Below, one piece after another: positions 1 to 64,000 of a stretch of 64,000 bases of DNA (within the stretch, counting starts at the first letter, position 1; every line of letters starts with the position of its first letter). The position numbers and the translations under genes were made by a program. The DNA is from Nitrospiria bacterium (GTDB lineage: Bacteria > Nitrospirota > Nitrospiria > JACQBZ01). The stretch covers positions 62,001-126,000 of the forward strand of contig DATKAN010000026.1 of NCBI GenBank assembly GCA_035498035.1, read 5' to 3'. The notes beneath the pieces were generated by a model that saw nothing but the letters and a program-made list of their open reading frames with translations, was not told the origin of the DNA and did no database searches.

Positions 1-1
1 A

Positions 2-148
2 TGGATTCCCCGATCCCCCGGAACGGATGCGACTCTGCGGGCGCTTTTTTTCATAAATGACAAGACCGGGTGGGCCGTGGGGGACAACGGAACCATTCTG
101 TATACTGTCGACGGCGGGATCTTCTGGGTCAAACAATTTAAGCGGTAG
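2..148 (+). CDS. C-terminal end of a Ycf48-like (BNR/Asp-box) protein, partial
   Basis: The reading frame enters from the left edge and ends at the TAG at 146-148, leaving 48 codons. The visible part includes GWAVGDNGTILYTVDGG, followed by a Trp a few residues on. This is the repeat signature of Ycf48/photosystem II assembly factor-like beta-propellers (BNR/Asp-box family), which in non-photosynthetic bacteria are usually exported proteins of unknown role. Only the last blade is here, so signal peptide and length cannot be judged. The gene is convergent with the oxidoreductase that ends at 222. Confidence 0.7.
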   Translation, partial: WIPRSPGTDATLRALFFINDKTGWAVGDNGTILYTVDGGIFWVKQFKR

Positions 149-221
149 GGGATGGCCGGAGGAACCCGCCTGCTTTTCCCGGTTGCCGAGGGCGCGCCCC
201 CTCCTTTCAACCATAGATACC

Positions 222-3053
222 TTACAAATCTTCCGAAGGGGCATCCGGGGCCTTTGGTCCGCTTGCCCGTTCCTGAGCTTCATCGAGAATTTGTGCGATA
301 TGCTTAATCGGAAGGCTGTCATGCATTCCGGTTTTCAACTGGATCATGCAGGCGGGGCAACTCGTCGCAATCACATCCGCTCCGGACTCGACCACGGCCC
401 GCCGCTTGCGCTCGAAAATCCGTCTGGACTGCTCATAATTTTTTACGATAAAGGTTCCGGCTCCTCCGGCGCACCGGTCGGCATCCCGCATCTCGACAAA
501 GCGCAGGCCGGAAATTCGGCGAAGCAACTCCCGGGGTTCCTTTGTAACTCCGGCCGCGCGCAGGTGGCAGGAGGAATGATATGCCACGGTTTGTTGCGGT
601 GTTCCCGGGGCCGAATTTGAAGAGCGGGTCCCCGTCTCGACCAGGAATTCCGTGATATGTTTCACCCGTCGGGCCAGCTCGGCCGCCTGCGCCCGCTCCT
701 TTTCGTCCGAGCAAAACCGGGCGTAATCCTTCAGCATGAAGGTGCACGAGGCGCACCCCGTCACGACCGTCTCAAAACGTCGCAAGGACTCCATATTGAA
801 ACGGGCATGTTTCCGGGCCAACTCCCGATGGCCGTAGGTCTCGATCGGTGTTCCCGAGCAATGTTGCCGGGGTAGCACCGGTCGGATTCCTTGCCGTTGT
901 AGAAGGCGGATCACGGCCTCCCCCACTCCATCCCTGAAATAATTGGCGGCGCAACCGTGGAAATAGGCCACCGTTCCTTTTCCCCCCGCTTCCTCCGTAA
1001 ACGACGCAAAGCGATGGCGCAGCGTTTGCGTGGCCAACCGCGGAAGTACGATGTCGCGTGAAAGGCGCGCAGACGGAGACAGGGCCTTTAAGACCGGAAG
1101 AGTAAGGTATTCCAGAGCCGCTCGACCGGGGGAAGTATTCCAGAGCGGTTGTGTCCATCCGGCCCATTTCAGCAACGATTCGAACAGCCAGGGCCGCGCC
1201 TGAAGACCGAAAATCAGACCGGCCAAGCGATTCGGGCGCTCCGCGCGTTTTTCAAGCACGTATTTTGAAACGTCAATGCCGGCGGGACAGACGGCATAGC
1301 AGGATTTGCAGTTGACGCAGGCCTCGACGACACGGGAGGCCTTTTCATGCGAAAAATCGGTCGCGGTGAGGATGTGAAACCAGCCGCGGGCTCCGTTCGA
1401 TTCCTCTTGCGTGATGTCGTAAACCGGGCACACGGTGTTGCATTTTCCACATGTAGCGCAGGGTTTCGCGAGCCGTTCGGTGTCCAGATGGGTTGTGAAT
1501 GGCACGTGGGTGAGTTTGACGCCCGGATTTAGGATCTGATCCGGATCGAAGAGTCGCTTGATCTGCATGAACAGGCCATAGACTTCTTCCCCGTAAAGTT
1601 CGCGCAGAAACTCCCCCCGGACCCGGCCGTCTCCGTGCTCGCCACAAATGGATCCGCCGAATCGATGGATGACGGTGGAATGGATCTCGTTCGAGATGGC
1701 CGCCATGTGTGCGACGTCTTCCGGGCTTTTCATGTCCATGAGCGGATTGATATGAGCGTTTCCATCGCCGATATGGCCATAGATGGCCACGGGTATGTCC
1801 ATTCCCTTGAAATACCGGACCAGGTAATCAATGAGCTCGGGAAGACGGGTGGCCGGGACCACGACGTCGTCCACAAAGTTGATTGGCTTTTTCTTGGCGT
1901 CGTACCGGTATAGAGTCGGATAAATGGCCTTCCGCACCCTCCACAGCGCCTCTTGTTGTTCCTGTCCGTGAGGTCGGTCGCTTCGGGCTACGTCGATGGG
2001 CCGACTCAGCCGATAAATCTTTGTCGTCTCGTGAATCCGGTCAATCTTGTCCTCGATCGGTTCTTCATCGAATTCGATCAGAAGCATGGCCGCGGCCTCG
2101 GGCGGGATGCCGAAACGGCCCCGGCCAATCAGGTCGAGCGAGCTGGCGTCCATGAGTTCCATCGCGCTGGGACGAAATGTTAGAAAAGAATTTACCGCAT
2201 GGCCGACTTCTTCCAAGCGGTTGAAATACACCAGCACGGTAGCGGTCCGGGTCGGGCGATCTCTCAACCGCAGTTTCGTTTCTGTGATTATTCCCAGTGT
2301 GCCTTCGCTTCCGATAAAGAGTTTCGTGAGATCAAAGGTGCCTTCCTCCAGATGATCAACCATGTCGAAAAGATTATAACCGCTGCTGTTCTTGCTCACC
2401 CCGATCCGGTGTTGCCGGATGAGGGATCGGTTGGATTGCAGCAAGGCGTAGAGTTCGCGAAGCCCGCGATTCTCGCCAAGCAGCCGCCCAAAATCGGGAT
2501 GTTCTATATGACAGGGACGAACCGAAAGGGCTCGGCCATCGGCTAGGATCACGCGGAGTTCATGGACGTTGTCCTTGGTGGCTCCGTACTTGAGCGTATG
2601 AGGGCCGGCCGAGTTGTTCCCCAGCATTCCTCCGATCTTACACACGTCGCCGCTGGACGGGTCGGGAGCGAAAAAAAGACCGTGGCGTTCCAGATCCCGG
2701 TTCAGCTCGCCGTAGATCTTTCCCGGCTGGACCCGGACCCATTTTTCTTCGCGATTTAATTCCAGGATGCGGTTCAATCTCGAAAATTCAAGAATGACCC
2801 CTTCGCCGATGGCATTGCCGGTTAGGTTTGAACCGCCGCTCCGGGCCGTGAGCGCAATCCGATGCCCTTGGGCATATTCCATCACCTTGAGCAGATCGGT
2901 TTCCTGTTCGATCAACACAACGGCTTGCGGATTGATCCGATAGATGCTGGCGTCAACCGCATAGGCGGTTCGAGCGGGGTAGTCGGACAGGACCTTCGAT
3001 GTTCCGAGAAGACGCACCAGATCTGAGACGAGAGGTGAGACCGAAGCGGTCAT
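222..3053 (-). CDS. FAD-linked oxidase / 4Fe-4S / CCG-domain oxidoreductase (GlcD-YdiJ type)
   Basis: A 943-aa fusion of a flavin dehydrogenase with its iron-sulfur electron acceptor. Residues about 40-180 form an FAD-binding type 4 domain (ARSGGSNLTGNAIGEG near 70-85). Residues about 260-515 are the FAD-oxidase C-terminal domain (GHIGDGNAHINP, GEHGDGRVRGEF). Two CxxCxxCxxxCP clusters follow, with Cys at 532/535/538/542 and 579/582/585/589. The C-terminal third carries two cysteine-rich CCG-type motifs (HGCAANYF, CAGGAGTF). The family includes D-lactate, glycolate and D-2-hydroxyglutarate dehydrogenases (the YdiJ/Dld group), which oxidise 2-hydroxy acids and pass electrons to the respiratory chain. 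The substrate cannot be told from sequence. The ATG at 3053 lies at or next to the start predicted for the promoter at 3060-3088, so the mRNA may be leaderless. Confidence 0.88.
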   Translation of the reverse strand: MTASVSPLVSDLVRLLGTSKVLSDYPARTAYAVDASIYRINPQAVVLIEQETDLLKVMEYAQGHRIALTARSGGSNLTGNAIGEGVILEFSRLNRILELNREEKWVRVQPGKIYGELNRDLERHGLFFAPDPSSGDVCKIGGMLGNNSAGPHTLKYGATKDNVHELRVILADGRALSVRPCHIEHPDFGRLLGENRGLRELYALLQSNRSLIRQHRIGVSKNSSGYNLFDMVDHLEEGTFDLTKLFIGSEGTLGIITETKLRLRDRPTRTATVLVYFNRLEEVGHAVNSFLTFRPSAMELMDASSLDLIGRGRFGIPPEAAAMLLIEFDEEPIEDKIDRIHETTKIYRLSRPIDVARSDRPHGQEQQEALWRVRKAIYPTLYRYDAKKKPINFVDDVVVPATRLPELIDYLVRYFKGMDIPVAIYGHIGDGNAHINPLMDMKSPEDVAHMAAISNEIHSTVIHRFGGSICGEHGDGRVRGEFLRELYGEEVYGLFMQIKRLFDPDQILNPGVKLTHVPFTTHLDTERLAKPCATCGKCNTVCPVYDITQEESNGARGWFHILTATDFSHEKASRVVEACVNCKSCYAVCPAGIDVSKYVLEKRAERPNRLAGLIFGLQARPWLFESLLKWAGWTQPLWNTSPGRAALEYLTLPVLKALSPSARLSRDIVLPRLATQTLRHRFASFTEEAGGKGTVAYFHGCAANYFRDGVGEAVIRLLQRQGIRPVLPRQHCSGTPIETYGHRELARKHARFNMESLRRFETVVTGCASCTFMLKDYARFCSDEKERAQAAELARRVKHITEFLVETGTRSSNSAPGTPQQTVAYHSSCHLRAAGVTKEPRELLRRISGLRFVEMRDADRCAGGAGTFIVKNYEQSRRIFERKRRAVVESGADVIATSCPACMIQLKTGMHDSLPIKHIAQILDEAQERASGPKAPDAPSEDL

Positions 3054-3059
3054 AATGGC

Positions 3060-3088
3060 ATTATAACAAGTCGGATGGGGGTGTGCAA
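3060..3088 (-). promoter_or_regulatory. sigma-70-type promoter of the FAD/Fe-S oxidoreductase
   Basis: Read on the minus strand: TTGCAC (3088-3083), 17-nt spacer, TATAAT (3065-3060). The expected transcription start is about 3053, which coincides with the ATG at 3053-3051. No ribosome binding site can fit between them. Confidence 0.65.
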
Positions 3089-3131
3089 TGCGAAGGATTC
3101 CGAAGATAAGTGGACCCGGTCATCAAGCGGG

Positions 3132-3914
3132 TTATCGTAAACGGGCCGCGTTGGCTGTCTCGATGACCAGTGTGGCGTACTGCGCAAAAATGATGAGTAG
3201 TTTCAGGTCGTATTCCGTGAGGAGGCGTTTTGCGGGATTGGTGATGGCGTAGTTGATAACCCCGATGATTTTGTCCCGACTGCGCAACGGGGCACAGATT
3301 CCGGAACGCAATTCGGTCGCTTTGATTTCGAAATTCTTGAATTGGTCTTGGTTGACCTTCTGGGGGAGGAGCAGGGCCTCGCCGGTCTGGGCCACGTAGC
3401 CTGCAATCCCTTCACCAATCTTGGGACGGCTCTGGGCCCGGTATTCCGGTTTGATTCCCAGCGACGTGGCGATGACGAGTATTTTGTTGACCTCATCGAC
3501 CAGCATGATGGAGCCGCGATCGGCCATAAAAAGTTCCATCGCGGCCTTCAGGATCGTGTCGAGCGCTTTTTCGGGCTGCGTTTCCATTCCGATTGCGGTC
3601 ATCGCTTTCTGCAACGCCGTCAATTCCTTGAGTTGCACCTGAAGTGCGGAGATTCTCGCTTCTTCTTCCAGAACTTTAAATTGTTCCTCGCGCAGTTGTT
3701 TTTGCATTTTTTGAAGTTTGAATTCTTTGTCGATGATGTAGGCACAGAAGAGCAGGAAAAAGACACCCAGGAAGATTATAATGACCGGAGGTTGCCCTGT
3801 CAGGAGGCTCAAGACGATGACGGTCCCGGTCGAGGATAGCAGGAGGAGAATAGACATGGCCCAGAGTTCCCATCGTTTCTTCTCAACCGGCGTTATTTTT
3901 TTCGTCGAATTCAT
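3132..3914 (-). CDS. membrane-anchored GAF-domain protein
   Basis: 260 aa. Two hydrophobic segments (about 15-38 and 43-62) form an N-terminal hairpin anchor. A charged, probably coiled-coil stretch follows (63-110), then one GAF domain (about 110-258). There is no kinase, GGDEF or other output domain, so this is a sensor or scaffold of unknown ligand. It lies 70 bp downstream of the small gene starting at 4296 and is probably co-transcribed with it. The GAF assignment rests on the typical pattern (ADRGSIMLVDE; IGEGIAGYVAQTGEALLL; GVINYA). The function is not known. Confidence 0.75.
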   Translation of the reverse strand: MNSTKKITPVEKKRWELWAMSILLLLSSTGTVIVLSLLTGQPPVIIIFLGVFFLLFCAYIIDKEFKLQKMQKQLREEQFKVLEEEARISALQVQLKELTALQKAMTAIGMETQPEKALDTILKAAMELFMADRGSIMLVDEVNKILVIATSLGIKPEYRAQSRPKIGEGIAGYVAQTGEALLLPQKVNQDQFKNFEIKATELRSGICAPLRSRDKIIGVINYAITNPAKRLLTEYDLKLLIIFAQYATLVIETANAARLR

Positions 3915-3984
3915 TGAGATGGACAGCGATCGTCTCCAGAAGCGCGACTTGGGAGCCGAAGGAAAAACGAACGTCTGCCGGCGG

Positions 3985-4296
3985 TCAGGTGCGACCGGCT
4001 TTGTTCAACGCTTCCTCGGGGTAGTTCACCCAAGGTTCCCGCTCGGCCAGATACCGCGGCCCCCGGAAATTCAGGCGGGTGCGAAGGTTCGAAAAACCGG
4101 ACCGTTGCAACTGCGAGACGAAATGGCGAAGTGTTTCGTCGACCGTGCGAAAGGCCTCTGTCTCAAACGTCAGTCCTTCATAATGAAAGATGGCCTTGTA
4201 TCCTTTCTCGATGCGCTGGATGTCCACCAGGCGATTAAAGACGCGCTGTCGCTCGTCTTGCCCTTCAATTTGGTGTCGCTCGGTAATTCGCTGCAT
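3985..4296 (-). CDS. hypothetical protein, 103 aa
   Basis: I do not recognise a family. The protein is soluble, charged, lacks Cys, and has no signal peptide or membrane segment. The frame stays open upstream to 4476. The ATG at 4296 is the better start because a GGAG lies about 9 nt before it and a promoter at 4321-4349 would start transcription at about 4314, downstream of the longer start. It is probably the first gene of a two-gene unit with the GAF protein. Confidence 0.6.
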   Translation of the reverse strand: MQRITERHQIEGQDERQRVFNRLVDIQRIEKGYKAIFHYEGLTFETEAFRTVDETLRHFVSQLQRSGFSNLRTRLNFRGPRYLAEREPWVNYPEEALNKAGRT

Positions 4297-4320
4297 CGGA
4301 CGATCTCCAGGATGGCGAAG

Positions 4321-4349
4321 ATTATAGCGAGTTCCTCCCAGGCAATCAA
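4321..4349 (-). promoter_or_regulatory. sigma-70-type promoter of the 3985-4296 gene
   Basis: Minus strand: TTGATT (4349-4344), 17-nt spacer, perfect TATAAT (4326-4321). The predicted start at about 4314 gives an 18-nt leader that includes the GGAG ribosome binding site. Confidence 0.65.
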
Positions 4350-4469
4350 TAACTTTTTTGGGTTTAAAGGACCCGGCGGCAGAGTCGGGGATTGCCCCTT
4401 CCATACGGATGCGTTGACCGTATCGATTCCGGCCTCGAATCCTTGAGGCGGAGGGGGTTTGGCTTATGT

Positions 4470-4498
4470 TTGACAATCCATCAGCCGTTTCTTATAAT
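4470..4498 (+). promoter_or_regulatory. consensus sigma-70 promoter of pgsA
   Basis: TTGACA (4470-4475), 17-nt spacer, TATAAT (4493-4498): both hexamers are perfect with ideal spacing. Predicted transcription start is about 4505, leaving a leader of about 28 nt. It lies within the 5' extension of the pgsA frame and so excludes an upstream start at 4392. Confidence 0.8.
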
Positions 4499-4532
4499 CC
4501 CTCATAGTGCATGTTACTCATGGCCATCGGGG

Positions 4533-5069
4533 ATGAACCTTCCAAACCTACTCTCCATTCTTCGTATTCTATTCATACCGGTATTCATTAATTTATTGAT
4601 CTATCATTACCATGGATGGGCCTTGGCCGTTTTTCTCGCGGCGGGCCTAACGGACAGCCTGGATGGCTTGATTGCGCGGCTGACGAATCAGAGAACGCGG
4701 CTGGGGACCTACCTCGACCCAATGGCGGACAAGCTGCTCCTGACGGCGTCCTTCCTGGCCCTCGGGATCCTGCAAATTATCCCGGTTTGGAGTGCCGTGG
4801 TCGTGGTCAGCCGAGATATTATTTTGATTTTGGGCGCCTTGATTCTCCATCTGACACAAACCCAGATGGAAATCTCGCCCACCTTCCTCGGGAAAAGCAC
4901 GACGGCGCTTCAATTGATTTACGTGGCGTTGGTTTTACTCGCGGCCGTAGTTCGGGGGAGCACGGTCAGTCTTTTCCCGGTACTGGTGGTGACGGTCGGG
5001 TTAACGATTCTTTCCGGATTACATTACATTTACCGGGGAATTCATCATCTGAATTCCGAACAGGTTTAA
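4533..5069 (+). CDS. pgsA: CDP-diacylglycerol-glycerol-3-phosphate 3-phosphatidyltransferase
   Basis: 178 aa, an integral membrane CDP-alcohol phosphotransferase. It joins CDP-diacylglycerol and glycerol-3-phosphate in the committed step to phosphatidylglycerol and cardiolipin. The family signature D-x2-D-G-x2-A-R-x8-G-x3-D-x3-D is intact (DSLDGLIAR, then GTYLDPMADK). The protein begins MNLPNLLSILRI, as PgsA proteins commonly do, and has about five to six hydrophobic segments. The ATG at 4533 was chosen because the promoter at 4470-4498 lies upstream of it. It is followed by aroE after 50 bp, probably in one transcript. Confidence 0.85.
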   Translation: MNLPNLLSILRILFIPVFINLLIYHYHGWALAVFLAAGLTDSLDGLIARLTNQRTRLGTYLDPMADKLLLTASFLALGILQIIPVWSAVVVVSRDIILILGALILHLTQTQMEISPTFLGKSTTALQLIYVALVLLAAVVRGSTVSLFPVLVVTVGLTILSGLHYIYRGIHHLNSEQV

Positions 5070-5119
5070 CCGGTGCCGCGCCGATCCCGGGACAAAACCA
5101 TTAAACAAAGGCCCTTTGC

Positions 5120-5974
5120 GTGAACGGTCGAACCCGGTGGCTTGGCATTATTGGGTATCCCATCCGGCATTCCCTTTCCCCATTGATGCACAATGCGGCC
5201 ATTGAGGCCTTGGGCCTCGACTACTGCTATATTCCCTTGACGGTTGAGCCCCGCCATTTGCGGTCCGCCGTGAATGCGTTGCAACGGCTAGGGTTCCGTG
5301 GATTTAACGTGACGATTCCGCACAAGGAAAGAATCATGGCTATTATCGACCGCTTAACTCCGGAAGCCGAGCTCATCGGAGCGGTGAACACGGTTGAAAT
5401 CCAACGTGAACGGCTGATTGGTCATAATACCGACGGCCGGGGGTTCCTTAGGGCCTTGATGGAGGAGAGCCACCGTTCGGTAGCCGGGCAGCGGGTCCTG
5501 CTTTTAGGGGCGGGGGGGGCGGCACGTGCTGTCGCGTTTCAACTGGCCCACGAGGGCGTGAAGAAGTTGTTGATCGCAAACCGCTCCTTAGAAAGGGCCC
5601 ACGGGCTGGCACGGCATCTACGGCGATCGTCGATCGGGTGCTCGGTTTCTGTCCTCCACTGGATGGGAAAAGCCCTTAATAAATCTGTCCAAGAGTCCGA
5701 TATCATTATCAATGCAACATCATTGGGAATGAGTCCGTCCGACCCTCCCCTTCTTTCCTCCGCTGTTTTCAAAACCCACCATGTCGTATATGATCTTATA
5801 TATAAGCCTCCAAGGACCGCCCTGCTCAAACAGGCGGAAGCAGCCGGGGCCACGGCGATTTCAGGGCTTGGAATGCTGGTTTACCAAGGGGCACTTTCCT
5901 TTGAAATCTGGACAGGTCGGCGACCTCCGGTGGATGTTATGCGGGAGGCCCTTCGTCAGGCCATCGTTCCCTAG
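5120..5974 (+). CDS. aroE: shikimate dehydrogenase (NADP+)
   Basis: 284 aa, GTG start. It reduces 3-dehydroshikimate to shikimate with NADPH in aromatic amino acid synthesis. The N-terminal shikimate-binding segment SLSPLMHNAA, the catalytic Lys in NVTIPHKE, the NTDG motif, the nucleotide loop GAGGAARAV and the NRS stretch expected for NADP(H) specificity are all present. Length is usual for AroE. It precedes pilB, an order seen in several Nitrospirota and deltaproteobacterial genomes, though pilB has its own promoter in the gap. Confidence 0.93.
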   Translation: MNGRTRWLGIIGYPIRHSLSPLMHNAAIEALGLDYCYIPLTVEPRHLRSAVNALQRLGFRGFNVTIPHKERIMAIIDRLTPEAELIGAVNTVEIQRERLIGHNTDGRGFLRALMEESHRSVAGQRVLLLGAGGAARAVAFQLAHEGVKKLLIANRSLERAHGLARHLRRSSIGCSVSVLHWMGKALNKSVQESDIIINATSLGMSPSDPPLLSSAVFKTHHVVYDLIYKPPRTALLKQAEAAGATAISGLGMLVYQGALSFEIWTGRRPPVDVMREALRQAIVP

Positions 5975-5993
5975 AAACACGGTAGAAGCGACA

Positions 5994-6022
5994 TTGACAA
6001 TTTGAAAACGATCCAGTAAACT
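5994..6022 (+). promoter_or_regulatory. sigma-70-type promoter of the pil block
   Basis: TTGACA (5994-5999), 17-nt spacer, TAAACT (6017-6022) in the aroE-pilB gap. It gives a leader of about 37 nt with GAGG some 8 nt before the TTG start of pilB. Confidence 0.6.
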
Positions 6023-6065
6023 GAAAAAACAGAGGATTCCTTCATCCGAATTCGAGGTAGCAACA

Positions 6066-7769
6066 TTGGTTCCTGAACGTTTAGGGAAAGTTCTCACGGC
6101 GGCTCGGGTTATTTCGGAAGAACAGCTCCAGAAAGCCCTCCTCGTCCAAAAAAAGGAGGGCGGCCACTTGGGAAGCATCCTCGTCAAGATGAGTTTTATA
6201 GAAGAGGATAAGCTTCTAAAGCTCCTCAGCCAACATTACGGCATTCCCTCCATTGATCTTTCCAAGACCCCGATCGATCCCGCGGTCACAAAACTGGTGC
6301 CGGTTGAGGTCGTTCATAAATACCACGTCATTCCGGTCAAACGCTCCGGTGCCACGCTCAGCCTGGCCATGGCGGATCCCACCAATGTTTTTGCGGTGGA
6401 TGATATCAAATTCATGACCGGATACGAGATCGAACCCATGATCGCCTCGGATACGGCCGTGATGACGGCGATCGCCAAATCGTACGATGTCTCCTCCAAA
6501 CAACTCCAGACGGTGCTCAAAGATATGGAGACGCTGGACGATTCGAACCTCTCCGTTATTCATGAAGAGGAAGTCGATATTAACCAGTTGAAAGCGGAGG
6601 TAGAGGATGCGCCGGTGGTGAAGCTGGCGAATCTGATCCTGGTTGAGGCGATTAAGAAAAAAGTGAGCGATATCCACATCGAGCCCTACGAAAAAAGTTT
6701 CCGGGTACGGTACCGTTTGGACGGATCCCTCTACGAGGTGATGGCCCCTCCGAAAAAATTACAAGCGGCCCTGACCTCCCGTTTGAAGATCATGGCCAGC
6801 CTGGACATTGCCGAACGTCGCCTACCTCAAGACGGGCGCATCAAAATGAAATTTGAAGATAAAGAGGTCGACCTTCGCGTTTCTTCTCTTCCGTGTTTGT
6901 TCGGCGAGAAGATCGTGATGCGGCTGTTGGACAAAAGTAATCTGACGTTGGATATGACCAAACTGGGTTTTGAACCCAATGCCTTAGAAGATTTTATGAA
7001 GGCGATCAGCAGTCCGTATGGAATGGTGTTGGTTACGGGTCCGACCGGAAGCGGTAAAACCACCACACTGTACTCCGCTTTGAACTCTATTAATTCCATC
7101 GATGTGAACATCATGACGGCCGAGGATCCGGTCGAATACAATCTGATGGGGATCAATCAGGTCCAAATGAAGGATGAGATCGGTCTTAATTTCGCGGCCG
7201 CACTCCGTTCTTTCCTCCGACAAGATCCGGACATCATCATGGTGGGCGAAATCCGGGATTATGAAACGGCCGAAATCGGGGTCAAGGCGGCCCTGACAGG
7301 ACATTTGGTCTTGTCCACGTTGCACACCAATGATGCGCCCAGCACGATCAACCGCCTTCTTAATATGGGCATCGAGCCGTTCTTGGTGGCCTCCTCGGTG
7401 GTATTGATTTTGGCCCAGCGGTTGGTCCGACGAATCTGCAAGGACTGTAAAGAGGTAGATAAGATTCCAGTCCAAACACTGGTCAAAGGGGGTATGACGG
7501 AGGAGGAAGCTAAAAACGCGGTTTGTTATAAAGGCAAGGGATGTCAAACCTGCAGCGATACGGGCTACAAGGGCCGGGTCGCCTTGTATGAGGTGATGCC
7601 CATCGGGGAAGAGGTGCGTGAATTGGTTCTCCAAGGGGCCTCGGCGGATGAGATCAAAAAGCGAGCCATCGGCGCGGGAATGAAAACGTTGCGCATGAGC
7701 GGCTTGGCCAAGGTCCGTGAAGGATCGACCACACTGGAAGAGATCGTGGATTCGACCTTCGCGGATTGA
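6066..7769 (+). CDS. pilB: type IV pilus extension ATPase PilB
   Basis: 567 aa. It is the cytoplasmic hexameric ATPase that drives pilin polymerisation. It has an N-terminal MshEN/T2SSE_N domain (about 1-150), then the secretion ATPase core with Walker A GPTGSGKTTT, Walker B region IIMVGEIRD and the histidine-box segment TGHLVLSTLHTNDAP. A CxxC...CxxC zinc element typical of PilB/GspE lies near residues 458-500. The start is TTG at 6066, supported by GAGG upstream. It is distinct from the GspE paralogue at 31271; the neighbours pilT, pilC, pilS and pilR assign it to the pilus. Confidence 0.93.
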   Translation: MVPERLGKVLTAARVISEEQLQKALLVQKKEGGHLGSILVKMSFIEEDKLLKLLSQHYGIPSIDLSKTPIDPAVTKLVPVEVVHKYHVIPVKRSGATLSLAMADPTNVFAVDDIKFMTGYEIEPMIASDTAVMTAIAKSYDVSSKQLQTVLKDMETLDDSNLSVIHEEEVDINQLKAEVEDAPVVKLANLILVEAIKKKVSDIHIEPYEKSFRVRYRLDGSLYEVMAPPKKLQAALTSRLKIMASLDIAERRLPQDGRIKMKFEDKEVDLRVSSLPCLFGEKIVMRLLDKSNLTLDMTKLGFEPNALEDFMKAISSPYGMVLVTGPTGSGKTTTLYSALNSINSIDVNIMTAEDPVEYNLMGINQVQMKDEIGLNFAAALRSFLRQDPDIIMVGEIRDYETAEIGVKAALTGHLVLSTLHTNDAPSTINRLLNMGIEPFLVASSVVLILAQRLVRRICKDCKEVDKIPVQTLVKGGMTEEEAKNAVCYKGKGCQTCSDTGYKGRVALYEVMPIGEEVRELVLQGASADEIKKRAIGAGMKTLRMSGLAKVREGSTTLEEIVDSTFAD

Positions 7770-7837
7770 AATTTAAAGATCTTAATCAGGCGCAATTTCG
7801 GGTACACTATTAGGATGATTGTATCGTAAGGAGACGC

Positions 7838-8944
7838 ATGTCCAATCTGTATCAATTGCTCCAGACCATGATCGAAAAGGGTGCTTCCGATCTCCATATA
7901 ACCACAGGAAGTCCGCCGCAGATTCGGGTCGATGGCGATCTGGTTCCGTTAAACACGCCCCCATTGACGCCTGCCGAGACAAAACAACTCGTTTACAGTG
8001 TGCTAACCGACGCCCAAAAACACAAATTTGAAGAGGAAACGGAACTCGACTTTTCCTTCGGGTTGAAAGGGTTGAGCCGGTTTCGCGCGAATGTCTTCAT
8101 GCAGCGCGGGGCCGTGGCCTGCGCGATCCGGACCATTCCGTTCAAGATATTGACCTTCGAAGAACTGGGCCTCCCTCCCGTCGTGCGGGAGCTGGTGAAG
8201 CGTCCACGCGGGCTGATCCTAGTGACCGGTCCGACGGGTAGCGGCAAATCGACCACACTGGCCACAATGATCGACACGATCAACAGCGAACGGCATGAGC
8301 ATATCGTGACGATCGAGGATCCGATCGAGTTCCTTCATCCGCATAAGAAATGCCTGGTCAACCAACGGGAGGTCAACTCGGACACCAAATCCTTCAAAAC
8401 CGCTCTCAAATATATTCTCCGGCAGGATCCCGATGTGGTTCTGGTGGGGGAGATGCGCGACCTGGAAACGATCGAGGCCGCATTGACGATCGCCGAGACC
8501 GGTCACCTCACCCTGGCCACGCTTCACACCAATTCCTGCGCCCAGACGATCAACCGGATCATTGATGTCTTTCCGCCGTTTCAACAGCCCCAGGTTCGGG
8601 CCCAGTTGTCGTTTGTTCTGGAAGGGGTCATGTCCCAGCAGCTCATGGCCAAGGCGAGCGGACAGGGGAGGGTCCTGGCATTGGAGATCATGGTTCCCAC
8701 CCCTGCGATCCGCAACTTGATTCGGGAAGACAAGGTCCATCAAATCTATTCCACGATGCAAACCGGCCAGTCGAAGCATGGGATGCAGACGATGAATCAG
8801 TCGTTGTCCGAACTCTACCAAAGGCGCTTGATTACCTATGATGACGCCGTTACCCGGAGCAGCAACGTCGAAGAACTGATCAATATGATAGGGCGGAGCG
8901 GAATGGCCACGCAAGCGGGTAAGGAACAGCGGGTGGCTCGGTAA
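7838..8944 (+). CDS. pilT: type IV pilus retraction ATPase PilT
   Basis: 368 aa. It powers pilus retraction for twitching motility and DNA uptake. Walker A GPTGSGKST, the Asp box, Walker B with VGEMRDLET and the His box GHLTLATLHTNS are present, with the PilT C-terminal region that ends in MTR-like variants. Unlike PilB it has no N-terminal MshEN domain and no zinc cysteines, as expected. AAGGAG lies 4-5 nt before the ATG. It sits between pilB and pilC in the same direction. Confidence 0.94.
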   Translation: MSNLYQLLQTMIEKGASDLHITTGSPPQIRVDGDLVPLNTPPLTPAETKQLVYSVLTDAQKHKFEEETELDFSFGLKGLSRFRANVFMQRGAVACAIRTIPFKILTFEELGLPPVVRELVKRPRGLILVTGPTGSGKSTTLATMIDTINSERHEHIVTIEDPIEFLHPHKKCLVNQREVNSDTKSFKTALKYILRQDPDVVLVGEMRDLETIEAALTIAETGHLTLATLHTNSCAQTINRIIDVFPPFQQPQVRAQLSFVLEGVMSQQLMAKASGQGRVLALEIMVPTPAIRNLIREDKVHQIYSTMQTGQSKHGMQTMNQSLSELYQRRLITYDDAVTRSSNVEELINMIGRSGMATQAGKEQRVAR

Positions 8945-8964
8945 ACCAAGGATGCGGTGAATCG

Positions 8965-10167
8965 ATGGCAACGTTTGCTTGGACAGGGAAGACGAGACAA
9001 GGATCCCAGCAGAAGGGTGAGGTCGTCGCCAAGACCCGCGAGGAGGTGATCGGGCTTCTTCGAAAGCAAAACATCTTGGTGACCTCGATCCAGCAAAAGG
9101 CCGGCGCGTTTAATCTCAGTTTCAGTCTCGGCGGCTCCGTCACAGACAAGGACATTGTTATTTTTACGAGGCAGTTTGCCACGATGATCGACGCCGGTCT
9201 GCCGCTGGTCCAATGCCTTGAAATTCTTTCGACTCAAACTGAAAACAAGTTCCTATCCAAGGTGGTGGGTGAAGTTCGGCAGGAGGTCGAATCGGGTTCC
9301 ACCTACGCCGATGCCTTGAGGAAGCATCCCAAGGCGTTTGACGATTTGTATGTGAACATGGTGGCGGCCGGTGAGGCCGGGGGTATTCTCGACACCATCC
9401 TAAACCGCCTGGCCAAGCATATCGAGAAGGCCGCAAAGTTGAAAAAGCAGATCAAATCGGCGATGGTCTATCCGCTCACGATCATGGGCGTGGCCGTCGT
9501 CATCGTGGCCATCTTGATGATCTGGGTTATTCCGGTCTTCGCCAAGATGTTTTCCGATTTTGGCGGGGCGCTTCCCGCACCAACCCAGATCGTCATCACC
9601 GCCAGCAACATATCGAAAAAATACGCACCGTATTTGGCCGTGGGGGCGGTGTTGGGCTGGATTGGATTGAAACGGTTCTATAAGACGCAGATGGGCCGAA
9701 AACTGATGGATAGTACGGCGTTAAAGACCCCAGTGATCGGTGATCTCGTCCGCAAAGCGGCCGTCGCCAAATTTACACGAACCCTGGGTACCTTGATCAG
9801 CAGCGGGGTTCCCATCCTGGAGGGACTGAATATCACGGCCAAAACGGCGGGCAACAAGGTCATCGAGGAAGCCATCATGACGGCCCGGCAGAGCATTAGC
9901 GAAGGTAAGACTGTTTCCGATCCGCTCGGTAAGACGAAGGTATTTCCCCCGATGGTGGTTCAGATGATTGCCGTGGGTGAAACCACGGGGGCCTTGGATG
10001 CAATGCTGGGGAAAATCGCCGACTTTTATGAAGAGGAAGTGGATGCGGCGGTCGCCGCATTAACGTCTCTCTTGGAGCCGATGTTGATGGTTTTCCTGGG
10101 TGCCATCATCGGGTTCATCGTGGTGGCCATGTACCTGCCGATTTTCAAAATGGCCGGGACCATCTAG
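8965..10167 (+). CDS. pilC: type IV pilus inner-membrane platform protein PilC
   Basis: 400 aa, the usual PilC length. Two tandem T2SSF domains (about 65-190 and 270-390) each end in membrane segments, three hydrophobic helices in total. The conserved N-terminal stretch (FTRQFATMIDAGLPLVQCLE) and its repeat (FTRTLGTLISSGVPILEGL) are clear. PilC couples PilB/PilT rotation to pilin insertion. It is paralogous to GspF at 32990. No pilin (pilA) gene follows within the window. Confidence 0.94.
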   Translation: MATFAWTGKTRQGSQQKGEVVAKTREEVIGLLRKQNILVTSIQQKAGAFNLSFSLGGSVTDKDIVIFTRQFATMIDAGLPLVQCLEILSTQTENKFLSKVVGEVRQEVESGSTYADALRKHPKAFDDLYVNMVAAGEAGGILDTILNRLAKHIEKAAKLKKQIKSAMVYPLTIMGVAVVIVAILMIWVIPVFAKMFSDFGGALPAPTQIVITASNISKKYAPYLAVGAVLGWIGLKRFYKTQMGRKLMDSTALKTPVIGDLVRKAAVAKFTRTLGTLISSGVPILEGLNITAKTAGNKVIEEAIMTARQSISEGKTVSDPLGKTKVFPPMVVQMIAVGETTGALDAMLGKIADFYEEEVDAAVAALTSLLEPMLMVFLGAIIGFIVVAMYLPIFKMAGTI

Positions 10168-10311
10168 GGTTAAGAAGTTCGTCCGATTCTTCTGGCCCGT
10201 TCTTTTGCTTTACGTGACGGTAACGTACACCTCCTTGCTTCAAGTTCCGGTCTTAGAACCGAGACGAGTCAGAGCCGCCTTTCTTCCCGTACTGATTTCC
10301 ACAACCGGATT

Positions 10312-12030
10312 GTGATGCGCACGATGGAGCTCCAATGGATCCAGCCTGAAGAAATACGGGCCAAGCTCAAGTGGCTCATGGTCCTGCGTGTCGTGATCGT
10401 TACGGTGCTGTTGGGTGCCTCGATCGTTCTACAGGTCGGGTACGGGCATATCGGGAAGACGACCACTTCGTTCTCCTATCTGATCGCATCGACATATTGT
10501 CTCACGATCGTTTACGGCATCCTACTTAATCGGCTGAAAGTTCTCACGCTGTTTGCCTATGTTCAGATCTTCATTGATCTGATCTATGAAACCCTTCTTG
10601 TCTATCTGACAGGCGGGATCGAAAGTCCCTTCTCACCGTTTTATATGATCACCTCGATTGCGGCGAGTGTGATCCTGGGCCGAAAAGGCGGAAGTCTCAC
10701 CGCGTCCATGGCCAGCGTCCTCTTGGGTTTGCTCGTGGATCTCCAATATTTCGGGTTCTTGCCCGAAACGGCGGCCAGCACGTATTCCGATCGGGAAACG
10801 CTCTATTTTCTTTTTTTAAATGTCGTCGGCTTCCTGACCGTGGCTTATTTAAGCGGAGGACTGGCCGAAAAGCTGAGTCTTACACGGGAACGGCTGAAAG
10901 AAAAGGCGGCCGGACTGGCCGAATTGAAGGCCTTTCATGAGCACGTGGTACAAAGCATGAGCACCGGGCTGATGACGACCGGGCTGTCCGGAGAGATCAC
11001 CTCTTTCAATCGTGCGGCGGAGGAAATAATAGGGTATCGGTACGGAGAGGTTAGAGATAGGCCATGGTGGGAGATTTTCGGCTCACCCGACCTGAAAGAG
11101 TTGATCAGCGCCGAAAAACCGCTCATGGAACCCTATCGATTTGACCGGGAGTGCCACCGTAAAGACGGAGGAGCCCTTGTGTTGGGGATGACGGTCTCCC
11201 CGCTCAAGAACGAAAATGGACAGCAGATCGGAGGCGTCTGGATATTTCAGGACTTGACCCGAATTCGAAAGATGGAGTTGGAGATCGAGCACAAAAAGAG
11301 ACTGGCGACGATCGGAGAGATGGCCGCCGGAATGGCCCATGAAATCCGAAATCCTCTTGCGTCGTTGAGTGGGTCCATGCAGGTGCTGAGTCGGGATCTT
11401 CGTCTCGATGATGAGGAATCCCGTCGGCTGATGGAGATCGCTCTGCGGGAGACCGAACGGCTGAATGGCATCATCACGGCCTTTTTACTATACGCCCGGC
11501 CTTCGCCATTGAATAAAAAACGATGGGACATCAACCAGCTCGTTAGGGATACGTTGAGCCTGCTTCGACAAGGCAATGAGTACCAGGAAAACATTGATAT
11601 TCAATCGAGCCTGGCTCCGGGGGATTTGGATGCCGTTGTGGATGCGGACCAGATCCGGCAAGTTTTTTGGAACCTGTCGATTAATGCGTGTCAGGCCATG
11701 CCGCAGGGGGGGCGGCTGCTTGTGACAACCCGTTCCGTGACCATGGGCCCCGATAAGAAGTCACCCGAAACAGCCTGGGTCGAAGTGACGTTTTCAGACG
11801 ACGGCCACGGGATTCAGAAAGAGCATATGGACAAGATTTTCTATCCTTTTTTTACTACAAAGGATCGGGGTTCAGGCCTTGGTCTTTCGATCGTGCATCG
11901 CGTGATCGAGACCCATCAGGGTCGGGTTCATGTCGAGAGTCAACCGGGCGAAGGAACCCGTTTTATCCTCTTGCTGCCGGTCGGAGAACCGACAACATCT
12001 GTCCGAATTGAAAAATTAAGGAGCCGTTGA
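10312..12030 (+). CDS. pilS: membrane sensor histidine kinase PilS
   Basis: 572 aa. About six N-terminal membrane segments (20-190), a PAS domain (about 205-315), a HisKA domain with the phosphorylated His in AAGMAHEIRNPLASL, then HATPase_c with N, G1 and G2 boxes (DDGHGIQ; GSGLGLSIV). This is the PilS arrangement: a multi-pass sensor that phosphorylates PilR to control pilin transcription. Possible starts are GTG 10312, ATG 10315 and ATG 10324. It is followed directly by pilR. Confidence 0.88.
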   Translation: MMRTMELQWIQPEEIRAKLKWLMVLRVVIVTVLLGASIVLQVGYGHIGKTTTSFSYLIASTYCLTIVYGILLNRLKVLTLFAYVQIFIDLIYETLLVYLTGGIESPFSPFYMITSIAASVILGRKGGSLTASMASVLLGLLVDLQYFGFLPETAASTYSDRETLYFLFLNVVGFLTVAYLSGGLAEKLSLTRERLKEKAAGLAELKAFHEHVVQSMSTGLMTTGLSGEITSFNRAAEEIIGYRYGEVRDRPWWEIFGSPDLKELISAEKPLMEPYRFDRECHRKDGGALVLGMTVSPLKNENGQQIGGVWIFQDLTRIRKMELEIEHKKRLATIGEMAAGMAHEIRNPLASLSGSMQVLSRDLRLDDEESRRLMEIALRETERLNGIITAFLLYARPSPLNKKRWDINQLVRDTLSLLRQGNEYQENIDIQSSLAPGDLDAVVDADQIRQVFWNLSINACQAMPQGGRLLVTTRSVTMGPDKKSPETAWVEVTFSDDGHGIQKEHMDKIFYPFFTTKDRGSGLGLSIVHRVIETHQGRVHVESQPGEGTRFILLLPVGEPTTSVRIEKLRSR

Positions 12031-12032
12031 CC

Positions 12033-13472
12033 GTGGAAAAGATATTAGTCGTAGATGATGAGAAAAGCATGCGGGATTTCCTGAGCATCGTGCTCAAGAA
12101 GGAAGGCTATGCTGTCACGACGGCTGACGACGGGGAGATGGCGAGCCGCTTGGTCCAGAAAGAAATTTTCGATCTGGTCTTGACGGATGTCAAGATGCCC
12201 AAATTGAGCGGTCTTCAAGTCCTCAAGACGGTGAAGGAGACATCGCCCGACACCATTGTCGTCATGATCACGGCCTTTGCTTCCACCGAAACGGCGATTG
12301 AAGCCATGAAGGAGGGAGCCTACGATTACCTTACCAAGCCCTTTCAAATCGAGGAAGTCAGGTTGATTATTCAGAATGCACTGGAGAAAAAACGACTCCG
12401 GACCGAGAATCAGCTTTTGAAAAAGCGGGTGAAAGGGGCCGCCGCCCTGGAGGATATTATCGGCCGAAGCGGGGGCATGCAGAATGTGATCCAGGTGATC
12501 AAGAAGGTCGCGAATACCCAGAGCAATGTCCTGATCCTGGGTGAGAGCGGCACGGGGAAGGAACTGGTCGCCCAGGCGATTCATTCCGACAGCCTGCGCA
12601 AGGACAAACCATTTGTCACCGTCAATTGCAGCGCGCTTCCCGAGCCTCTTCTGGAGAGCGAATTGTTCGGCCACATGAAGGGATCCTTTACGGGAGCGCA
12701 TGCGAACAAACCGGGCCTGTTCGAGATCGCCCACGAGGGGACGATTTTCCTGGACGAGATTGGAGACACCCCGTCGGGGATTCAGGCCAAGCTGCTGCGT
12801 GTCTTGGAAGAAAAAGAGTTCCGCCGAATCGGCGGAACGCAAAACATTCATGTCGATGTCCGAATCATTGCGGCCACCAACAAAGATCTTGAAAAGGCGG
12901 TGGCGGAGGGGACGTTTCGGGAGGACCTCTATTACCGACTGGATGTCATCCCCATTGTTCTGCCGCCGCTTCGAGAGCGGGTGGAGGATATCCCGCTCCT
13001 GGTCCGTCATTTTCTCACCGTCATGAATCAAGGGTTGAATAAAAAGATCCGGACGATCACGCCGGAGGCCATGAAGGCTTTACAGGCTCACCCGTGGCGA
13101 GGAAACGTGCGAGAGCTGGAGAACGTCATCGAACGCGTTGTGGCTTTAACGACGGGTGAGGCCATCGAACTCAAGGATGTGACGGAATGTCTCCAGAGGC
13201 CGGGGGGGGGCAAGGAGTCGTTATTGACGACCCTCCCGTCGGAAGGACTGGATCTGGACAAAGTGATCGGCGACTTGGAAAAAACCCTTCTTTTGAAGGC
13301 CCTGGAGCGAACCAATTGGATCAAGCGGGATGCGGCCAATCTGCTTCGGTTGAACATGCGTTCTTTCCGGTACCGTCTGGACAAGCACAGCATCCGAAAA
13401 AATCGCGAACCCGGATCTCTTCCGGATGCCCCGAAGGGTGATGAAGAGGAATCGGATACCCCCGCCCCCTGA
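12033..13472 (+). CDS. pilR: sigma-54-dependent response regulator PilR
   Basis: 479 aa, NtrC type. Receiver domain (1-120) with LVVDDE and the phospho-Asp in DLVLTDVKMP; AAA+ domain (about 145-380) with GESGTGKE, the sigma-54 contact loop GAFTGA in the variant ELFGHMKGSFTGAHA, and DEIGD; C-terminal Fis-type helix-turn-helix (DAANLLRLNMRSFRYRL). It activates sigma-54 promoters, classically pilA, after phosphorylation by PilS. I prefer the GTG at 12033 over the overlapping TTG at 12027 because AAGGAG (12018-12023) is 9 nt from the GTG but only 3 nt from the TTG. Confidence 0.9.
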   Translation: MEKILVVDDEKSMRDFLSIVLKKEGYAVTTADDGEMASRLVQKEIFDLVLTDVKMPKLSGLQVLKTVKETSPDTIVVMITAFASTETAIEAMKEGAYDYLTKPFQIEEVRLIIQNALEKKRLRTENQLLKKRVKGAAALEDIIGRSGGMQNVIQVIKKVANTQSNVLILGESGTGKELVAQAIHSDSLRKDKPFVTVNCSALPEPLLESELFGHMKGSFTGAHANKPGLFEIAHEGTIFLDEIGDTPSGIQAKLLRVLEEKEFRRIGGTQNIHVDVRIIAATNKDLEKAVAEGTFREDLYYRLDVIPIVLPPLRERVEDIPLLVRHFLTVMNQGLNKKIRTITPEAMKALQAHPWRGNVRELENVIERVVALTTGEAIELKDVTECLQRPGGGKESLLTTLPSEGLDLDKVIGDLEKTLLLKALERTNWIKRDAANLLRLNMRSFRYRLDKHSIRKNREPGSLPDAPKGDEEESDTPAP

Positions 13473-13505
13473 GCGGGTTTCATGGCCTTCCACTGAATAT
13501 CATCA

Positions 13506-14483
13506 ATGGATCACTCCTCTCGCATGCGCTCACGTTGGACTGTCACTTTGCGTGCACCCGCCAAGATCAACCTCCTGTTGAACGTCCTGGAGCGTCATTC
13601 GACCCGATATCATCCCATCGTCTCCTTAATGCAGATGGTTGGTCTTCAGGATCGGTTGACCTTGACCTTGAAACCGGTCCGGTATGGGATCCGAATTGTG
13701 ACCCGGACTCAAAACCTTCCCTTGGGCGAGGATAATCTGATTACACGGGCCGCACGGGCCTTCGCGAAGCGTTATGGGATCGAAACCGGATTGCGAATCG
13801 AGCTGGACAAAAGGATCCCGATCGGTGCCGGGCTCGGCGGCGGAAGCAGCGATGCGGCGGCGACGCTTCATGGTCTATGCCGCCTGCACCGGATGACTCC
13901 GCCTGCCGCGGAACTCGCGGGCCTGGGGCGGAATCTGGGCAGCGATGTTCCTTTTTTTTTCGGAGGGCCGACCGCTTGGGTCTCCGGGGTCGGAGACCGG
14001 ATTAATCCGATTTGTTTGGGAGAAAACCTCTGGGCCGTGTTGGCCAATCCCGGGTTCGAGGTTTCGACGGCTTGGGTCTATTCCGAGTTGGATCGGGTCC
14101 GTGCCGAAGGATTAACCCCGCCGGGACCTTTCCTTAAAAAAATAGGATTGACTTTGGATCGAAATCGGCTTAAAATCTCAACCCGTGCGAGCAAGGCCTT
14201 CCCGCTGACGAAACGATCATTCCCCCTCCACAATGACTTGGAAGTGATCACGATCAGACGATACCCGGTCATTGAGACCATGAAGGAGCGCCTGTGTTCA
14301 TTGGGAGCGAGGGGGGCCTTGATGTCCGGCAGCGGACCGACCGTGTTTGGCGTGTTTCCGGATCGTTCATCCGCACACGCGGCGGCGGCGGTTCTTCGGC
14401 AGGATTTGGCGTGGGGACGGGTCCGTCGGCACGGAGGCTGGACCATCTGGGTGGCACGGCTATTGACCCGGTCCCCGTGGTAA
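13506..14483 (+). CDS. ispE: 4-diphosphocytidyl-2-C-methyl-D-erythritol kinase
   Basis: 325 aa, a GHMP kinase of the MEP isoprenoid pathway that phosphorylates CDP-methylerythritol. It has the N-terminal APAKINLLLNV motif, the ATP loop PIGAGLGGGSSDAAA and the C-terminal MSGSGPTVFG glycine loop. It is somewhat longer than the usual 280-300 aa. An alternative ATG at 13524 (MRSRW) would remove six residues. It is followed by tRNA-Gln and prs, a common arrangement. Confidence 0.93.
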   Translation: MDHSSRMRSRWTVTLRAPAKINLLLNVLERHSTRYHPIVSLMQMVGLQDRLTLTLKPVRYGIRIVTRTQNLPLGEDNLITRAARAFAKRYGIETGLRIELDKRIPIGAGLGGGSSDAAATLHGLCRLHRMTPPAAELAGLGRNLGSDVPFFFGGPTAWVSGVGDRINPICLGENLWAVLANPGFEVSTAWVYSELDRVRAEGLTPPGPFLKKIGLTLDRNRLKISTRASKAFPLTKRSFPLHNDLEVITIRRYPVIETMKERLCSLGARGALMSGSGPTVFGVFPDRSSAHAAAAVLRQDLAWGRVRRHGGWTIWVARLLTRSPW

Positions 14484-14518
14484 AACCATGGCCCGACTCG
14501 GTGATGCAAAAGGAATAT

Positions 14519-14592
14519 TCGGAGGTCGTCCAACGGTAGGACAGCAGCCTTTGGAGCTGCGAATTGGGGTTCGAGTCCCTACCTCCGAACCA
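14519..14592 (+). tRNA. tRNA-Gln (anticodon TTG)
   Basis: A 74-nt cloverleaf. Acceptor TCGGAGG (14519-14525) pairs with CCTCCGA (14582-14588); discriminator A and an encoded CCA follow at 14590-14592. The anticodon stem GCAGC/GCTGC holds the loop CTTTGGA with anticodon TTG at 14551-14553. The T arm has loop TTCGAGT. All arms are well paired. Confidence 0.97.
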
Positions 14593-14663
14593 ATAACAAA
14601 AATGAGGATGGCCTTAAGGACCCGGGTCATTCATGCCGCGCTTCATTTCATGGCAGGAACGCT

Positions 14664-15605
14664 GTGTTAAACGAGCTTAAACTGATTTCTGGAAATTCGA
14701 ACATTCCGCTGGCCAAGGAAATCTGCGATCACCTCGGCATTGCATTGGGCGCGGCGACCGTCTCGGCATTCAGCGACGGGGAGATTCTTGTCCGGATCGA
14801 GGAGAACGTTCGCGGAATGGATGTGTTTGTGGTTCAATCCTGTTCGGATCCGGTCAACAAGCACGTCATGGAACTCCTCATCATGATCGACGCGCTAAAA
14901 CGTTCGTCGGCCCGTCGGATCACCGCCGTCATTCCTTATTTCGGCTATGCGAGACAGGATCGGAAGGACCAGCCCCGGGTGCCGGTCACCGCGAAGTTGG
15001 TGGCGGATCTGATCACGACGGCCGGGGCCCATAAGGTCTTGACCGTGGATCTGCATGCGGGACAGATCCAGGGCTTCTTTAATATCCCGGTCGATCACTT
15101 GTACGCGACGCCGGTGCTTCTCAACCATCTCCGTACCATGGATCTGAAGGATCTGGTGGTGGTGTCGCCGGATGCCGGGGGAGTGGAACGGGCCCGTGCC
15201 TTTGCCAAACGGCTCAACGCGAGTCTGGCGATTATCGACAAACGCCGCGAGGGTCCGAACCAGGCCAAGATCATGAACATTGTCGGCGATGTTGACAATC
15301 GCGATGTGCTCCTTTTGGATGATATGATCGACACCGCCGGAACCATTACCCAAGGCGGGCAGGCTTGCGCCGACAAAGGGGCCCGCCGCGTCCTGGCAGG
15401 CTGTACGCATGCTGTTTTATCCGGCCCGGCGTTGCAGCGCCTCAACGATTCGGTGCTGGGTCAGGTGATTGTCACAAACACCGTTCCCTTGGCCGGCAAG
15501 GAACAGATTTGCAAAAAAATAGAGGTTCTGTCCGTCGCCCCGCTTCTGGGCGAGGCGATTCGTCGGATTCATAACGAAGAATCGGTGAGTTCGTTATTCG
15601 TGTAA
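14664..15605 (+). CDS. prs: ribose-phosphate pyrophosphokinase
   Basis: 313 aa, GTG start. It makes PRPP from ribose-5-phosphate and ATP, feeding nucleotide, histidine and tryptophan synthesis; PRPP is also the HisG substrate in the his operon further right. Family motifs are intact: the catalytic flexible-loop region YARQDRKD, the divalent-metal/ribose region DLHAGQIQGFF and the PRPP loop VLLLDDMIDTAGT. Length is normal for class I PRPP synthase. Confidence 0.95.
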   Translation: MLNELKLISGNSNIPLAKEICDHLGIALGAATVSAFSDGEILVRIEENVRGMDVFVVQSCSDPVNKHVMELLIMIDALKRSSARRITAVIPYFGYARQDRKDQPRVPVTAKLVADLITTAGAHKVLTVDLHAGQIQGFFNIPVDHLYATPVLLNHLRTMDLKDLVVVSPDAGGVERARAFAKRLNASLAIIDKRREGPNQAKIMNIVGDVDNRDVLLLDDMIDTAGTITQGGQACADKGARRVLAGCTHAVLSGPALQRLNDSVLGQVIVTNTVPLAGKEQICKKIEVLSVAPLLGEAIRRIHNEESVSSLFV

Positions 15606-15627
15606 CTGTAACGCAAGGGAGATCGAT

Positions 15628-16407
15628 ATGCAACGCATGGATTTGGAGGCGGAACAGCGTCAGCAAAGCGGAAAAGGGGTGGCCCGAGCTCTCCGACGGT
15701 CCGGAAAGATTCCCGCCGTCTTGTACGGGGAAGGGAAGTCAAGCCTACTGGCCGTTGCCCCCGCGGATTTGATTAAAATTCTGAAGTCGGAATCGGGGGA
15801 GAACGCCTTGATCAATCTGAAGATCAAAGGCGGAAAATCGCTCGAAACCCGGACGGCGATCCTCCGCGATTTTCAAAAGGATCCCATCAGCGGAGGCATT
15901 TTGCATGCGGATCTGTTCGAGATCAATATGAACAAGGCGATCCGCGTGAGGGTTCCCATCATGGTCAAGGGCGATGTGCCGGAAGGGGTCAAGTTGGGCG
16001 GTGTCCTCCAGCACAACCTTCGGGAGATGATGATCGAATGTCTCCCTTCCATGATTCCCGACCATCTCGATGTCGATGCGACTCACTTGAAGATCGGGGA
16101 GTCGATTCATATCCGGGATCTTCAGGTCGAACAGGGAATCCGGATTCTCGAAGACAAGGATCTTCCCATTGTGTCGGTGGCGGCCCCGATGTCGGAGGCC
16201 AAACTGGAAGAAATTCTGGCGGGGACGCCGGCCGAGGCGAAGGAGCCCGAGGTGATCGGAAAGAAGAAGGAAGAGGGTGAGGCGGAAGCGGGCGCGGAAC
16301 CCGCGGCCGGCGGAAAAGCGGGAGAGAAGGCGGAGGCCAAGGGCGAGAGCAAGGCCCCTAAACCGGGCGGCAAGGAAGAGAAGAAGGAGTCCGGAGCGAA
16401 AGGGTAA
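15628..16407 (+). CDS. rplY: 50S ribosomal protein L25, long (Ctc/TL5) form
   Basis: 259 aa. The N-terminal L25 domain (1-95; [19 protein letters not shown]) binds 5S rRNA. The second beta domain (96-190) gives the long Ctc/TL5 form. The last ~70 residues are a low-complexity tail of Ala, Glu, Lys and Gly, longer than usual. AAGGGAGAT precedes the ATG. The usual neighbours prs and pth flank it. Confidence 0.92.
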   Translation: MQRMDLEAEQRQQSGKGVARALRRSGKIPAVLYGEGKSSLLAVAPADLIKILKSESGENALINLKIKGGKSLETRTAILRDFQKDPISGGILHADLFEINMNKAIRVRVPIMVKGDVPEGVKLGGVLQHNLREMMIECLPSMIPDHLDVDATHLKIGESIHIRDLQVEQGIRILEDKDLPIVSVAAPMSEAKLEEILAGTPAEAKEPEVIGKKKEEGEAEAGAEPAAGGKAGEKAEAKGESKAPKPGGKEEKKESGAKG

Positions 16408-16414
16408 TTTCCTA

Positions 16415-16987
16415 TTGAAGATCCTGGTCGGGCTTGGAAACCCGGGGGCGGAGTACGCGCACAGCCGTCACAATATCGGGTTTATGGTTCTCGATGCCTT
16501 CGCGAAATCTCTGGCCGCTTCCTTCCGGAAAACATCTTCGCGGATGGTCATCGCCTCCGGCACGATCCGTGATCGGAACCGAAACGAAGAACACGTGGTC
16601 CTGGCAAAGCCGCAGACCTATATGAACCGGAGCGGGCCTGCGACCCTGGAGCTTCTCCGGGAAACCGGAGCCGGACCGTCGGATCTTCTTGTGGTTCACG
16701 ATGATCTGGATCTGAGTCTCGGACGCCTTCGGCTCAAGTCGAAAGGAGGGCATGGCGGTCATCGCGGAGTCCAATCCATCATCGCGTCACTCCAGACCCA
16801 CCATTTTTTTCGCTTCCGCGTAGGCATCGGCCGACCGCCGGCTCACCAGGCGGCGGATCGGTATGTTCTCTCGGTTTTTCTTCCGGAAGAAAGATCCATT
16901 GTACAGGAGATGATTGAGCGATCCGTCATGGCCTTGGACTGTTTCATTAAGGAAGGGCCGGAAGCAACCATGAACCGGTTTCACTGA
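16415..16987 (+). CDS. pth: peptidyl-tRNA hydrolase
   Basis: 190 aa. It cleaves peptidyl-tRNA released during translation. The start LKILVGLGNPG (TTG at 16415), catalytic His in SRHNIGF, the asparagine region TYMNRSG and the catalytic Asp region VVHDDLDL are present, as is the GGHGGHRGVQS loop. The frame stays open upstream inside rplY. The TTG is preferred because it sits 8 bp after the rplY stop, has AAGGG upstream and gives the usual Pth length. Confidence 0.93.
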   Translation: MKILVGLGNPGAEYAHSRHNIGFMVLDAFAKSLAASFRKTSSRMVIASGTIRDRNRNEEHVVLAKPQTYMNRSGPATLELLRETGAGPSDLLVVHDDLDLSLGRLRLKSKGGHGGHRGVQSIIASLQTHHFFRFRVGIGRPPAHQAADRYVLSVFLPEERSIVQEMIERSVMALDCFIKEGPEATMNRFH

Positions 16988-17062
16988 TTTGACAGGGTGT
17001 GAATGCGACGAATCTCTACTTGCTTTTTCACGAAACGATGACCGGATGAGGAGGCGTCAAGC

Positions 17063-19096
17063 ATGGATTTGACAAGCGGTTCGATCTTTTTTTCCGTGGC
17101 ATGCGGATTGGCCGCGGTAATCTATGGGGCCGTGGCGGCTCGATGGGTTCTGGCCCTGTCGGCCGGTTCGGAGCGGATGCAGGAAATCGCGAAGGCTGTT
17201 CAGGAGGGAGCGAAGGCCTTCTTAAACCGCCAATATACAACGATTGCGGGGGTGGGCCTGGTTCTGTTCATTATCCTGTGGACCACCCTGGGAGCCAAAA
17301 CGGCGATCGGGTTTCTGATCGGTGCGATCTCGTCCGCTGCGGCCGGTTATATCGGAATGAACATCTCGGTGCGGGCCAATGTCAGAACGGCTGAAGCGGC
17401 CAAACAGGGTCTCGCCGCGGCCTTCGCGGTGGCCTTTCGGGGCGGATCCATCACCGGGCTTCTGGTGGTGGGTCTGGGTCTTTTATCGGTCGCGGGGTAC
17501 TACGGTATATTGGAAGCCATGACACCGGCCGGCGAGCAAGTGAATATCACGCCCCTGGTGGGTCTCGGGTTCGGGGGGAGCCTGATCAGTATCTTCGCCC
17601 GTCTGGGCGGGGGGATCTTCACGAAGGCGGCCGACGTCGGGGCGGACTTGGTCGGCAAGGTTGAGGCCGGAATTCCGGAGGACGATCCGCGGAATCCGGC
17701 CGTCATCGCGGACAACGTCGGCGACAATGTCGGGGACTGCGCCGGTATGGCCGCGGATCTGTTTGAAACGTATGCCGTGACCATCATCTCGACCATGCTC
17801 CTGGGCATCCTGGTTTTTAGCGGGGCAAAACAGGTTTTGGTTTATCCATTGGTTGTGGGCGGTATTTCGATCATTACTTCCATCGTCGGTACATTCTTTG
17901 CCCGCGTCGGAAGCAAGGGCTACATCATGGGCGCGTTGTACAAGGGTCTGGCGGTTTCGGGGCTGCTTTCGGCCGTCGCGCTCTATCCCGTTACCCTTTG
18001 GATGCTCCAGGGACTCAGCGGGGCTGATCCAAGCCGAATCTATGGCACCGTGCTGGTCGGTCTGATTGTGACGGCGGCCCTGGTGATGATCACGGAATAT
18101 TACACATCCACTTCCTTCGGCCCCGTCCGGGGGATCGCAAAGGCGTCCACTACCGGCCACGGAACCAACATCATCGCCGGCCTGGCCGTGAGCATGAAGG
18201 CGACGGCGCTGCCGGTGCTTGTGATCGCCGCGGGTGTTTTGGCCGCGTTCCACCTCGCCGGCCTTTACGGCGTGGCCGTCGCGGCCGTCTCGATGCTGTC
18301 GATGGCCGGAATGGTCGTGGCGCTGGACGCCTACGGTCCCATCACCGACAACGCCGGCGGAATCGCCGAGATGGCCGGCCTGGATAAGAGCGTCCGCGCG
18401 ATCACGGATCCGCTCGATGCCGTGGGCAACACCACCAAGGCCGTGACGAAGGGATACGCGATCGGGTCGGCCGGTCTGGCCGCCATCGTTCTTTTCGCAT
18501 CGTATACGCAGGATCTGAATAACCTTCTGGACATTAAAGTGGTGTTCACGTTGAGCGATCCCTATATCTTGGTTGGCCTTTTCATCGGCGGAATGCTTCC
18601 CTATCTCTTTTCCGCATTGAGCATGGAGGCCGTTGGGAAAGCCGCAGGGATGATCGTGGAAGAAGTCCGTCGGCAATTCCGCGAGATTCCGGGGATCATG
18701 CAGGGAACCGGCCGCCCGGATTACGGCCGGGCCGTGGATATCGTGACCCGATCGGCCATCCGGGAAATGATCGTTCCCGGGTTGATTCCAGTTCTGTCGC
18801 CCATTGCGGTCGGGCTTCTTCTGGGACCGAAGGCCTTGGGCGGGGTCCTGGTTGGAAGCATCGTCACCGGCCTGTTCGTGGCGATCTCGATGACCAGCGG
18901 CGGGGGCGCCTGGGACAACGCTAAAAAATATATCGAGGAAGGGAATTACGGGGGCAAGGGGAGTGAGGCCCACAAAGCAGCCGTGACGGGCGATACCGTC
19001 GGCGATCCGTACAAGGACACCGCCGGGCCGGCGATCAATCCGATGATCAAGATCATCAACATCGTGGCCTTGTTGATGATCCCGCTGCTCGTGTAA
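17063..19096 (+). CDS. hppA: membrane-bound H+-translocating pyrophosphatase, K+-independent type
   Basis: 677 aa, about 16 membrane helices. It couples PPi hydrolysis to proton pumping across the inner membrane. The PPi-binding motif [26 protein letters not shown] and the C-terminal [18 protein letters not shown] are intact. The segment [17 protein letters not shown] has Lys where K+-dependent enzymes have Ala, which in this family marks K+-independent H+ pumps. The pump can recover energy from PPi released by anabolic reactions such as HisG and aminoacyl-tRNA synthetases. It is followed by ychF after 6 bp. Confidence 0.93.
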
Positions 19097-19102
19097 CCAA
19101 TC

Positions 19103-20197
19103 ATGGGATTTAATTGTGGAATTGTCGGGCTCCCCAACGTGGGGAAATCGACCCTCTTCAACGCCTTGACGGCCGCGGGCGCGGCGGTGGCGAATTATCC
19201 GTTCTGCACGATCGAGCCGAACGTCGGGGTCGTGGCCGTTCCGGACCAACGGCTTTACCGGTTGGTCGAGATTTTCAAATCAAAGAAGGTTGTTCCAACG
19301 ACGGTTGAGTTCGTCGATATTGCCGGACTGGTCCAGGGGGCCAGCCAAGGGGAAGGTCTGGGCAACAAGTTCTTAAGCCACATTCGAAGCGTGGATGCGA
19401 TCGTTCACATCGTCCGCTGCTTTGAGAATCCGGATGTCGTGCATGTTTCGGGTTCGGTGGACCCCGCGAGAGATATCGAGATTATCGAGACCGAACTGGT
19501 CCTGGCCGATCTGGAAACGGTGGAGCGTCGTCTTCAATCGGTTGAGAAAAAGGTCCGGTCGGGAGAGGCGAAGGCCGCGGAGGAACACGTCTTCACGCAG
19601 CGGATTCACGCCTTGCTGGCGAAGGGGGAGCCGGTCCGCGGGAAACCCTACTCGCCGGAGCAGATTCGGTGGCTGCACGAGATGCATCTTCTGACCGACA
19701 AGCCGGTGTTGTATGTCGCCAATGTATCGGAGACCGATCTGGGACGGGAAACCGTTCTAGTACAGCAGGTTCGTAAAATCGCGGAACGGGAAGGGGCCCG
19801 TGTAATCGCCATCAGCGGGCAAGTCGAGGCCGAGGTGATTGCGTTGCCGAAAGAGGAGCGGGCCTCCTTCTTGAAGGAACTGGGGCTGGCCGAATCCGGG
19901 CTGGACCTCCTAATTCAGGCGGGTTACCAATTACTGGGGCTCATCACCTTTTTTACGGCCGGGGAGCCGGAGTCGAGGGCCTGGACCGTTCCGCAGGGGA
20001 CCAAGGCCCCGCAGGCGGCCGGAAAAATCCACAGCGATATGGAAAAGGGTTTTATCCGGGCCGAGGTCATGGCCTACTCCGATCTGATCGCTTGCGGAAA
20101 CGCGGCAACGGTTCGCGAACGGGGGCTGCTTCGGGTGGAGGGACGGGATTACATCGTTCGGGATGGAGATATCCTGCATTTCAGGTTTCAGGTCTGA
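19103..20197 (+). CDS. ychF: ribosome-associated P-loop ATPase YchF/OLA1
   Basis: 364 aa, standard YchF length. G1 GLPNVGKST, a G3-like [10 protein letters not shown], and the diagnostic NVSE (NxxE) in place of the NKxD guanine motif, which explains ATP preference in the family. A coiled-coil insertion (about 130-190) and a C-terminal TGS domain ending HFRFQV follow. The protein binds ribosomes and influences stress responses; its exact role is unsettled. It lies upstream of rpsF-ssb-rpsR. Confidence 0.95.
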
Positions 20198-20315
20198 AAA
20201 GGGCTGTTGATTTTAACGGGAAGGATGTGTTACAAGAGTGACACGTTGTCGGGGTAGTTGGTACCTCGCTCTCAACGTTGCTTGAGGGCTTGACATCCAG
20301 GAGGGAGCAATCTTT

Positions 20316-20717
20316 ATGCAGCTGTATGAGTCCATTTTCATCGTTCGGCCAAACTTAACCGAAGAAGAGGTGACGAAAGTCGTTGAAAAAATGAAAGGGG
20401 TCGTCGAAAAAAACGGGGGCACCCTTTTGCAGACCGAAAACTGGGGAAAGCGAAAGCTGGCCTATGAAGTAGATAAGGAGAAGAAGGGGACCTATATCAT
20501 TTTCCGTTTCAAGGGCGACGGAAAAGTAGTAAACGATCTCGAACACAGCTTTCAAATGGAAGACGGCGTCATCAAATTTCTAACGGTCAAACCGTCCAAA
20601 GGCGATTCGGGCACGCTGGTCATGCCTTCGCCGGATGAGGGACGACCCTTCCGGGGCCGATCCGGACATGACCGGGACGATCGCCGGTGGTCGGAATCCG
20701 GTAAAAAGGCGGATTAG
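20316..20717 (+). CDS. rpsF: 30S ribosomal protein S6
   Basis: 133 aa. The S6 fold starts MQLYESIFIVRPNLTEEEV and includes WGKRKLAYEVDKEKKGTY. A charged tail rich in Arg, Asp and Ser extends past the usual 95-100 residues. GGAGGGAG precedes the ATG. It partners S18 (rpsR) in the 30S platform; the rpsF-ssb-rpsR order is classical. Confidence 0.95.
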   Translation: MQLYESIFIVRPNLTEEEVTKVVEKMKGVVEKNGGTLLQTENWGKRKLAYEVDKEKKGTYIIFRFKGDGKVVNDLEHSFQMEDGVIKFLTVKPSKGDSGTLVMPSPDEGRPFRGRSGHDRDDRRWSESGKKAD

Positions 20718-20722
20718 AAAAG

Positions 20723-21142
20723 ATGGTCAGTTACAACAAGGTGATCCTAATCGGCAACCTCACCAAAGATCCCGAAATCCGGTACACCCCCAGCGGGACG
20801 CCGGTGGCCAACTTCCGTCTTGCGGTCAACCACAAATATAAACAGGGCGAGGACCTCAAAGAGGAGGTCTGTTATATTGACGTGGTGGTTTTTGGTAAAC
20901 AGGCCGAAAATTGCGGTCAATACTTGAACAAGGGACAGAGCGTGATCGTGGACGGACGGCTTCAGGAACGCCGGTGGGAAACGGAGGACGGACAAAAACG
21001 CAGCAAGCATGAAGTGGTGGCCCAGGCGGTTCGTTTCATGCCCAAACGGGGGGAGGCGGCTCCTCCATCCGCTAAGGCGGAATCCATTCCGGAGGATGTC
21101 GAGCCGGCCGTGGGGGGCCCGGATAACGATGTCCCGTTCTGA
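20723..21142 (+). CDS. ssb: single-stranded DNA-binding protein
   Basis: 139 aa. The OB-fold begins [20 protein letters not shown] and includes the WETEDGQKR region. A short flexible linker ends in the acidic tip DNDVPF, the partner-recruiting tail found on bacterial SSB. It starts 5 bp after the rpsF stop and lies between rpsF and rpsR. Confidence 0.95.
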
Positions 21143-21204
21143 AGGCATCGCCACAAAAAAATAAAACGGCTGAACCCAGTCAAGGAAACAATAAGGAGGA
21201 TTCG

Positions 21205-21435
21205 GTGGAGAAAGGCCGGTTTACGCAGCGGAAGAAAAATTGCCGCTTTTGCGCCGACAAGATCAAATTTATTGATTATAAAGACACCTCGTTGTTGCGG
21301 AACTTCGTGACGGAGCGGGGAAAGATCGTCCCGCGACGGATTTCCGGCAATTGCGCGTCTCATCAGAGGGATGTGGGTCAAGCCATTAAACGAGCCCGGA
21401 GCATTGCCCTTCTGGCGTTTGCCGAGGAACGCTGA
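21205..21435 (+). CDS. rpsR: 30S ribosomal protein S18
   Basis: 76 aa, GTG start with AAGGAGG upstream. S18 core: [20 protein letters not shown] and the RRISGNC..HQR segment. It keeps three Cys (CRFC plus GNC), the cysteine-containing form that may bind zinc. It is last in the rpsF-ssb-rpsR unit. Confidence 0.96.
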
Positions 21436-21462
21436 GGTCGGGAAAAAACCGACACGGCCTGG
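21434..21462. terminator. possible hairpin at the end of the rpsF-ssb-rpsR unit
   Basis: Just after the rpsR stop, GGTCGG and CCGAC flank an A-rich loop. There is no clear T tract on the plus strand, so this is a weak candidate. It lies in the convergent gap between rpsR and the minus-strand DUF4388 gene. Confidence 0.3.
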
Positions 21463-21489
21463 TCGGATTTCATTGGAACGCGCGGGACG

Positions 21490-21978
21490 TCAGGATTCGT
21501 TTTGCAGCCGGGCGATGATTTCTGAGATGAGTTCAATGGGGTCCAGCACCAGCGGAATTGTCTGATCGGGCAACCTGCCGGGTGTGAACTGATAGCGGCC
21601 CTCTTCCCAACGGAAGAGGCTGTAGATAATTTCTTTGACCTGAAGCTTGAGTCCATCGAACAATTCCTTGGGGTTTAAAAACCCAAGCTCTACGACGATC
21701 GCGCCGAATTGCTTATGGGCGGCGCTCTGGAGCTTGAGTGCCGCTTCCATCTGCCCGTTCGTCAACTTACCGGCGTTGATCAGAATGTACCCCAGCCGGT
21801 CCGCCGACACGTTTGAAGATGCAAAGACGATGTTTCCCTCCTTGACGTAGATCGATTTTTCCTCACCCCCATGTTGCAGGGTCAGCGTTCCCGTCAATCT
21901 GGACGATTGGAGGTTTCGTAGCAGGTCCGGTAAAGGTGTGTCCTGAATGTTTCCGGAGAGGGGTTCGGGGTTGGTCAT
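21490..21978 (-). CDS. DUF4388-domain protein (PatA-N-like)
   Basis: 162 aa. It matches the DUF4388 style: LPDLLRNLQSSRLTGTLTL near the N-terminus, then a small beta domain (KSIYVKEGNIVFASSN), then a winged-helix-like tail with FRWEEGRYQF. Such domains occur in gliding, pilus and signalling regulators (PatA, FrzS-like contexts), but no biochemical role is fixed. The ATG at 21978 is used because the promoter at 21998-22025 would start transcription near 21991, downstream of an alternative start at 22008. It is divergent from the PilZ gene. Confidence 0.75.
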   Translation of the reverse strand: MTNPEPLSGNIQDTPLPDLLRNLQSSRLTGTLTLQHGGEEKSIYVKEGNIVFASSNVSADRLGYILINAGKLTNGQMEAALKLQSAAHKQFGAIVVELGFLNPKELFDGLKLQVKEIIYSLFRWEEGRYQFTPGRLPDQTIPLVLDPIELISEIIARLQNES

Positions 21979-21997
21979 CGTCGGCCGCGTTGATTCA

Positions 21998-22025
21998 ATT
22001 ATAGCCAAACCAAAGGTCTTGTCAA
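21998..22025 (-). promoter_or_regulatory. sigma-70-type promoter of the DUF4388 gene
   Basis: Minus strand: TTGACA (22025-22020), 16-nt spacer, TATAAT (22003-21998); both hexamers are perfect. The leader to the ATG at 21978 is only about 13 nt and shows no Shine-Dalgarno sequence. Confidence 0.7.
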
Positions 22026-22057
22026 GGAATAAGGCCGTTGCTCGAATCGGAATTTTC

Positions 22058-22086
22058 TTGACGGACGAAACGCAACTTGTTATAGT
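22058..22086 (+). promoter_or_regulatory. sigma-70-type promoter of the PilZ gene
   Basis: TTGACG (22058-22063), 17-nt spacer, TATAGT (22081-22086). It points away from the DUF4388 promoter, whose -35 ends 32 bp to the left, so the two promoters are back to back. Confidence 0.68.
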
Positions 22087-22123
22087 TTTCAGGCATCAGG
22101 TGTGGTGATCAGCGGAGTTCGAG

Positions 22124-22540
22124 TTGAAAACAAAGTCCCCCACGGAATCAAAATCGCTTTCGTCCAAAAAAGATGGCCTTCAGGCCTTTATCGAAAAGCG
22201 GCGTTCGCTTCGTTTGCCCTTGTTCGTGCTGGAAATCCGGTGGAGGAAATACAACAAGGTGTTCATCGGGCATATGCAGAACATCAGTATCGGCGGCTTG
22301 TTCATGTCCACGGAGCGCCCCCTCCAAACCGGAGAGCGTTTTCCGATCGAATTTGTGCTGCCGGATAAGAAGACCAAGATCAACTGTACCGGTGAAGTCA
22401 CCTGGACGCGGTCTTACGCGGCAGAGGGAGCCGGTTCAGAAGGCATCGGCGTCCGTTTCGTGGATCTCAATGACCAGAAGATGAGAGCGATCGGTCAATG
22501 GATCAGGAAACAGGAGACCTCCAAGAAGAAACAGGTCTGA
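22124..22540 (+). CDS. PilZ-domain protein (c-di-GMP receptor family)
   Basis: 138 aa, TTG start. The PilZ motif pair is present: RRSLR (RxxxR) at about 26-30 and NISIGG (usual form D/NxSxxG) at about 53-58, followed by the expected beta strands (GERFPIEFVLPD; CTGEVTWTR; GIGVRFVDL). PilZ proteins bind cyclic di-GMP and often act on pili, motility or exopolysaccharide. It stands alone with its own promoter, opposite a DUF4388 gene. Confidence 0.82.
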   Translation: MKTKSPTESKSLSSKKDGLQAFIEKRRSLRLPLFVLEIRWRKYNKVFIGHMQNISIGGLFMSTERPLQTGERFPIEFVLPDKKTKINCTGEVTWTRSYAAEGAGSEGIGVRFVDLNDQKMRAIGQWIRKQETSKKKQV

Positions 22541-22700
22541 TCCGGTTTTTTTGGGGAGGGGTAGGTCCGGGTTTTGAATCGGGCGCGCCCTAAAATCGAT
22601 CGTCTCATGAACGCCGAAGTGATCGCTTCCGGTTTTGCTGCGTTGTCCCCCTCCGACGATCGTTCGGCATCCCAACCCCAATGCATGGAGAGTATTCCGG

Positions 22701-22931
22701 ATGGGCGGAAAGTCCAAGACGACGAAACCGGGGGCGGAAAAGCGGGTACGATGGGACCGTCGTGATCCACTCCGCGATCGACGGATGATTGAGCGGCGCA
22801 GGACGGAGCGACGCAAATCCGGACGGCGCAAAGATTTCTGCCCCACCTGCGGGGGGGAGCTGACCCCAACCGCCTATTGTTCTTCCTGCAAGATCCGTGT
22901 CGTTAAAATTCGGGTGTCTTCCAAACATTGA
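22701..22931 (+). CDS. small Arg-rich protein with C-terminal zinc ribbon
   Basis: 76 aa. The middle is extremely basic (many RR pairs between residues 18 and 46). It ends in a CPTCGG...CSSC zinc-ribbon-like pair. I do not recognise a family. Its stop overlaps the TTG start of rlpA by 4 bp, which indicates translational coupling. The frame extends upstream to 22635; the ATG at 22701 is preferred for size and weak GG-rich upstream bases, but the start is uncertain. Confidence 0.55.
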   Translation: MGGKSKTTKPGAEKRVRWDRRDPLRDRRMIERRRTERRKSGRRKDFCPTCGGELTPTAYCSSCKIRVVKIRVSSKH

Positions 22932-23596
22932 ACTCGCAGATCAAACGAAGGGCAGCCCCGCCACTTTTCGGATTCTTACTGTCGATATTCGTGATCTCAT
23001 GCGCGTCGATTCCCCGATCCGGTCTTGATTATCCGGTGGGGTATCGCGAGACCGGCGTCGCCTCCTGGTACGGAGCGGAGTTTCACGGGCGTCCGACCGC
23101 CAACGGCGAGACGTATAACATGTATGGCCTGACAGCCGCCCATCGTCTGATGCCGCTCGGAACGACGATTAGGGTTACCGAACGTGAAACGGGGCGTTCG
23201 GTCACGGTGAAAGTGAACGACCGGGGTCCCTTCGTGCGGGGACGCATACTGGATCTTTCCTACGGGGCGGCCAAGGCCCTGGGCATGACCGGGAGCGGTA
23301 CGGCACCCGTTGCCATCGAGGTGGTCGGCCTTCCCCAGGAATCTTTGATAGAGGCGGGAAGCCCCTACACGGTACAAGCCGGTGCATTCGAGAGCGAAGC
23401 GAATGCAAGAAACTTGGCAAACCGGTTGAGGAAGAAATACCCGGATGTTTATTTGCTCACGGTGCGAACGAATCAAAACACGGTTTACCGTGTCCGTGTG
23501 GGATCGCTTGGTCAGAAACAATCCGCGTTCCAATTGGCGGAGCGCTTATCCAGAGAAGATCAACTGGACTCCTTTGTGACGCGGAGAGATCCATAA
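22928..23596 (+). CDS. rlpA: RlpA family lipoprotein (septal/peptidoglycan lytic transglycosylase type) with SPOR domain
   Basis: 222 aa. Lipoprotein signal with lipobox ending FVISC. A double-psi beta-barrel follows (GVASWYGAEFHGRPTANGE; VKVNDRGPFVRGR, the DRGPF containing the catalytic Asp of RlpA enzymes). A C-terminal SPOR domain (about 145-220; YTVQAGAFESEANARNLA) targets denuded glycan strands at the septum. Role: glycan cleavage in cell separation. The TTG start overlaps the upstream small gene by 4 bp. Confidence 0.9.
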   Translation: MNSQIKRRAAPPLFGFLLSIFVISCASIPRSGLDYPVGYRETGVASWYGAEFHGRPTANGETYNMYGLTAAHRLMPLGTTIRVTERETGRSVTVKVNDRGPFVRGRILDLSYGAAKALGMTGSGTAPVAIEVVGLPQESLIEAGSPYTVQAGAFESEANARNLANRLRKKYPDVYLLTVRTNQNTVYRVRVGSLGQKQSAFQLAERLSREDQLDSFVTRRDP

Positions 23597-23606
23597 TCGT
23601 GGAAAA

Positions 23607-23625
23607 GTCCGACCACCACTCGGAC
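23607..23625 (+). terminator. short hairpin after rlpA
   Basis: Perfect 6-bp stem GTCCGA/TCGGAC with a 7-nt loop, 10 nt after the rlpA stop. There is no T tract, so it may be an mRNA 3'-end stabiliser rather than a terminator. Confidence 0.3.
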
Positions 23626-23681
23626 AAGAAACTGAAGCGGGTTTTCGGAAGACAATCTAACCTGGTTAAAGGAGAAATTCG

Positions 23682-23957
23682 ATGGCGAATCCGGTTAAAC
23701 TGGAAGAGAAGATCAATCGTCTGAAAAAAACGATATCGGAAAAACGGGAGGGGAAATCAGGGACGGAAACCTCGATGCAATTGCGGCCCTTCCGAAAGCG
23801 GTTGAAGCGTCTTCAACGGCGGCGACGCGTTCTGTTGTCCTCCTTGGAGCATGGGACGAAGGTCAAGGGCGAGAAGGCGGAAAAGGAAGGTAAGGCGGCC
23901 CCGAAGCCACCGGCCCCCGAGAAACCCACCGTCGATAAAGAGGCCAAGGCCGGCTAG
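23682..23957 (+). CDS. hypothetical basic protein, 91 aa
   Basis: Highly charged and without hydrophobic segments. Residues 1-60 are Lys/Arg-rich and likely helical (EEKINRLKKTISEKREG; RKRLKRLQRRRR). The tail is Lys/Pro/Ala/Glu low complexity. GGAG lies about 8 nt before the ATG. I do not recognise a family; a nucleic-acid or ribosome-associated role would fit the charge but is only a guess. Confidence 0.6.
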   Translation: MANPVKLEEKINRLKKTISEKREGKSGTETSMQLRPFRKRLKRLQRRRRVLLSSLEHGTKVKGEKAEKEGKAAPKPPAPEKPTVDKEAKAG

Positions 23958-24004
23958 CTCCTATCCACGATGCGGGCCAATGACAGTCAAAATGGAAATC
24001 GGTC

Positions 24005-24538
24005 ATGAGCGCCATGTTGCGAGGCGAAAACGCCGTCCGGTTATCAAACCTTCACCGGATTCTCTGGGCCGTGGCCTTCTTGTGGTTTCTAAGCGGCTGT
24101 GTGCAGGCCATCTCGAAAGAAGTCCTGGACGAGGTCGATCCCGCCGCGACGTTTAAAGCCGTATTTCATGACCCGGACTCCTACAAGGGCAAGACCGTCC
24201 TTTGGGGCGGCAAAATCATCCAGGCCCGAAACAAAAAAAACACGACGTGGATCGAGTTGCTGCAGCAGCCGCTGGGTCGTGACGACCGCCCGATTCGCGG
24301 CAGTGAATCGGAGGGCCGATTTTTAATCCGTCATGAAGGGTTCTTGGATCCGGCCGTTTACGGACGCGGCCGAGACCTTACGGTGGTCGGGGAGATTCAG
24401 GGCCGTGAAACCCGTCCGCTGGATGAAGTCGAATTCAGTTACCCCGTCGTCTCGGACAAGCAGTTGGTGCTATGGGGTCCGCACCAGGAATCGACCATTC
24501 ATTTCGGCCTGGGTGTCGGGGCCACCTTCTCGAGATGA
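24005..24538 (+). CDS. slp: Slp-family outer-membrane lipoprotein
   Basis: 177 aa. An N-terminal hydrophobic stretch ends in lipobox LSGC (Cys about residue 32). The mature part fits Slp/YeaY: DPDSYKGKTVLWGGKIIQARN, TWIELLQQPLG, EGRFLIRHEGFLDPAVYGRGRDLTVVGEI in part. Slp is a starvation- and stationary-phase-inducible outer-membrane lipoprotein of E. coli with no known enzymatic activity. Starts at 24005 and 24014 are both possible. It is convergent with the minus-strand operon ending at 24634. Confidence 0.85.
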   Translation: MSAMLRGENAVRLSNLHRILWAVAFLWFLSGCVQAISKEVLDEVDPAATFKAVFHDPDSYKGKTVLWGGKIIQARNKKNTTWIELLQQPLGRDDRPIRGSESEGRFLIRHEGFLDPAVYGRGRDLTVVGEIQGRETRPLDEVEFSYPVVSDKQLVLWGPHQESTIHFGLGVGATFSR

Positions 24539-24547
24539 CGGATTAAA

Positions 24548-24617
24548 GGGGCTTGCGTCGCCCCCTCCACCGGCAAAGCCGGATGGAGCCTCCCCTTCTC
24601 GCTCGCCTTGCTCGCTA
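24548..24617. repeat. intergenic repeat element, type 1, copy C
   Basis: About 70 bp between slp and the convergent gene ending at 24634. It shares the left arm (GGGGCTTGCGTCGCC) and right arm (CTCGCTNNCTTGCTCGCT-like) of the copies at 53817 and 60144 but lacks the central palindrome. The hairpin at 24565-24588 has stem CTCCA+CCGGC / GCCGG+bulged A+TGGAG and loop AAA. Confidence 0.7.
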
Positions 24618-24633
24618 GGGAGATCCTCAATAA

Positions 24634-25086
24634 TCACGATCGGTTGATCAGTTGATCGAGATCCGCTTTGACCGCATCGAGTTTGGATTTCGCCCGAGGG
24701 TCGGATCGGTGAACGACCTCAATCAACCCGTCGATGGATCCTTCCAACCCGGTCAGCGCTGCCCCGTTTTCTTTTGATGTCATCAGTGCAGCTGCGTGAA
24801 GCTCCTCTTGGGCCGACTTCAGTTCCTTCTCCGCCGTTCCAAAATTTCGCTCCTTGAGGTCGTTCTGAGCCGTGAGGATGCGGTCCCGCGCCGTGGTGAG
24901 GCGCATCCGGAATCTCAGCGTACGGATTTCTCCTTCCAGCCGGGTCACTTTCGTCGTCATTTCCGACTTGGCGGAGACCAGGAGCCGGTTGAGCTTTTCC
25001 GCCCGGAACGACCCCGTCAAATACCCGGCCATAAATACGGCGGTCATCACGAATACAACGGCCATCAGTTTAAAAAAAGGTTTCAT
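24634..25086 (-). CDS. membrane-anchored coiled-coil protein, 150 aa
   Basis: One N-terminal membrane segment (about 7-27), then a long helical, charged region (30-150) with heptad-like character (VTRLEGEIRTLRFRMRL), probably periplasmic. I do not recognise a family. AAAGGAG lies about 10 nt before the ATG. It follows the HEAT-repeat gene by 18 bp and is probably the last gene of the UbiB-HEAT operon. Confidence 0.6.
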   Translation of the reverse strand: MKPFFKLMAVVFVMTAVFMAGYLTGSFRAEKLNRLLVSAKSEMTTKVTRLEGEIRTLRFRMRLTTARDRILTAQNDLKERNFGTAEKELKSAQEELHAAALMTSKENGAALTGLEGSIDGLIEVVHRSDPRAKSKLDAVKADLDQLINRS

Positions 25087-25104
25087 GGTCCCACGACTCC
25101 TTTT

Positions 25105-26361
25105 CTAGGATGGCTGGCCCGGAAGCGCCATCGTTTTTTGTTGAGGTGCATTTTTGTGCGCCCCTCCTCTTGGCGGGGGTTCGTGAAGGATCCGTAGGAT
25201 CGCGCCCGCCGCGTAGCATCGTACGGACCCATCGGCATCATTCAGCCGCTCGGCGAGTGCGGGTAACGCGTCGGGTTTTCCCATCATGCCCAGGGCTCGC
25301 GCCGTGGCCGAGCGCACACGCGATGAGGGATCCGTCAGCAATGGAACGAGCATTGGTGACGCTTTTGTTCCAATATCGAAGTCCTCCGACCGCGCGACCT
25401 CCCCAAGCGACCTTGCGGCCGAGCTGCGAATGCCGTAGTCGGGATCGGCGAGAGCGTCTTTCAATAATTCCAACGACCGCGGGTCGTGCCGCTTTATCAT
25501 AGACACAGCGGCCGAGAGCCGCACGAACGGATCGCGGTCTTGTGCGGCCTGTTGAAGCAGAAACAAGACCTCGGATGTTCTGTAGGTTCCCAAGGCAAGC
25601 GCGGCCTGGCTGCGAACCTCGGCATCGGGGTCGTTTAACGCCCTGGACAGCACCGGAATGGCGTGGAAGGTTCCGAGGTCGGCCAGGGCTTGGGCGGCGT
25701 AGCTCCGGACGGTTGCGTCCGGATCCTCAAGGGCCTTTGTGAGCAGGGGCAGAGCCCGGACGTCGCCCGTTTTACCGAGTCCCGTCGCCGCCATTAGGCG
25801 AGCCTCCGGATTCTCGTTTTTCATCGCCTGTTCAAAAATCGTGAGCGCGTTGGAATGCGAATCCATTCCTATGATACCGACGGCCGTGCCCAGTCCCAGC
25901 AATTGCACGTCCGGGTCCTCGTCCTTCAACGCTTTCGTCAGGAGCGATGGAGGGGCCTCGGACTTCAGTCCGCTCAACACCCGAACGGCCGTCATCCGAA
26001 CGGAAACATCCGGATCCGCCATCGCGGGCTCGATGAATCGGACGGCCGTTTGAGATCCGAAGTTTGCCGCGGCCTCGACCGAAAAAAGGCGGACGGTGGC
26101 GTCCGTGTCTTTCGAACAGACCGTCAGCCAGGGGATCACGGCCGGGTCGGTGCTGTCGCCCATCGCCTTGGCGGCCGCGCTTCGCGCAAACGGATCCTGT
26201 TCTTGGAGTGCGTTCCGAAGCACCTCGAGGGATTTTTCCCGTAATTGAAGGCTTGGATCCTGTTGGAGTAAGAGTCGGATCAGGATAAGACCGGCGACGA
26301 TTCCCGTGAGACCCAGAGCGGTCATCAGAACATTCCGATGGCCAGCGGATGGTCGGTTCAC
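25105..26361 (-). CDS. membrane-anchored HEAT-repeat protein
   Basis: 418 aa from a GTG at 26361. A hydrophobic helix (about 12-34) is followed by roughly ten HEAT/PBS-lyase-type repeats with the recurrent pattern DPDxxVRxxAAxALG (for example DATVRSYAAQALADLG; DAEVRSQAALALG; DYGIRSSAARSLGE). These make an alpha-solenoid used for protein binding; the partner is unknown. The GTG overlaps the ubiB-like stop (GTGA), which is why I chose it over a start at 26421 that reads deeper into the upstream gene. There are no Cys or lyase residues suggesting catalysis. Confidence 0.78.
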   Translation of the reverse strand: MNRPSAGHRNVLMTALGLTGIVAGLILIRLLLQQDPSLQLREKSLEVLRNALQEQDPFARSAAAKAMGDSTDPAVIPWLTVCSKDTDATVRLFSVEAAANFGSQTAVRFIEPAMADPDVSVRMTAVRVLSGLKSEAPPSLLTKALKDEDPDVQLLGLGTAVGIIGMDSHSNALTIFEQAMKNENPEARLMAATGLGKTGDVRALPLLTKALEDPDATVRSYAAQALADLGTFHAIPVLSRALNDPDAEVRSQAALALGTYRTSEVLFLLQQAAQDRDPFVRLSAAVSMIKRHDPRSLELLKDALADPDYGIRSSAARSLGEVARSEDFDIGTKASPMLVPLLTDPSSRVRSATARALGMMGKPDALPALAERLNDADGSVRCYAAGAILRILHEPPPRGGAHKNAPQQKTMALPGQPS

Positions 26362-28013
26362 CGGCGACCCCTGAGAAAAGACCACACGAGAAAGCCTCCC
26401 ATGACGATCGCAGCCGTCCAAGCCGTACGGCTTTCGAGCGCGTCTCCTTGATGCTGATAAAATCGGGCAAGGATGAGAAGGACCAGCAAGAAAGCCCCCA
26501 GGATGGCGCGGTAAACCAGCCGGTAAAGACTCAATAGGGCCCCGGTGACATCCTCCGATGACATTTGGGTTTTGAATTCACCGCGGTTGGCGAAGTTTAA
26601 AAAAGTCTCGAGAGCCTTCGGAAGCGCCAGAAGAGGCCCGCCGACCTCCAGCCCCGTCTTCCAAAATCGGTCAAACAGGCCCTCTTCCGCTCGGATGAAT
26701 GGAACGGCGAAGGGTTTGGCCAGTTCAATGATATTCAAGTTCGGATCCAGTTTGGAATTAATCCCGTTCAACATCCCCAGCGTACGCCAGATCAGGATGA
26801 AGTTGTTGGGAATCTGAAGGGCCGAGGAGATGCTGAAGATCTGCTGCAGGTCATGGGCGATATCGCCGATCCCGATCTCCTGAAAAGCCTTAGGGGAGAT
26901 GTCGCGGTATTTCTCGATGAAGAAGGCCGCAACCTTTTCGATCGCTTGGTGATCCCCGGTCCGGTCGATGAAGCCGAGATCCGCCAGTCCCTGGACAATG
27001 CGGGGGATATCCCGGTCGATGATTCCACCGACCGTGATCTTGATCCCTTCCCGCATGGCGGGGGTAAGGGACTGCATCAGGCCGAAGTCGACGAAAACCA
27101 AAACCGGTTCGCGGGACCGGCCGTCCGGCGCGGTCCGGCCCGGTCGAACGAATAAATTTCCGGGATGCGGATCCCCGTGAAGAAACCGGTGCGCGAACAA
27201 CTGCTTCATGTAGGACTCCATCAGGAGTCGCGCCAGGGCCGGGAGCTCCACGCCGGCGGCCCGAATCGCCTCGAACTCGGTGATCTTGATCCCTTCCACG
27301 AATTCCAGGGTCAGGACATGCGGCGTAGTGTAGTCCCAGATCACCTTCGGGACGACGATCCGGTCGTCCCCGTCGAAATTTTGATGAAACCGCTCCGCAT
27401 TTCGCGCTTCTTGAATATAGTTTAACTCCTGTTGTAGGATGCGCGTAAATTCCTGGTAGAGGATATCGAAACGGATCTGGCGGAGGAATCGTTGAAGAAA
27501 CCCAGACGCCCACCGCGCGGCGCGAAGATCCGCTTGAACGATCCTCCGGATACCGGGGTACTGAATCTTGACCGCCACCCTTCGTCCGTCATTCAGAACA
27601 GCCTCGTGAACCTGTCCCAGCGAGGCGGCCGCGATCGGAATCTCATGAAAGGTTGAAAATACCTCCTCAGGATTCCTTCCCAGGTCTTCCCGAAGACGTC
27701 GTTTGATCAATGTGTAATCGGCCGGAGGGATCGCATCCTGGAGCCGGGCCAGAATTCTGGTGTACTCCTCCGGTAAAAGGTCGACCCGGGCGCTCATAAA
27801 CTGTCCGAGCTTGATCAAGATGCCTTTATGATCGATCGCCAGCCGACACAGGCGGTCGGCCTTTTTTTGATGCAGACGAGAACGCCGCCGACGGAGGGTC
27901 TCTTCGCCGTAGAACGGCGAGCACCAGAAATGGACGCGGTAGGCGACGGCGACATCGATTGCAAAGAGAAGAATCCGGATGACCCGAAGGCCCAGGTGGG
28001 AACGGAACAACAC
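26358..28013 (-). CDS. ABC1/UbiB-family atypical protein kinase
   Basis: 551 aa, GTG start with GAGGAG 7 nt upstream. Family marks are present: KxGQ motif (IKLGQFMSARVDLLPEE), the Ala-rich loop AAASLGQVHEA, VAVKIQYPG, HGDPHPGNLF and DFG (VFVDFGLM). Two membrane helices close the protein (about 505-530 and 535-550), as in UbiB. UbiB is an ATPase that supports ubiquinone biosynthesis or lipid handling at the membrane. No ubi or men genes are near, so the quinone link is inference. It is first in an operon with the HEAT and coiled-coil proteins. Confidence 0.87.
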   Translation of the reverse strand: MLFRSHLGLRVIRILLFAIDVAVAYRVHFWCSPFYGEETLRRRRSRLHQKKADRLCRLAIDHKGILIKLGQFMSARVDLLPEEYTRILARLQDAIPPADYTLIKRRLREDLGRNPEEVFSTFHEIPIAAASLGQVHEAVLNDGRRVAVKIQYPGIRRIVQADLRAARWASGFLQRFLRQIRFDILYQEFTRILQQELNYIQEARNAERFHQNFDGDDRIVVPKVIWDYTTPHVLTLEFVEGIKITEFEAIRAAGVELPALARLLMESYMKQLFAHRFLHGDPHPGNLFVRPGRTAPDGRSREPVLVFVDFGLMQSLTPAMREGIKITVGGIIDRDIPRIVQGLADLGFIDRTGDHQAIEKVAAFFIEKYRDISPKAFQEIGIGDIAHDLQQIFSISSALQIPNNFILIWRTLGMLNGINSKLDPNLNIIELAKPFAVPFIRAEEGLFDRFWKTGLEVGGPLLALPKALETFLNFANRGEFKTQMSSEDVTGALLSLYRLVYRAILGAFLLVLLILARFYQHQGDALESRTAWTAAIVMGGFLVWSFLRGRR

Positions 28014-28037
28014 AAACTGCTCCTCAGTGAAAAGTCT

Positions 28038-28066
28038 TGTATATCACACGCTCCGGTGAGAGTCAA
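28038..28066 (-). promoter_or_regulatory. sigma-70-type promoter of the UbiB-HEAT operon
   Basis: Minus strand: TTGACT (28066-28061), 17-nt spacer, TATACA (28043-28038). It lies 25 bp upstream of the GTG start at 28013. Confidence 0.65.
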
Positions 28067-28499
28067 CGCCGACATCACCGGGCGTGTTACCCGTTCAAAG
28101 AATCGATCCCAGCCGAATACCGCCGCTCATTCCAAGTCCGAACAAGGTTTGTCTTTTTCATGGTGAATGGCGTCACGGAGAGGAGCATGGGTGTTGACAA
28201 GCTATTTTAGATATGACAAATTATCTCTCAGTTGAATCGACGCCCCATATCCTCAAACAAGATCCCCCCCCGGCTTAGAGGCTGGAGAACATTCAAATGA
28301 TCAGGAAGATCACTAATAATTTAGATGTGTTAGAGACGTTTTGTTGAGAGGACGGGATGATCTGCCGGAAACGACTCCTCAGAGTCACCCTTCCGGTAAT
28401 TATAAGATGACAGTTGCCTCGATTTTCCGAGGGCCAGATTCCAGGAATCCCCTCGCTTTAAGGTCGGGGGTTTAAAACGAGGACATAGGGTGTTTCTAT
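28067..28499. other. non-coding region upstream of the gsp operon with several inverted repeats
   Basis: No supportable gene. The clearest structure is 28365-28396: outer stem CCGGAA/TTCCGG, inner stem GACTC/GAGTC, loop CTCA. Others are TGATC/GATCA near 28298-28312 and CCTCG/CGAGG at 28417-28432. A TTGACA at 28194-28199 has only a poor -10 (around 28218). The region is more AT-rich than the flanking genes. Confidence 0.4.
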
Positions 28500-28528
28500 T
28501 TGAACTTTCTCAAGAAAACGTCTATAAT
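28500..28528 (+). promoter_or_regulatory. sigma-70-type promoter of the gsp operon
   Basis: TTGAAC (28500-28505), 17-nt spacer, perfect TATAAT (28523-28528). Predicted start is about 28535, leaving a leader of about 54 nt before gspC. Confidence 0.72.
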
Positions 28529-28588
28529 TAATTGACTCAAAGGCTCGTTCATCGGACCCGGCATGGCCGGTAAGCGGAGGTGCTCACC

Positions 28589-29473
28589 ATGAAAAGATAT
28601 CTTTGGACCCTAAATATTCTATTTCTTCTGGGTTTCAGTTATTTTGTCGCTGATCTGGTGAGTCTATTTATCGGCCGCCAACTGGATTTGCCGGCCCGTT
28701 CACCCGCGGTGGAATGGGCCGCTACGACCGAGGCGCAGGTGAAACCGACGACCGAGGTCTACTCCTCCATTGTGGACCGGAATATTTTTGGGATCAAACC
28801 AGCCTCGGCCATCGCTCCCCCCCAAGCGGTGGCGCCTGAGCCGGTTCAACTGCCGCCGCTCCGGGTCCGGCTGGTGGGAACGAGCGTGGGCGAGGCCGAC
28901 GAATCCCTTGCCGTGATCGAGGACTTGGGGACGAAGGAACAGCGTGTTTATCACATCGACGACCTCCTCGAACCGGATGCGAAGCTGATTGAGGTCGAGC
29001 GAAATGAAGTTACGTTTCTACGCGGGAAGATTCGGGAGACCGTAACGGTTGAGGAGGGGGACACCCCGACCCAAACGCCGCCGGGCCAGTCCCTTTTAGG
29101 CCGGCCCGCATCCGCGGTTCCCGCCGTGATCCCCCGGTCGACAGGAACTCAGAACAGTTGGGTTCTGGACAAGCAGGAAGTGGCGTCCGCCCTCGAAAAT
29201 CTACCGCAGCTTTTGACCAAAGCCCGGGTGGTACCTGACCTTACCCCGGATGGTAAAAGCGACGGATTCCGGATCGTCTCGATCGCGCCCGCCAGTTTTT
29301 ATGAACGGATCGGGCTACGGAACGGGGATGTGATTCAACGCATCAACGGAATCGAGGTGAAGGATCCCCAGTCGTTTATGCAGGTCTTCACACAACTCAA
29401 GGATGAGACCAACATCTCGATGGACTTGATGCGGAATAACCAAAAAGAGTCGTTCTCCTATGAGATTCGTTGA
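28589..29473 (+). CDS. gspC: type II secretion inner-membrane protein GspC
   Basis: 294 aa. One N-terminal membrane helix (about 7-28), a homology region (about 60-150; YSSIVDRNIFGIKP, then VRLVGTSVGEADESLAVIED), a linker, and a C-terminal PDZ domain (about 200-294; GFRIVSIAPASFYERIGLRNGD). GspC links the inner-membrane platform to the secretin. The ATG at 28589 has GGAGG 8 nt upstream; a GTG at 28580 is less likely because it overlaps that site. First gene of the gsp operon. Confidence 0.9.
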   Translation: MKRYLWTLNILFLLGFSYFVADLVSLFIGRQLDLPARSPAVEWAATTEAQVKPTTEVYSSIVDRNIFGIKPASAIAPPQAVAPEPVQLPPLRVRLVGTSVGEADESLAVIEDLGTKEQRVYHIDDLLEPDAKLIEVERNEVTFLRGKIRETVTVEEGDTPTQTPPGQSLLGRPASAVPAVIPRSTGTQNSWVLDKQEVASALENLPQLLTKARVVPDLTPDGKSDGFRIVSIAPASFYERIGLRNGDVIQRINGIEVKDPQSFMQVFTQLKDETNISMDLMRNNQKESFSYEIR

Positions 29474-31262
29474 GGGGACGGCGAACGGTTCGCGTCTGTT
29501 CCGCCCTCTAAAACGAGTCCAAACGATTCGAATGCGGAGTTGCATGCCGATCGTTCATTTTGTTCCATGGGTTTTCGGGTTGTTCATGGGAATTGGGGCC
29601 TTTCTCCCGGTGGACCTTGCGGCCGATGCCCGAGCTCAAGAAACCCCCGCGATTCCATCTCCCCCGTCTTCATCTTCGAAACCGGAGTCGGTGAAACCCT
29701 CCACGGGAGGAGTCGTTACACCGTCTCAAGAAAAACAGGCGAACCCGTCTCTTCCTGCTCCATCTCAATTGCCGGAACCGCCAAAACCGTCCAAGGAAGA
29801 GATCCCTTCCTCGTCTCAAGAACAGCCGGCGAACCCATCTCTCCCCTCACCACCTCCGACGCCGACGCTGCCGAAGCCGACGAAGGACCGGCTCATCACC
29901 CTCGATTTCAACAACGTTGACCTTCCGGTCTTCGTGAAATTTGTCAGTGAAATCATTGGGAAAAACTTCATTATTGATGAACGGGTCCGTGGAAAGGTGA
30001 CCATTTTTTCTCCCTCAAAAATCTCGGTGGACAAAGTCTACCAAGTTTTTCAATCGGTCATGGAAATCAAGGGCCTCACAGCCGTCCCGGCCGGTGAAAT
30101 GATTCAGATTCTTCCGGCATCGGAAGTGCCCCCGGAGCGAGATATCAATGTGTATTATCTTGAAAACGCCAATGCGGAGGAAGCGGCCAAACTGCTTACA
30201 AGCTTGGCGACCCGGACCGCCGCCCCGCCCGTCCCCGGCCGCCCTGCCGGCAAATCCCCGGGGGAGTTTGAGGGAACGGTTCAAATCATACCGGACAAGG
30301 CGACCAACGCCTTGCTAATCACGGCTTCCCCAAAAGATTACGAAATGCTAAAGGAAGTGATCAAAAAAATTGATGTGCGTCGACGCCAGGTCTATGTCGA
30401 GGCCGTGATCATGGAGGTTGCACAGGACAAACTGCGGCAATTGGGAACCCAATTAGGTGCGTTGGGCGGCTACCAGACAAACAATCAAAATGTCACGATT
30501 TACGGTTCGGCCAATGAGGACCTCTCCGAACTTGCCAACTTGACGAACATAACGGGGGTGGCGGGGGGTACGGGGGGAGGATTGAATCTTGCGCTTAGCA
30601 CCGTGAATGTCAAGATCCTCCTTTCGGCGTTGGAGAGTGCGACGGATACGAATGTGCTGTCCACGCCGCAAATCTTGACGACCAACAACCAGAAGGCCAA
30701 GATCGTCGTCGCCCAAAATGTTCCCTTTATCACCGGGAACAATCAGACGGTCGGCGGGGTGACGCAAACGCAGATCACCCGTCAGGACGTCGGTGTAACG
30801 CTTGAATTGACACCCGAAATCCTGGAGGGAGATCGCGTCCGCATGGATGTCCGCCAAGAAATCTCCAGTCTCGCCGACACTCCGCAGGCGGTTCTGATCC
30901 AGTTGGGGCCCACCACGAACAAACGGGAGGCGACGACGACGGTGATTGTGGACAATCACCAAACGGTGGTGATCGGGGGCCTGATGCGGGACGACATAAA
31001 CAACACCACAACGAAGATCCCTCTTCTGGGAGATATCCCGCTGATTGGTTGGTTGTTTAAGTATCAGTCCAAGCATGTTACCAAAGCGAATCTCCTCATT
31101 TTTCTCACCCCACATGTTGTCCATGACAATAATGACCTGGATTCACTCCGGCAGCAGAAAACGGAGTACATGAAAACGCATTTGGTAAAAGAGGCCCTGC
31201 GAGATCAAACGCTGACCGGAGAATTTCTGAACAGCATCAACCCCCCCCAGAACAAGAGGTAG
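29460..31262 (+). CDS. gspD: type II secretion outer-membrane secretin GspD (short form)
   Basis: 600 aa. Signal peptide (starting here or at Met-25), a Pro/Ser-rich linker (about 55-142) with two near copies of QEKQANPSLPAPS / QEQPANPSLPSPP, an N0 domain (about 145-215), one further N domain (228-307), then the secretin core (310-555) with the signature QTVVIGGLMRDD...PLLGDIPLIGWLFK. Usual GspD has N0-N1-N2-N3; here two repeats are missing and the one left (ending QVYVEAVIMEV) looks like N3. It forms the outer-membrane channel. It overlaps gspC by 14 bp if the first ATG is used. Confidence 0.92.
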   Translation: MRFVEGTANGSRLFRPLKRVQTIRMRSCMPIVHFVPWVFGLFMGIGAFLPVDLAADARAQETPAIPSPPSSSSKPESVKPSTGGVVTPSQEKQANPSLPAPSQLPEPPKPSKEEIPSSSQEQPANPSLPSPPPTPTLPKPTKDRLITLDFNNVDLPVFVKFVSEIIGKNFIIDERVRGKVTIFSPSKISVDKVYQVFQSVMEIKGLTAVPAGEMIQILPASEVPPERDINVYYLENANAEEAAKLLTSLATRTAAPPVPGRPAGKSPGEFEGTVQIIPDKATNALLITASPKDYEMLKEVIKKIDVRRRQVYVEAVIMEVAQDKLRQLGTQLGALGGYQTNNQNVTIYGSANEDLSELANLTNITGVAGGTGGGLNLALSTVNVKILLSALESATDTNVLSTPQILTTNNQKAKIVVAQNVPFITGNNQTVGGVTQTQITRQDVGVTLELTPEILEGDRVRMDVRQEISSLADTPQAVLIQLGPTTNKREATTTVIVDNHQTVVIGGLMRDDINNTTTKIPLLGDIPLIGWLFKYQSKHVTKANLLIFLTPHVVHDNNDLDSLRQQKTEYMKTHLVKEALRDQTLTGEFLNSINPPQNKR

Positions 31263-31270
31263 TTTCGTCC

Positions 31271-32983
31271 ATGTCCAGCCCGTGGCAACGCATCGGTCAG
31301 ATTCTTCAAGAGAAGTATGCCGTTTCTGCCGAACAGATCCGAGAGGCCTTGGCCCAGCAACTGGAAAAAGGCGGGCTGCTCGGCGAGGTCTTGGTCCGAA
31401 TGCGCGCGGTTAAGGAGAGCGAGGTTCTGGAGGCATTGGGCCGTCAGTTTCATCTTCCCTGCCTTCCGGACCTAGTCCCGACCCAGGTGGATCCCGTACT
31501 CCTTTCCAAAATCCCGATCGGGTTTGCCAAACGATACGAGATTCTCCCCATTCGTGAGGAGAACGGCCGTGTTATGACGGCCACGGCCAATCCGCTCCAG
31601 ATCTCCGCATTGGACGATGCCCGCCTTTTGCTGGCTCGCGATGTTCAGCCTGTTCTGGTCTCCGCCAAGACGATTTTAAATTGCATCAACCAAGTCTATG
31701 ACCGTGCGTCCGATACCGCTCAACAGGTGATCGAGGACTTGAGCACAGAAAGCCTGGACCTCCTGGCCAGCGAGCTCCAGGAGCCTGTGGATCTTCTGGA
31801 AGCCACGGACGAAGCGCCGATCATCCGCTTGGTGAACTCAACCTTGTTCCAGGCCGTGAAGGACCGGGCGAGCGACATTCACATAGAGCCGTTTGAACGC
31901 GACTTGGAGATCCGGTACCGGATCGATGGAATCATGTACAAGATTCTGACGCCCCCGAAGCGGTTTCAATCCAGCATCATTTCTCGGATCAAGATCATGG
32001 CCGGATTGAATATCGCCGAGAAGCGTCTGCCCCAGGACGGTCGGATCGGGATCAAGATCGCCGGTCGGGATGTCGACATCCGCGTCTCGGTCATTCCCAC
32101 GGCCCATGGCGAGCGGGTTGTCTTGCGGCTTCTGGACAAAAGCACCAGTCTTTTGAATCTCGAGGACATCGGTCTGACGAAGGAGGACCGGGAGACGATG
32201 TTTCATTTGATTCAGCTCAGCCACGGCATCTTGCTGGTCACGGGACCGACCGGAAGCGGAAAGACGACGACACTGTATGCGGCGTTGAACCGGATTAACT
32301 CCCCCGACAAAAACATCATCACCATTGAGGATCCCATCGAGTATCAGCTCAAGGGAATCGGACAAATGCAGGTCAATCCCAAAATCAACTTGACCTTCGC
32401 CAACGGTCTCCGTTCCATACTCCGCCAGGACCCGGACGTGATCATGGTGGGAGAAATCCGGGACGCCGAGACGGCCGAGATCGCGATTCATGCGTCGCTG
32501 ACCGGCCATCTGGTTTTTTCGACGCTTCACACCAACGATACGGCGGGGGCCATCACGCGTCTAATCGACATGGGGATCGAACCCTTTCTGGTCGCCTCCT
32601 CCGTGGTCGCGATCTTTGCTCAGCGGTTGGTGCGATTGCTCTGTCCGGACTGTCGTCAGGCTTACTCTCCCACGCCGCAGGAGTCGTCCAAGTTGGGATT
32701 GAAAAGCGGCACGAGGCCGCCGACCTTTTATCGTGCGGTGGGTTGTGCCCGCTGCAAGAGGACCGGATACCACGGACGGACCGGAATTTACGAAATTCTT
32801 CTGATCGATGACGAAATCCGCCAGATGGTCTTGGGCAAGGTCGATTCCAACCGGATCAAAAATCGCGCCATCGAGAAGGGAATGCTGACTCTCCGGGATG
32901 ATGGTGCGCGGAAAGTCATGGAGGGCACCACTACGTTGGAGGAGGTGCTGCGCGTGACCCAGGAAGAGCTGGTGGTAGGGTAA
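31271..32983 (+). CDS. gspE: type II secretion ATPase GspE
   Basis: 570 aa. N-terminal MshEN-type domain, then the ATPase core: Walker A GPTGSGKTTT, PDVIMVGEIRDAET, TGHLVFSTLHTND. A tetracysteine zinc element (CPDC ... CARC, about residues 458-497) marks GspE/PilB enzymes. It is clearly paralogous to PilB at 6066; position between gspD and gspF assigns it to secretion. Confidence 0.94.
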   Translation: MSSPWQRIGQILQEKYAVSAEQIREALAQQLEKGGLLGEVLVRMRAVKESEVLEALGRQFHLPCLPDLVPTQVDPVLLSKIPIGFAKRYEILPIREENGRVMTATANPLQISALDDARLLLARDVQPVLVSAKTILNCINQVYDRASDTAQQVIEDLSTESLDLLASELQEPVDLLEATDEAPIIRLVNSTLFQAVKDRASDIHIEPFERDLEIRYRIDGIMYKILTPPKRFQSSIISRIKIMAGLNIAEKRLPQDGRIGIKIAGRDVDIRVSVIPTAHGERVVLRLLDKSTSLLNLEDIGLTKEDRETMFHLIQLSHGILLVTGPTGSGKTTTLYAALNRINSPDKNIITIEDPIEYQLKGIGQMQVNPKINLTFANGLRSILRQDPDVIMVGEIRDAETAEIAIHASLTGHLVFSTLHTNDTAGAITRLIDMGIEPFLVASSVVAIFAQRLVRLLCPDCRQAYSPTPQESSKLGLKSGTRPPTFYRAVGCARCKRTGYHGRTGIYEILLIDDEIRQMVLGKVDSNRIKNRAIEKGMLTLRDDGARKVMEGTTTLEEVLRVTQEELVVG

Positions 32984-32989
32984 CGGACG

Positions 32990-34252
32990 ATGGCGGTTTA
33001 CGAGTACAAGGGCCTGACCACTGAAGGCCGGGATATTTCCGGCATCATCGACGCGGATAGTCCCAAGACCGCGCGGGCAAAACTCCGGCAGTCGGGCATC
33101 TATCCGACCGATGTTGTAGAAGGCGCCGGCGAGGTGTCGTACGGGGCCGGATCCTCAATCCAAACGGACCGTTCCGGTCAGCCTCTTTCTTGGCGGTCGC
33201 GCATCCGGGTGGCGGAGCGGGTTGGAATGATGGAAGTCTCCCTGATGACCCGCCATCTCGCGACATTGACCGCAGCGAAACTCCCTTTGATGGAAGCCCT
33301 CTCCGCCCTGATGGATCAACTGGAAAAAGGTGAGTTGAAACGGATCGTGGCGGGGATTCGCGAACGGGTCAAGGAAGGCAGCTCCCTGGCGGTGGCGCTC
33401 GCGCAATACCCGTCCGTGTTTTCGGAAATCTATATCAATATGGTACGGGCGGGGGAGGCGAGCGGCACCCTGGATGGCATGCTTCTCCGACTGGCGGATT
33501 ACCTTGAATACCAGGTCAAGCTTCGCAACCAACTCATCGCCACGCTGACCTATCCCTTGTTCATGGTGGTCATCGGGGGTCTGATCCTGTTCGGACTGGT
33601 CACCTTTGTCGTTCCCAAGATCACACTGATTTTTGAGGAAGTGCATCAGGTTCTGCCGCTTCCGACGGTTATCCTCATTGCGGTTAGCCATTTCCTGAAC
33701 GGCTACTGGTGGGTCATCCTGTTGGCGGGGGCCCTGGGAATCTTCGCCCTGCAGCAATACATCAAGACGCCGGCGGGCCGGATTCAGTATGATCGCTTCC
33801 TGCTGCGGATGCCGGTCATGGGCCGGGTGACCCTCATGGTGGCCATTTCGCGTTTTACGCGGACGCTCAGTACGCTGCTCACCAGCGGCGTCCCCTTGCT
33901 TCAGGCCTTGGATGTGGTCCGAAACGTGGTTCAAAACGCGGTATTGGCCGAGGCCATCGATCGGGCCCGACAAAACATCGGCGAGGGACAGAGCCTGGCC
34001 GAACCCCTTAGAAAGAGCGGGATGTTTCCTCCGCTTGTGACGCACATGATCGCCGTCGGCGAGAAGAGCGGGGAACTGGAGCCGATGCTGATCAAGGTTT
34101 CGGAGGCTTACGACAACGAGGTGGAAGCGATTATCGGCACGCTGACGGCCCTCCTCACGCCGGTGATGATTCTGGTGATGGGAGCGATAATCGGATTTAT
34201 CGTGATGGCGATTCTTCTGCCGATCTTTGAACTCAGTCAAATCGTGAGGTAA
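32990..34252 (+). CDS. gspF: type II secretion platform protein GspF
   Basis: 420 aa. Two T2SSF domains (about 85-205 and 290-410) with three membrane helices. The repeat motif occurs as MTRHLATLTAAKLPLMEAL and FTRTLSTLLTSGVPLLQAL. It begins 6 bp after gspE and ends directly against gspG (TAA then ATG). It is about 20 residues longer than PilC because of the linker at residues 45-75. Confidence 0.94.
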   Translation: MAVYEYKGLTTEGRDISGIIDADSPKTARAKLRQSGIYPTDVVEGAGEVSYGAGSSIQTDRSGQPLSWRSRIRVAERVGMMEVSLMTRHLATLTAAKLPLMEALSALMDQLEKGELKRIVAGIRERVKEGSSLAVALAQYPSVFSEIYINMVRAGEASGTLDGMLLRLADYLEYQVKLRNQLIATLTYPLFMVVIGGLILFGLVTFVVPKITLIFEEVHQVLPLPTVILIAVSHFLNGYWWVILLAGALGIFALQQYIKTPAGRIQYDRFLLRMPVMGRVTLMVAISRFTRTLSTLLTSGVPLLQALDVVRNVVQNAVLAEAIDRARQNIGEGQSLAEPLRKSGMFPPLVTHMIAVGEKSGELEPMLIKVSEAYDNEVEAIIGTLTALLTPVMILVMGAIIGFIVMAILLPIFELSQIVR

Positions 34253-34771
34253 ATGATGGTATATGAAGTATCCGATAGGACGCAAGATTTATCCAATTTT
34301 CGAGGCGGCGCATGGTCCGCGCGGACCGCGAGCCGTCCGGGGTTTAAGCGGCGGGAATCCGGATTTACGCTGATTGAGATCATGGTGGTCGTCTTTATTC
34401 TGGCGCTGCTGGCCGGGATCGTCGTCCCCAAAATCATGGGCCGGACGGACGAGGCTCGTCGGACGGCGGCCAAGGTCCAGGTCAAGAACATCGAGGAAGG
34501 GTTGCATCTCTACAAGCTGGACAACGGCGTTTATCCCTCCACGGAACAGGGCCTGCCGGCCCTGGTGTCGGCGCCCACGATCGGCACCATCCCGCAGCAT
34601 TGGCGGGAAGGCGGATACCTCCCCAAGCTGCCCAAGGATCCGTGGGGCCACGATTACGTCTACATCAGTCCGGGTTCTCATGGGGATTACGACTTGATGA
34701 GCTACGGAGGGGACGGCGAGCCGGGGGGGGAAGGAAAGGACGCCGATGTTCAGAGCTGGGATATCGAATAG
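34253..34771 (+). CDS. gspG: major pseudopilin GspG
   Basis: 172 aa. The prepilin cleavage site is RESG|FTLIEIMVVVFI, with Glu at +5 of the mature protein. The mature protein keeps the GspG pattern (YKLDNGVYPSTEQGLPALV; LPKDPWGHDYVYISPG). The leader is about 37 residues, far longer than the usual 6-10, and no in-frame ATG, GTG or TTG lies nearer the cleavage site. It starts immediately after the gspF stop. Confidence 0.92.
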   Translation: MMVYEVSDRTQDLSNFRGGAWSARTASRPGFKRRESGFTLIEIMVVVFILALLAGIVVPKIMGRTDEARRTAAKVQVKNIEEGLHLYKLDNGVYPSTEQGLPALVSAPTIGTIPQHWREGGYLPKLPKDPWGHDYVYISPGSHGDYDLMSYGGDGEPGGEGKDADVQSWDIE

Positions 34772-35276
34772 ACGCGGCTTCACCTATCTCGAACTGGCCG
34801 TCGTGATGCTGATCCTCGGCGTGGTTGTGGCCTTGGCCTTTCCGACGATTCACACGATCGGCTCCAGCGATTTGAGGGTATCGGCCCGCCATCTGGTTCG
34901 GACGGTCTATTTCCTGGCCGATCGGGCCGCAGCGACCAAGCAGGTCTATCGACTGAATTTCGATCTGGACCGGCGGGAGTATTGGGTAGCCGTTCAATCC
35001 GGGGAAGGCGAATTCGTCCAGGTCGACACAAACGTCGTGTCGCGCACGCGATTGCCGGAAATCGTTCGGTTTGCGGATGTGAACACGCTGAAACAGGGTA
35101 AGGTGACGTTGGGAGTGGCCTACGCCGATTTTTATCCTGTGGGTCGTGTGGACAAGACAACGGTTCATTTGACCGATGAGCGGAAAGACAACTTGACGCT
35201 TGTGGTCAACCCGGTCACGGGACGGGTGAAGATTTATGATGGGTATCGAGAAGAGACAACGAACCCGTCCTTCTGA
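34746..35276 (+). CDS. gspH: minor pseudopilin GspH
   Basis: 176 aa. Short basic leader with cleavage site NRRG|FTYLELAVVMLI (Glu at +5), then a hydrophobic helix and a beta-rich GspH/FimT-type domain. It overlaps the end of gspG by 26 bp. Minor pseudopilins H-I-J-K build the tip that primes the pseudopilus. Confidence 0.85.
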   Translation: MFRAGISNRRGFTYLELAVVMLILGVVVALAFPTIHTIGSSDLRVSARHLVRTVYFLADRAAATKQVYRLNFDLDRREYWVAVQSGEGEFVQVDTNVVSRTRLPEIVRFADVNTLKQGKVTLGVAYADFYPVGRVDKTTVHLTDERKDNLTLVVNPVTGRVKIYDGYREETTNPSF

Positions 35277-35646
35277 TCGATTGGGGCACGAGGGTTTCAC
35301 GCTATTAGAGGTGGTCGTTGCGCTTTCCATTCTGGCGGTGACCTTCGTGGTTCTCCTCGGACTCCGGAATCGCGACATCCTTCAGCACCAGGAGGCGCGA
35401 TATATTACCCGGGCCACGCTTCTGGCTCAGAAAAAAATGTCCGAGGTGGAGATGGCGGGCTTTCCGCCGCTCGGCGTGGTCGCCGGCGATTTCCCCGAAC
35501 CGGACGACATATTCAATTGGACCCAAACGGTCACCACAACCCCGTTTGATTTCGCCCGCGAGGTGAATGTTACGGTGACATGGCGAGAGGGCGAAGGTCA
35601 GCAGTCGGTCATTTTGGACACCTTTGTCGTGGATGAAAAATCGTGA
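35236..35646 (+). CDS. gspI: minor pseudopilin GspI
   Basis: 136 aa. Leader of about 20 residues, cleavage site GHEG|FTLLEVVVALSI (Glu at +5). The C-terminal part has the short GspI beta domain (LAQKKMSEVEM; FAREVNVTVTW). It overlaps gspH by 41 bp and gspJ by 4 bp. Confidence 0.88.
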   Translation: MMGIEKRQRTRPSDRLGHEGFTLLEVVVALSILAVTFVVLLGLRNRDILQHQEARYITRATLLAQKKMSEVEMAGFPPLGVVAGDFPEPDDIFNWTQTVTTTPFDFAREVNVTVTWREGEGQQSVILDTFVVDEKS

Positions 35647-36302
35647 AGACGGGAGCCTGGGATGACCCGAGTGGGTTTACGCTCTTGGAACTTTTGATCG
35701 CCTTGGGGATTGCCGTGGTGCTCGTGACGCTCCTGTATGAAACCTTCAATGCGGTACTCCGGTCCACGCAGATCGTGGATCAAGAGAGTGAAATCGATCA
35801 AATGGTCCGGGTCAGTATGGAGCGGATGACGTCCGAACTGAGGTCGGCTTACTGGCGTCCGTCTTCGGACGCCGGGAGCGCGTCGGTATTTTTGTTCGAT
35901 GGCGAGGACGGGACCGGCGGCGCGCAGCCCGCGGATACGCTTCGGTTTACGACGCTTTCTCATGCCCTAGCCAGCGCAGGAAACACCGACCCGTCGGTAT
36001 CGATTGTGGAGTACGCCCTCATTCCGGATCAGGAGACTGACACGGCCGTTCTGATGCACCGGGAAGAAACGAGCCCCCTCAGTCCGTCGGTGAATAGTTT
36101 GGAAGAGTACGAACTCGGAGAGTCGGTGATCGGATTGAACTTCCGGTATTTCGACGGACAGGATTGGTGGGATCAATGGAACGATGCGGATAAAAAGAAA
36201 TTACCGAAGGCGGTCGAGATCCAACTCATCATTAAAGATCACGCCGGTCAGGAACGTCGGTTCATCACCCAAACCGATATTCCCATCGGCCAGTCGTCAT
36301 GA
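35643..36302 (+). CDS. gspJ: minor pseudopilin GspJ
   Basis: 219 aa, GTG start overlapping the gspI stop (GTGA). Cleavage site DPSG|FTLLELLIALGI (Glu at +5). GspJ pattern: SMERMTSELRSAYW near residue 60 and LNFRYFDGQDWWDQW near 165. The last 4 bp overlap gspN. Confidence 0.9.
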   Translation: MKTGAWDDPSGFTLLELLIALGIAVVLVTLLYETFNAVLRSTQIVDQESEIDQMVRVSMERMTSELRSAYWRPSSDAGSASVFLFDGEDGTGGAQPADTLRFTTLSHALASAGNTDPSVSIVEYALIPDQETDTAVLMHREETSPLSPSVNSLEEYELGESVIGLNFRYFDGQDWWDQWNDADKKKLPKAVEIQLIIKDHAGQERRFITQTDIPIGQSS

Positions 36303-37357
36303 ATCGAACCGGGTGGTTTCAATGGATGAGCCGACATCGGACGGGATTCGTTACGGTCCTCGGATACGCCACCGCCGCCGCCATCACCATCACAATCTTT
36401 GTGTATCTGACCTTTCCTTGGCAGAAACTTTCGGAATGGATACGGATCAAGGTGGAGCAGGCTGCGAATCTTCAGGTCACGGTCCAAGATAGTCGTGTCC
36501 GGTTTCCGTTCCTTCTGGTCTGGAAAGGGGTTGCGGTGAGTCGGGCGGGGCATCCCGTTCCGGTTCTAATGACGGCGGACCAGATATCCGTTGGTTGGCC
36601 GATCGGTGCGATTCTGCGGCGGCATATGGATCTGGACTTGGCGATCCAGGCGTGGGGGGGAGAAGCCCGCGGCCGTTTAACGGCTCGCCGGACAACGCAG
36701 GGAATTCAATACCACCTGGAGGCCAGTGGTAAGGGTTTCGAACTCGGAAGACTGGCGGCGTTGTTTCAGCTCCCATCCGAGGACATGTTCGGCACGGTTC
36801 GGATCAGCCGGTTTGAGCATGACTGGACGAATCAGGACTGGATGCAGGGACAGGGGATCATGTCGCTTGAGGCCAGCGAGGTGGGGTTGAAGCGGTGGGA
36901 AATCCGGTTCAAACGTTTGAACGGAAGCGTGACCTTAAAAGCAGGAATGAGCAACCTTGAAAATTTCTCGGCACAGGGTGAAGCCCTGGATCTGGTTGGC
37001 AGCGGGAGCCTTCTTCTTCGATCGGAATTTATGGAAAGTCTCTTGAATTTCAATTCGCGTGTAACACTGCACAAGCCGACCGGTCCGCTTGCGCTGTTGG
37101 CAACCCTGGCCACCCCCGACGGTCACCTGGATTTCTCGCTTCGTGGCGTTCTAAAACAGCCGACGCCTTATGTCAACGGGTCTCCATTTTCGGCCCTCGC
37201 CACCGGGAGTCCCAATCCCTCGCCCGGAGCCAACCGTCCGGTGGGTTCGACGCCCCCGGCGGTCGTCCCGCAGCGTCCTGGTTTACCCTCCGAAGCCAAT
37301 CGATTCGTGGACCCGTCGGTCCGGCCGGCCGTTACACCGGGAGCCCGCGATCAATGA
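36299..37357 (+). CDS. gspN: type II secretion protein GspN
   Basis: 352 aa. One N-terminal membrane helix (about 20-42), starting with the family's TFPWQKLSEWI-type segment, then a mostly beta-stranded periplasmic domain with AsmA-like character, then a Pro/Ser-rich tail after about 290. This fits the GspN family often found in deltaproteobacterial and Nitrospirota gsp clusters; its exact role is unclear. It overlaps gspJ and gspL by 4 bp each (ATGA). Confidence 0.75.
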   Translation: MNRTGWFQWMSRHRTGFVTVLGYATAAAITITIFVYLTFPWQKLSEWIRIKVEQAANLQVTVQDSRVRFPFLLVWKGVAVSRAGHPVPVLMTADQISVGWPIGAILRRHMDLDLAIQAWGGEARGRLTARRTTQGIQYHLEASGKGFELGRLAALFQLPSEDMFGTVRISRFEHDWTNQDWMQGQGIMSLEASEVGLKRWEIRFKRLNGSVTLKAGMSNLENFSAQGEALDLVGSGSLLLRSEFMESLLNFNSRVTLHKPTGPLALLATLATPDGHLDFSLRGVLKQPTPYVNGSPFSALATGSPNPSPGANRPVGSTPPAVVPQRPGLPSEANRFVDPSVRPAVTPGARDQ

Positions 37358-38973
37358 AGTCTCCCATGACACAGCAGATCCTGGGTCTTGATTTCGGGTC
37401 TTCTTGCGTCAAGGCGGTCTCTTTACGAAAAAAGTGGACAGGGGTGGAGTGGACCGGCGGTTATCAAAAAGATTTGTCCCGGATTCAGGACCCGTTTGAA
37501 TGGGCCAAGGAACCGTTTGTCGGATTAAAGGAATGGATCGCCGAACATCGTCTGGCGACGGACCGTGTGGTGGTCTCGGTGCCGGTCCATTTGATCTCTC
37601 TGAGAACGCTGATTCTCCCATTTCAGGATGTCCGAAAGCTCGAAAAAGTGGTTCCATTCGAGGTCGAGGGGCTTCTTCCTTATTCCCTGGAGGAGGTCGT
37701 GGTGGACTACCAGGTCACCGAGGTCGGGGAGGGCAAGTCGCATGTTTTGGTGGCGGCTGTTCCGTGTCACCTGATGAAAAATTATCTGGACCAACTCGCC
37801 CGGGCCGGGATCAATCCGGAATCGGTAGAGTTGGACGGCATGGCCTTGATGAATCTTGCGCATCAGGTCTTTTCGGAGCGGCCCGGCGCCGGAAACCGCG
37901 GGGAGGGTGATACGGCTGTGTTGGATATCGGCGCATCGAAAACGGTTGTCTGCATTCTGCACCGGGGACAGCCCCGCTTTCTGCGGACTCTTATGTGGGG
38001 AGGCCGGGATGTCACCGCGGTCCTGTCGGAGTCGTGCGGAATTTCTCCGGCCGAGGCGGAGGATTGGAAACGGCAGGCCGGTCTGATGGACGACGGGGTC
38101 TCCGCCCTTCACCAGAAAGGCGCATCCCAGGCGATCGGTCGGGCCCTCGAACCGCTGGTTTCGGAACTGATCCGGACCTTCCATGTATGCCAAAATCAGG
38201 AACCCGCGGCAAACCGTTCCAATGTAACCGAGCTGATCCTGTACGGCGGGGGAAGCAAACTCAAGGGTCTGGAGTCTCATCTCGGGTCTGAATTGGGGGT
38301 GCGTACGTTAACCCCGACGCCCAAGATCGCATCGGTTAACGGGAGCCGTTGGGATCCGGCCTTGGCCCTGAGTCTGGGGCTGGCATTGAAAGGGACCCAG
38401 CCGGCGGACGGGTCGCGGATGAACTTTCGCAAGGGGGAATTTGCGTTCGGCCGAGCGGCTGCGGCATCCCGTTCCCGCACGCGCTACGTATGGGTAGGGG
38501 CCCTTCTCGTCGCGGCGGTTGCCGCCGCGGATCTTTATATGAAGTACAACCTTCAAGTCAGCAAATATGAAGCGCTGAAGACCCAAGTCCGGGAGGAGTT
38601 TCGTGCCATGTTCCCGGACGTGACCAATGTCGTGGATGAGGTTCAGCAGGCGAAGACGGCCGTCGCCGACATGAAGAAGAAATCGGCGATGTTTGGATTG
38701 GGCGATTGGACGCCGTTACAATTGATGGCCGAAGTGACTCGACGCATGCCTCCCTCGGTAAAGATCGAGGTCCAGGATTTCGTGATCGAGCCGGGCCGCC
38801 TGCGGTTGGAAGCCGAAACGGACAGCTTCGAATCCGTGGATAAAATCAAGGCCTCGCTGGGACAGTTTGAGGCGTTCAAAGACGTGACGGTCAGCGACGC
38901 CAAGGTCAGTGCGGATCAGTCCCGGGTGCGCTTCCGCCTGACGATGACCTTGGTGCCAAAAGGGGCGGGATGA
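37354..38973 (+). CDS. gspL: type II secretion protein GspL (PilM-like actin fold fused to PilN-like domain)
   Basis: 539 aa. Residues 1-350 form an actin-like ATPase fold as in PilM/GspL cytoplasmic domains (LGLDFGSSCVKAVSL; VLDIGASKTVVCIL; LYGGGSKLKGL). A membrane helix at about 377-395 is followed by a periplasmic ferredoxin-like PilN-type domain (about 400-539). GspL recruits GspE to the membrane and pairs with GspM. ATGA overlaps with both gspN and gspM indicate coupled translation. Confidence 0.85.
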   Translation: MKSPMTQQILGLDFGSSCVKAVSLRKKWTGVEWTGGYQKDLSRIQDPFEWAKEPFVGLKEWIAEHRLATDRVVVSVPVHLISLRTLILPFQDVRKLEKVVPFEVEGLLPYSLEEVVVDYQVTEVGEGKSHVLVAAVPCHLMKNYLDQLARAGINPESVELDGMALMNLAHQVFSERPGAGNRGEGDTAVLDIGASKTVVCILHRGQPRFLRTLMWGGRDVTAVLSESCGISPAEAEDWKRQAGLMDDGVSALHQKGASQAIGRALEPLVSELIRTFHVCQNQEPAANRSNVTELILYGGGSKLKGLESHLGSELGVRTLTPTPKIASVNGSRWDPALALSLGLALKGTQPADGSRMNFRKGEFAFGRAAAASRSRTRYVWVGALLVAAVAAADLYMKYNLQVSKYEALKTQVREEFRAMFPDVTNVVDEVQQAKTAVADMKKKSAMFGLGDWTPLQLMAEVTRRMPPSVKIEVQDFVIEPGRLRLEAETDSFESVDKIKASLGQFEAFKDVTVSDAKVSADQSRVRFRLTMTLVPKGAG

Positions 38974-39557
38974 ACGCTATTTTCCAAACGGCTTTTGTTC
39001 AGCAACTTCTGGTTCGGCTTCGGCGCGACCGGATCACACCCCGTGAGCGGATCTACCTCATCATCGGCGGGGTGACGCTGATCGGACTCCTCTTCTACGG
39101 AATTTATTCCGCCGCCGTATCCTATCTCGATCGGGTAAAGGGACTCGACCGGCTGATCCGCCAGAAAGAGGAGGCCCTGGCCACGCTGGGACAATTCCGT
39201 CGGGAATATGTCCAGATCAAGACCCAGGTCGGTTCTCTGGATGAACGGATTAAAAAGGATCAGGGAAATTTTTCGCTTCTATCGTTTCTGGAGTCGCTGG
39301 CCGGGACGACCGACGTGCGGTCCAAAATCGCCTACATGCGGCCTCAGGCGGCTGTGCCGGTGGACCAGTACCGGGAGGTTTCGGTCGAGATGAAGATTGA
39401 GAATGTAACGTTGGATCAGGCTGTGCGGTTTCTTTCCGCAATCGAACAAGCCCCGCATGTTTTGAAGATCAAGAACCTGCATTTCCGGACGCGTTTTGCC
39501 AATCAGCAATATTTGGATGTGACCTTCCTCGTTAGTACCTATGAGAAGTCCGGCTGA
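38970..39557 (+). CDS. gspM: type II secretion protein GspM
   Basis: 195 aa. A cytoplasmic N-terminus, one membrane helix (about 30-52), a helical linker (DRLIRQKEEALATLGQFR) and a small periplasmic ferredoxin-like domain. It overlaps gspL by 4 bp. It ends 5 bp before the stop codon of a gene on the other strand. Confidence 0.82.
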   Translation: MNAIFQTAFVQQLLVRLRRDRITPRERIYLIIGGVTLIGLLFYGIYSAAVSYLDRVKGLDRLIRQKEEALATLGQFRREYVQIKTQVGSLDERIKKDQGNFSLLSFLESLAGTTDVRSKIAYMRPQAAVPVDQYREVSVEMKIENVTLDQAVRFLSAIEQAPHVLKIKNLHFRTRFANQQYLDVTFLVSTYEKSG

Positions 39558-39562
39558 AGGGA

Positions 39563-40453
39563 TTAGGAACCGGCGGCGGCATCGATGGTCGGGTAGAGCG
39601 GATAGAAGTGGGAGTTGGGCTGGATGGCATCCAGCAATCCATCCGTGAAAAGGTCGAATCGTCCGTTGCCGTCTGTGTCGTCAAAGAAGAACATGCTGCC
39701 TGCGTGGACGGTCAGTTTGACGGCAAACGTTCCTTTCGGGCTGCTCGGTATGTGGAGAAATTTTGGAAGATCAATTGTGACGGTGGAACTGTAGATGTGA
39801 TCGGGGAACCGGGAAGCCGGGACCTGCAAGGGGACAGTGGGTCTAGACGCCGCGAGCGATATGTAGGCCCCGTTGCTGGTGTCTATCCAGCTAAAGTTTG
39901 GGTTGCTTGTGACGTCGCCGACGAGGACCTCGCCCTCGTTGACCGGCGCGGCGAGGAGCGGATCGGTCAGGTCGAGCGTATAGAACCGAAACCGTTGATT
40001 GAGGGGAACGTTGTTCACGTACACCGGGACTTGGAGTTCGAAGTAGGTCAATTCGAGCTGCACCTGGCTGAAGTCGCATGGACATCCGGAGGGGAAGGCG
40101 TTGTTGATCTCGGCGGACTGGGCGGTTGTGGTAAGGTCCAGGACCAGGGGCGTGGCGCTGTTCTGGGTATCGAAAATTGTGTAGGATGGATCGGTTTCTT
40201 GCGACATGATCAACCGGACGCTCTTGACCCCGACCGTTACGACCGAGTTGTTTGGGGATAGAAAACTGTCAGAATAGCTGTCGCTGTCACCGCTGGGGGG
40301 CTCATTGCTGAAATCGGCCACGAATACCGCCTCAATGCCATCGTTTTTATTATTACCGCAGGCGGCGAGTAGAAGGGAAAAAAGAAATAATCCCGCGGCC
40401 CAGACCCACGCTGCGGCCGGCACATGTTTTCGAGTTGAAAGGAACGATTTCAT
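39563..40453 (-). CDS. predicted lipoprotein encoded antisense inside the gsp cluster
   Basis: 296 aa. Signal peptide with lipobox LLAAC (Cys about 32). The mature protein is beta-rich and Asp/Ser/Thr/Pro-rich, with a CPC pair (SGCPCDF) and an EF-hand-like Ca2+ loop DDTDGNGRFD near residue 255. I do not recognise a family. It sits on the minus strand between gspM (stops 5 bp apart) and gspK (starts 21 bp apart). Either it is a secreted or surface-displayed client of this T2SS, or it is a chance insertion; the first is inference. Confidence 0.75.
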   Translation of the reverse strand: MKSFLSTRKHVPAAAWVWAAGLFLFSLLLAACGNNKNDGIEAVFVADFSNEPPSGDSDSYSDSFLSPNNSVVTVGVKSVRLIMSQETDPSYTIFDTQNSATPLVLDLTTTAQSAEINNAFPSGCPCDFSQVQLELTYFELQVPVYVNNVPLNQRFRFYTLDLTDPLLAAPVNEGEVLVGDVTSNPNFSWIDTSNGAYISLAASRPTVPLQVPASRFPDHIYSSTVTIDLPKFLHIPSSPKGTFAVKLTVHAGSMFFFDDTDGNGRFDLFTDGLLDAIQPNSHFYPLYPTIDAAAGS

Positions 40454-40474
40454 CTTCGATATTATTGTAGCAGA

Positions 40475-41467
40475 ATGGCGATCCGTTTGAAAATAATAAG
40501 TCGAGGAGTCGCGAAATCAGGGCTCGACGTGCCGTTCCGTAACGAGCAAGGGATCGCGCTGCTCCTGACCCTGGTGATTCTGGTGCTGCTCACGGCCATC
40601 ATCGTGGAATTCGATTATGGCGCCAAAGTGAATTTAATCACGGCCGGAAATTTCCGAGATGAGGTGCAGGCCATTTATCTGGCCAAATCGGGCGTGGCCG
40701 CGGCCCGCGCTGCGCTGAAGGATGACGCTCTACACCACGGGGCCTACGACGCCTTGACCGAACTGTGGGCGCAACCCATACCGGCCTATCCGGTGGGCGA
40801 GGGAGCCGTCTCGATCGAGATCACGGATGAATCCGGCAAAATCGACATCAACCGTCTGGGAAATAAAGATCCTACGGTGAGGAACGATACCCAAGCCATA
40901 TTGATCCGACTCCTGGAAGTCCTGGAGGTGGATCGAAATATGATCGAGCCGATCGTCCAGGCGGCCCAGAATTGGGTCGATTCGAACTCCATACAAGACT
41001 GCCCCGAAGAATTCTATTATGAGCAGCAGACTCCTCCTTATCGTTGCAAAAAGGCCTTCATGGACACCCTCTCGGAATTACTTCTGGTAAGGGGGGTCAC
41101 CCCGGAGATCTATAAGAAAATCCAGCCCTATGTCACGACGGTTTCCTCCCCATTTCACCCTATCAATGTCAATACGGCTGAACTTCCGATTATAGAAGCG
41201 CTGGATGAGAATATCAATGCGGATATCGCGGCCTGCATCCAGGACCGTCGGCCTTATGAAAATAGTTCCATGTCCGATTTCTTCGGTTGCGGGCAGGCTG
41301 TCGGCATATGCAATATGACTTCGCCCTGTCGAAGACAGATCGGGGTTCTAAGCAGCTATTTCTCGGTGAAATCGCATGCAACGATCCATGACACCGAGAA
41401 GATCATCACGGCATTGATCAAACGACAAGGCAGTACTACAAACCTTCTATCCTGGCAAGTCGAGTAG
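40475..41467 (+). CDS. gspK: minor pseudopilin GspK
   Basis: 330 aa. Leader of about 26 residues, cleavage site NEQG|IALLLTLVILVLL; like other GspK proteins it lacks the Glu at +5. A large alpha-helical insert domain follows, with DESGKIDINRLG and the SAM-like repeats (HPINVNTAELPIIEAL) typical of GspK. It lies apart from H-I-J, after gspM and the antisense lipoprotein gene, so it may need its own promoter. Confidence 0.87.
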   Translation: MAIRLKIISRGVAKSGLDVPFRNEQGIALLLTLVILVLLTAIIVEFDYGAKVNLITAGNFRDEVQAIYLAKSGVAAARAALKDDALHHGAYDALTELWAQPIPAYPVGEGAVSIEITDESGKIDINRLGNKDPTVRNDTQAILIRLLEVLEVDRNMIEPIVQAAQNWVDSNSIQDCPEEFYYEQQTPPYRCKKAFMDTLSELLLVRGVTPEIYKKIQPYVTTVSSPFHPINVNTAELPIIEALDENINADIAACIQDRRPYENSSMSDFFGCGQAVGICNMTSPCRRQIGVLSSYFSVKSHATIHDTEKIITALIKRQGSTTNLLSWQVE

Positions 41468-41533
41468 GCCGTCGTGATGATTTTTCCATGAAAGGTGTTT
41501 TTGGCGGGAAAAAGACCTTGGATAATATCGTGG

Positions 41534-41983
41534 CTATTCCATCTGAACCGACTTAATACTGAACTTGATCCTTCCTTCCATCCACTGGTCCGGACAGTTT
41601 TCCGTATCTTGGATAAAATTCCCGATCTCCTGCGGGTTCACGGCGCGAAGATCGCCCTTGGCGTTCCCTGGAACGATGACGCGGAGGGGCAATGCCAGAT
41701 CTTCCTGAGTCAGCCTCTTTCCCTTCGCGTCCAGCATCTCAAGATGAAGCGTGAAACCTTTGACCGGTTGACTTCCCGTGTTTTTGATTTCACCGAACAC
41801 CTCGCAGACGACCCTATCCCGCTGGAAGTCCTGGTAGCGGTGCGCGTGCACGGCTAAGGGAGTGATCGGCCATCGCTCTTTCGCCGGTTCCGCCGGTCGG
41901 CTAAACAAGACAAGACAGAAAAGCGCGATAACACTGATTAGACAAAAACGCATCAAATTCGCTTGGCCTCGAATTGTGTTCAT
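41534..41983 (-). CDS. exported protein with FxLYD-like domain
   Basis: 149 aa. N-terminal signal sequence (either from this ATG or from Met-11 at 41953), then a single immunoglobulin-like domain: VVCEVFGEIKNTGSQPVKGF and LEMLDAKGKRL match the FxLYD style. Such domains are common in envelope proteins of unknown function. It is divergent from the helicase gene. Confidence 0.6.
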   Translation of the reverse strand: MNTIRGQANLMRFCLISVIALFCLVLFSRPAEPAKERWPITPLAVHAHRYQDFQRDRVVCEVFGEIKNTGSQPVKGFTLHLEMLDAKGKRLTQEDLALPLRVIVPGNAKGDLRAVNPQEIGNFIQDTENCPDQWMEGRIKFSIKSVQME

Positions 41984-42090
41984 ATGCTTGAAGCCGGTTT
42001 TCGGATGTGTTATTCTTCAATAGGGCTTTTTGTACGTCACCAATCAGTTTACGCACAACGGTTTTGAATTTCAAGCCTAAAGGATTCGAT

Positions 42091-44097
42091 GTGATCGAAG
42101 ATCATCATTATGTATTAAAGCGACCTTCCACGGCCCAGACTTCACCGCGATTTACGATCGATTACGAGAAAGAGCTTAATCCGGCTCAGTATGCGGCCGT
42201 GAGCGCTTTGGACGGGCCTGTTCTGGTGATCGCCGGCGCCGGAAGCGGCAAAACCCGCACCCTGGTTTACCGGGTCGCCCGGCTGATCGAGTCGGGACTA
42301 CCACTCCAAAACCTACTCCTGCTGACCTTTACCCGAAAAGCGGCTCAGGAGATGCTCAGTCGAGCGGGTATTCTGCTTGGAACCGCGTGCGATCGAGTGG
42401 CCGGCGGGACCTTTCATGCTTTTTCGAATACCCTCCTTCGACGACATGGAAAGGCCATCGGGTTGGATCCAGCCTTCACCATCTTGGACCGTTCGGACAG
42501 CGAGGATGTGGTCCACCTGCTCCGTAATGCTCGGGGGCTCGGAGATCGAGAGAAACGTTTTCCCCGAAAGAATACCCTGGCGGATATGTTCAGCGCTTCG
42601 GCGAACAAGGCCACCGCACTGGAAGAGATCGTCCTGATGGATTACCCCCACTTCTCCGAGCATCTTGAGCCGATCCTAAAGTTGGAGAAGGCCTACGCCG
42701 ATTATAAACAACAGCGATCGCTTCTGGATTACGATGACCTGCTTCTCAAACTGCGGGAACTTCTGGAAAACCGTCAGGATATTCGTGAACAACTTTCAGA
42801 TACCTATCGAGCGATTATGGTGGATGAATATCAGGACACCAACAAAATTCAGGCGCGTGTGGTCAGATTCCTTTGCACGCGGCATGAGAATATTATGGTG
42901 GTCGGCGATGATGCCCAGAGCATTTATTCCTTTCGTGGAGCCCACTTTAAGAACATCATGGATTTTCCAAAAGAGTTTCCCAAGGCACGAATCTTTAAAC
43001 TGGAAGAAAATTACCGGAGCACGCAGCCGATTCTCAACCTGACAAACGAAATCATCAATCAGGCCCATGAAAAATATCCCAAGCACCTTTTCACCCATCA
43101 AAGGGAAGGCAATCGTCCGGTGCTGGTTCGGGCCGAGAACGAAAACTGGCAGTCACGGTTCGTCTGCCAAAGAATATTGGAGCTGCGGGAAGAAGGAGTG
43201 CCGCTGGGGGAGATCGCGGTTCTTTTCCGTTCAAGTCACCATTCCTTTGATCTAGAAATCGAGTTGGTCAAGCATGGTCTGCCCTTTGTAAAGCGGGGGG
43301 GCTTCAAGTTCATCGAGACGACTCATATAAAAGACGTCCTGGCCCATCTCCGGGTTTTGCAGAACCCCCGAGATGCCGTGAGTTGGAACCGGCTTCTCCT
43401 TTTGATCGAAGGGGTGGGGCCCAAAAAGAGCCAGGCCATTATTGCAACCCTAGCGGCGTCCATGGCCAGAGGGACGGATTGGCTGACCGCATTGAAAACG
43501 CAATGCCTTCAGGCCTCGGGGGGATCGGTGCTGAAAGAGGTGACCCGCTTGTTCGAAGATCTGAGGGAAGCCCTCCAAATTCCTTCCGAGCAATTGAACC
43601 GAATCTACACCTATTACATTCCTCTCCTATCGCAGCGATTTGACGACCACCCCAAACGGATCAAGGATCTCGAACATCTCTATGCGATTACGGAACGTTA
43701 TCTCAATCTCGATGGCTTCTTAAGCGACATCACACTTGAACCCCCAAGCGAGTTGGTATCCGAGCTCGAACCGACCGGGAGATCGCCCGTACAGGACGTT
43801 GAAAGGCTGATTTTATCCACCATCCACTCGGCCAAAGGGCTAGAATGGCATACCGTGTTTATCATTTGGGCTCTTGACGGGAAGTTTCCATCGATGTATT
43901 CCATTGATAATCAAGATGAACTAGAAGAGGAACGGCGGCTAATGTATGTGGCCGCCACCCGCGCAAAGAAGGGGCTGTATATTACTTATCCTATCAATAT
44001 TTATGAAAAGATACAGGGAACGATTTTATCCCGGCCGAGTCGTTTTTTAAATGGAATTCCACGGAACTATTACGACTCGTGGTCGCTGTTAGAATAA
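42091..44097 (+). CDS. UvrD/Rep/PcrA-type superfamily 1 DNA helicase
   Basis: 668 aa from a GTG at 42091, with AAAGGA 6 nt upstream. Helicase motifs run in order: Q-motif/NPAQYAAVSA, I AGAGSGKTRTL, Ia TFTRKAAQEM, II VDEYQDTN, III GDDAQSIYSFRGA, IV EENYRS, V TIHSAKGLEWHTVF, VI YVAATRAKKGL. It is a 3'-5' ATP-dependent helicase of repair or replication restart. It is a little short compared with UvrD (~720 aa) and lacks a long C-terminal tail. Neighbours give no specific role. Confidence 0.88.
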   Translation: MIEDHHYVLKRPSTAQTSPRFTIDYEKELNPAQYAAVSALDGPVLVIAGAGSGKTRTLVYRVARLIESGLPLQNLLLLTFTRKAAQEMLSRAGILLGTACDRVAGGTFHAFSNTLLRRHGKAIGLDPAFTILDRSDSEDVVHLLRNARGLGDREKRFPRKNTLADMFSASANKATALEEIVLMDYPHFSEHLEPILKLEKAYADYKQQRSLLDYDDLLLKLRELLENRQDIREQLSDTYRAIMVDEYQDTNKIQARVVRFLCTRHENIMVVGDDAQSIYSFRGAHFKNIMDFPKEFPKARIFKLEENYRSTQPILNLTNEIINQAHEKYPKHLFTHQREGNRPVLVRAENENWQSRFVCQRILELREEGVPLGEIAVLFRSSHHSFDLEIELVKHGLPFVKRGGFKFIETTHIKDVLAHLRVLQNPRDAVSWNRLLLLIEGVGPKKSQAIIATLAASMARGTDWLTALKTQCLQASGGSVLKEVTRLFEDLREALQIPSEQLNRIYTYYIPLLSQRFDDHPKRIKDLEHLYAITERYLNLDGFLSDITLEPPSELVSELEPTGRSPVQDVERLILSTIHSAKGLEWHTVFIIWALDGKFPSMYSIDNQDELEEERRLMYVAATRAKKGLYITYPINIYEKIQGTILSRPSRFLNGIPRNYYDSWSLLE

Positions 44098-44124
44098 AAT
44101 ATTAAAAATCAGATAGTTATAAAT

Positions 44125-44153
44125 TTGACAAAAAAGACAATGAGTGGTAAATT
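44125..44153 (+). promoter_or_regulatory. sigma-70-type promoter of the 44213 gene
   Basis: TTGACA (44125-44130), 17-nt spacer, TAAATT (44148-44153), in an AT-rich gap. The predicted start is about 44160, giving a leader of about 50 nt. Confidence 0.6.
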
Positions 44154-44212
44154 AAAAAAAAATCTAAATATTAGACATCGACCGAAGATGACAATGTTAA
44201 GAGGTATTAAAC

Positions 44213-44932
44213 GTGTTAAAGGTCCAGTTAAAGTCCATAATACTGGTTTCAGCCTTCTGGGCCCTTGCCTCTCGGGCGGGATACGCATTTGATGGTGCCC
44301 TTGATACAGTTATTATTACTCCTTCCCAAACCGACGTTATCCAGGAAAGCAACCGCACTTTAATAACCACGTTTTCAAATAATCTCGATTTAGCTTTTCA
44401 GAAGACACTCGATGATAAACACCCGCTTCTTTCTCTATATTATCGGGATCTTTACTCAAATGCCGGTTCCACCTACATGATGTCGGATACCGAACGGAAT
44501 TCAGAAGCCCGTCTTTTAACTAGACAGGCCCTCTCCAGGGCCCTCCAAGATACAGTTAACAATGTGAATCTACTCTACACCCTTAAAGCGTACGGTCACG
44601 CCATGACCTCGGCCAATATGAAGGTGAAGGACGGAAACATGAATTTTGAAGGGCCTTCCTTAAACCCTTCCGGAAACCGCGCTGATTCCGTCCCTCGAGA
44701 TGTGCTTCGCAGCAGTCTGATATTAAACGACAATGTTCATTTTGGATTGACCTTCCAGACGAGCTTTGGATCAGTTCAGTCCAATCTTACCTATTTCTTA
44801 GCCGGACGCGATATCCTGGGGGCCAGCCTTCAGGAGGACCTCACTCAAAATTCCAAACTCGTCTTGGAATATCGGATGGCGCCGGATGAAAACCGCGCGT
44901 TGCTCAGCCTCCGGCTTCCTTTCCAATACTAG
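44213..44932 (+). CDS. hypothetical exported protein, possible outer-membrane beta-barrel
   Basis: 239 aa, GTG start. A signal peptide ends near SRAGYA|FDG. The middle is helical and polar (residues 60-130). The last ~60 residues alternate polar and hydrophobic residues (GLTFQTSFGSVQSNLTYF; LVLEYRMAP; ALLSLRLPFQY) and end in an aromatic Tyr, as outer-membrane barrels do. I do not recognise a family. Upstream DNA and the gene itself are more AT-rich than the neighbours. It stands alone with its own promoter. Confidence 0.6.
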   Translation: MLKVQLKSIILVSAFWALASRAGYAFDGALDTVIITPSQTDVIQESNRTLITTFSNNLDLAFQKTLDDKHPLLSLYYRDLYSNAGSTYMMSDTERNSEARLLTRQALSRALQDTVNNVNLLYTLKAYGHAMTSANMKVKDGNMNFEGPSLNPSGNRADSVPRDVLRSSLILNDNVHFGLTFQTSFGSVQSNLTYFLAGRDILGASLQEDLTQNSKLVLEYRMAPDENRALLSLRLPFQY

Positions 44933-45040
44933 CCCTCCCATAATTTATTCGGGATTCCAGGTCTTCGCTGACCGATGACCCGTTGAAAAATCCAGGACCC
45001 GCCTTTGGTAAATTCACGGTCGGTTTGGACACGGGCAAAA

Positions 45041-45991
45041 TTATTCCTTGAAGGCGTTGATCAGTTGATCTACGTTGTATTCGATCATCGATCGGTAGTT
45101 TTCCGTACCCGGCAAGACTCCGGGAGTCGGGGTCAGAACTACCACGTGGGCTCCGGTTTGCTGGGCCAGCATCTGGGGCAGCGTTGGATTCAATTGAGGT
45201 TCGGAAACGATGATTCGGATCTTTTCGGCCTTGATCATCCGAACGAGATCGGAAAGGTGTTTTTCAGAAGGCTCGGTCCCGACTTCTGAAACGATGCTCC
45301 CTCGGACTGCAAACCCGAAACGCCGCGCAAAATAGGACCAGGAGGCGTGATGGGTGACGATCTTTCTATTTGGGAGCGGTTTGAGCTTCACCATCAAGCG
45401 GCGCTGGGTTTGATCCAGATCCTGAATATACCGTGCCTGATTCCGGAAGTAGTCGTTTTTATGAGCCGGGTCGATCTTTATCAAACCCTCGGTAATATGG
45501 CGAACCATCAGCTTGGCATTTTCGGGATCGAGCCAAATGTGCGGATCCCCCATTGAATGCGGGTCATCCGAAGGGACGGTGATAGCCCGGTTCTTCAGAA
45601 CAGGGACCCCGATAGATGTTGTGATAGTCAAAAGTGCGGGATTGCCGGCCTTTTCGACCAAGGCGTCGAGCCAGACTTCCAGTCCCAATCCGACCCGGAC
45701 CAGCATTCGGGCTCCCTGGATCGCTAGCATGTCGGCCGGTTTGGGGGTATAGGTATGCGCGCTCTCCAGGCCGCTGAGGAGGCTGGTAACCGTCACCCGA
45801 TCACGGCCAATTTCCTGGACCAGGTCCTTGAGGACGGGCAACGTTGTGACCACTTTGACCGGTTCGTCGGAGACGACCGAATCGGTCGCCGCTGTCGTCG
45901 GCGCGGGCAACCCGCCGCCGAATAACGACATCGTCATTGTGACGATGACCAGCGTCGTCTTTCCACGAACTCTCGTCAAACGCGTATTCAA
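45041..45991 (-). CDS. ZnuA-like metal ABC transporter substrate-binding protein
   Basis: 316 aa. N-terminal signal sequence; cluster A-1/ZinT-type binding protein (VKVVTTLPVLKDLVQEIG). Likely metal ligands are the His of ESAHTYTPKP, the His of GDPHIWLDPENA, the His of VTHHASWSYFA and an acidic residue in the C-terminal lobe near SEPQLNPTL. The His-rich loop of true ZnuA is replaced by DDPHSMGD, so Zn2+ or Mn2+ are both possible. No ATPase or permease gene is nearby. It lies only 19 bp after the HIT-protein gene and is probably at the tail of the his operon. Confidence 0.82.
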   Translation of the reverse strand: MNTRLTRVRGKTTLVIVTMTMSLFGGGLPAPTTAATDSVVSDEPVKVVTTLPVLKDLVQEIGRDRVTVTSLLSGLESAHTYTPKPADMLAIQGARMLVRVGLGLEVWLDALVEKAGNPALLTITTSIGVPVLKNRAITVPSDDPHSMGDPHIWLDPENAKLMVRHITEGLIKIDPAHKNDYFRNQARYIQDLDQTQRRLMVKLKPLPNRKIVTHHASWSYFARRFGFAVRGSIVSEVGTEPSEKHLSDLVRMIKAEKIRIIVSEPQLNPTLPQMLAQQTGAHVVVLTPTPGVLPGTENYRSMIEYNVDQLINAFKE

Positions 45992-46010
45992 AATTACATT
46001 CTGGGATGAA

Positions 46011-46355
46011 TTAACCCGGCGGCCAGGTCATCTGTCGGCCCCCCAACAGATGAACATGGAGATGGTAGACGGTTTGCCCTCCTCCCGATCCGGTGTTGAT
46101 CACGATTCGAAAACCGGACGGGTTGAGGTTGTGTGTTTTCGCCAGCCCGTTCGCAACCAGGAACAACGAACCCATCAGTTCCTTGTCTGCCTTCGTCAGG
46201 TTCATCAGAGAATCGATATGCTTCCGGGGTACGACAAGAATATGTACCGGTGCCTGGGGGTTGATGTCTTCAAAGGCCACGATGGCGTCGTCTTCATAAA
46301 CGAGTCGGCCCGGGATTTCTTTTTTAATGATACGGCAGAACAGGCATTGGGTCAT
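46011..46355 (-). CDS. hinT: HIT-family (HinT-type) nucleotide hydrolase
   Basis: 114 aa. Starts MTQCLFCRIIKKEIPGRLVYEDD and carries the histidine triad HLHVHLLGG. HinT hydrolyses purine phosphoramidates such as AMP-lysine. Its frequent place after hisIE suggests shared transcription rather than a step in histidine synthesis. The hisIE stop is 2 bp upstream. Confidence 0.92.
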   Translation of the reverse strand: MTQCLFCRIIKKEIPGRLVYEDDAIVAFEDINPQAPVHILVVPRKHIDSLMNLTKADKELMGSLFLVANGLAKTHNLNPSGFRIVINTGSGGGQTVYHLHVHLLGGRQMTWPPG

Positions 46356-46356
46356 G

Positions 46357-47037
46357 TCAGGTCCTCCTCTGTCTAACGAATCGGCTCATTTTTCCAAAAC
46401 GCTTCTGCAATTCTTCATAGATGTCGCTGGGGGAAATATTGTGGTGGCCAAGCAAGACCAGGGTATGAAACCACAAATCGGCGACCTCCCATATGATTTC
46501 CGATGGGCGATTATTTTTTGAGCCGATGATCAGTTCCCCTGACTCTTCCCCGATCTTTTTTAAAATTTTGTCTCGGCCCGAGGTCAATAACCAGGAAACA
46601 TAGGATTTTCCTTTGGGTGATCGCTTCCGGTCCAAAATAACATCATAAATGCGGTCAAGAATCAAGGCCCTGGCTGACATCGGTTTAAGCCGGCGGATAC
46701 GGCCTTTCTCGACGGCACGGAAAAAGCACGACGGCTGGCCGGTGTGGCAGGCCGGCCCTTCCGGTTCGACGCGGATAAGCAGGCTGTCTCCGTCGCAATC
46801 GATCCGGATTTCCTTGACGTTCAGATAGCTCCCGGAGGTGGCCCCCTTGTGCCAGAGGGTTTTCCGGGAGCGGCTCCAGAAATGGACCTGCCCGGTCCGC
46901 ATTGTCTTGTCCAGGGACTTCCGGTTCATGAAGGCCATCATCAAGATCGAGTCGTCCCGATGATCCTGGACAATCGCGGGGATCAAGCCTTTTTCATCGA
47001 ATTTCAATCCGGGCGGCAGCCGCTTTGAAGAAGTCAT
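46357..47037 (-). CDS. hisIE: bifunctional phosphoribosyl-AMP cyclohydrolase / phosphoribosyl-ATP pyrophosphatase
   Basis: 226 aa, two fused domains. HisI (about 1-120; [17 protein letters not shown]; metal residues in RIDCDGDSL and ACHTG..SCF) opens the PR-AMP ring. HisE (about 130-226; [25 protein letters not shown]) removes pyrophosphate from PR-ATP. These are steps 2 and 3 of histidine synthesis. It overlaps hisF by 4 bp. Confidence 0.94.
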
Positions 47038-47804
47038 CGGGACCTCGCCGGGAATCGAACCCGGATGCCTTTGGAATCGAGAAACGTTTTGGCATCGAGA
47101 ATGGTGTACTGTCTATAATGAAAGATCGAAGCGGCCAGGACGGCGTCGGCACGTCCCTCGGCCAATACGTCGTAGAGGTGCTCGAGGCTGCCCGCTCCGC
47201 CCGATGCGATAATCGGGATTGAGACGGCGTCCGACACGGCCCGCGTGAGTTCGATGTCGTAGCCTTTCCGAGTACCATCCTGATCCATGCTTGTCAGTAG
47301 AATTTCGCCCGCACCGGCCTCGGTCATCCGGACAGCCCACCCCACGGCCTCCAGCCCGGTCGTCTTTCGCCCGCCATGGGTGTAAACCATCCAGGTATTC
47401 TGGGACCGTTTGGCGTCGATCGCGACCACGATGCATTGGCTGCCGAATCGTTCCACGGCCGCCTTTACAAAGGCGGGGTCCTCCACGGCGGCGGTGTTGA
47501 TCGAAACCTTGTCCGCCCCCGCGAGCAAGAGATCGCGGATGTCTTGCAGGGTCCGGACTCCCCCTCCGACCGTCAGCGGCATAAACACCTCGGCGGCCGT
47601 TCGTTCCACGACCTCCAGCAGAATCTTCCGCTTCTCGTGGGAAGCGGTGATGTCCAGATAACAAAGCTCATCGGCGCCTTCTGTATCGTAGAACCGGGCA
47701 ATCTCAACCGGGTCGCCCGCATCACGGAGGTTGACGAATCCGATTCCTTTTACAACCCGTCCATCCTTGACGTCCAGGCAGGGAATGATCCGTTTGGCCA
47801 GCAT
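47034..47804 (-). CDS. hisF: imidazole glycerol phosphate synthase, cyclase subunit
   Basis: 256 aa, TIM barrel. Catalytic Asp-11 in [16 protein letters not shown] and the second Asp in [15 protein letters not shown] are present, as are both phosphate loops. It works with HisH (49161-49766), which supplies ammonia. Its ATG overlaps the hisA stop by one base. Confidence 0.95.
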
Positions 47805-48535
47805 CAGTGCGCCCCCTGGGCCCTTGAAATCGCCTCGCTCAATTTGAATGCGCCGGTATATAAAGCTTTCCCGATGATGACGCCCGCTACGCCGGAGGAC
47901 TCCAACGTGAGTAGCGCGTCGATATCCTCCAGGGATGCGACCCCACCGGAAGCGATGACCGGTATTTCTCCTGAGCGCGCGAGTTCCTGAACCGCTTCAA
48001 GATTCGGTCCCTTTAGCATGCCATCCCGTTGAACGTCCGTAAAAATGATCGAAACGATTCTAAGTCCCGTCAACTTTTTTGCAAAATCGATTACCGACTC
48101 TCCGGTGGGTTGTGTCCATCCCTGCACCACGATCTTCCCATCCCGTGCGTCCAGTCCGACCGATATTCCAATCGGAAATAGGTCGCATGCTGATTTCAAA
48201 AACTGTAGAGATTGCATTGCCTTAGTTCCCAGGACAAGCCTTGACGCTTCTTTTTGCCTGTAATATTCAATGTCGGCCAATGTCCTTATGCCTCCCGCGA
48301 CCTGGATGGGAATATCAACGGTTTGAATCATCTTCACAATGAGTTCGTGATTTATTGGCCTTCCCTTGAACGCCCCGTCCAGATCCACGACATGAATCAA
48401 TTCCGCGCCTTCCGATTCCCAACGTTGTGCCACCGCAAGCGGATCATCCGAATAGATCGACTCCGTCCCAAGACGCCCTTGTCTGAGGCGTATACATTTT
48501 CCATCTTTGATATCGATCGCGGGGATAATCAACAT
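47804..48535 (-). CDS. hisA: ProFAR isomerase (phosphoribosylformimino-AICAR ribotide isomerase)
   Basis: 243 aa, TIM barrel related to His[18 protein letters not shown] gives the catalytic Asp-8; the second Asp lies in [11 protein letters not shown]. The frame runs upstream into the lipoprotein gene, but the ATG at 48535 gives the standard start and forms an ATGA overlap with that gene's stop. Confidence 0.94.
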
Positions 48536-49164
48536 CAGTTCGTTTTCCTTTGGGTCCAGGGAGAAGCCGCGATCAGCTGTTCGACGGCATCTTCGGACAA
48601 TTCGGAGGCCGTCAGCCATCGCCACCCGCGTTTAAAGAAAAGGCTGTAAGCGGAGATGTCCTCAAACAAGGATTTTTGCGTTTCATTATAGCTGGCCTTC
48701 CAAAGAAGATGGCCATCTTCCGCATGAATCAGTTGTACCTTAACCCCAACCGAGGCCGGTCTACTGATCGAATAGGCGGTCCCATCCCGTTCCGTATAGG
48801 CCGTCACGGATCCGAAAAGCACGGTCGACGTCTTTAAAATCTTTCCGATCTGTTCGGCCCTTTGGAGATCGGATAGAGGCGTCCCGTCGCCCGACGGGAG
48901 AGGTTGCTGTCCCTCCCAACGGACGACCTTGACATGGAGTTCGATCAGTTTGCGGTAAAACTGGTCCGTGATAATTTGGGCCCCGTCGTCTTCGACCTTG
49001 CCGGAACGAATCTCGCCTGTTGTCGAAGGTTCCACAACGAAGGGAATGAGGCCGACATCCTGTACGGAGTGCTTTTCAAGCTCGTGCGGCAACGAGCTTT
49101 GGATGTATTTCGGCCCGCAGCCGACCAGGCCGACCAATAGGACACAAAATACCGACCGCTTCAT
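48535..49164 (-). CDS. lipoprotein inserted between hisH and hisA
   Basis: 209 aa. Lipobox LVGLVGC (Cys about 16). The mature protein resembles the DUF799/GNA1162-like lipoproteins ([59 protein letters not shown]) that adopt a curli CsgG/TolB-N-like fold; this is a weak resemblance, not a firm call. It overlaps both hisH and hisA by 4 bp (ATGA), so it is fully embedded in the his operon. No role in histidine synthesis is evident. Confidence 0.7.
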
Positions 49165-49766
49165 CGACATTGCGCAAAATTCCGAAGGAGCTTCAAACCG
49201 ACCGCCTGACTCTTTTCCGGGTGAAACTGACAGGCGAAGACGTTGCCGACGGCGATGCTGGAAGCAAAGGGCTGTCCGTATTCGGTCGTCGAGGCGATCA
49301 CGGCCGAATCATCGGGCACTCCATAATAGGAATGGACGAAATAAAACATCGCGTCCATCGGGAGGCCTTGAAGTAACGGCGTGGCTTGGCGAATCTCCAG
49401 TGTGTTCCATCCCATATGCGGGACTTTCAGCCCCGCGTCTGGAAAGCGGACGACGCGGCCCCGGATCCAGCCCAGGCCTTTGTGAAGGCCGAACTCCTCG
49501 CTCTCCGTGAACAGGAGTTGCAATCCCAAGCAGACCCCGAGAAACGGTTTTCCGCTCGACAGGGTTCGAAGGACGGGATCGATCAGGCCCAGTTCCTCCA
49601 GATTTCGCATGCAGTCGGGAAAGGCGCCTACGCCGGGAAGGACAACGTGGCTTGCATCGTCAATCTGGCGGGGGTTGCGCGTGACGTTGACCGCAAAGCC
49701 CAGCCGTTCGAAGGCCTTCGAGACGCTTCGGAGATTGCCCATGCCGTAGTCAATAATGGCGATCAT
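49161..49766 (-). CDS. hisH: imidazole glycerol phosphate synthase, glutamine amidotransferase subunit
   Basis: 201 aa, class I glutamine amidotransferase. Nucleophile Cys in [12 protein letters not shown]; His-Glu of the triad in [10 protein letters not shown]-terminal [12 protein letters not shown]. It hydrolyses glutamine and channels ammonia to HisF. A 263-bp non-coding stretch with repeat-like DNA separates it from hisB upstream. Confidence 0.95.
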
Positions 49767-49777
49767 GTTGAATTATT

Positions 49778-49995
49778 TTCGGGGCTCACGCCGCCTATGA
49801 TTCTATCCGGCGGGCCGGTGCGATGCCGTGGCTCCTTCGATGCCCCCAGACCCCGCGCTCGGAGGGGCGAAGCCCGATCCTCGCTTCCCGTCGAAGCCAG
49901 GTAAATCTCCCTACTTACGATTCTCAATTCTCCATTCAATAAAAAATCCCTTGGCGGGAAATTTTCAGCCTCCCGCTTTGCTCGCTAGGTGAACC
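49778..49995. repeat. intergenic repeat element, type 2, upstream of hisH
   Basis: The part nearest hisH (GGGGCTCACGCCGCC on the plus strand) matches the left arm of the type 1 copies, and the far end (CCGCTTTGCTCGCTAGG at 49969-49985) matches their right arm. The core at 49841-49890 is about 85% identical to 56261-56310 near rpmE. It lies 12 bp from the hisH start. Confidence 0.55.
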
Positions 49996-50029
49996 CCAAA
50001 GCAGGTGGGGCGTCCCCCCGGTCGCTCCC

Positions 50030-50623
50030 TTACAATTTACCCTTCGTGGACGGAACGCCGCGCGTTCGCGCATCCATCTGCACCGCCAGATCCAGGGCCC
50101 GTCCGAAGGCCTTGAAGATGGCCTCGAGCACATGGTGGGGATTCTTTCCGTAGGGGACATTGATATGGAGCGTAGTCCCGCTGTGAACGACGAACGCCTT
50201 GAAAAACTCCTCAATGAGCTCCACATCGAAGTCCCGGATCTTGTTTTTCCTTGGTAGCGGAACCTGGTAGATCAGATACGGTCGTCCGGAAAGGTCCAGA
50301 TCCACCCGGGCGATCGCTTCATCCATCGGTACGGAAAAGGAACCGTACCGTTTGATCCCCTTCTTGTCACGAAGCGCCTTGGAAACGGCCTCTCCCAAAA
50401 CGATTCCGATATCCTCCACCGTATGATGAAAATCAACCTCCGTGTCGCCCCGCGCCATGACCGCGAGATCCATCCGGCCGTGTTTGGCCATCAGGGTGAG
50501 CATGTGATCCAAAAACGGCATCGTGGTTTGGACACGGCTCCTTCCGGTGCCGTCCAGATCCAGCCGGACTTTTACTTGGGTTTCGGTGGTCTTCCTTTGA
50601 ACTTCCGCCCGACGCGTCTTCAT
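50030..50623 (-). CDS. hisB: imidazoleglycerol-phosphate dehydratase
   Basis: 197 aa, the monofunctional form. Metal-binding His-rich repeats are present ([32 protein letters not shown]) with [13 protein letters not shown] near the N-terminus. It dehydrates IGP to imidazole acetol phosphate. No HisN phosphatase domain is fused. It overlaps hisD by 4 bp (50620-50623). Confidence 0.95.
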
Positions 50624-51903
50624 TGAGTGCGAACCTCCACGGCACGGGCATGCGCCTGCAGCCCCTCCATCTCGGCGATCCGAATGGCCGCATCCTTGAC
50701 CCGTGAAAGGCCTTCACGGCTGAACGCAAGGAGGCTGGTTTTCTTCACAAAGTCGTCCACCGACAGGGGCGAAGAGAAGCGTGCGGTTCCGCCGGTCGGC
50801 AGGACATGGTTCGGCCCCGCCACGTAATCGCCGAGGGACTCGGTGGTGTAGTGGCCGAGAAAGACGGCCCCGGCATGCTTGACCTCCGGGAGCAGACGGT
50901 CCGGTTGGTCCACGGCCAGTTCGAGATGTTCCGGTGCGATCGCATTGGCCATGGCCACGGCCTGGGCCAGGTCTCTCACTCGGAAGATTTTTCCCGAACG
51001 ACGGAGCGCCTGGGCGATGATCTTTTTTCTCGGAAGCCGTTCGATCTGTTCCTTCATCCGCGTCCGGACTTTTCGGATCAGCGAATCGCTGGGAGTGATC
51101 AGGATCGAGATCGCAAGCTCGTCATGTTCGGCCTGGGACAGCAGGTCGGCCGCGACGAAACGGGGGTCGGCCGTATCGTCCGCGATCACGACGATCTCGC
51201 TGGGTCCGGCGATCATATCGATGTCCACCAGCCCGAAAACGAGCCGTTTGGCCGTGGCGACGTAAATGTTTCCGGGCCCGACGATCTTGTCCACCCGGGC
51301 GATGGTCTTGGTCCCGTAGGCCATCGCGCCGATCGCCTGCGCGCCGCCGACCGCGTAGATTTCGTCGACGCCGGCCAGATCGGCCGCGACGAGCAGGTGA
51401 GGGTTCATCCCGCCTCCAGGGGTCGGCGTGCACATCACGACTTCCGGAACGCCGGCCACCTTGGCCGGAACGGCGTTCATCAATACGGAAGACGGATAGG
51501 CCGCTTTCCCTCCGGGGACGTAGATCCCGACCCGGTCCAGGGGGCGCACCAATTGGCCCAGGGTGATCTGCTGCTCTTCATAGCTCCAGCTCTTCGGCTT
51601 TTGCCGTTCGTGGAACGAGCGGATTCGATCGGCGGCAAATCGAAGGGAGTCCACGGCCTCGGGGGCCACTTGACGGTAGGCCTCCTTGATCCGCTCCGGA
51701 CGGATCCGAAGTCGGTCGGCCGTGAGACGGACCTGATCAAAATCGCGCGAATAACGAAGGACGGCGGCATCTCCCCGTCGTCGAACCGCCTCCAGGACCG
51801 TCCGGACCGTCGTTTCGACGCCTCTGGGAGTCGAGGAAGTCCGCCGCAGGCGTGCCAGCCACGCCCCGGCCGGGGTTTTTGAATTGATCCGGATCAATTT
51901 CAT
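50620..51903 (-). CDS. hisD: histidinol dehydrogenase
   Basis: 427 aa. Zn2+-dependent oxidation of histidinol to histidine, the last step of the pathway. Family signatures are [18 protein letters not shown], the zinc ligands in [11 protein letters not shown] and the catalytic Glu-His in [10 protein letters not shown]. Length is normal. It overlaps hisG by 4 bp and hisB by 4 bp. Confidence 0.95.
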
Positions 51904-52550
51904 GCCGTCGTCTCGCCGATCGTTTTCTCCAGACGTTGGATCAGCTCCGTGATCGTCTTGGATTTTGTTTTGAGGCTGGCCCGATTCACGATCAATCGGG
52001 CGGTGGACTGTGCGATGACCGCCTGCTCCTCGAGGTGGTTTTCCCGCAGGGTCGTCCCGGTGGTGATCAAGTCCACGATCTGTTCCGACAATCCCACCAA
52101 AGGTGCCAGCTCGATCGCCCCCGACAGCCGGATGATCTCGACCGGCAGACCCTTTTCGTTGAAATATCGCTCCGCGATCTTGGGATATTTCGTCGCAATC
52201 TTGAGTTTGGCCGAAGACCAGCTGGGCGTCACGGCGGCCGTTCGGGGTCCGGCCACCACGATCCGGCAGGCCCCGAAGCGAAGGTCGAGCGGTTCGTACA
52301 CGTCGGGCTCCTGTTCCAGAAGGACGTCTTTGCCGGCGATGCCCATGTCGGCCGCCCCGTACTCGACGTAGGTCGGCACATCCACCGCACGCACGATCAC
52401 CATGCGGAGCCGGTGAGGGGCGTTTTCGAACAGGAGTTTGCGGCTATCGGCCTTTAGACCCCGCGGAAGGAGTCCGTTCTTCCTGAAAAGGGCGATGGAC
52501 GGATTGAGCAGGCGCCCTTTCGGCAATGCAATGGTGACGGTGTCTTTCAT
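51900..52550 (-). CDS. hisG: ATP phosphoribosyltransferase, short form
   Basis: 216 aa. First step of histidine synthesis (PRPP + ATP). [16 protein letters not shown] and the PRPP loop [14 protein letters not shown] are present. The C-terminal ACT-like regulatory domain of the long form (~290-300 aa) is absent. Short HisG normally needs HisZ, a HisRS paralogue, for activity and feedback control; none is in the window. It overlaps murA by 4 bp. Confidence 0.94.
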
Positions 52551-53812
52551 GAGGGTTGCTTAATCCGGGCGATCTCTCCCCCGAGGTTTGAAAATTTCTG
52601 TTCGATCTTTTCGTAGCCCCTGTCCAGGTGATAGACGCGCGAGATCTCGGTCTCTCCTTCCGCGGCCAGGCCCGCAAGGACCAGGCCGGCGCTGGCCCGG
52701 AGGTCCGAGGCCATCACCGGCGCCCCGCTCAAGCGCGAGGTCCCTTTAATCACCGCATTGTTTCCCTGAACATGGATATCCGCGCCCATGCGTCGGAGTT
52801 CGGCCACGTGCGAGAACCGATTCTCAAACACCGTTTCGGTGATTACGCTCAGGCCGTCGGAGAGCGTCATCAGGGCCATGATCTGAGCCTGCATGTCCGT
52901 CGGGAATCCCGGATACGGGTTCGTCTTGATATCCACCGCGGCGATCCGCCCCGTTGCCGTGGCCCGCACGCCGTCCCCTTCCTCACCAATCTGGACGCCG
53001 GCCTCACGCAGCTTTTGCAAAACGGCGTCCAGATACCCGGGGGCGCAGCCGCGGACGAAGACGGCCCCTCGTGTTATGGCGGCGGCGGTCAGGAAAGTTC
53101 CGGCCTCGATGCGATCCGGCATGATTTGGTAGGCGCAGGGGTCGTTTAACGATTCGACTCCGTCGATCGTGACGACGTCCGTGCCGGCCCCCTTGATTTT
53201 CGCGCCGCACCGAATCAGAAAGTAAGCCAGATCGGCCACCTCCGGCTCGCGGGCGGCATTTTCGATTACCGTGACCCCGTCGGCCAGGGTGGCGGCCATC
53301 ATGAGATTCTCCGTGCCCGTGACCGAGGGAAGATCCAAGTGTATCCGGGCGCCCTTGAGACGTCGGGCCTTGACCGTGACATAACCGTGCTCGATCTGGA
53401 TCTCGGCCCCCATCTTTTCCAACCCCATCAAGTGAAGATTGATGGGCCGGGCTCCGATCGCGCAGCCCCCCGGAAGTGAAACTCGGGCCTCGCCGAAGCG
53501 CGCGGCCAGCGGACCCAGGACCAGGACCGAGGCGCGCATCGTTTTAACCAGCTCATAAGGGGCATCGTGACGGGCCAGCGCGGGCATCCGAACCGCCCAC
53601 CTCCCCTGACCGTCATCATCGACCAAGGCGCCGAGATGAATCAAGAGGCGTTTGATCGTCGCCACGTCCATCAGCCTCGGAATGTTCCGGACCCGGAGTT
53701 CCGCCCGGCTCAGAAGGGTCGCCGCAAGGATGGGCAGCGCGGCATTCTTGGCCCCGCTCACCGCCACCTCGCCTTTGAGCGGCTTACCGCCTTTGATTAA
53801 AATTTTATCCAT
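52547..53812 (-). CDS. murA: UDP-N-acetylglucosamine 1-carboxyvinyltransferase
   Basis: 421 aa. First committed step of peptidoglycan synthesis. The catalytic Cys is in [16 protein letters not shown], the fosfomycin target. KxGG start ([20 protein letters not shown]) and the two EPSP-synthase-like domains are intact. It begins the murA-hisGDBH... run. The repeat element at 53817-53914 ends 4 bp before the start codon. Confidence 0.95.
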
Positions 53813-53816
53813 CGGT

Positions 53817-53914
53817 TATAGGGGCTCGCGTCGCCCTCTCCGCTGGCAGAGCCGGTTGGAGCGACTCGACTGAGCTCGTCGAAGTCCTCCCCCCTCTCGC
53901 TCCCTTTGCTCGCT
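53817..53914. repeat. intergenic repeat element, type 1, copy A (murA leader)
   Basis: About 98 bp, roughly 85-90% identical to the reverse complement of 60144-60243. Reading toward murA, it has the arm AGCGAGCAAAGGGAGCGAGA, a palindrome TTCGAC...GTCGAG, the hairpin at 53838-53861 (stem CTCCG+CTGGC / GCCGG+bulged T+TGGAG, loop AGA in plus-strand reading), then GGCGACGCGAGCCCCTATAA just before the ATG. Confidence 0.8.
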
Positions 53915-53955
53915 GATTTGAAACCTGCGAGCAGAACCGGCAGCATCGACTTGAT

Positions 53956-54843
53956 TCATGGTTTTGTTAGAACAATCACCCGATCAACCCCCGCCAGATC
54001 CTTTCTTATCTGATCAATCCGCCAGCCGTTCTGCTCAGCCATCACGCGGACGGGGGACGCCTGCCGGATCCCGACCTCAAGAAAGAGGCGTCCGCCGGGG
54101 CGAAGAAACCCCAGGGCGCCGGGCAAAATCCGACGGTAGTAATCCAACCCGTCGCATCCGCCGTTGAGGGCGATCCGGGGTTCATGAAACCTCACCTCCG
54201 GCTGCAGTCGATCCAGTTCTTCGGCCGGAACGTAGGGAGGATTGGCCGTCATGACGTCAATTTTTTCGTGTAAACGCATCGAGGACAAGGGCTCCAGCAG
54301 ATCGCCTTCCAGAAATTCGATCCGCCCGATCATCTCGTGACGTAAGGCGTTCAAGCGCGCGACATCGAGCGCGGCGGGCGAGCGATCGGTCGCAAGGATC
54401 CGAGCCGCCGGATAAAGCCGGCCCAGCGTGACGGCCAGACAGCCCGTGCCGGTGCAGAGATCGACCAGCGTGATCGGCCCTCCCGGCCGGCCAAACTGCT
54501 CCAAAACGGCCTCGATGAGCAGCTCCGTCTCGGGCCGGGGAATCAACGTGTCCGTTGTAACCCGGAATTCCAGCCCCCAGAATTCCTGCACGCCGAGGAT
54601 GTATTGGAGGGGTTCCCGGAGGGCCCGGCGGCGAATCAGGCCCATAAAGGTTTCCTGTTGCTCGGGATCAAGAGATACGGGATCAGCCCGGTAGAGGTCC
54701 AGGCGCGTGCAGGTCAGGGTTTCGGCGATCAGGGTTTCGGCTTCCCGGCGGCCGTCCGGAATCCCGGCCTCGGTCAGCCGATGCGTCGCCGTTCGAAGGA
54801 GTTCCTGAAGAGGCATAGAATTTTTCTTCAATCGAATCGTCAT
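53956..54843 (-). CDS. prmC: release-factor glutamine methyltransferase
   Basis: 295 aa. N-terminal helical domain, then a SAM-dependent methyltransferase with VDLCTGTGCLAVTLG and the glutamine-binding NPPYVP motif. It methylates the Gln of the GGQ loop in RF1 and RF2; prfA lies immediately upstream, a classic pairing. A start at Met-10 (54816) is also possible. The segment PLQYILGVQEFWG is typical of PrmC. Confidence 0.93.
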   Translation of the reverse strand: MTIRLKKNSMPLQELLRTATHRLTEAGIPDGRREAETLIAETLTCTRLDLYRADPVSLDPEQQETFMGLIRRRALREPLQYILGVQEFWGLEFRVTTDTLIPRPETELLIEAVLEQFGRPGGPITLVDLCTGTGCLAVTLGRLYPAARILATDRSPAALDVARLNALRHEMIGRIEFLEGDLLEPLSSMRLHEKIDVMTANPPYVPAEELDRLQPEVRFHEPRIALNGGCDGLDYYRRILPGALGFLRPGGRLFLEVGIRQASPVRVMAEQNGWRIDQIRKDLAGVDRVIVLTKP

Positions 54844-54875
54844 GATTTGGTTCTGTTCTCATTCGGTGGTCGTGA

Positions 54876-55973
54876 TCAGGAGGCCATGACCGTGTTGAGC
54901 CGGTCGGCCTGGTCGGCCGCGATCAGGGCGTCAAACAGCTCGTCCAGATCCCCGTCGAGCACCTGGGTCAGGCGGTGCAACGTCAACCCGATCCGGTGAT
55001 CGGTGATCCGATTTTGGGGGAAATTGTACGTGCGTATCTTTTCGCTACGATCCCCCGTGCCCACCTGGGATTTCCGCGCCTTGGCCATTTCGGCCTCCTG
55101 CCGGTTCTGCTCGACTTCCAAGAGCCGTGCGCGAAGCACGCGCATGGCCTTTGTTCTGTTCTTGAGTTGGGATCGTTCATCCTGACAGCTCACGACCGTG
55201 CCGGTCGGGACGTGTGTGATCCGGACGGCCGAATGGGTTGTGTTGACGCCCTGGCCTCCGGGCCCGGAGGCGCAGAACGTATCGATCCGGAGATCGCTCG
55301 GGTCGATCGTGATGTCCACCTCCTCCGCTTCCGGGAGCACCGCCACCGTGACGGCCGAGGTATGAATGCGCCCGCCCGCCTCGGTGACGGGGACGCGCTG
55401 AACGCGATGGACCCCGCTTTCAAATTTTAAATGGCGGTAGGCGCCTTTACCTTCGATCGCAACGATGACCTCTTTTAATCCCCCGATCCCGGTCGGACTG
55501 GAGCTCATGATCTCGACATGCCACCGGTGATTCTCGGCATACCGCGTATACATCCGGAACAATTCAGCCGCAAAGAGAGCGGCCTCGTCGCCTCCGGTGC
55601 CGGCCCGGATCTCCAGAATGGTGTTCTTGTCATCGCGGGGATCCCTGGGCAACAAGAGGCGCTTGAGCTGCTGCTCCCGCATGTCTTTACGCTTTAAAAG
55701 TTCCTGGCGCTCGTGTTCCGCCATCTCCCTCAAGCCGGCTTCCGCCCGAGCGTCCCGAAGCATTTCTTCGGTTGCCTCGATCTCTTTGAGAACGACCTTG
55801 AATTGCCGGTACTGTTCCATGACCTCTTCGAGATCGGCGCGCTCCTTGGCCAGACGCTGAAATTGGGACTGATCCGCGATAACTTTGGGATCGCTTAGGG
55901 CCCGAGTCAATCCGTCGAATTTATCCTGAATCATCTCAAGCTTTTGTATGAAAACCTGATCGTTCATCGTCAT
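54876..55973 (-). CDS. prfA: peptide chain release factor 1
   Basis: 365 aa. The GGQ loop is [18 protein letters not shown]; the stop-codon recognition tripeptide is PVT (in RVPVTEAGG), the PxT form of RF1 that reads UAA and UAG, not the SPF of RF2. The N-terminal helical domain (1-100) and normal length are present. Co-directional with rpmE and prmC. Confidence 0.95.
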
Positions 55974-55985
55974 AGGATTTGAAGC

Positions 55986-56186
55986 TTATGGCTTTTTGTA
56001 CTTTTTCCGAAACCGTTCGACGCGGCCTTCCGTGTCGATCAGCTTCTGCGTGCCCGTAAAAAAAGGATGGCAGGCGGAACAGATCTCCACATGGATGTCG
56101 TTCCGGGTCGAGCGGGTCTTAATGACACTCCCGCAGGCGCAGGTGATGTCGGTCGGTTGATACGCCGGATGAATCCCTTCTTTCAT
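55986..56186 (-). CDS. rpmE: 50S ribosomal protein L31
   Basis: 66 aa. Starts MKEGIHPAY; zinc-binding cysteines C16/C18 and C36/C39 (CACG, CSAC) make it the zinc-containing (C+) type. GAGGAGG lies about 5 nt before the ATG. A type 2 repeat lies upstream. Confidence 0.96.
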
Positions 56187-56205
56187 TTGATCCTCCTCTA
56201 CTTGT

Positions 56206-56350
56206 AAGGGCTCAGGTGCCCACCGTTATCTTTGAGGGCCCTTGCGGGCTTCGCTCCTCCAAGCCCCCACGCCCCGCGATCGGGCGGGCCAAGCCCGATC
56301 CTCGTTCCCACCAGCGGGGCCTTTTGAGCCGATCCCTCTCGCTCGCCGTG
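56206..56350. repeat. intergenic repeat element, type 2, upstream of rpmE
   Basis: In the 354-bp gap between rho and rpmE. Its core (56261-56310) matches 49841-49890. It holds a perfect 8-bp stem GATCGGGC/GCCCGATC at 56278-56300 with a 7-nt loop. The right end (CTCTCGCTCGCC) resembles the right arm of the type 1 copies. The end near rpmE reads GCACCTGAGCCCTTACAAG, followed by the rpmE ribosome binding site. Nothing recognisable fills 56351-56540. Confidence 0.5.
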
Positions 56351-56540
56351 CACCGCGGGACCCGACGGCTCGATGGGATCTTGGTTGTGTCTATAAAACA
56401 GGCCATTATAACATTTTTAATTTCGTATGAAAAGGGCCCGATTGGAAACGCTTTGACCGACCGGCAGTCTGCCAACCGCAGCGGGCAGGGAATCGAAATG
56501 TTTTTTTTGCGTTCGATTCGAGGCGAGCGGATCGGGGAGG

Positions 56541-57788
56541 CTACTTGTTCATCGATTCGAGGAACTCTTTGTTGGTTTTGGTGTTTTTGATTTTGTCGAT
56601 CAGGAATTCCATGCTTTCCACGGTCGATAGGGGGCTCAAAACCTTCCGCAGAATCCACATCTTGTTCAAATCGTCCTTGTCCACCAGGAGTTCTTCTTTG
56701 CGGGTTCCGGACTGATTGATGTCGATCGAGGGGAACACGCGCTTATCGGCCAGCTTTCGGTCGAGATGGACTTCCATATTTCCCGTTCCCTTGAATTCTT
56801 CAAAAATGACGTCGTCCATCCGGCTGCCGGTGTCGACCAGGGCCGTCGCCATGATCGTCAGGCTTCCGCCGTTTTCGATGTTCCGCGCCGAACCGAAGAA
56901 GCGTTTGGGGCGCTGGAGGGCGTTGGCGTCCAGGCCGCCCGACAAAACCTTGCCGCTGGGCGGGATGATGGAGTTGTAGGCCCGGGCCAGCCGGGTGATG
57001 CTGTCCAGCAGGATTACCACGTCGCGTTTGTGCTCGACCAGGCGCTTGGCCTTCTCCAGAACCATTTCGGCGACCTGGGCGTGGCGCTGCGCGGGCTCAT
57101 CGAAGGTGGAACTGACAACCTCGGCCTTGACCTGGCGCTGCCAATCCGTGACCTCTTCGGGCCGCTCATCGATCAACAGGACGATTAATGTGATTTCGGG
57201 ATGATTGGAGAGGACGGCCTTCGCGATATTCTGAAGCAGGACCGTTTTGCCGGTGCGGGGAGAGGCGACGATCAATCCGCGCTGACCCTTTCCGATCGGC
57301 GTGATCAGTTCCATGACCCGCGTCGACAATTCCAGGGGGTCGTGTTCCAGGCGTATCTTTTCCTCCGGATAGAGGGGGGTGAGGTTGTCGAAAAGGATCT
57401 TGTCCCGCGCCGTTTCCGGGTCTTCAAGATTGACCTTCTCCACCTTCAAGAGGGCGAAATACCGTTCCCCTTCTTTGGGTGGACGGATCTGTCCGGAAAC
57501 GATGTCGCCGGTCCGGAGATTGAAGCGGCGGATTTGAGAGGGGGAAATATAGATGTCATCCGGCCCGGGCAGGTAATTATAGTCCGGCGCGCGCAGAAAT
57601 CCGAAGCCGTCCGGAAGCGTTTCCAGGACGCCCTCTCCATAGATGACGCCGTTCTTTTCGGCCTGGGCCTGAAGGATCGCGAAGATCAGCTCCTGTTTTC
57701 TCAAGTTGCTGGCCCCGTCGATCTTCAGATCCTTTGCGACGTCGTTTAACTCGGCAATATTTTTTTCCTTTAATTCTTGAAGATTCAT
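56541..57788 (-). CDS. rho: transcription termination factor Rho
   Basis: 415 aa. N-terminal helix bundle and RNA-binding cold-shock-like domain ([33 protein letters not shown] in part), then the RecA-type ATPase: Walker [23 protein letters not shown] and R loops ([18 protein letters not shown]). The ATG at 57788 has AAGGAG 6-7 nt upstream and gives the usual start [10 protein letters not shown]; the frame stays open to 57848 without support. It has a long leader from the promoter at 58100-58129. Confidence 0.96.
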
Positions 57789-58099
57789 GCGGTTCTCCTT
57801 GACGTTGTCCATTCTATGCGCTCTCGGCCGTAGCCCGCCTTGCGTCAAGCAAGACCCTGGGCAAATTTGAACGTACGCTTTTTAAGTTCTTGATGGTTCG
57901 TGTCAAAAGTCTCTTCATCCACTTGGCTGACAATGAAGCAGTTTTTCAAGTTGGGTGAGAAGAGTAATATATTGGTGGATAGTTCACCGGGATCGACTCA
58001 AGGCCGCTGAAATCTACGCTGTATGTCTTAATATAAAGAGGAGCTGTATGGATTTCATTCCCTGTTGAAGAATCGGCTTCTTGCGGTGTGTACTTTTGT
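57789..58099 (-). other. long 5' leader of rho, no gene seen
   Basis: About 305 nt between the predicted rho transcription start (about 58093) and the rho ATG. No ORF with a convincing start or ribosome binding site was found. GTACAAAAGTAC (58090-58101, perfect dyad) straddles the predicted start. In E. coli rho also has a long autoregulated leader; a similar role here is inference. Confidence 0.4.
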
Positions 58100-58129
58100 A
58101 CTATAGCCGATCATTATGGATTTTGTCAA
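58100..58129 (-). promoter_or_regulatory. sigma-70-type promoter of rho
   Basis: Minus strand: TTGACA (58129-58124), 18-nt spacer, TATAGT (58105-58100). Confidence 0.65.
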
Positions 58130-58154
58130 CCTCTTATTTATGCGTACGGGCACC

Positions 58155-58961
58155 CTATTTTAGATCTTTGGCGCAACGGAAACCGGCGTCCGGATAAGTC
58201 CCTTCAGGACTGATATAGAAACGATAGGAGGTTCGATAAAAGTACGGAATGGCATAGTGGCCCATGCCGCCCCAACTGCTGCCTCGGATGACCTTGAATT
58301 TCTCACCGAAGGTTTCGCTGGTATAGTCGGAACCGGGGTAAGGCTGATACCAGTCCGAGGTCCATTCCCAGACGTTCCCGGCCATGTCGTAGACGCCGTA
58401 AGGGCTCTTTCCGGCTTCAAAATGGCCGACCGGGGTCAAATCACCGATGCCGGTGTCCCCGGTATTGGCCTTGGTCGCATCGAATTCGTTGCCCCAGGGA
58501 TAGTCACGACCGTCCGTTCCTCGGGCGGCTTTTTCCCACTCCGCCTCGGTCGGAAGGCGTTTCCCGGCCCAGCGGCAGAACCGCTCCGCGTCGTACCAGT
58601 TGACGTACACCACCGGGTAATTTTCGCGGCCGGGCGTGATCTGGCCGGAGGGCCAGTTCTCCGGCGGCCGGGAGCCCGTGGCAATCACGAACGGCTTGTA
58701 GGCGGCATTGGTCACTTCATACTTGTCCATGAAATAATCCTGAAGATGGACCTTGTGTTGGGGGTGTTCGTCCAGATACCAGGGTTTCACCGTCCCGAAT
58801 TCGGTGGCCTTGCCTTCCGTATCGACTTTATTGCTGCCCATGATGAATTCGCCCGCCGGAACGAGAACCATCCCCGCCGGCGGGGTCCGATTTTTGGGGC
58901 ATCCCGCGATGACCACCAGGCCGACAATCAGGAAGAGGGGGCGCATTATGAGGCGGAACAT
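58155..58961 (-). CDS. FGE-sulfatase-fold lipoprotein without the catalytic cysteine pair
   Basis: 268 aa. Lipobox VVIAGC (Cys-21). One formylglycine-generating-enzyme/sulfatase-modifying-factor domain fills the rest (GMVLVPAGEFIMGSN; RLPTEAEWEKAARG; GVYDMAGNVWEWTSDW; GFRCAKDL). The segment that holds the copper-binding Cys pair in true FGE reads GGMGHYAIPYFYRTS here and has no Cys, so a non-FGE role is likely. Members are common as exported proteins near respiratory or cell-surface genes. It is a paralogue of the next gene upstream (31 bp apart). Confidence 0.85.
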   Translation of the reverse strand: MFRLIMRPLFLIVGLVVIAGCPKNRTPPAGMVLVPAGEFIMGSNKVDTEGKATEFGTVKPWYLDEHPQHKVHLQDYFMDKYEVTNAAYKPFVIATGSRPPENWPSGQITPGRENYPVVYVNWYDAERFCRWAGKRLPTEAEWEKAARGTDGRDYPWGNEFDATKANTGDTGIGDLTPVGHFEAGKSPYGVYDMAGNVWEWTSDWYQPYPGSDYTSETFGEKFKVIRGSSWGGMGHYAIPYFYRTSYRFYISPEGTYPDAGFRCAKDLK

Positions 58962-58992
58962 TAGAAAAGGCTATCCTTCCATGGGGGAGGTG

Positions 58993-59838
58993 TTATAGGG
59001 ATTTGGCGCACCGAAATCCGAAGCCGTTGTTTTTCGTTCCGGGATTAAAAAAGCTGCGGTTGAAGTTCGGGGCGCTGATCCCGCAGTGGTAGCCCGAACA
59101 ATCGATCCATGATCCGCCTTTCAGCACGCGGTATTTTTCCCCGTAGTTTTCGGTGGGGCGTTTATTCCCCGGATAGGCCTTGTACCAGCTGGCCGTCCAC
59201 TCCCAGACATTGCCGGCCATGTCCGAGACCCCGTAGGGGCTGTTGCCCTTCGGAAAACTTCCGACGGGGGTGGTCCCTCCCAATTTCAACTGAGGAACGT
59301 TCGCCTTTTTGGGATCGAAGTCGTTCCCCCAAGGGAACCAGCGTCCGTCCCGGCCGCGGGCCGCCTTTTCCCATTCGATATCCGTCGGGAGGCGCTTGCC
59401 GGCCCAATGACAAAAGTCGTTGGCGTCATACCAGCTTACGAAAACGACCGGATGGTTGCCGTTGTTGGGAGGATAGGCGTTGCCGATCCAGTCGCCCGGG
59501 GCGGGCCGTCCGGTCGACTCGATGAATTTCTGGTAAAGAATATTGGTCACCTCGAATTTATCGATGTAGAAGCCGTCCAGATAGACCGTATGCATGGGAC
59601 CTTCGTCCGGCCATCGGGCATCCGACCCCATGATGAAGGGCCCCTGCGGGATCAGGATCATACCGGGCGGCGACGCCGCCCGGGGCGGACTTGTTTTTGG
59701 TGCCTCGGCGGCCGATCCCCCCGTGACCCCTGCGAACAGGCCGAGCGCGTTCACGAGAAGCGAAACCTTGAATAAGAAGAAACAGGGTCTTATCAAATGC
59801 TCGAGAACGGTCATGGGGAATGATTTTCGAATCCGCAC
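58993..59838 (-). CDS. exported FGE-sulfatase-fold protein with a C-x4-C pair
   Basis: 281 aa. N-terminal signal sequence (hydrophobic about 18-40), then an FGE/SUMF domain (GMILIPQGPFIMGSD; RLPTDIEWEKAARG; GVSDMAGNVWEWTASW; GFGFRCAKSL). Cys-247 and Cys-252 (DCSGYHC) have the same spacing as the two catalytic Cys of eukaryotic FGE (CHRSYC), one residue later in the loop. No sulfatase gene is in the window. FGE activity is possible but unproven. First gene of a two-gene unit with its paralogue. Confidence 0.83.
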   Translation of the reverse strand: MRIRKSFPMTVLEHLIRPCFFLFKVSLLVNALGLFAGVTGGSAAEAPKTSPPRAASPPGMILIPQGPFIMGSDARWPDEGPMHTVYLDGFYIDKFEVTNILYQKFIESTGRPAPGDWIGNAYPPNNGNHPVVFVSWYDANDFCHWAGKRLPTDIEWEKAARGRDGRWFPWGNDFDPKKANVPQLKLGGTTPVGSFPKGNSPYGVSDMAGNVWEWTASWYKAYPGNKRPTENYGEKYRVLKGGSWIDCSGYHCGISAPNFNRSFFNPGTKNNGFGFRCAKSL

Positions 59839-59975
59839 TGCGAGTGCAATCCCGTCTGTGAGAGGGGAGTTAGCGAGCGAATCAAAATAGGGACTTTCTC
59901 CACCCGGATGGGAGAATCACCGGCTGGAAGGCCGGTTCCTCAACCGTCGGTGCGGGCCATCCGTTTCGGGGTCCC

Positions 59976-60004
59976 ATCATAGCAAGGAATTCACGGGTCG
60001 TCAA
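59976..60004 (-). promoter_or_regulatory. sigma-70-type promoter of the FGE-fold gene pair
   Basis: Minus strand: TTGACG (60004-59999), 17-nt spacer, TATGAT (59981-59976). It leaves a leader of about 130 nt. Confidence 0.62.
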
Positions 60005-60041
60005 GGAGAACTTCGCGCACGCGTACCGTCGTGGACCGCTA

Positions 60042-60069
60042 TTGACTATTTTCCAACTGCATGTTAGAT
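60042..60069 (+). promoter_or_regulatory. possible promoter of serS
   Basis: TTGACT (60042-60047), 16-nt spacer, TTAGAT (60064-60069), with TG just before it. It is a weaker match. If used, the repeat at 60144-60243 would be in the serS leader RNA. Confidence 0.4.
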
Positions 60070-60143
60070 TCCAAATTTCGATAACCACGGTGTTTGGCGG
60101 GGGTTGAGAAGATATTCACGGGCCTCGGCCTTGCATATCTTGC

Positions 60144-60243
60144 CAGCGAACAACGTGAGCGGGAAGGGGAGAACTTCGACGAGCTCAGTCGAATCGCTCC
60201 GTCTGGCTCTGCCAGCGGAGGGGGCGATGCGGGCCCCTATAAG
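60144..60243. repeat. intergenic repeat element, type 1, copy B (serS leader)
   Basis: Reverse-complement match of 53817-53914. Hairpin at 60197-60220: CTCCG, bulged T, CTGGC, loop TCT, GCCAG, CGGAG. The palindrome TTCGAC/GTCGAA (60174-60192) has loop GAGCTCA. It ends 5 bp before the serS ATG and has the same orientation to the gene as copy A has to murA. The rest of the 59839-60248 gap holds only the promoters listed. Confidence 0.8.
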
Positions 60244-60248
60244 ATGCC

Positions 60249-61529
60249 ATGCTGGATCTCAAGTACATTCGAGAACATACGGATCGGGTACGACAAAAGA
60301 TGGCGGAGCGCGGGCATGCCGTCGACCTTGAAGGATTGCTCGGGGTGGATCGGGAGCGTCGAGAGCTTACGGTCCGTGGGGACGAGCTCAAGCAGCGTCG
60401 GAACGCGGCCTCCGATGAGATTACCCGCCTCAAGCAGCAACGGCAATCCGCTGATCCATTGCTGGCCGAGATGAAGCAGGTCTCGGAAGGGATCAAGCAG
60501 ATCGATGAACGGATTCGCTCGCTCGACGAACAATTGCAGGAGCGGCTGCTCTACCTTCCGAACCTCCTCCACGACTCCGTTCCGGTCGGCAAGGACGAAA
60601 AAGAAAATAAAGAACTCCGGCGGTGGGGAACCCAACCGTCTTTGGATTTCCCGACGCGGGCTCATTGGGAGATCGGGGAGAAACTGGGCATCTTGGATTT
60701 TGAGCGGGCCTCCCGGGTGACGGGGGCGCGGTTCGTGTTCTATAAAGGCCGGGGGGCCCGGCTTGAACGGGCCCTTATGAATTTCATGCTGGACCTCCAC
60801 GTCCGTGAGCACGGCTATGAGGAGATCCTTCCGCCGGTCATCGTCAATCGCGCCAGCATGATCGGGACGGGACAACTGCCGAAGTTCGAGGAGGATCTGT
60901 TTCGCCTCCGGGATGAGGATTACTTTCTGATCCCCACCGCCGAGGTGCCGGTCACCAACCTATACCGGGACGAAATATTAGAAGAGGATCGCCTGCCGTT
61001 GTCCTACGCGGCCTACACCCCCTGTTTCCGCCGCGAGGCCGGCTCCTACGGAAAGGACACGCGGGGTCTGATCCGTCAACATCAATTCAACAAGGTCGAG
61101 CTGGTAAAATTCACGACGCCCGAGCGCTCGTATGAAGAGCTGGAGCGGCTGCTCCGGGATGCCGAATCGGTGTTGCAACGGCTCGGGCTGCATTATCGGG
61201 TCGTGCTGCTCTGCACGGGGGACAGCGGTTTCTCGTCGGCCAAAACCTACGATATCGAGGTCTGGCTTCCGGGACAGAACCAGTTTCGGGAGATATCCTC
61301 CTGCAGCAATTTCGAGTCGTTTCAGGCGCGGCGGGCCGGGATCCGGTATCGGCTGAAGGGCGGCAAAAAGACGGAGTACGTCCACACGCTCAACGGTTCC
61401 GGTCTGGCGATCGGCCGCACCGTCGTGGCGATCCTTGAAAATTACCAGCAAAAGGACGGCAGCGTGCTCATTCCCGAAGCCCTGCGCCCGTACATGGGCG
61501 GGGTGGGGGAGATTCGGGCGGATCGATAA
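60249..61529 (+). CDS. serS: seryl-tRNA synthetase
   Basis: 426 aa, class II synthetase. N-terminal antiparallel coiled-coil arm (about 25-105) that grips the long variable arm of tRNA-Ser; core motif 2 ([22 protein letters not shown] in part) and motif 3 ([19 protein letters not shown] in part). Starts [12 protein letters not shown], the family's usual start. A tRNA-Ser gene follows 116 bp downstream. Confidence 0.96.
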
Positions 61530-61618
61530 ATGCGAAAATAGAGCAATAGAGAATAGACCGCGTTCTCACGCTATTTTTGGTTCGCGTCTAAATTCTATCG
61601 CTGCATTGTTCGAACGCT

Positions 61619-61647
61619 CCGTAAAATTTGCAAGGCAAATTTTACGG
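61619..61647. repeat. 13-bp inverted repeat abutting tRNA-Ser
   Basis: Perfect stem CCGTAAAATTTGC (61619-61631) and its complement (61635-61647) around an AAG loop. The last two bases are the first two of the tRNA. A second, imperfect stem (GAATTTTTGC/GCGAAATTTC) lies just after the tRNA at 61729-61751. Confidence 0.75.
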
Positions 61648-61728
61648 AGGGGTGGCCGAGTGGCCTAAGGCGGCGGTCTTGAAAACCGTTACCCGAAAGG
61701 GTCGTGGGTTCGAATCCTACCCCCTCCG
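61646..61728 (+). tRNA. tRNA-Ser (anticodon TGA)
   Basis: 83 nt. Acceptor GGAGGGG (61646-61652) pairs with CCCCTCC (61721-61727), discriminator G at 61728, no encoded CCA. The anticodon loop CTTGAAA places TGA at 61680-61682. The long variable arm (CCCGAAAGGG) marks the class II tRNA-Ser. It lies right after serS. Confidence 0.96.
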
Positions 61729-61795
61729 GAATTTTTGCTTCGCGAAATTTCAGAGCATTGGAGCGGTGGACATTGGAAGATGGACACGGCTCACA

Positions 61796-61818
61796 ATGCG
61801 GTCTAATACTCCATGGCT
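61796..61818 (+). repeat. 23-nt intergenic direct repeat, copy 1
   Basis: The 23-nt word starting ATGCGGTCTAAT and ending CCATGGCT recurs at 62544-62566 with two mismatches. The two copies bracket the FMN-reductase gene. Confidence 0.55.
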
Positions 61819-61866
61819 CTATTTTCAAGGGAAAATTTCCCCTATTTACCGTTTACGATTAACGCT

Positions 61867-62430
61867 ATGAACGCCCCGCGCAACGTTGCCGTGATCGTCG
61901 GGAGTCTTCGCAAGGATTCCTTCAGCCGCAAGATGGCCCATGCGCTCGCGGCTGTCGCGCCTGCGTCCCTCAGGCTGCAGATCGTCGAGATCGGTCCATT
62001 GCCGCTCTATAATCAGGATCTTGATGGAGCCGATCCGCCGGCCGCCTGGGTCTCTTTCCGGGAACGGATAAGGGCCTCCGATGCCGTTTTGTTTGTCACT
62101 CCCGAATACAACCGGTCCGTTCCCGCGGCACTCAAGAACGCGCTGGATGTCGGTTCGCGGCCTTACGGGAAAAGCGCATGGAACGGCAAGCCGGGGGCCG
62201 TGGTCGGCGTATCCCAGGGAGCGCTCGGCGCGTTCGGGGCCAATCACCATCTCCGCCAGTCCCTCGTCTTCCTGAACGTGCCCACACTACAGCAGCCCGA
62301 GGCCTACATCGGCGGCGCCGCGGGTCTGTTCGACGCGAACGGAACCCTGTCCAATGAAAGCACGCGGGATTTCCTCCGAAAATTCATGGAGGCGTTCGCG
62401 GCCTGGATTGAAGTGAACCAACGACGCTAA
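61867..62430 (+). CDS. NADPH-dependent FMN reductase family protein
   Basis: 187 aa, flavodoxin-like fold. FMN phosphate loop GSLRKDSFSRKMA; TPEYNRSVPAALKNALD is the family's second FMN/dimer motif; GVSQGALGAFGANHHLR follows. Relatives include azoreductases, chromate and quinone reductases (ChrR/YieF group). The physiological acceptor is unknown. The ATG at 61867 gives the family's standard N-terminus; an upstream start at 61813 adds an unrelated segment. Confidence 0.88.
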   Translation: MNAPRNVAVIVGSLRKDSFSRKMAHALAAVAPASLRLQIVEIGPLPLYNQDLDGADPPAAWVSFRERIRASDAVLFVTPEYNRSVPAALKNALDVGSRPYGKSAWNGKPGAVVGVSQGALGAFGANHHLRQSLVFLNVPTLQQPEAYIGGAAGLFDANGTLSNESTRDFLRKFMEAFAAWIEVNQRR

Positions 62431-62469
62431 TGAGAAGGGGTTTCCATCAGAGGCAAGCGTTCATTAGGG

Positions 62470-62486
62470 GCCCAGAGTGCCTGGGC
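62470..62486 (+). terminator. possible hairpin after the FMN reductase
   Basis: GCCCAG/CTGGGC, loop AGTGC, 40 nt after the stop codon. There is no T tract, so this is tentative. Confidence 0.3.
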
Positions 62487-62543
62487 ATGCCTTTGAGTGT
62501 GTCAGTCCCTTACCCTCCGCCAGAGTTTTTGCTTAAGATCGCT

Positions 62544-62566
62544 ATGCGGTCTAATGCTCCATTGCT
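62544..62566 (+). repeat. 23-nt intergenic direct repeat, copy 2
   Basis: See 61796-61818; two mismatches (A/G at position 13 and G/T at position 20). Confidence 0.55.
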
Positions 62567-62643
62567 GATATAGAGGCGACGTGTTAAGCCGGTCGGCATA
62601 AATATAAAGATAAGTTGCAACGGATATCAGTATTATTTGAACG

Positions 62644-63615
62644 ATGACGAAGCGGAGAACTAAGACCAAAAGGTCTCCAGCAAAGCGCAGGATGGGCCGA
62701 CCCTTCGAGCGTGCAGTGGCGATGATCCAAGCAGGGTTGGATCCTAAAATCACAGTCAAACACGATGAAAAGCTAAAGGACAAACACGGCCACCGGCGTC
62801 AGTTCGATGTCGTCTTACGAGGAAAATTTGGCGGGCACGAGGTTCTTGGGGTGATCGAATGCAAGGATTTACAGGGTCCTGTAGGTACTCCCGTCATTGA
62901 TGCCTTTATTACTAAGGCCGCAAGCGTGGGTGCAGATCTGAAGTTCGTTGTATCGAAGCGCGGATTTTCTAAGCCGGCCCTCAAAATCGCCGCTGACAAC
63001 CACGTAAATACTTTATCTCTTCTGAAGAGCCCCACTGAAAAACATGGGTTTTCCGTCGGCGACTATGTATATGCATGCAAGCTTACCTGGACCTCCGTAA
63101 GGCTTGGGGCCGTCTTGACCAACGGTACAACCCTGTCAATCCTCGATCGGCCGCAAGATGTGTGTGTGAACGGCTATTCTATATTCGAGTGGATTCTCCA
63201 AGAGGCTCATTCCACTTTTCTGAGGATTCCGGAACCCGGTTGGTACAGACTACGGCTTAGCTTCCGCGAACCAGCCACGATAGTTTTATCCTCGGGGGCG
63301 CACCAGATCCAGGTGCTGGAGGTTCACCTAAAACGTGAACGCGAGTACCGGCGAAAGGCAGCTTTCGCTGTTGGCAGTGGTTTTGTCGATTTTGGTTCGA
63401 AAGAACTCAAGGTTCCGGGAGGGGGATCGATTGAAGTATCCTTCACCGCGGACCCACATCTTAAAGATTGGGAGCCCCTTGATGCACTTCCGGAAAAGCC
63501 CAGCGCACTAGTGCCAGGAACATTGTTCGTGTACTCAAGGCCGGCTGAAGTACCCCATTCCTCATTTGACGCTCGGAGTGTTGCGGAAATTACATTCAAT
63601 CCCCTTGTTACCTAA
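62644..63615 (+). CDS. orphan Mrr-like restriction endonuclease-fold protein
   Basis: 323 aa. A Lys/Arg-rich N-terminus, then a Mrr-cat-type PD-(D/E)xK nuclease domain (about 18-125): Glu-22 (FERAV), Asp-55 (RQFDVVL), Glu-72 and Lys-74 (GVIECKD). The C-terminal ~190 residues are beta-rich and I do not recognise them; they may be a recognition or sensing domain. No methyltransferase is adjacent, which fits a type IV-like or other modification-dependent nuclease. The flanking DNA is more AT-rich and codon use looks less GC-biased than in the core genes, as expected of an acquired gene. Confidence 0.75.
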   Translation: MTKRRTKTKRSPAKRRMGRPFERAVAMIQAGLDPKITVKHDEKLKDKHGHRRQFDVVLRGKFGGHEVLGVIECKDLQGPVGTPVIDAFITKAASVGADLKFVVSKRGFSKPALKIAADNHVNTLSLLKSPTEKHGFSVGDYVYACKLTWTSVRLGAVLTNGTTLSILDRPQDVCVNGYSIFEWILQEAHSTFLRIPEPGWYRLRLSFREPATIVLSSGAHQIQVLEVHLKREREYRRKAAFAVGSGFVDFGSKELKVPGGGSIEVSFTADPHLKDWEPLDALPEKPSALVPGTLFVYSRPAEVPHSSFDARSVAEITFNPLVT

Positions 63616-63705
63616 TTTAAACCGGAGCCGATTCTGAGGGGACCGAGTCTGCTCACGGCTATGGCCGCTGAAATATGGTGCTGCCGGTTTAAGAACCGGC
63701 TGCGA

Positions 63706-63951
63706 TCATCCGATCTGAGCCAGAATCTTTTTCTGTTCCTTTGGAGAAAAGTCCTGTCCGTAAAAACGTAGAAAGATCTCTCTCCGGATCTCCCGCTGAT
63801 CGGCGTTCGGATGATTCGTCAGAATGGATGCCAGGACCTGGCGGCGGGCCAGGTCGAACATGGAAAATCCCATCTTCAATCGATCCTGCCCGCTCTTCTC
63901 CATGATCATCGCATTGAAGCGAGCTTCCACTTCAGGAGGTGTGTCTCTCAT
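63706..63951 (-). CDS. hypothetical protein, 81 aa
   Basis: Small, soluble, probably helical. Core: RLKMGFSMFDLARRQVLASI and FLRFYGQDFSPKEQKKIL. The pattern recurs as small partner proteins of unknown function in many bacteria (from memory, not checked). AGAGG lies 8 nt before the ATG at 63951. The ATG overlaps the stop of the gene entering from the right edge by 3 bases (ATGA), so the two are coupled. Confidence 0.6.
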   Translation of the reverse strand: MRDTPPEVEARFNAMIMEKSGQDRLKMGFSMFDLARRQVLASILTNHPNADQREIRREIFLRFYGQDFSPKEQKKILAQIG

Positions 63952-64000
63952 CTGTTTGCCTCTTGATAGATTTTCTGGAGTCCCAGTTTGGCCACCCACT
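63948..64000 (-). CDS. C-terminal end of an unknown protein, partial
   Basis: Sixteen residues (WVAKLGLQKIYQEANR) followed by TGA at 63950-63948. Only the end is visible. The ATGA overlap with the next gene marks a two-gene unit. Such small pairs are sometimes toxin-antitoxin or nucleotidyltransferase modules; nothing here proves it. Confidence 0.4.
   Translation of the reverse strand, partial: WVAKLGLQKIYQEANR

What the first reader, a model, noticed from the sequence alone, without database searches (positions are those of the whole stretch)
39563..40453. Lipoprotein gene antisense inside the T2SS operon
A 296-aa lipoprotein of no known family, with an EF-hand-like Ca2+ loop and a CPC pair, is encoded on the opposite strand between gspM and gspK. 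The gaps are only 5 and 21 bp, too tight for a recent random insertion with its own terminator. It could be a dedicated T2SS client or surface lipoprotein; transcription against gspM/gspK could also regulate them.
Basis: partly seen in the sequence, partly recalled or inferred. Interest (0 to 1): 0.6.

Follow-up and report, generated by a model that had tools for sequence, protein, structure and literature searches.

The report
Antisense lipoprotein gene inside T2SS operon
Inside a bacterial secretion-machine operon sits an unnamed lipoprotein gene that runs backwards and has its own promoter; the same gene sits in the same slot in three distantly related Nitrospiria families, so it is probably an accessory or cargo of that machine rather than a chance insertion.

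Summary
Window 39563-40453 (-) encodes a 296-aa lipoprotein of no known family between gspM and gspK, with gaps of 5 and 21 bp, in an otherwise complete gspCDEFGHIJNLM-K operon. Homologues occur in 12 of 270 Nitrospiria genomes, in three families including Candidatus Manganitrophus. They occur only in this slot and orientation. In 38 other Nitrospiria clusters gspM and gspK abut.

The gene is under purifying selection (dN/dS 0.18-0.43). All 13 loci carry an extended -10 (TGnTAnnnT) 6-10 nt before its ATG on the antisense strand, which predicts a nearly leaderless transcript. Only one of the 38 gene-less junctions keeps this motif. That genome lies inside the window's own family, so it looks like a deletion scar. 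The gene is therefore probably ancient, vertically inherited and repeatedly lost.

Best explanation: an accessory surface or outer-membrane lipoprotein, most likely cargo of this GspN-containing T2SS. The evidence is linkage, fast evolution, presence of GspN and a G/N/D/S-rich N-terminus. A pilotin is disfavoured: the GspD tail is unchanged where the gene is lost. Mutual antisense regulation ("noncontiguous operon") is possible but untested. The EF-hand and CPC features are not conserved across the family.

The parts
39563..40453 (-). Lipoprotein gene, 296 aa (family unnamed)
40464..40472 (-). Extended -10 promoter element TGCTACAAT of the lipoprotein gene; its 3' end lies 10 nt before the ATG, predicting a leader of about 0-4 nt
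   Evidence: motif TGnTAnnnT at 6-10 nt in 13/13 loci; 4 of 1836 ATGs in the window by chance; also listed by the promoter scan, TACAAT with TG
40358..40369 (-). Lipobox LAAC (residues 29-32), followed by GNNKNDG
   Evidence: sequence; Cys32-Gly33 invariant in 12 homologues
40268..40291 (-). Conserved acidic stretch GD...D (residues 55-62), putative metal site
   Evidence: invariant columns G55, D56, D62; metal binding is inference
39638..39682 (-). Conserved DxTD...F...DG loop (residues 258-272), putative metal site, not a canonical EF-hand
   Evidence: D258, T260, D261, F266 invariant; metal binding is inference
40076..40084 (-). CPC motif (C124, C126), family-specific
   Evidence: present only in the window's family
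38970..39557 (+). gspM (PilO-like); convergent with the lipoprotein gene, 5 bp apart
   Evidence: Pfam PilO 35.7 bits, T2SSM sub-threshold
40475..41467 (+). gspK; divergent from the lipoprotein gene, 21 bp apart
   Evidence: Pfam T2SSK_1st 74.3 bits
37354..38973 (+). gspL
   Evidence: Pfam PilM_2, T2SSL, GspL_C
36299..37357 (+). gspN, Leptospira-type (TIGR04411)
   Evidence: NCBIfam TIGR04411 107.8 bits, cut-off 50
28580..36302 (+). gspC, D, E, F, G, H, I, J in order
   Evidence: NCBIfam for C, D, E, G; F, H, I, J by order and similarity

Best explanation
The gene encodes an accessory lipoprotein dedicated to this T2SS, most likely a cargo. Proposed steps: (1) RNA polymerase starts at a conserved extended -10 promoter squeezed between this gene and gspK, giving a nearly leaderless antisense mRNA [motif and its conservation shown; transcription inferred]. 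(2) The protein is exported by Sec and lipidated at Cys32 [lipobox shown; processing inferred]. (3) It is carried across the outer membrane by the adjacent GspN-containing T2SS and stays on the outer face as a fast-evolving all-beta, possibly Ca2+-binding surface protein [inferred]. (4) The gene entered this slot before the three families diverged, was inherited vertically, and was cleanly deleted in many lineages that did not need it [inferred from distribution and one scar].
For: Linkage: the homologue is found once per genome (one genome shows it split over two contig ends), only antisense between gspM and gspK or beside the one of these on a broken contig, in 12/12 genomes of three families, including complete genome CP114561. 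None occurs in genomes without a gspK match. Real and selected: dN/dS 0.18-0.43. Own promoter: TGnTAnnnT 6-10 nt before the ATG in 13/13 loci, chance about 0.8% per locus. It is absent from 37 of 38 gene-less junctions. Vertical descent: flanking GspM/GspK of family f12 are closest to gene-less f11/f15 (57-63%), not to f1 (40-42%), while the lipoprotein is about equally distant among f1, f12 and f5 (26-30%). G003, sister to the window's genus with 100% support, lacks the gene but keeps ATTGTAACA at the junction. Cargo rather than machine part: it evolves faster than GspM (59 v 81% identity within f1; 61 v 90% within f12) and is dispensable to many T2SSs. GspN, which A. baumannii needs for surface lipoproteins (PMC12802150), is present in all three lineages. 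P2'-P8' after the lipid Cys is 62% G/S/N/D, resembling the sorting motif in that paper.
Against: No localisation or secretion data exist. The GspN here is the Leptospira-type family, and whether it acts like the A. baumannii one is unknown. In the f5 genome gspN is unlinked. GspN is also common in clusters lacking the lipoprotein. A G/N/D/S-rich N-terminus and fast evolution are common among lipoproteins, and no adequate background set could be built. Counting steps alone, three independent gains cost fewer changes than one gain and many losses.
Confidence: 0.45

Rival explanations
1. Regulatory reading: the arrangement is a noncontiguous operon. The antisense lipoprotein mRNA and the gsp operon mRNA overlap over about 0.9 kb and restrain each other (polymerase collision, RNase III), separating gspK, the last gene, from the rest, so machine and lipoprotein are expressed reciprocally. 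It can coexist with the cargo reading.
For: Conserved antisense promoter; no convincing terminator or separate gspK promoter found in the window; gspK sits downstream of an antisense gene in all 12 genomes. Such operons are described, e.g. S. aureus men (PMC7154746).
Against: No transcript data. The consensus scan cannot see all promoters; a weak + strand promoter before gspK (TTGAAA-GATATT) is listed in the window. Lineages without the gene do well with contiguous operons.
Confidence: 0.2
2. Assembly factor: a pilotin-like or other outer-membrane lipoprotein that targets or stabilises the GspD secretin.
For: It is a lipoprotein without Asp at +2 and sits in the gsp operon; pilotin families are structurally diverse (AspS v PulS, PMC3542185).
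Against: The GspD C-terminal tail is the same in G003, which lost the gene, as in its relatives that keep it. Absent from most Nitrospiria T2SSs. About 28 kDa and all-beta by prediction, unlike known pilotins. Evolves faster than core parts.
Confidence: 0.1
3. Passenger: an ordinary lipoprotein with no functional tie to T2SS that landed between gspM and gspK once and stayed because it has its own promoter and relocation is rare.
For: It has its own promoter and is clean to lose (G003). No biochemical link to T2SS is shown.
Against: Retained in this slot and found nowhere else in three deeply diverged families, at the cost of splitting an operon. Not seen in any genome lacking gspK, though with 12 related positives this is weak.
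Confidence: 0.2
4. Independent insertions or horizontal transfer put homologous genes into the same slot in three lineages.
For: Step-counting parsimony; scattered distribution on the T2SS tree.
Against: Same site, orientation and promoter motif. The lipoprotein is as diverged between lineages as the flanking genes or more, and the flanks group with gene-less neighbours. No mobile-element mark was noticed.
Confidence: 0.15

Closest known systems
T2SS surface lipoprotein substrates (PulA, InvL, SslE; GspN-dependent in A. baumannii, PMC12802150)
   Same: Lipobox; gene linked to a gsp cluster; GspN encoded; G/N/D/S-rich residues after the lipid Cys; fast-evolving beta protein
   Different: No sequence or fold relation found; encoded inside the operon on the opposite strand; transport not tested; GspN here is TIGR04411
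Noncontiguous operons (S. aureus menE-menC-MW1733-ytkD-MW1731; PMC7154746)
   Same: A gene with its own antisense promoter sits inside an operon running the other way
   Different: Transcripts and mutual regulation not measured here; this one lies in a secretion operon and is conserved across three families
T2SS pilotins (PulS/OutS, AspS)
   Same: Lipoprotein linked to T2SS
   Different: Larger, all-beta by prediction, absent from most related T2SSs, GspD tail unchanged after loss
DUF4382 (PF14321) lipoproteins
   Same: Weak profile similarity over about 63 columns of the N-terminal strands (hhalign score 27.7 v at most 18.9 for 8 shuffles)
   Different: Probability only 15%; no Pfam hit for any of 12 members

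Membership tests
Bacterial lipoprotein (Sec/SPII) | N-terminal signal peptide with lipobox [LVI][ASTVI][GAS]C | tested here: met
   LAAC in the window; C32-G33 invariant in 12 homologues; lipidation itself not tested
T2SS substrate | Outer-membrane translocation depends on GspD | not testable with these tools
   needs mutants
GspN-dependent surface lipoprotein | GspN present and Gly/Ser or Asn/Asp-rich motif at P2'-P8' | tested here: inconclusive
   GspN present; 62% G/S/N/D but with Lys/Glu, and no adequate background set
T2SS pilotin | PulS/OutS or AspS family, or a fold like them | tested here: not met
   no Pfam or NCBIfam hit over cut-off; all-beta models; no PDB fold match with E <= 0.001
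T2SS pilotin | Matching secretin S-domain co-varies with presence | tested here: not met
   GspD tail kept in gene-less G003
Noncontiguous operon | Gene on the opposite strand inside an operon, with its own promoter | tested here: met
   order and conserved extended -10
Noncontiguous operon | Single mRNA spans the flanking genes and is antisense to the internal mRNA; reciprocal regulation | not testable with these tools
   no transcript data
EF-hand protein | 12-residue loop D-x-[DN]-x-[DN]-G-x-[ILV]-x-x-x-[ED], conserved in homologues | tested here: not met
   position 12 is Thr in the window; loop not conserved
DUF4382 (PF14321) | Score above the Pfam cut-off | tested here: not met
   no hit in 12 members; hhalign 15%

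The most novel reading that the evidence does not exclude
An ancient noncontiguous T2SS operon in which the gene for a dedicated cargo lipoprotein is read antisense through the middle of the operon from a near-leaderless promoter, so that cargo synthesis and expression of the tip pseudopilin gene gspK directly restrain each other.
Probability: 0.15. Interest if true: 0.7.

Novelty: new variant of a known kind. Interest (0 to 1): 0.45.

Why it matters
It names a previously unnamed lipoprotein family tied to T2SS in little-studied Nitrospiria, including the manganese oxidiser Manganitrophus, whose T2SS cargo I did not find described in the searches run here. It also gives a clean natural test of how an operon tolerates an internal gene on the opposite strand: conserved promoter, carrier and non-carrier clusters, and one scar.

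Tried and rejected
Fold search of two AlphaFold models against PDB and of one against viral proteins: no match with E <= 0.001. The f12 model's top hits are Ca2+-dependent BclA/BC2L-A lectins (E about 0.01, TM at most 0.26), too weak to use.

NCBIfam SrpA/LptM/invert_tail hits lie below cut-off; the LptM and invert_tail hits whose positions were shown fall on the signal peptide.

Weak hits in gene-less genomes (E 0.015-0.66) are other lipoproteins.

A conserved + strand promoter for gspK was looked for by eye at the junction and not found.

The 217-aa + strand ORF opposite the gene was rejected as a gene: that frame carries stops in most homologues.

Full report
OBSERVATION. The ORF at 39563-40453 (-) is 296 aa, 5 bp from gspM and 21 bp from gspK. 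The operon is gspC-D-E-F-G-H-I-J-N-L-M, the antisense lipoprotein gene, then gspK. The protein has a lipobox (LAAC|G) and no Pfam, NCBIfam (over cut-off) or PDB sequence relative.

DISTRIBUTION. A single-sequence search and a profile search of 270 genomes of the class each find the same 12 genomes: six in the window's family (f1), five in f12 and one in f5. A phylum-wide sample of 396 genomes adds none outside the class. A motif scan of 84,980 species' genomes finds only Nitrospirae/Nitrospiria records, among them complete genome CP114561.1, Candidatus Manganitrophus sp. GAC4. That scan rests on one motif, so it is not exhaustive. In every carrier the gene lies antisense between gspM and gspK, or beside the one of these present where a contig ends. 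gspK is found in 174 of 270 genomes, including all 12 carriers. In 38 carrier-free junctions examined gspM and gspK abut, with at most about 94 bp between gspM and the gspK frame.

IT IS A GENE UNDER SELECTION. dN/dS is 0.18-0.43 in ten pairs, with most differences at third positions. It evolves faster than its neighbours: mean identity within f1 is 59% against 81% (GspM) and 64% (GspK); within f12 it is 61% against 90% and 84%.

PROMOTER. On the antisense strand, TGnTAnnnT ends 6-10 nt before the ATG in 13 of 13 loci. Shuffles of the same sequences give 0.8% per locus, and only 4 of 1836 ATGs in the window have it. The f12 and f5 copies read this DNA in different gspK frames, and in L022 that gspK frame has a stop, so the motif is not explained by gspK coding. 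The spacing predicts a leader of about 0-4 nt; TANNNT about 12 bp upstream of the start is the known signature of leaderless bacterial genes (PMC3160421). This rests on motif conservation, not on mapped transcripts.

HISTORY. On a tree of GspJ, L, M and K the carriers fall in three separate places. Flanking GspM and GspK of f12 resemble carrier-free f11/f15 (57-63%) more than f1 (40-42%), while the lipoprotein is 26-30% identical between the three lineages. This fits vertical inheritance with losses better than transfer of the gene alone. G003 (family f1, sister to the window's genus at 100% support) lacks the gene, yet of 38 carrier-free junctions it alone keeps the promoter motif, ATTGTAACA on the gsp strand. 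I read this as a deletion scar. Step counting alone would favour three gains, so the point is not closed.

PROTEIN. AlphaFold models of an f1 and an f12 member are mostly beta (pLDDT 81.6 and 76.3) with no PDB match at E <= 0.001. Conserved residues include GD...D (55-62) and FFxDxTD...F...DG (255-272), compatible with metal binding, which was not tested. A faint resemblance to DUF4382 over 63 columns is a lead only.

FUNCTION. The linkage supports a T2SS role. Loss from many lineages and fast evolution favour a cargo or accessory over a core part. GspN is encoded in all three lineages, and in A. baumannii GspN carries lipoproteins to the surface with a G/S- or N/D-rich sorting motif (PMC12802150). 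The sequence after the lipid Cys here is 62% G/S/N/D. Cargo is therefore the leading reading (0.45), not a shown fact. The GspD tail in G003 matches that of carriers, which argues against a pilotin.

REGULATION. The layout matches a noncontiguous operon (PMC7154746). Whether one mRNA spans gspM-gspK, and whether the two transcripts restrain each other, is untested.

VERDICT. Observation confirmed; interpretation partly supported; new variant of a known kind; interest 0.45.

Noticed in passing
window 31271-32983 (+): GspE carries an N-terminal MshE-like c-di-GMP-binding domain (NF053729, 48.1 bits, cut-off 38), so this T2SS may respond to c-di-GMP.
   Followed up: no
window 36299-37357 (+): GspN is of the Leptospira type (TIGR04411), with at most a faint AsmA match in one homologue.
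   Followed up: partly
G014 C76:5921-6823: In the f5 genome gspN lies away from the gsp operon, where gspJ and gspL are adjacent.
   Followed up: no
L017 2641-3531: In one homologue the gsp-sense frame opposite the whole lipoprotein gene has no stop codon.
   Followed up: no
L092, G268 C108:229-1149: G268 has a second gspK with no recognisable gspM or gspL in the 6.2 kb fetched around it.
   Followed up: no
window 41534-41983 (-): A 149-aa secreted-looking protein of no Pfam family follows gspK on the opposite strand, 66 bp from its end, and is conserved within the genus.
   Followed up: no
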